Below are positions 1 to 14,400 of a stretch of 14,400 bases of DNA, one piece after another. This DNA comes from Candidatus Pacearchaeota archaeon. Lineage in GTDB: Archaea > Nanobdellota > Nanobdellia > Pacearchaeales > GW2011-AR1. The position numbers were made by a program, and so were the translations under genes. The stretch is taken from positions 1 through 14,400 of the forward strand of contig JACQLL010000043.1 of NCBI GenBank assembly GCA_016234025.1, given 5' to 3'. The number at the start of each line of letters is the position of its first letter. Position 1 is the first letter of the stretch. Below the pieces are notes generated by a model. That model saw only the letters and a program-made list of their open reading frames with translations, made no database searches and was not told the DNA's origin.

Positions 1-1
1 A

Positions 2-46
2 AACTACATCAGAAAACAATATTATGTTTATGCCCACGAGAATTAA
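2..46 (+). CDS. possible C-terminal tail of a plus-strand gene (partial)
   Basis: Frame 2 from the left edge reads 14 codons and stops with TAA at 44-46, directly before the inverted-repeat block at 47-139. The visible residues (N-Y-I-R-K-Q-Y-Y-V-Y-A-H-E-N) loosely recall the tail of IS200/IS605 TnpA transposases, which often end after a Y-I-x-x-Q-like motif, and a hairpin just downstream also fits such an element. The other two plus frames stay open to about 76 and 108, so the frame choice rests on codon style and position only. It may not be a gene. Confidence 0.27.
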   Translation, partial: NYIRKQYYVYAHEN

Positions 47-139
47 TTGGACGCAGCCTCATGCCACCAGTCTATAGCGAGCCAGCCGCAAAAATTGGCG
101 AGCGGTGACTGGTGGTGGTTGACAAATGGCTGCTTCCAA
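47..139. repeat. nested inverted-repeat / three-stem structure
   Basis: Three inverted repeats are nested around one centre. The outer pair is 47-58 with 128-139 (TTGGACGCAGCC against TTGGAAGCAGCC read on the other strand, 11 of 12 matching). The middle pair is 64-72 with 107-115 (CCACCAGTC/GACTGGTGG, perfect 9 bp). The inner pair is 77-83 with 97-103 (GCGAGCC/GGCGAGC), closing five Watson-Crick pairs around a tandem G-A/A-G step. As RNA it would be a long irregular hairpin. As DNA it could be the hairpin end of an insertion sequence or a small miniature element with terminal inverted repeats. It is more GC-rich than its surroundings. It is not a tRNA, because no T-loop consensus is present. 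Confidence 0.75.
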
Positions 140-209
140 AAGCATATTTCCTTTCTTTAAAATATTCATCAGCTATCTCATTATAAAATTCTTTTATCTC
201 TCGTTTCAT
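72..209 (-). pseudogene. truncated SAM-methyltransferase-like N-terminus
   Basis: An ATG at 207-209 lies four bases past the rpiB stop, so it would be translationally coupled to rpiB. The first residues (MKREIKEFYNEIADEYFKER) strongly resemble the start of small class I SAM-dependent methyltransferases, which open with a Y-[DN]-x-I-A-x-x-Y-x-x-x-R helix. From about residue 28 the frame runs into the inverted-repeat block and ends at TAG 72-74 after 45 residues, long before the glycine-rich SAM-binding loop could appear. None of the three minus frames between 46 and 1 shows a methyltransferase motif. I infer that an insertion or rearrangement cut the gene. An assembly junction is the alternative. 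The residues after 28 are probably meaningless. Confidence 0.55.
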
Positions 210-212
210 CTT

Positions 213-662
213 TCATCTCTCAATCTTCCCCAATCTCTTTTTGTGTCTTTCTTCATCGGAAAATTTTGTTTTCAGCCACAAGTCAATAGCGCGCAAAGCA
301 TCTTTTTCCGAGAGAAAACGCGCGCCCAAAGAAAGCACGTTAGCATCGTTGTGTTCCTTCGACAATTTAACAATCTTCAAATTTTTTCCGTAATAAACTG
401 CCGCACGAATTCCCTTTATTTTGTTCGCTGCAATCGCCTCGCCTTGTCCGCTTCCTCCAAAAACAATTCCAAAAGAATTTTTAGTTCTGGAAACTTTCTC
501 CGCGCACGAAATCACAAAGTCAGGATAATCGTCTTTCTCGTCGAAAGCAAACGCTCCGCAATCTTCAACTTGAAAATTCTTTTTATTAAGATATTTCTTT
601 ATTTTCTCTTTCAGCGCAAAACCGGCGTGGTCTGAAGCGAGGAAGATTTTAATTTGTTTCAT
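213..662 (-). CDS. rpiB: ribose-5-phosphate isomerase B
   Basis: Interconverts ribose 5-phosphate and ribulose 5-phosphate in the cytoplasm, supplying ribose for nucleotides. The RpiB/LacA signature is complete over 149 residues, a normal family length: SDHAG at 10-14, DYPDF at 45-49, the phosphate/active-site loop GGSGQGEAIAANK at 69-81, and SKEHNDANVLSLGAR at 101-115. At the catalytic-base position this protein has Glu75 in a G-S-G-x-G-E loop, as in the actinobacterial (Mycobacterium) type, where the E. coli type uses a Cys. I chose the ATG at 660-662. A GTG one codon upstream is in frame but less likely, and the TATA box at 684-691 fits the ATG as a leaderless start. A methyltransferase remnant follows four bases after the stop. 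RpiB is the less usual isomerase in archaea, where RpiA is common. Confidence 0.93.
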   Translation of the reverse strand: MKQIKIFLASDHAGFALKEKIKKYLNKKNFQVEDCGAFAFDEKDDYPDFVISCAEKVSRTKNSFGIVFGGSGQGEAIAANKIKGIRAAVYYGKNLKIVKLSKEHNDANVLSLGARFLSEKDALRAIDLWLKTKFSDEERHKKRLGKIER

Positions 663-683
663 CACAATTTCAAGAGAACTAAA

Positions 684-691
684 TTTATAAT
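684..691 (-). promoter_or_regulatory. TATA box of rpiB
   Basis: Minus strand reads ATTATAAA, centred about 25 nt before the rpiB ATG, the spacing expected when transcription starts at or next to the start codon. No Shine-Dalgarno motif lies in the gap. It sits in the 32-base gap after vapC, so rpiB can be transcribed independently of the toxin operon. Confidence 0.55.
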
Positions 692-694
692 TGT

Positions 695-1096
695 TTAGAT
701 TACTCTTATTCCTTCGACTTTTTTGAAATCTTCGTCAAACGTCGCGATATATTTTATTTTCATTTCCTGCATCATCGCGAGGATTGTGCAATCTGTAAAG
801 CTGAACTTTGTATTTTTCTGTGACTTGAAAATTTCCCAGGCGTCTTTGAAAATTTCTTTGGAAATATAAACTATATCCGAGAAGTAAAGCGCATCTTCTC
901 CAACTTTGACAGCACTCGCGAGACTTTGCGTTCGGCTTAGAAAGATATTGATTAGTTCATCAAAGATGTAATCAGAGATGACAGGCCTTCCGTAGTTTCC
1001 GGAGTATATTCCATCCATGATTTCTTTAGCTCTCCCGTGATGAACGTCTTTTTCATTGTAGTATCCTATTAGAAAACTTGTATCTAAGAGTATCAT
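695..1096 (-). CDS. vapC: VapC-type PIN-domain toxin ribonuclease
   Basis: A single PIN domain of 133 residues, typical for VapC toxins, which are Mg-dependent endoribonucleases that cut tRNA or rRNA when not held by their antitoxin. The acidic active-site residues are visible in order: Asp5 in M-I-L-L-D-T-S-F-L-I, Glu47 in D-Y-I-F-D-E-L, Asp102 in F-S-F-T-D-C-T-I-L-A, and Asp121/Asp123 in A-T-F-D-E-D-F. The set looks complete, so the enzyme is probably active. Its ATG overlaps the stop of the upstream antitoxin gene by four bases (ATGA), which couples translation and gives the usual antitoxin-first order. The cellular target cannot be told from sequence. A stand-alone PIN nuclease is less likely given the partner. 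Confidence 0.9.
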   Translation of the reverse strand: MILLDTSFLIGYYNEKDVHHGRAKEIMDGIYSGNYGRPVISDYIFDELINIFLSRTQSLASAVKVGEDALYFSDIVYISKEIFKDAWEIFKSQKNTKFSFTDCTILAMMQEMKIKYIATFDEDFKKVEGIRVI

Positions 1097-1341
1097 TTTT
1101 TCAATCCATAAAGAATTTCATCGACCTCTTCGCTCAATCTTTCGTTGCCCGGACCGAAGCTAAACGGCTTTACTTTGGGAAACTTTATTTTGGATTTTTG
1201 TCCTATCTTTTCTTCCAGCCAATTTTTCATGGCAATGCTTAGCGCTACTCCTAATTTTAACCTTTCCCTTACGCTTGCGGCTTTAAACTTTCTAAATGTC
1301 TCTTCATCCACATCTCTAACCGCAATAAACGTTTTTTTCAT
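1093..1341 (-). CDS. vapB: VapB-like antitoxin
   Basis: An 82-residue protein directly upstream of vapC with an ATGA overlap, which identifies it as the antitoxin. The first 45 residues have a ribbon-helix-helix look: a short strand (K-K-T-F-I-A-V-R-D-V), then two helices ending in A-M-K-N-W-L-E-E-K. These would dimerise and bind the promoter. The tail from about residue 50 is rich in Lys, Pro and Phe and ends in L-S-E-E-V-D-E-I-L-Y-G, a segment of the kind that wraps and blocks the toxin active site. Family assignment from sequence alone is moderate; the role by position is strong. A TATA-like box and a short palindrome precede the start. Confidence 0.82.
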   Translation of the reverse strand: MKKTFIAVRDVDEETFRKFKAASVRERLKLGVALSIAMKNWLEEKIGQKSKIKFPKVKPFSFGPGNERLSEEVDEILYGLKK

Positions 1342-1370
1342 AAGTATAACTTGTTAAACAATTATTTAAG
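1342..1370 (-). promoter_or_regulatory. vapBC promoter with possible operator
   Basis: Minus strand CTTAAATAAT at 1361-1370 is a TATA-like box about 25 nt before the vapB ATG. It overlaps the last codons of the trmB-family gene. Between it and the start codon, at 1342-1352, lies a perfect small palindrome (plus strand AAGT-ATA-ACTT), a possible binding site for the VapB dimer. The palindrome is short enough to be chance. Confidence 0.4.
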
Positions 1371-2102
1371 CTTTTGCTTCGCGTGTTTCCATAAGATTTC
1401 AAATTGGTTTTTGTATGATTCTGCCGCTTCTTTGTTTTCAATTGTAATTAAATAATTTGGCTTTCCCCAAAAGAAAAGAATTACTTTGTTTCCATAGACT
1501 TCAAATGCAACGTTGCCAATAAACCTTTTCGGCAAATATTTTACCCTTGTCGTTCCAGAGGATGTTTTGTAAAGTACCGGACTTTTCTTGGCGATTATTC
1601 TTTCTTTTATCTTCAATTTTTTTAACCTCGCGTAATACTGCACAAGATGCGTTTCATAAAATTCGTCGTTTTTCATTAGATACTCGTCGTCAATTCCGAA
1701 AATTAAAACTTCTTCTCCCTTTGATAAAGTCGAAGCAATGTCTTTTAACATTAATTTGTAAGTGTAACCTCCTTTATGAAGCTCGACTTTTATTTCTTCT
1801 CTTGATTTCGATTGAATAGATTCAAGTTGAGGAATTATTTTTTCCACTTTTTCGAGCCATTGTTTTGCTATTTCTCTTAGCTCTTTCGGAGAAACCGCCT
1901 TGTAGTTTCTTTTGTTTTTTATTAGAATAGTTGAGACCATTTGTTTTTCAAGTAACCTCTCTAATGCATCATAAACGTACGCTCGTGAAAAACCGGCTTT
2001 TTCCGCCAGCTCCGAAGGAGTCGCGGTTCCTAATTCTAACAGGGCTAAGTAAATTTTTACTTCATTGTCCGTCAAGCCGAATTCCTTTAATTCCTGTTTC
2101 AT
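1362..2102 (-). CDS. TrmB-family transcriptional regulator
   Basis: A 246-residue archaeal TrmB-type regulator. These proteins bind promoter DNA through an N-terminal winged helix-turn-helix and sense sugars or other ligands through a C-terminal domain. Residues 1-75 show the winged helix: F-G-L-T-D-N-E-V-K-I-Y-L-A-L-L, then P-S-E-L-A-E-K-A-G-F-S-R-A-Y-V-Y-D-A-L with the recognition helix near 39-50. A charged linker at 75-105 is probably coiled. The C-terminal domain (about 105-246) includes K-G-E-E-V-L-I-F-G-I-D and a strand-rich end with V-I-L-F-F-W-G-K-P. Length is shorter than the sugar-binding TrmB of Thermococcales. The ligand and targets are unknown. Its own TATA box lies inside a perfect inverted repeat, so autoregulation is likely. 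It is divergent from the unknown gene at 2189. Confidence 0.87.
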   Translation of the reverse strand: MKQELKEFGLTDNEVKIYLALLELGTATPSELAEKAGFSRAYVYDALERLLEKQMVSTILIKNKRNYKAVSPKELREIAKQWLEKVEKIIPQLESIQSKSREEIKVELHKGGYTYKLMLKDIASTLSKGEEVLIFGIDDEYLMKNDEFYETHLVQYYARLKKLKIKERIIAKKSPVLYKTSSGTTRVKYLPKRFIGNVAFEVYGNKVILFFWGKPNYLITIENKEAAESYKNQFEILWKHAKQKLK

Positions 2103-2114
2103 TCTTTTTTCTGG

Positions 2115-2135
2115 AAAGTATGCCTTTTATACTTT
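2115..2135 (-). promoter_or_regulatory. trmB-family promoter inside a 7-7-7 inverted repeat
   Basis: AAAGTAT (2115-2121) and ATACTTT (2129-2135) form a perfect 7-bp inverted repeat with a 7-nt spacer. The minus-strand TATA box (GTATAAAAG, 2124-2132) lies inside it, centred 26 nt before the ATG at 2102. A dimeric regulator bound here would block TBP/TFB, so this is a good candidate autorepression site. The divergent promoter for the gene at 2189 starts 25 bases away. Confidence 0.6.
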
Positions 2136-2159
2136 TTGTAGTTAAAGCTACGACAAGAA

Positions 2160-2167
2160 TTTAAATA
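2160..2167 (+). promoter_or_regulatory. TATA box of the 2189 gene pair
   Basis: TTTAAATA centred about 25 nt before the ATG at 2189, the leaderless spacing seen repeatedly in this window. It drives the two unknown membrane-protein genes. Confidence 0.5.
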
Positions 2168-2188
2168 GTGATTTGAAGCAGAAAAAAG

Positions 2189-2620
2189 ATGGAAAATGAA
2201 GTTAGAAGCAAAAAACTAAAATTATGCGGGCGATGTAAGTTAGTCGGGACTCTTTGTGGCGTGGCCTTATCTATGGTAGGAGTTGGTAATTGTACGTATG
2301 GAATCTATAGTCCTAAAAAAACTGAGAGAAACGCTTCGCCCGCAGTAAAAGAAGCAATCAGAATTGAAAAAGAATTTGGGTATATGCCTTTAAGGTCCAT
2401 TGTAACTAATCCATATATGAACGAAAAAGTTAGAAGATACAAAGGTTTATTTGACGAGGGTATTACTGTGTCGGAATTGAACGATTACGACTATGGGGTT
2501 GGCGGACTTCCTCATGCACCGGTAGGTTTACTTCTTCTAGCAGGTGGAGGAATGGTTGCTTCTTTTTCCAGAGGAATCTTTGACAGGATTGAGAAAAATC
2601 TGGGGAGGAAGGATGACTAA
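2189..2620 (+). CDS. small membrane protein of unknown function (Cys-rich N-terminus)
   Basis: I do not recognise this 143-residue protein. It starts with a basic stretch and a Cys cluster (L-C-G-R-C-K at 12-17 and Cys23), followed by a hydrophobic helix near 19-35 that ends in G-N-C-T-Y-G-I-Y-S. A hydrophilic middle (about 40-105) contains A-S-P-A-V-K-E-A-I-R-I-E-K-E-F. A second, glycine-rich hydrophobic segment lies at about 109-128 (A-P-V-G-L-L-L-L-A-G-G-G-M-V), before a charged tail. Two membrane passes are likely. The last eight bases overlap the next gene, whose product starts with a similar Cys-x-x-Cys plus helix layout. The pair is probably co-transcribed and may act together. The cysteines could bind metal, but no full zinc-ribbon pair is visible. 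Confidence 0.72.
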   Translation: MENEVRSKKLKLCGRCKLVGTLCGVALSMVGVGNCTYGIYSPKKTERNASPAVKEAIRIEKEFGYMPLRSIVTNPYMNEKVRRYKGLFDEGITVSELNDYDYGVGGLPHAPVGLLLLAGGGMVASFSRGIFDRIEKNLGRKDD

Positions 2621-3245
2621 CAGTCTGGGCAATTTCTGCTCGACATGCGGAAAAAGAACAAGAAATTGGAAAAGAATAGTTAAGAAAGTGTTTATGGGCT
2701 CCGTTGTAATTGCAGGATTATCTGGAGTTTACGGATACTGCACAAGTTCAGAATATCAAAGAGCTAGAGAATTAGATAGAAAAGCCACGTATATTGTTCC
2801 TGAAAACTCATCTGGGGAAGAGTTCAGGCTGGAAAGCGGTGAAACTATACGCACAGGTTGGTATAATGTTGAATACTGTGGCAGAAGTCTCGAATTAGAA
2901 TTGAATGATAAAGTAGCATTTCGCTCAGAGAGATGGACAAACGATCTTTACGATGGCCCAAGAGGTGATGCAAAAAATCTTAAAGATCTCGGAATCAAGG
3001 AGGGTGGTGAGTGGCATTGGTTTAATAGGCATAATAGATATAATTATCTCGACTCGGGAATTGAAAATTACGAATTCTGGCAAAATAAATACGAAAATTT
3101 GATTGATGAAGTTTATAATTTAGCTAAGGCAAGAAAAATTGAAGAAGAACAAACGAATGCTGTGAATGAAGAAATGAGAAAGACCAACAGAAGGAAAGCT
3201 CAAATTCATATGTTGGAAATATTGGTTGAGAAAGAAAAGAGTTAA
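2613..3245 (+). CDS. single-pass membrane protein of unknown function
   Basis: I chose the ATG at 2613 over an in-frame ATG at 2544. It has a strong Shine-Dalgarno stretch (GGGGAGG at about 2602-2608) and overlaps the previous gene by only eight bases. The 210-residue product begins F-C-S-T-C-G-K-R (Cys9, Cys12), a half zinc-ribbon-like knuckle. A basic segment and one membrane helix at about 27-45 follow, ending in G-V-Y-G-Y-C-T-S-S-E-Y. The larger soluble part (about 50-170) is rich in Trp, Tyr and Asn with no recognised domain. The last 50 residues are charged and look coiled-coil (K-I-E-E-E-Q to the end). The N-terminal layout matches the upstream protein, suggesting an old tandem duplication with divergent C-termini. 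Confidence 0.75.
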   Translation: MTNSLGNFCSTCGKRTRNWKRIVKKVFMGSVVIAGLSGVYGYCTSSEYQRARELDRKATYIVPENSSGEEFRLESGETIRTGWYNVEYCGRSLELELNDKVAFRSERWTNDLYDGPRGDAKNLKDLGIKEGGEWHWFNRHNRYNYLDSGIENYEFWQNKYENLIDEVYNLAKARKIEEEQTNAVNEEMRKTNRRKAQIHMLEILVEKEKS

Positions 3246-3261
3246 CTTTTCAACGCAAAAC

Positions 3262-3302
3262 TATTTAATCTCTCTCCCCTAGACAATCCTGATTTAAAGA
3301 GG
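3262..3302 (+). promoter_or_regulatory. promoter and ribosome-binding site of the SpoIIM-family gene
   Basis: TATTTAAT at 3262-3269 is a TATA-like box 41-48 nt before the ATG, predicting a leader of about 20 nt. AGAGG at 3298-3302 would then serve as a Shine-Dalgarno site. This differs from the leaderless layout of the other promoters here. Confidence 0.4.
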
Positions 3303-3309
3303 AAAGTTC

Positions 3310-4167
3310 ATGTTAGAAATGTTAATTAATCCGAAGAAAGCCGAGAGGCAACCTTGGGAGATGTTTTTTGTAGGATTATTGTATGCAAGTCTCGCCGTCT
3401 TGCTAGTAAAATGGGTCTTCTCAGCAGACACAGTTCTTGTAAAATATTCAGGCATTCTCGTAGTTCTTTTCACTGTCTTATTTTCACTCCCATTTATGTA
3501 TTATACATTAAGATTGGAAGAAACAAGAATAAAAAAAGGTCGCGGAAGCATCCAGCTACTCAAAGACCACAGGCACGCACTTTACGCATTTCTCTGGCTT
3601 TTCGTCGGGTTTACCGTCGCATTTGCGTTTTGGTATTCTATTTTGCCGACGACAGAAAGCTTCCGCGCGCAAATAGAAACTTACTGCATGATAAATCGCC
3701 CTGCAAATTTCGAGGATTGCGTCTCGCAATACGGAATAAAAGACACGACAATAACAACTCCTTTTTTAACAAACAAGGAGCGCCTTTTCCTGATTTTCAC
3801 AAATAACATGTATGTCTTGTTGTTCACGCTCGTCTTTTCGTTAATATTCGGTGCCGGTGCAATTTTTATTCTGGCTTGGAACGCAAGCGTCATCGGAGCG
3901 GCCATAGGGATTTTCACCGACTACAAATTGTCTGCATTGCCTATCGGCCTTCTCCGTTTTTTCATTCACGGAATTCCGGAAATAGCTTCGTATTTCATTG
4001 TAGCACTTGCCGGCGGCATAGTATCAATAGCAGTCATAAGGCACGAAACAGGCACAGAGAAATTCTGGGAAGTCCTGCAGGATTCTCTAAACTTAATAAT
4101 CTCTTCGATAATAATTCTTTTCCTGGCAGCACTCGTCGAAGTTTTCATCACGCCGTCTTTATTTTAG
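3310..4167 (+). CDS. SpoIIM-family (DUF95) membrane protein
   Basis: A 285-residue integral membrane protein with about six or seven hydrophobic segments (near 18-37, 46-67, 90-111, 160-190, 192-204, 222-243 and 257-282). The family signature is clear: N-A-S-V-I-G-A-A-I-G at 191-200, then the conserved F-I-H-G-I-P-E-I-A-S-Y at 218-228 and a glycine-rich helix. In Bacillus the homologue SpoIIM takes part in septal peptidoglycan remodelling during engulfment. In archaea the function is unknown and sporulation is not implied. The loop at 111-160 contains Cys126 and Cys137 and may lie outside the membrane. The gene ends 35 bases before aglB but aglB has its own promoter. Confidence 0.83.
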   Translation: MLEMLINPKKAERQPWEMFFVGLLYASLAVLLVKWVFSADTVLVKYSGILVVLFTVLFSLPFMYYTLRLEETRIKKGRGSIQLLKDHRHALYAFLWLFVGFTVAFAFWYSILPTTESFRAQIETYCMINRPANFEDCVSQYGIKDTTITTPFLTNKERLFLIFTNNMYVLLFTLVFSLIFGAGAIFILAWNASVIGAAIGIFTDYKLSALPIGLLRFFIHGIPEIASYFIVALAGGIVSIAVIRHETGTEKFWEVLQDSLNLIISSIIILFLAALVEVFITPSLF

Positions 4168-4173
4168 CGAACA

Positions 4174-4182
4174 TTTATATAA
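4174..4182 (+). promoter_or_regulatory. TATA box of the aglB unit
   Basis: TTTATATAA centred 25 nt before the aglB ATG at 4203, in a 35-base gap. Leaderless spacing; it would drive the three overlapping genes aglB, GPT and flippase. Confidence 0.6.
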
Positions 4183-4202
4183 CTCTATTCGCACTCTAAG
4201 AA

Positions 4203-6929
4203 ATGGAAGAGGGTAACATCTCAACTTCAGAAGAAGATTTGATAAAACAAAGAAAGGAAAAATTCGTAAAATTATTAAAAACAAAATATGACTACTTGGT
4301 TTATTTTTTCCTTGCTATTATTGTTTTCTTGACTGTACGAATCCGAACAAGCAACCTTTCAAAACTTAGGGATATCACAGACGGAAGTTGGACGCTCGGT
4401 CCCGACCTTGACCCATGGCTTTTCACCCGATGGGCAAAATACATAGTTGAAAACGGTTCACTCTTTGCGATAGACAACTTCAGATACGTTCCATTGGGAT
4501 TCAGGCCCCAGCAGGATTTAATTCTCCATCCTTATATGATTGCATGGTTCCACAAATTAGCGTCTTTATTCGGCTCCGGTTCAGTTGTTCAATCAGCAGC
4601 GATTTACCCTGTTTTCTTTTTTGCATTAACTACAATTGCTTTCTTCTTCATGACGCGGGCTTTATTCATAGAAAAATTAGGCAAAAACAAGGCCTCGCTA
4701 ATAGCACTTTTATCTTCGGTATTTTTATCAACAATTCCGGAATTACTTGCAAGAACAATAGCAGGAATACCGGAAAAAGAATCAGCCGCTTTCTTCTTCA
4801 TGTTCCTGTCTTTCTACTTCTTTCTTATTTCTTGGAGAGCAAAAAAACAATTTTCAATATATACCAATTCCGTCTTAGCAGGACTTTCAACAGCCGCGAT
4901 GGGTTTGGTTTGGGGAGGAGTCAGCTTCGTTTTTCTTACAATCGCTCCGACAATGCTAATCTGTTTCCTTCTCGGAAAAGTTGACAGGGAGAAAACAATC
5001 GCATACGGAATTTATATAGCATCAGGATTTATTGTCATGAATCTTTTCTCGCTTAGATACTCAATAAAAGGACTTCTTTCTTCACTCGACACCGGACTCT
5101 TAGTTGCAGTTTTCTTCATAATAGTTTTAGATTCTATAATTTCAAATACAAGGCTCAATAATTATCTTAAAAATAGCAAGTTAGCAAAAATACCTCCAAA
5201 GGCACTTTCTTTGATTCTCTCTGTGATTCTGCTGGCAATTATATCAACAATATTTTTCGGACCCCAGTTCATTCCGTCGAAAGTAAATGGTTTGGTTGCG
5301 TCCCTCGTAAAGCCTGCAACTTCTCGTTTAATTCAAACTGTCGCAGAGAATAGACAGCCCTATTTCACGGAATGGTCGTCAAGCTTCGGCCCGATTATAA
5401 AAAAGATTCCTGTTTTCTTTTGGTTATTTTTTAGCGGTTCAATTTATCTCTTTCACCATACTCTAGAACCACTTAGAAAAAAAGAGAGGAATATATTAGT
5501 TATCTCTTACATGATATTTTTGCTCTCGCTTGTTTTCAGCAGATATTCTCCGGATAGCCGTTTCAACGGAGAGAATTCGTTAAGCATTTCTTTTTATTCG
5601 CTGGGATTCATTTTGTTTGTCCTGACGATAGGATTTTATTATCACCGCTACCACAAATACAATGAAGAAGAAAGATTCAAAAAAGTAGATTCCGGCTACA
5701 TTTTATTATTCACTTTTTTCTTCCTCTCGATAATAGCTGCGCGCGGTATTGTAAGATTGGTAATGGTTCTTGCCATCCCCTCCTCAATTATAGCGTCTTA
5801 TTTTTGCATTTCTCTTGTTTACTCTGCAATTTCTTGTTACAAAGAGAAGAAGAATAAAATATTCGTGTTCATAATAACTGGAGTTGTCTTAATAGCGACA
5901 GTTATATCTGCTCATACGTTTTACGTGTCTTCAAGTTCATCCGCCGTAAATTATGCTCCGACGATTTACAACCAGCAATGGCAGAAATCAATGGCTTGGG
6001 TAAGAGAAAATACTCCTTCTGACGCAGTTTTCGCTCATTGGTGGGATTATGGTTATTGGATTCAGAGCATCGGAGAAAGAGCCACCGTCTTAGACGGAGG
6101 AAACGCCCGGGGCTACTGGAATCACATGATGGGAAGATACGCTTTGACAGGAAGCGACAACAGAGAAGCACTCAACTTTTTATATGCCCACAACGTTACT
6201 CATTTTCTGATTGACTCAACTGACATAGGAAAATACGGAGCATTTTCAATTATCGGAAGCGACGTCAATTACGACCGTTCGAGCTACATCCCGACATTTA
6301 TCAAAGAGCCGTCACAAACACAGGAAAGAAAAAACTCGACGGCATTTGTTTACCTTGCAGGAGGAGGAGCCGGTCTGGATGAAGACATTTTTTATGAGGA
6401 AAATGAAAGTAAAATATTCCTTCCTTCAGGAAGCGCATTCCTCGCAGCGATTGTCGTCGAGAGAAACTTCAACGGAGATATTAGTCAACCGATTGGTTTA
6501 TTCATATATCAACAAAATCAGTACACTTTGCCTTTAAGATATGCTTATGATAACGAGTTGATTGACTTCGGCTCCGGCATAGACGCAGGAGTATTCATCT
6601 TCCCAAACGGAATACAAAGTTCTACAGGAATGCAGGTAGACGGAGACGGAGCTCTCTTGTATCTAAGTAAAAGAACAGTAAAATCTCAACTTGCTCGTCT
6701 TTATCTGTACAAAGAAGATAATCCAAACTTTAAACTCGTAAATAGCGAAGACGATTTTCTGGTCGCGCAGATAAAATCCCAGAGCCCTGATTTCAGCAGC
6801 GACTTTATTAATTTTGGCGGTTTAAGAGGTCCTTTAAGAATATGGGAGGTAAAATATCCTGGAGACATAAAGTTTGATGAAAAATTCATCAAGACAGAAT
6901 ATCCAAGGGAGTTAATAGTAAGAAAATGA
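4203..6929 (+). CDS. aglB: STT3/AglB-type oligosaccharyltransferase
   Basis: Transfers a lipid-linked glycan to asparagine in N-x-S/T sites of proteins on the outer face of the membrane. The 908-residue length and layout fit archaeal AglB: a multi-pass membrane half to about residue 575, then a soluble C-terminal domain. Catalytic motifs are in place: D-L-D-P-W-L-F-T-R at 68-76 (first acidic metal motif), P-E-K-E-S at 190-194 (second acidic motif), T-V-A-E at 379-382 (TIXE equivalent), the Arg-rich A-A-R-G-I-V-R at 512-518, and W-W-D-Y-G-Y-W at 613-619 for acceptor-site recognition. It also has D-G-G-N-A-R-G and a DK-type motif (D674-x-x-K677). It overlaps the GPT gene by four bases (ATGA), linking glycan assembly and transfer in one operon. 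It looks intact. Confidence 0.95.
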   Translation: MEEGNISTSEEDLIKQRKEKFVKLLKTKYDYLVYFFLAIIVFLTVRIRTSNLSKLRDITDGSWTLGPDLDPWLFTRWAKYIVENGSLFAIDNFRYVPLGFRPQQDLILHPYMIAWFHKLASLFGSGSVVQSAAIYPVFFFALTTIAFFFMTRALFIEKLGKNKASLIALLSSVFLSTIPELLARTIAGIPEKESAAFFFMFLSFYFFLISWRAKKQFSIYTNSVLAGLSTAAMGLVWGGVSFVFLTIAPTMLICFLLGKVDREKTIAYGIYIASGFIVMNLFSLRYSIKGLLSSLDTGLLVAVFFIIVLDSIISNTRLNNYLKNSKLAKIPPKALSLILSVILLAIISTIFFGPQFIPSKVNGLVASLVKPATSRLIQTVAENRQPYFTEWSSSFGPIIKKIPVFFWLFFSGSIYLFHHTLEPLRKKERNILVISYMIFLLSLVFSRYSPDSRFNGENSLSISFYSLGFILFVLTIGFYYHRYHKYNEEERFKKVDSGYILLFTFFFLSIIAARGIVRLVMVLAIPSSIIASYFCISLVYSAISCYKEKKNKIFVFIITGVVLIATVISAHTFYVSSSSSAVNYAPTIYNQQWQKSMAWVRENTPSDAVFAHWWDYGYWIQSIGERATVLDGGNARGYWNHMMGRYALTGSDNREALNFLYAHNVTHFLIDSTDIGKYGAFSIIGSDVNYDRSSYIPTFIKEPSQTQERKNSTAFVYLAGGGAGLDEDIFYEENESKIFLPSGSAFLAAIVVERNFNGDISQPIGLFIYQQNQYTLPLRYAYDNELIDFGSGIDAGVFIFPNGIQSSTGMQVDGDGALLYLSKRTVKSQLARLYLYKEDNPNFKLVNSEDDFLVAQIKSQSPDFSSDFINFGGLRGPLRIWEVKYPGDIKFDEKFIKTEYPRELIVRK

Positions 6930-7933
6930 ATTCGCCGATTTTAACAATTCCGATTCTATTGAGTTTTTTTGTAACCATGTTTTTAATTCCGAGCTGGATA
7001 AAAAGGGCGAAGAAAGCAAAACTGACGGGAAGGGATATGCATAAATTAGACAAAAGAGACGTTGCAGAATCAGGCGGCGTAACGGTCGTTGGAGGTTTCG
7101 CATTAGGAGCGTTGCTTTACATCGCGCTTAACACATTCTTCTTAAAAACAGAAAATAATTTTGTAGAAATCTTTGCTCTTTTATCTTCTATATTCCTGAT
7201 AGCTTTTATTGCATTCACGGACGACATACTTGGCTGGAGAATTGGTTTGCGAAGAAGAACGAGAATTGTTCTGGTTGTACTGGCCTCAATTCCGCTTGTA
7301 GCAATAAACGCGGGCAAGAGCTCGGTCTATCTTCCTTTTTTTGGCGCAGTTGATTTGGGAGTAGCTTATCCGCTAATTGTTATTCCTTTAGGAATTGTTG
7401 GAGCGACCACAACATTCAATTTCCTTGCAGGATACAATGGATTAGAGGCAGGACAAGGAGTAATAATTTTATCCTCCTTAGCAATATTATCTTTCTATAC
7501 AGGAAGCCCGTGGCTGTCAATAATAGCTCTATGCATGATAGCATCATTGCTTGCTTTTCTTATTTACAACTTTTGTCCTGCGAAGATTTTTCCCGGAGAT
7601 ACTCTAACGTATACAATAGGAGGACTTATCGCAATAATCTCAATTCTCGGAGACTTCGAAAAAGTAGCAATTCTTTTCTTCATTCCTTACATTGCAGAAA
7701 CTTTTCTTAAGATAAGAGGGAAGTTAGTAAAACAAAGCTTCGGAAAACTTGAGAATGACTCAAGCTTGAGTATGCCCTATCCAAAAATATACAGCTTAAA
7801 TCATCTTGCGATATACACAATGCTAAAATACAAAATCAAACCAACGGAAAGAAAAGTAGTTTTCGCGATCTGGGCATTTCAAATAATAATCATTTTAGCA
7901 GTATTCTTTATTTTTAGAGGGGGAATATTCTAA
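6926..7933 (+). CDS. GPT/MraY-family glycosyl-1-phosphate transferase (Alg7/AglH-like)
   Basis: Membrane enzyme that transfers a HexNAc-1-phosphate from a UDP-sugar to dolichyl phosphate, the first step of lipid-linked glycan assembly. The 335-residue protein has about ten hydrophobic helices and the family motifs: R-D-M-H-K at 36-40, F-T-D-D-I-L-G-W at 97-104 (metal-binding Asp99/Asp100), N-F-L-A-G-Y-N-G-L-E-A-G at 165-176 (nucleotide side), and F-P-G-D at 222-225. The N-G-L-E-A form of the third motif is closer to eukaryotic/archaeal GPT than to bacterial MraY. Its start overlaps aglB by four bases, and its stop shares one base with the flippase start (TAATG). The exact sugar is not determined. 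Confidence 0.9.
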   Translation: MNSPILTIPILLSFFVTMFLIPSWIKRAKKAKLTGRDMHKLDKRDVAESGGVTVVGGFALGALLYIALNTFFLKTENNFVEIFALLSSIFLIAFIAFTDDILGWRIGLRRRTRIVLVVLASIPLVAINAGKSSVYLPFFGAVDLGVAYPLIVIPLGIVGATTTFNFLAGYNGLEAGQGVIILSSLAILSFYTGSPWLSIIALCMIASLLAFLIYNFCPAKIFPGDTLTYTIGGLIAIISILGDFEKVAILFFIPYIAETFLKIRGKLVKQSFGKLENDSSLSMPYPKIYSLNHLAIYTMLKYKIKPTERKVVFAIWAFQIIIILAVFFIFRGGIF

Positions 7934-9150
7934 TGGACTTGAAAAAAATAAGTTCAGGAATATTTGGAGGAAGCATAATACTTCTCATAACTATCAATCT
8001 CTTCAATGCATTAAACTATTTTTTTCATTTCATAATGGTGAGGTTGCTATCTGCCGCAGATTATGGAGTGCTTGCAGCTTTAATGTCTATAACTTATATC
8101 TTCAATATTTTTTCAGAATCAATTCAAACAATCATGGCTCGATACACCTCGAGGGAGAACTCTAATGGTAAAATTAAAAACATTCTAAGACGTTCTTTCA
8201 AAAAGAGTTTCAAAATAGCTTCTGCCCTGATTGTTTTCTATTTATTAATTTCTCTGTTCTTGAAAAGTTTTTTGAATATAGACTACTCTTTGTTGAGTCT
8301 TACAGGGTTGGCAATTTTCGCGGTCTTTCTGACGCCAGTTGGAAGAGGGGCATTACAGGGAAAAAAGAGGTTTAAGTCGTTTGGATTTAATATGATATTT
8401 GAGTCAGTTGCAAAATTAGCGCTTGGAATATTTTTTGTTTACTTGGGATGGAGGGTTTATGGAGCAATCCTCGCAGTTATAATAGCTTCTTTCATAGCAT
8501 TGCTTTTATCTTTCTTCAGTTTGAAAGACATTTTTTCAAGCAGGGAAACAAAAACAGACAGCAATAAAATTTACGTATACAGCATTCCTGTTTTCGTCAT
8601 CATGTTTTCCATAATATCTTTTTACAGCCTGGATGTGATTTTAGCGAAAGCATTTTTTACAGGAGAGGTTGCAGGTCAGTATGCTATTGCATCCGTCTTA
8701 TCAAAGATAATTCTCTTTGGAACTTTACCAGTAAGCAAAGCAATGTTTCCGTTGTCATCTGAACAATCGAAAAACGGAAAGGCACCAAAAACTCTCCTGA
8801 ATAAATCTCTTTTAATACTAGGACTTGGAGTAACTGCGGCGCTTTTGATAATAGGGTTATTTCCAGGTTTAATGATAAGAATTTTTTCAGGCGAGTACTA
8901 TTCAGCTGCTTCAGGAATTTTACTAAACCTCTCCATTGCAATGTCTCTCATGTCATTTACTAATTTGATACTTCTTTATAAGTTATCCGTCGGAAGAATA
9001 AGAAATTATAAGCTGATGATTATTTTTCCAGTTATAGAACTAGCTATGTTGAGCGCATTTCATTCAAATCTTAATCAATATTCAATAGTTTTAATTTTCG
9101 TTAACATGTTATTCTTGTTTGGTAGCTTTTTCCTTTTGTCTAGGAAATAA
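7933..9150 (+). CDS. Wzx-like polysaccharide flippase (MOP superfamily)
   Basis: A 405-residue multi-pass membrane protein with about twelve helices. The N-terminal pattern (F-F-H-F-I-M-V-R-L-L-S-A-A-D-Y-G-V-L-A-A-L) is typical of the oligosaccharide flippase branch of the MOP superfamily (Wzx/RfbX/MurJ relatives). The second half repeats the fold, with D-V-I-L-A-K-A-F-F-T-G-E-V-A-G-Q-Y-A-I-A-S typical of the middle repeat. It is somewhat shorter than the usual 420-500 residues. It follows GPT in the same unit, starting on the last base of the GPT stop. The likely job is moving the lipid-linked glycan to the outer face for AglB. Substrate is inferred from context only. Confidence 0.88.
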   Translation: MDLKKISSGIFGGSIILLITINLFNALNYFFHFIMVRLLSAADYGVLAALMSITYIFNIFSESIQTIMARYTSRENSNGKIKNILRRSFKKSFKIASALIVFYLLISLFLKSFLNIDYSLLSLTGLAIFAVFLTPVGRGALQGKKRFKSFGFNMIFESVAKLALGIFFVYLGWRVYGAILAVIIASFIALLLSFFSLKDIFSSRETKTDSNKIYVYSIPVFVIMFSIISFYSLDVILAKAFFTGEVAGQYAIASVLSKIILFGTLPVSKAMFPLSSEQSKNGKAPKTLLNKSLLILGLGVTAALLIIGLFPGLMIRIFSGEYYSAASGILLNLSIAMSLMSFTNLILLYKLSVGRIRNYKLMIIFPVIELAMLSAFHSNLNQYSIVLIFVNMLFLFGSFFLLSRK

Positions 9151-9172
9151 AATATAATTTTCCACAGATTAA

Positions 9173-9180
9173 TTTAAATA
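9173..9180 (+). promoter_or_regulatory. TATA box of the glycosyltransferase-deacetylase unit
   Basis: TTTAAATA centred about 26 nt before the ATG at 9203, in the 52-base gap after the flippase gene. Leaderless spacing marks the start of a second transcription unit. Confidence 0.55.
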
Positions 9181-9202
9181 TTGTTGAATTACTACTATAA
9201 AA

Positions 9203-9934
9203 ATGGAGCAGAAAATCTCTGTCATAATGCCTTTTTACAACGACGAAGATATTGCAGGACGCGTTGTAGATGAGGTGAACAGGTTCATAATCGAAAATCC
9301 AAGATTTGAATTTATTTTAGTAAACGATGGTTCTAAAGATAATACTCTGAATATACTAAAAGAAAAAACTAAGAAACTAAAAAATAAGAATCTTTATTTA
9401 TTATCTTACGAAAAAAATATGGGAAAAGGACATGCGATAAGAACAGGAGTTAATTTCGCAAAAACCGATTACATATGTTTTTTAGATAGCGACCTCGCAT
9501 ACTCACTCGATCATTTGTTCATTTTGGAAAATGCTTTAAAGAAAGATGATGTTGTTATGGGCTGTCGAGGCCTTGGGGAAAATAATTTCGAAAAGACAAA
9601 GTTGATAAGGGTACTGTTCGGAAAGGCATTCAATCTTTTCTCGAGAATAATCTTAAATCTTAATTTTGTCGATATGCAGGCAGGAATCAAGGGATTCAGA
9701 AAAAAAATAGCAAAGCAATTATTCGGGGCACAGAAGATAAACGGATTCGCATTTGACGTAGAGATTATTTTCCTTGCGAAAAAGAAAAAAGCCAGAATAA
9801 AAGAGATTGCGGCTTCTTTATCAGAGAGTCATATAAATCAATCTTCAAAGGTAAATATAATAAAGGATTCAAGCAAAATGTTCTTTAGCTTGTTGAAAAT
9901 AAAGTGGTACGATTTAACAGGAAAATATGGATAA
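9203..9934 (+). CDS. GT2 glycosyltransferase, dolichyl-phosphate-hexose synthase type
   Basis: A 243-residue GT-A fold glycosyltransferase of family 2, closest in pattern to Alg5/DPM1 enzymes, which put one hexose from a nucleotide sugar on dolichyl phosphate at the cytoplasmic face. Visible motifs: S-V-I-M-P-F-Y-N-D at 6-14, V-N-D-G-S-K-D-N-T at 40-48, N-M-G-K-G-H-A-I-R-T-G at 72-82, the D-S-D metal motif at 95-97, and D-M-Q-A-G-I-K-G-F at 157-165 followed by G-F-A-F-D-V-E-I at 181-188. That last pair is characteristic of the dolichyl-phosphate-sugar group. No C-terminal membrane anchor is seen. Its last eight bases overlap the deacetylase gene. The donor sugar cannot be told. Confidence 0.88.
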   Translation: MEQKISVIMPFYNDEDIAGRVVDEVNRFIIENPRFEFILVNDGSKDNTLNILKEKTKKLKNKNLYLLSYEKNMGKGHAIRTGVNFAKTDYICFLDSDLAYSLDHLFILENALKKDDVVMGCRGLGENNFEKTKLIRVLFGKAFNLFSRIILNLNFVDMQAGIKGFRKKIAKQLFGAQKINGFAFDVEIIFLAKKKKARIKEIAASLSESHINQSSKVNIIKDSSKMFFSLLKIKWYDLTGKYG

Positions 9935-10697
9935 AAAGATATTGCTAAGTTTTGATGTAGAAGAGTTTGACATACCGGAAGAATACGGACAGAGATTGTC
10001 AGACGAGGAGAAATTTTCCGTCTCTTTAAATGGTTTGAAAAATATTCTGAATCTTCTTGAGAAATTAAAGATAAAAGCTACTCTTTTTACAACAGCAAAT
10101 TTTGCTCTGAATAATATCGAGATAATAAAGAAAGCGGCAAAAGTTCACGAAATCTCTTCTCATAATTTTTTTCATTCTTCGTTTAGGGAAGAAGATCTAA
10201 AAAACTCGCGCAAAACACTTGAAAGAATAACGGGAAATAAAATAAGAGGATTTAGGATGCCTAGGTTGTTAAATATAGATGAAAAAAAAGTGATTGACGC
10301 AGGATATAGTTATAACTCTTCAATGTGCGCAAGCTATATGCCAGGTAGATATAACAATCTTTCAAAAAAACGTACGTTTCATTTTTCAGGCAACCTTCTC
10401 AATATCCCTACTTCAGTAGTTCCGCTTATTAGGCTTCCGATTTCCTGGCTAACCTTCAAGAATTTGCCGCTCCCAATTTTCAAGATGGTGACAAAAATAA
10501 CTCTTATCAGGGATAAATATCTAAATATCTATTTCCATCCTTGGGAATTTACAGATTTAGGGAAATACAATCTTCCTTTTTATGTTAAAAAATATTCAGG
10601 GAGTAAGATAATTCCCCGTTTGGAAAACTATCTCTCATGGCTAAAAAATCAGGGAGATTTCATAAAGTTTTCTGACTTTGAGAAAAAGCATAGATAA
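9927..10697 (+). CDS. polysaccharide deacetylase (CE4/NodB fold)
   Basis: A metal-dependent deacetylase that removes acetyl groups from N-acetylated sugars. The 256-residue protein has the CE4 motifs in order: S-F-D-V-E-E-F at 8-14 (Asp10 as likely base, with an acidic metal ligand after it), A-T-L-F-T-T-A at 51-57, S-H-N-F-F-H at 78-83 (metal ligands His79 and His83), F-R-M-P-R at 109-113, and F-H-P-W-E at 203-207. The H-P-W-E ending and F-D-V-E start place it with the intracellular/exopolysaccharide-associated branch rather than peptidoglycan deacetylases. No signal peptide is visible, so it probably acts in the cytoplasm on nucleotide- or lipid-linked sugars. It is co-transcribed with the GT2 gene (8-base overlap). 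Confidence 0.87.
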   Translation: MDKKILLSFDVEEFDIPEEYGQRLSDEEKFSVSLNGLKNILNLLEKLKIKATLFTTANFALNNIEIIKKAAKVHEISSHNFFHSSFREEDLKNSRKTLERITGNKIRGFRMPRLLNIDEKKVIDAGYSYNSSMCASYMPGRYNNLSKKRTFHFSGNLLNIPTSVVPLIRLPISWLTFKNLPLPIFKMVTKITLIRDKYLNIYFHPWEFTDLGKYNLPFYVKKYSGSKIIPRLENYLSWLKNQGDFIKFSDFEKKHR

Positions 10698-10699
10698 AC

Positions 10700-10707
10700 T
10701 TATAAAA
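10700..10707 (+). promoter_or_regulatory. TATA box of the acpS-acp-ligase-GNAT unit
   Basis: TTATAAAA centred about 25 nt before the acpS ATG at 10728, within a 30-base gap. Leaderless spacing; the four downstream genes have no other gap large enough for a promoter. Confidence 0.6.
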
Positions 10708-10727
10708 CTGGTATATACCTCTATAAT

Positions 10728-11084
10728 ATGGAATTCGAGATAGGATGTGACATTCAGGAAATTGATAAGATAATTTTAGATAAGCATTTCTTGAGCAACA
10801 TTTTTACAAAAGATGAAATTTCTTTCTGCGAAAACAAAAGCAACCCAAGGATGCACTTTGCAGGAAGGTTCGCCGCAAAGGAGTCTGCTATTAAGGCATT
10901 ATCTGGCTTAGGAGAAAAAATATTCTACAAAGATTTGGAAATATCTGAAAAACAAAGAAAGCCAGCGATGAAAATATTAAAAAATTTAAATAACAGATAC
11001 TCGATAAAAGTCACAATATCTCATTCAGGAAATTATGCGATAGGATTTACCATCGTCTTGAAAGATGAAAAACATAATAATTGA
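10728..11084 (+). CDS. acpS: holo-[acyl-carrier-protein] synthase (AcpS-type phosphopantetheinyl transferase)
   Basis: Moves the 4'-phosphopantetheine arm of CoA to the conserved Ser of an acyl carrier protein, making it active. At 118 residues it has the normal AcpS length. The signature is complete: I-G-C-D-I-Q-E-I at 5-12 (metal ligand Asp8), F-T-K-D-E-I-S-F-C at 26-34, F-A-G-R-F-A-A-K-E-S-A-I-K-A-L at 44-58 (Glu52 as metal ligand, Lys51), and the closing I-S-H-S-G-N-Y-A at 97-104. The partner ACP gene overlaps its last 20 bases in another frame, so the two are surely expressed together. Stand-alone AcpS is uncommon in archaea, and the gene may have come from bacteria. Its base composition matches its neighbours. 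Confidence 0.92.
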   Translation: MEFEIGCDIQEIDKIILDKHFLSNIFTKDEISFCENKSNPRMHFAGRFAAKESAIKALSGLGEKIFYKDLEISEKQRKPAMKILKNLNNRYSIKVTISHSGNYAIGFTIVLKDEKHNN

Positions 11085-11319
11085 GAAGACAGATAAAATA
11101 ATATCAGGTCATTTGAAGATACCTCCAAAAGACCTGTCAGACGATATAACATCGGACGAATTATCAGAGTGGGACTCTGTGACTCACTTAAAAATAATTT
11201 CAGAATTGGAGAAAAATTTCGGAATAAAATTCAGCATAGACGAGATAACAGAGTTAGAAAACGTCGGGAAAATTAGAAAGTTGGTGTTAAAAAAAGTAGG
11301 AGAGAAAAATGAGTTATAA
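11065..11319 (+). CDS. acyl carrier protein
   Basis: An 84-residue four-helix carrier that holds acyl groups as thioesters on a phosphopantetheine arm. The attachment site is Ser38 in S-E-W-D-S-V-T-H-L, a variant of the D-S-[LM] motif with Val after Ser. Helix 2 (H-L-K-I-I-S-E-L-E-K-N-F-G-I) and the I-K-F-S-I-D-E-I-T-E-L-E-N-V-G-K-I segment match ACP and peptidyl-carrier-like proteins closely. The stand-alone form with a dedicated AcpS and a ligase next to it suggests a special-purpose carrier, as DltC is in teichoic acid D-alanylation, rather than fatty acid synthesis. No FAS genes are in the window. It overlaps acpS by 20 bases and the ligase gene by 11. Confidence 0.9.
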   Translation: MKNIIIEKTDKIISGHLKIPPKDLSDDITSDELSEWDSVTHLKIISELEKNFGIKFSIDEITELENVGKIRKLVLKKVGEKNEL

Positions 11320-13252
11320 ATTATGGGCTCCTTCAGAAGAAAAAAGAGAAAGTTCCGTTATGAAAAAATACCTCAAATACTTAAAAGAGAACAAAGATTC
11401 GAATTTCAATTCTTACATGGAGCTTTATGATTGGTCTATAAAAGATAGGGATAGTTTTTGGGAGTCTATCTGGGAATTTAGCGGAATAATTCACTCTAAG
11501 AAATACGACAAGGTTCTATCGAATGGAGAAGACATGCTAAATTCAAAGTGGTTTGTGGGAGCAAAACTTAATTTCGCCCAAAATTTATTAAAGAAGAAAG
11601 ATTCATCTCCTGCGATAATCTCTTTTAGCGAGTCTCTTGAAAACGAAGAAGTTGTAACATACAAAGAGCTCTTCGAAAAAGTTTCAGCTTTGTCAAATTC
11701 ACTCGACAAAATCGGTTTAAAAGTTGGAGACAGAGTTTCAGCATTCATGCCCAATATTCCTGAAACAATTATTGCAATGCTCGCTACAACTTCTATTGGA
11801 GGAATCTGGTCTTCTTGTTCAGTTGATTCAGGAACCGAAAGCATGATTGAGAGATTCTCCCAGATAAATCCAAAAATTCTGTTCACCACAGATAGCTATT
11901 ATTCAAAAGGAAAAAAGATTAGTCTGCTCGAAAAAATAAGTTCTGCAGTCAAGAAAATTCCATCAATCGAAAAAGTGATAATCTTTTCTTTAGATGACAA
12001 GATAGAAATAAAAGAGGTCCCAAACACAATTCTTTACAAAAATTTATTATCAGAAAATAAGGAATTAAAATTTAAACAACTCCCGTTTGATCATCCTGTT
12101 TACATACTTTACACTTCAGGAACGACTGCAAAGCCGAAGTGCATAGTGCATGGAGCGGGAGGAACTCTTCTCCAGCATTTTAAGGAACTTGCTCTTCATT
12201 CAGATGTAAAAGAAAATGACAGGATTTACTATACTACAACTTGCGGGTGGGTGCTTTGGAACTGGATGACAAGCGCATTAATGCTCGGTGCGACTATTCT
12301 GTTAAGAGATGGCAGTCCGTTTTATCCATATCCTGATATTTTGTTTGCGCTTGCAGAGAAAAAAGAAATTACTCACTTCGGTGCAAGTGCAAGATATTTT
12401 ACATCGCTTTCAAAACTAGACATGACTCCTGCTAAAAAATTCAATCTCGAAAACTTGAGAGTTATTATGTATGGCGGCTCGGCTCTCTCACCTGAAGGAT
12501 TTGAATACATTTACAAAAACGTAAAAAAAGATGTCATGATTTCTTCAATGGCCGGAGGAACAGAGATAGTATCATGCTTTGCGATAGGAAATCCTCTTTC
12601 AGAAGTTTGGGCAGGAGAGATACAGGGATGGGGCCTTGGCATGAACTGCCGGGTTTTCGATTCTTCAGGAAATTCATTGAGACAAAAAAAAGGCGAGCTC
12701 GTTTGCACGTCATCATTCCCGTCACAACCCCTAAAATTCTGGGAAGATGAAAAAAAGGAGAAATACAAAAACACTTATTTTAATAAATACCCAAATGTCT
12801 GGAAGCACGGCGACTATGCAGAGATTACAGAAAGAGGGACCGTAATAATTTACGGGCGTTCCGACGCAACGTTAAATCCCGGAGGAGTGAGAATAGGAAC
12901 ATCTGAAATTTATCAGGCACTTGAACCAATAAAAGAAATAGAGGACTCGATAGCAGTTTCTCAAAACTGGGATAACGATTCAAGAATCGTGCTTTTTGTT
13001 AAATTGATAAGTTCAGAAACTTTCACAAAAGAGCTGGCAAGAAAAATAAGGAACTCTATTTTAAAAAACACAACTCCTAATCATGTTCCGGCAAAAATAA
13101 TTCCGGTTGAAGATATTCCTTACACAATAAACGGAAAAAAAATGGAGCTAACAGTTAAGAATCTGATAAACGGAGACGAACCTGAAAAAGAAGCAATATC
13201 AAACCCGGAATCACTAAGATTTTACAGGGATATAGAAGAATTAAGGAGCTGA
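11309..13252 (+). CDS. acetoacetyl-CoA synthetase-like acyl-adenylate ligase
   Basis: ANL-superfamily enzyme that activates a carboxylic acid with ATP to an acyl-adenylate and passes it to a thiol. Length (647) and motifs match acetoacetyl-CoA synthetase: an N-terminal ACAS segment including W-F-V-G-A-K-L-N-F-A-Q-N at 81-92, P-loop Y-T-S-G-T-T-A-K-P-K at 268-277, the T-T-C-G-W-V-L-W-N-W segment, G-G-T-E-I-V-S, H-G-D-Y-A-E-I, G-R-S-D-A-T-L-N-P-G-G-V-R-I-G, and the catalytic Lys in T-I-N-G-K-K-M-E-L near residue 610. A Shine-Dalgarno-like GGAGAG precedes the ATG. It lies between the ACP and acyltransferase genes, so the thiol acceptor may be ACP rather than CoA, and the acid may be a short 3-oxo or 3-hydroxy acid. 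Both points are inference. Confidence 0.9.
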   Translation: MSYKLWAPSEEKRESSVMKKYLKYLKENKDSNFNSYMELYDWSIKDRDSFWESIWEFSGIIHSKKYDKVLSNGEDMLNSKWFVGAKLNFAQNLLKKKDSSPAIISFSESLENEEVVTYKELFEKVSALSNSLDKIGLKVGDRVSAFMPNIPETIIAMLATTSIGGIWSSCSVDSGTESMIERFSQINPKILFTTDSYYSKGKKISLLEKISSAVKKIPSIEKVIIFSLDDKIEIKEVPNTILYKNLLSENKELKFKQLPFDHPVYILYTSGTTAKPKCIVHGAGGTLLQHFKELALHSDVKENDRIYYTTTCGWVLWNWMTSALMLGATILLRDGSPFYPYPDILFALAEKKEITHFGASARYFTSLSKLDMTPAKKFNLENLRVIMYGGSALSPEGFEYIYKNVKKDVMISSMAGGTEIVSCFAIGNPLSEVWAGEIQGWGLGMNCRVFDSSGNSLRQKKGELVCTSSFPSQPLKFWEDEKKEKYKNTYFNKYPNVWKHGDYAEITERGTVIIYGRSDATLNPGGVRIGTSEIYQALEPIKEIEDSIAVSQNWDNDSRIVLFVKLISSETFTKELARKIRNSILKNTTPNHVPAKIIPVEDIPYTINGKKMELTVKNLINGDEPEKEAISNPESLRFYRDIEELRS

Positions 13253-14236
13253 ATGATAGAAATAAGAAAATATCAAAAAGGAGATGAGAAAGGGATAATC
13301 TTATTATGGCAGAACATTTTTGACAAATTAGGTTTAAAGAATGACATCCACAAAATTAACGAACAATGGTGGAAATGGAGAGTTGATGGAAATCCTATCG
13401 GAAAGCCAAAAATTTATCTGGCTTTAGATAACGGAAAGATAGTTGCGCATCACATGGCAGAGAGACTAACTCTTCTCTCCGATGAAAAAGAAAAAATCAT
13501 TTATCAGGGGATGTTGTCAATGGTTGAAAAAAAATACAAAGGAATGTTGCTCTTAAAGATGATAAACCTCATCGTTAAAGAAACAAAAAAAGAGGACGCT
13601 TTGGCTTACGGATTTCCAAACAATGACTCGCTATACCTCTTCGAAAAAATGGGCTGGAAAAATACAGGAGAAGTACCTGTTCTCGGAAGGTATCTGAATC
13701 CGTTACTAAGAGTTTTAGATACAAAAAAATTATTCGGTAATTATAAAATTCTGGATGTGAAAACATTCAATAAAGACATAGACAAATTTTTGTCAACGCT
13801 GAATAAGAATAGATTATCAATAAAAAGGTCGAGTGATTTCTTGAACTGGCGTTATTCAGACGATTCTCAAAAAAGATATAAAAAAATTATCCTCGCGCAA
13901 AAAAACGAGATTAAAGGATTCGCGGTTTTTAGATGTGGAAAATTCAATAACAGAAAAGTTGGAATCATAATGGATATCTTTGCAGAAAATAAGGACTATT
14001 TTAAAATACTTCTAAGCAAAATAGTTAATTATTTCTCCAAAGAAGGAATGGAATTTGTGACGTGCTATATGTTAAAGAAAAGTCCTTTTTATAATACTCT
14101 AAAATGGAGAGGATTTTTCCAGGTTCCAAAATTTCTTCTGCCAAAGAGAAATTTTTTCCTTTTGTTAAACGGAAATGAACGAGAATCATCTATCGAGAAC
14201 TGGGACGTTTCATATGGGGACTGGGACAGCGTCTAG
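13253..14236 (+). CDS. double GNAT-like acyltransferase
   Basis: A 327-residue GNAT-family acyltransferase starting on the base after the ligase stop (TGAATG), so it is translationally coupled. The N-terminal half is a full GNAT domain: an opening strand I-E-I-R-K-Y-Q-K-G-D, Q-W-W-K-W-R-V-D-G-N-P near 38-48, then L-A-Y-G-F-P-N-N-D-S-L-Y-L-F-E-K-M-G-W at 117-135, the usual late GNAT helix. The second half (about 150-327) looks like a degenerate repeat with S-S-D-F-L-N-W-R-Y and ends W-D-V-S-Y-G-D-W-D-S-V, a tail common in glycan-linked double-GNAT proteins. The donor could be acyl-ACP from the adjacent genes and the acceptor an amino sugar. Acetyl-CoA as donor is the plain alternative. Confidence 0.8.
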   Translation: MIEIRKYQKGDEKGIILLWQNIFDKLGLKNDIHKINEQWWKWRVDGNPIGKPKIYLALDNGKIVAHHMAERLTLLSDEKEKIIYQGMLSMVEKKYKGMLLLKMINLIVKETKKEDALAYGFPNNDSLYLFEKMGWKNTGEVPVLGRYLNPLLRVLDTKKLFGNYKILDVKTFNKDIDKFLSTLNKNRLSIKRSSDFLNWRYSDDSQKRYKKIILAQKNEIKGFAVFRCGKFNNRKVGIIMDIFAENKDYFKILLSKIVNYFSKEGMEFVTCYMLKKSPFYNTLKWRGFFQVPKFLLPKRNFFLLLNGNERESSIENWDVSYGDWDSV

Positions 14237-14251
14237 ACATATCAAAAGACT

Positions 14252-14400
14252 TTAAAATTTCCTCAGTTTGTCTTTTGCTACACCGAGAACCTTTTCTGCT
14301 TTGCGCCGGTTCTCGGGGTCGTCAAGAATGCAACTGCCAGCATTCTTGAAGTATTCGAGAGAACTATAGTGAACCAATTTAATTTCTCGGTCGCAAATTG
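14252..14400 (-). CDS. C-terminal part of an unidentified protein (partial at the right edge)
   Basis: The minus strand is open from the window edge to a TAA at 14252-14254, giving 48 residues. The end is charged and helical (D-D-P-E-N-R-R-K-A-E-K-V-L-G-V-A-K-D-K-L-R-K-F), preceded by I-K-L-V-H-Y-S-S-L-E-Y-F-K-N-A-G-S. I do not recognise the family from this fragment. It is convergent with the GNAT gene, with only 15 bases between the stops. The coding strand contains two perfect stem-loops (14283-14316 and 14322-14349), which is odd for a coding end and leaves some doubt that this is a gene. Confidence 0.6.
   Translation of the reverse strand, partial: ICDREIKLVHYSSLEYFKNAGSCILDDPENRRKAEKVLGVAKDKLRKF
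14283..14349. repeat. two adjacent perfect inverted repeats
   Basis: CCGAGAACC (14283-14291) pairs with GGTTCTCGG (14308-14316), 9 bp with a 16-nt loop. TCAAGAATGC (14322-14331) pairs with GCATTCTTGA (14340-14349), 10 bp with an 8-nt loop. They are six bases apart, inside the apparent 3' end of the minus-strand reading frame. They may be RNA hairpins near the end of a transcript or a coincidence of coding sequence. Confidence 0.6.

Follow-up and report, generated by a model that had tools for sequence, protein, structure and literature searches.

The window, a 14,400-base stretch that makes up an entire contig of a Candidatus Pacearchaeota archaeon, carries four co-directional genes on the + strand (10728–14236) encoding AcpS, a discrete acyl carrier protein (ACP), an AMP-forming ligase, and a GNAT-type enzyme, downstream of a gene for the AglB/STT3 oligosaccharyltransferase (Table 1). 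We propose, with the chances about evenly balanced, that they form an ACP-dependent acyl-decoration module of the archaeal AglB glycan locus. The modification is probably the N-acylation of a surface glycan by a short acid, perhaps of the β-oxo or β-hydroxy type. Such a model gives the cell surface of an archaeon with a small genome a concrete chemistry, namely acyl groups on AglB glycans.

Table 1. Features of the acyl carrier cassette and its upstream neighbors in the window.
Feature	Coordinates	Strand	Evidence
SpoIIM-family membrane protein	3310..4167	+	PF01944, 60 bits
AglB/STT3 oligosaccharyltransferase, 908 aa (context)	4203..6929	+	PF02516 and PF21436 over cut-off; TIGR04154 below
MraY/WecA-like sugar-1-phosphate transferase, 335 aa (context)	6926..7933	+	PF00953, 112 bits
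Polysaccharide flippase, 405 aa (context)	7933..9150	+	PF13440/PF01943
Family 2 glycosyltransferase, 243 aa (context)	9203..9934	+	PF00535, 98 bits
Polysaccharide deacetylase of the NodB/XrtA-associated type, 256 aa (might act together with the cassette)	9927..10697	+	PF01522, TIGR03006
AcpS, holo-ACP synthase, 118 aa	10728..11084	+	PF01648, TIGR00516, alignment with structure 1f80
Discrete ACP, 84 aa; its EWDSV motif contains the phosphopantetheine Ser	11065..11319	+	PF00550
AMP-forming ligase, divergent member of the acetoacetate--CoA ligase family, 647 aa	11309..13252	+	TIGR01217, PDB 4wd1
Tandem GNAT, likely N-acyltransferase, C-terminal SYGDWD conserved, 327 aa	13253..14236	+	Predicted fold

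According to the ORF coordinates, AcpS and ACP overlap by 20 bases, ACP and the ligase overlap by 11 bases, and the ligase and GNAT genes meet at a zero-base junction. The earlier note had described this arrangement, and the coordinates, the Pfam matches, and the GNAT fold prediction bear it out. Its placement of the four genes in an AglB-adjacent glycan locus also holds, with the refinement that the ligase belongs to the acetoacetate--CoA ligase family (795 bits on TIGR01217) and is not a generic acyl ligase. AglB lies 3.8 kb upstream of AcpS; its STT3 domain scores over the PF02516 cut-off, the archaeal STT3 model TIGR04154 matches below cut-off, and lipid-linked sugar genes accompany it, as in an N-glycan locus. 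The order SpoIIM-AglB-MraY-flippase is kept in a genome of the same genus (G002), and SpoIIM-AglB-flippase is kept in one of the same family (G395). The polysaccharide deacetylase (35.3 bits on PF01522, over cut-off; TIGR03006 at E 8e-17, below cut-off) is directly upstream of AcpS, with 30 bases in between. The string TTATAAAA sits some 20 bases ahead of the ATG of AcpS, which would fit a leaderless archaeal start; the single promoter named in the earlier note is putative, co-transcription with the upstream deacetylase being just as possible. The contig ends 164 bases past the GNAT gene, so that the context downstream of GNAT is missing.

AcpS scores 53.1 bits on PF01648 (cut-off 25) and 62.7 bits on TIGR00516 (cut-off 59.8), and it aligns with the AcpS structure 1f80, including the GRFAAKE motif. 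It thus combines the PF01648 fold with the conserved Asp and the Glu of GRFAAKE, which we take to be the functional residues of AcpS-type phosphopantetheinyl transferases. The ACP has a PP-binding domain (PF00550, 28.9 bits; cut-off 20.8) with a modifiable Ser, and Asp37-Ser38 is invariant in 10 aligned carriers, i.e., the window ACP and nine from related loci. Among archaeal control genomes, AcpS was found in none of four and a PP-binding domain in one of four; an archaeal carrier therefore calls for an explanation. The earlier note would have been contradicted by an ACP and AcpS beside complete fatty acid or polyketide synthesis genes elsewhere in the genome. This was not found: the cassette AcpS and ACP are the only ones detected in the genome (75% complete), and the ketosynthase profile PF00109 gave no match there even at E ≤ 10. 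A role in bacterial-type fatty acid or polyketide synthesis was rejected as far as PF00109 and this 75% complete genome show. Across the 30 AcpS genomes described below, PF00109 matched in nine, but the match spans nearly the whole profile only in G247 and G194, which have fused-type loci; of the 13 genomes with carrier-type loci, G096 and G251 gave partial matches. One study, in its accessible text, takes the ACP genes scattered through genomes of this kind as fatty acid synthesis (PMC10936187). If the carriers instead serve surface-glycan decoration, these scattered genes would be accounted for.

The ligase contains AMP-binding (PF00501, 157 bits) and ACAS_N (PF16177, 49 bits) domains and scores 794.8 bits on the acetoacetate--CoA ligase model TIGR01217, well over the cut-off of 520.9. 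The best PDB match, and the closest solved sequence relative, is the acetoacetyl-CoA synthetase (AACS) of S. lividans (PDB 4wd1; 498 bits over residues 5–646). Nevertheless, at 40 positions where 93% or more of 119 listed AACS homologs agree, the window ligase has a different residue, and two homologs, P0007 and P0008, share several of these changes. It departs at the STGSPL, SISGG, and GYxY positions, which are kept by 96–99% of the same 119, and most of the departures at these three motifs recur in P0007 and P0008. In this alignment, residues conserved in the family are lost from a putative acyl pocket and from a putative CoA loop, if these positions have the roles that we assign to them. 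Because of these changes, the identity of the acid is uncertain.

For the GNAT, Pfam gave only a sub-threshold match (Acetyltransf_9, E 0.005), and PF13527 is present in two remote relatives (P0129 and P0130). Structure prediction gives a tandem GNAT resembling N-myristoyltransferase (NMT) and Eis, two GNAT folds per chain being seen by fold only. The resemblance to N-acyltransferases extends as far as the C-terminus of NMT, with which the conserved C-terminal SYGDWD aligns, suggesting that the enzyme is likely an N-acyltransferase; its C-terminal carboxylate may be catalytic. Several GNAT-family loci have deacetylases and glycosyltransferases as neighbors: the deacetylase is of the PIG-L type in L031, matches PF01522 in L033, and was recognized by phmmer in L032, and neither Pfam nor phmmer supported one in three of the seven GNAT loci (L034, L035, and L176). 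Possible suppliers of C4-type acyl groups lie near two remote GNAT matches, namely a thiolase and a 3-hydroxyacyl-CoA dehydrogenase in G131 and a KAS III and an SDR in G439; like the match in G059, these two are distant and incomplete (25–55 bits). A contig search also found two bacterial GNAT loci, and no GNAT relative was found in viral contigs.

The proposed mechanism starts from what can be read at the sequence level: the gene identities and their order, intact carrier and AcpS motifs, no detectable PF00109, and carrier kits recurring elsewhere. AcpS would transfer phosphopantetheine onto Ser38 of the ACP. The ligase would adenylate a short carboxylic acid, such as a β-oxo or β-hydroxy C4 acid (e.g., acetoacetate) or a relative, and then load it onto holo-ACP, from which the NMT/Eis-like tandem GNAT may pass the acyl group to an amine on a sugar that is bound to a lipid or a nucleotide. 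The neighboring deacetylase of the NodB type might have exposed this amine beforehand. The glycan so decorated would finally be flipped, and AglB would attach it to protein. We infer the acyl identity, the choice of ACP over CoA for loading, the acceptor, and the order in which deacetylation and reacylation take place.

The exact four-gene set was not found outside its own genome in searches with the ligase (181 family and 351 phylum genomes) and with the GNAT (371 phylum and 200 order genomes). TIGR01217 scored over cut-off in one genome of each ligase set, the window's own each time. Within the family, the ligase search matched 64 of the 181 genomes including its own, all others below the TIGR01217 cut-off and presumably representing acetyl-CoA-synthetase-like enzymes; matches in 19 other genomes, mostly at 27–31% identity, were left out of the counts. 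The GNAT profile matched four phylum and two order genomes; its own genome scored 559 or 519 bits, the others 25–80 bits. Of the 120 AACS proteins listed among 7999 scored, only the window's own has a longest contig equal in length to that of a GNAT relative; judged by these lengths, the GNAT may move independently of this ligase.

The carrier part of the cassette is more widespread. We located 31 AcpS loci in 30 of the 371 phylum genomes, and 13 of them combine a carrier with an AMP-ligase (seven) or FkbH (six). Five of these 13 carriers score under the Pfam cut-off or were recognized solely from their motif. In four of these carrier-type loci, AcpS lies within 10.3 kb of AglB (the window, 3.8 kb; G383, 2.2 kb; G123, 9.4 kb; G395, 10.2 kb) against 0.31 expected; with the window excluded, the count is 3 of 12 versus 0.27 (P 0.002), for a limit of 10.3 kb that was chosen post hoc. 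None of the 14 fused-type loci was seen within this distance (12 on another contig, one ~114 kb away, and one in a genome without an STT3 match). Thus, the link to aglB in related archaea that the earlier note asked about survives in part: the four-gene neighborhood as such recurs in no genome searched, but the order AcpS-ACP-ligase is repeated in three relatives, G395 (same family, near AglB), G251, and G379. The full order in G395 is LuxE-LuxC-hexapeptide-AcpS-ACP-ligase-Fe-ADH. In G205, an ACP-like segment (below the Pfam cut-off) is fused to an N-acyltransferase, a sequence arrangement in line with carrier-to-transferase delivery. Carrier kits near archaeal AglB recur in varied forms, although the exact cassette is a singleton among the genomes searched.

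Alternatively, the ligase may make acetoacetyl-CoA or a similar thioester that the GNAT uses directly, with ACP and AcpS serving a separate partner that was lost or broken off by the contig end. The ligase score over the acetoacetate--CoA equivalog cut-off and the CoA-type suppliers beside the remote GNAT relative in G131 favor this route; GNATs as a rule use CoA thioesters, and, to our knowledge, acetoacetate ligases of known function all use CoA. We regard it as unlikely, though a serious competitor, since AcpS, ACP, and ligase are tightly overlapped and their order is repeated in the three relatives. Moreover, a Tyr kept by 96% of the 119 listed AACS is missing from the window ligase and from P0007 and P0008; the loop in which it lies corresponds, in the alignment, to the CoA-phosphate site of acetyl-CoA synthetase. 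That the genes follow the glycan operon by chance and make a small molecule or signal (e.g., an N-acyl amino acid or amide) seems rather improbable: the acceptor of the GNAT is putative only and the contig stops shortly after it, but carriers of this type recur near AglB, and several GNAT-family loci sit among deacetylases and glycosyltransferases.

An Aas-like function, in which scavenged fatty acids are activated for membrane or lipid acylation, would find a parallel in the AMP-ligase-ACP-acyltransferase fusions at 14 of the 31 phylum AcpS loci, whose PlsC-type acyltransferase was identified by Pfam in four (L106, L113, L117, and L122) and by phmmer to L113 in the other ten, L123 being cut at a contig end. 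It is nonetheless highly improbable for the window. In an unrooted tree of 30 of the 31 AcpS with two long rows, those of the fused type group on a single branch (support 95/85) that excludes the window AcpS; the ligase is of the acetoacetate and not the long-chain family, the neighbors are glycan genes, and PlsC was not found among the window proteins. Aminoacylation or alanylation of an envelope polymer, as by the Dlt system, has the faintest claim of all. The likeness noted earlier, a ligase and a small carrier for envelope decoration built from different families, stands as a resemblance beside envelope genes, and G340 of the same class does carry a Dlt-like operon, which includes alanine racemase and MBOAT. 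Membership in the Dlt system was rejected, however: no MBOAT (DltB), DltD, or alanine racemase was found among the window proteins (the contig ends at 14400), and the ligase, from another family, scores 71 bits on the DltA model (cut-off 560) versus 795 on AACS.

Returning to ACP-dependent decoration, a broader version of it is possible but doubtful: small-genomed archaea may have imported from bacteria a mix-and-match acylation toolkit for AglB N-glycans, in which a fixed AcpS-ACP core works with one of several activators (an acetoacetate-type ligase, another AMP-ligase, or FkbH) and one of several transferases (the tandem GNAT, an AAC(3)-like or hexapeptide type, or MBOAT accompanied by alanine racemase). 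As assembled in the window, it would place a β-oxo- or β-hydroxybutyryl group on an N-glycan amine after deacetylation.

The proposed sequence of deacetylase, carrier, and N-acyltransferase recalls the Nod factor logic of NodB, NodF, and NodA, in which a deacetylase frees an amine and an N-acyltransferase adds a carrier-borne acyl group. The window differs in that no ketosynthase (NodE) was detected, a ligase would be the acyl source, the GNAT is of another family, and the acceptor is putative. N-acylation of surface sugars by a C4 hydroxy acid is described for the 3-hydroxybutanoyl amino sugar modules of Acinetobacter (lgaHI, psaGH, and qhbC), for which the accessible text mentions no ACP/AcpS cassette (PMC9676051). 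The earlier note knew of no described archaeal system of this make-up for acylating N-glycans or the envelope. This stands within open-licence PMC, where no paper was found to link AglB, acyl carrier protein, and archaea, or archaeal N-glycan, hydroxybutyryl, and acyl carrier protein. In bacteria, the accessible parts of two papers describe an ACP and an AMP-dependent synthetase/CaiC with a reductase, LuxE, and LuxC in flagellin glycosylation islands of Aeromonas group II and Enterobacteriaceae (PMC7874193, PMC4875605). As in those islands, so far as described there, the window has an ACP and an AMP synthetase within a protein-glycan locus; it differs in being archaeal and beside AglB, with its own AcpS, an acetoacetate-family ligase, and an NMT/Eis-like GNAT. 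The cassette is a new archaeal form of an ACP glycan kit already known in bacteria, and bacterial-type glycan kits are found beside archaeal N-glycosylation genes. LuxC, LuxE, and the reductase are absent among the window proteins scanned, and the AglB locus of G395, closer in this respect to the islands as described, has LuxE-LuxC together with AcpS-ACP-ligase.

The four-gene acyl-carrier cassette was confirmed as observed, and the account that fits best, held at about even confidence, is a cassette of this kind serving a glycan locus. On the same strand, its 5' side carries genes for SpoIIM, AglB/STT3, a MraY/WecA-like transferase, a flippase, a GT2 and a NodB-type polysaccharide deacetylase. 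The SpoIIM–AglB–MraY–flippase block also occurs in G002, a genome of the same genus, with the flippase truncated by the contig end, and G395, from the same family, retains SpoIIM–AglB–flippase–GT2. Since this synteny is kept in both, the contig is taken as native archaeal DNA. In the window genome (663 kb, 97 contigs, 75% complete), AcpS and ACP were each detected once. At E ≤ 10, the PF00109 ketosynthase model has no match in this incomplete genome; it was positive in 14 of 14 control genomes, including all four archaea. The AcpS model matched none of those four.

AcpS was found at 31 loci in 30 of 371 phylum genomes, and PP-binding domains in 41 of 371. All 30 AcpS loci besides the window's were fetched and read. 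The wider kit, a carrier plus an activator at an AcpS locus, proved to be conserved, being present at 13 of the 31 loci of this phylum sample. The activator is an AMP-ligase in seven (window, G251, G379, G096, G395, G340 and G205) and FkbH in six (G002, G123, G329, G216, G352 and G383). The carrier lies over the Pfam cut-off in eight (window, G251, G002, G329, G216, G352, G340 and G383) and under it in G096, G395 and G205, the last fused to a transferase; it is recognised by motif alone in G123 (no Pfam match) and G379. The window, G395, G251 and G379 share the order AcpS–ACP–AMP-ligase on a single strand; in G395 the successive genes overlap by 16 and 8 bases.

Features of the window and of fetched loci (L numbers; genome in brackets), with coordinates within each
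Locus	Coordinates	Content
Window	2189–3245	Two small overlapping proteins, no above-cut-off Pfam match, between TrmB-like regulator and SpoIIM
L094 (G251)	1783–4482	One 899-aa protein: cytidylyltransferase, NeuB, PIG-L deacetylase; 5' of AcpS–ACP–ligase
L101 (G395), with L173	5316–11169	LuxE–LuxC–hexapeptide transferase–AcpS–ACP–AMP-ligase–Fe-ADH, ~10 kb from AglB
L102 (G352)	7316–11184	AcpS, ACP, FkbH with MBOAT transferase
L103 (G340)	3187–9751	Co-directional: adenylating ligase, GNAT, ACP, alanine racemase, MBOAT, DUF1574, AcpS
L105 (G143)	9794–12901	AMP-ligase, ACP and HMG-CoA reductase in one 1035-aa protein; AcpS ~3.5 kb off
L107 (G205)	3354–4481	Antibiotic_NAT N-acyltransferase fused to ACP-like segment (PF00550 E 0.017, below cut-off)
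L168 (G330)	6245–9529	ACP and MBOAT, adjoining contig-end fragment without Pfam match

At 14 of the 31 loci (L106, L108, L111–L114, L116–L122 and L123), an AMP-ligase–ACP–acyltransferase (PlsC) fusion lies near AcpS, assigned by Pfam in four and by phmmer similarity to one of those four in ten, one of them truncated by the contig end. They are predicted to make up an archaeal set for lipid acylation resembling Aas/LplT. The AcpS of these loci group on one branch (95/85), with the window AcpS outside, in a tree of 30 AcpS (G205 omitted) containing two long rows. In L113, an MFS transporter (Pfam) accompanies the fusion. The four remaining AcpS loci comprise two near acetate kinase/phosphotransacetylase-like genes (by eye), one HMG-CoA reductase fusion, which suggests carrier-bound HMG in the mevalonate route, and one other (G277). 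In L110 (G054) and L115 (G196), an acetate kinase-like gene overlaps AcpS by 4 bases, followed by a phosphotransacetylase-like gene (by eye).

The earlier note had also placed the cassette beside AglB. STT3 was detected in 30 of 32 genomes searched. AcpS lies nearest to it in G383 (2.2 kb), followed by the window (3.8 kb), G123 (9.4 kb) and G395 (10.2 kb); at the other nine carrier-type loci, STT3 is on a different contig (seven) or more than 50 kb off (two). Four of the 13 loci are thus close, against 0.31 expected by chance (P 0.0002), and three of 12 against 0.27 when the window is excluded (P 0.002), under a distance limit set post hoc on broken contigs. For that reason, and because glycan genes cluster anyway, the closeness supports a glycan locus more than AglB specifically. 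None of the 14 fused-type loci was seen at such a distance (12 on other contigs, one ~114 kb away, one genome without an STT3 match).

Conservation of the exact four-gene set was not found outside the window's own genome in the family, order and phylum genomes searched. TIGR01217 exceeded its cut-off in one of 181 family and one of 351 phylum genomes, both times the window's own. The GNAT profile matched in four of 371 phylum and two of 200 order genomes, at 519–558 bits in its own genome and 25–80 bits in the others. A search of 5.8 billion proteins, which detects only those with short exact words in common, returned nine GNAT relatives, two of them remote.

Among the seven GNAT loci read (window, L031–L035 and L176), four have a deacetylase by Pfam or phmmer: the window and, adjacent to GNAT, L031 (PIG-L), L032 (phmmer to the window deacetylase, 75 bits) and L033 (PF01522). 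A possible fifth, in L035, was seen by eye alone, with no Pfam match. Acyl suppliers likewise occur at four: the ligase and ACP of the window; thiolase and 3-hydroxyacyl-CoA dehydrogenase as the next genes on the same strand in L034; KAS III at 1.2 kb and an SDR at 2.2 kb, both on the opposite strand, in L176; and an AMP-ligase ~2 kb upstream in L035. Given the thiolase with dehydrogenase, KAS III with reductase and acetoacetate-type ligase, a C4 beta-oxo or beta-hydroxy acyl group is suggested, and suggested only, the L034, L035 and L176 matches being remote (25–55 bits).

The window ligase departs at 40 positions conserved in at least 93% of the 119 AACS homologues listed. It shares 57% and 58% identity with its homologues P0007 and P0008, respectively, and in all three MYGGSAL replaces STGSPL, SM[AP]GG replaces SISGG, GWVLWNWM stands where others have GWMMWNWL, and Tyr is missing at position 199. 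From an acetyl-CoA synthetase alignment, we take the STGSPL and SISGG positions to line the acyl pocket and residue 199 to lie within the loop binding the CoA 3'-phosphate. As the departures fall at these putative positions, both substrate and acceptor may have shifted, which falls short of proof for ACP use. In its adenylation motif, the window ligase has an unusual SGTTA in place of SGTTG, a departure absent from P0007 and P0008.

The window system is a new archaeal version of a bacterial type of system. The flagellin-glycosylation islands of bacteria include genes for ACP, AMP-synthetase, reductase, LuxE and LuxC (excerpts of PMC7874193 and PMC4875605); the G395 gene set resembles that kit, and its locus looks like an archaeal counterpart. 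In Acinetobacter, 3-hydroxybutanoyl is added to surface amino sugars (PMC9676051, in excerpt), and ACP-pathway genes noted in DPANN were interpreted as fatty acid synthesis (PMC10936187, in excerpt). In the open-licence PMC literature, no paper was found joining ACP with AglB or with archaeal N-glycan hydroxybutyryl groups. The suggested Dlt comparison fails as membership for the window system. The L103 operon of G340, a genome of the same class, is Dlt-like: its amino-acid-adenylating ligase scores 347 bits with TIGR01733, over the cut-off, and 293 with DltA TIGR01734, under it, and its MBOAT scores 146 with DltB TIGR04091, also under. It would be notable for an archaeon of this kind to have a system of the D-alanylation type.
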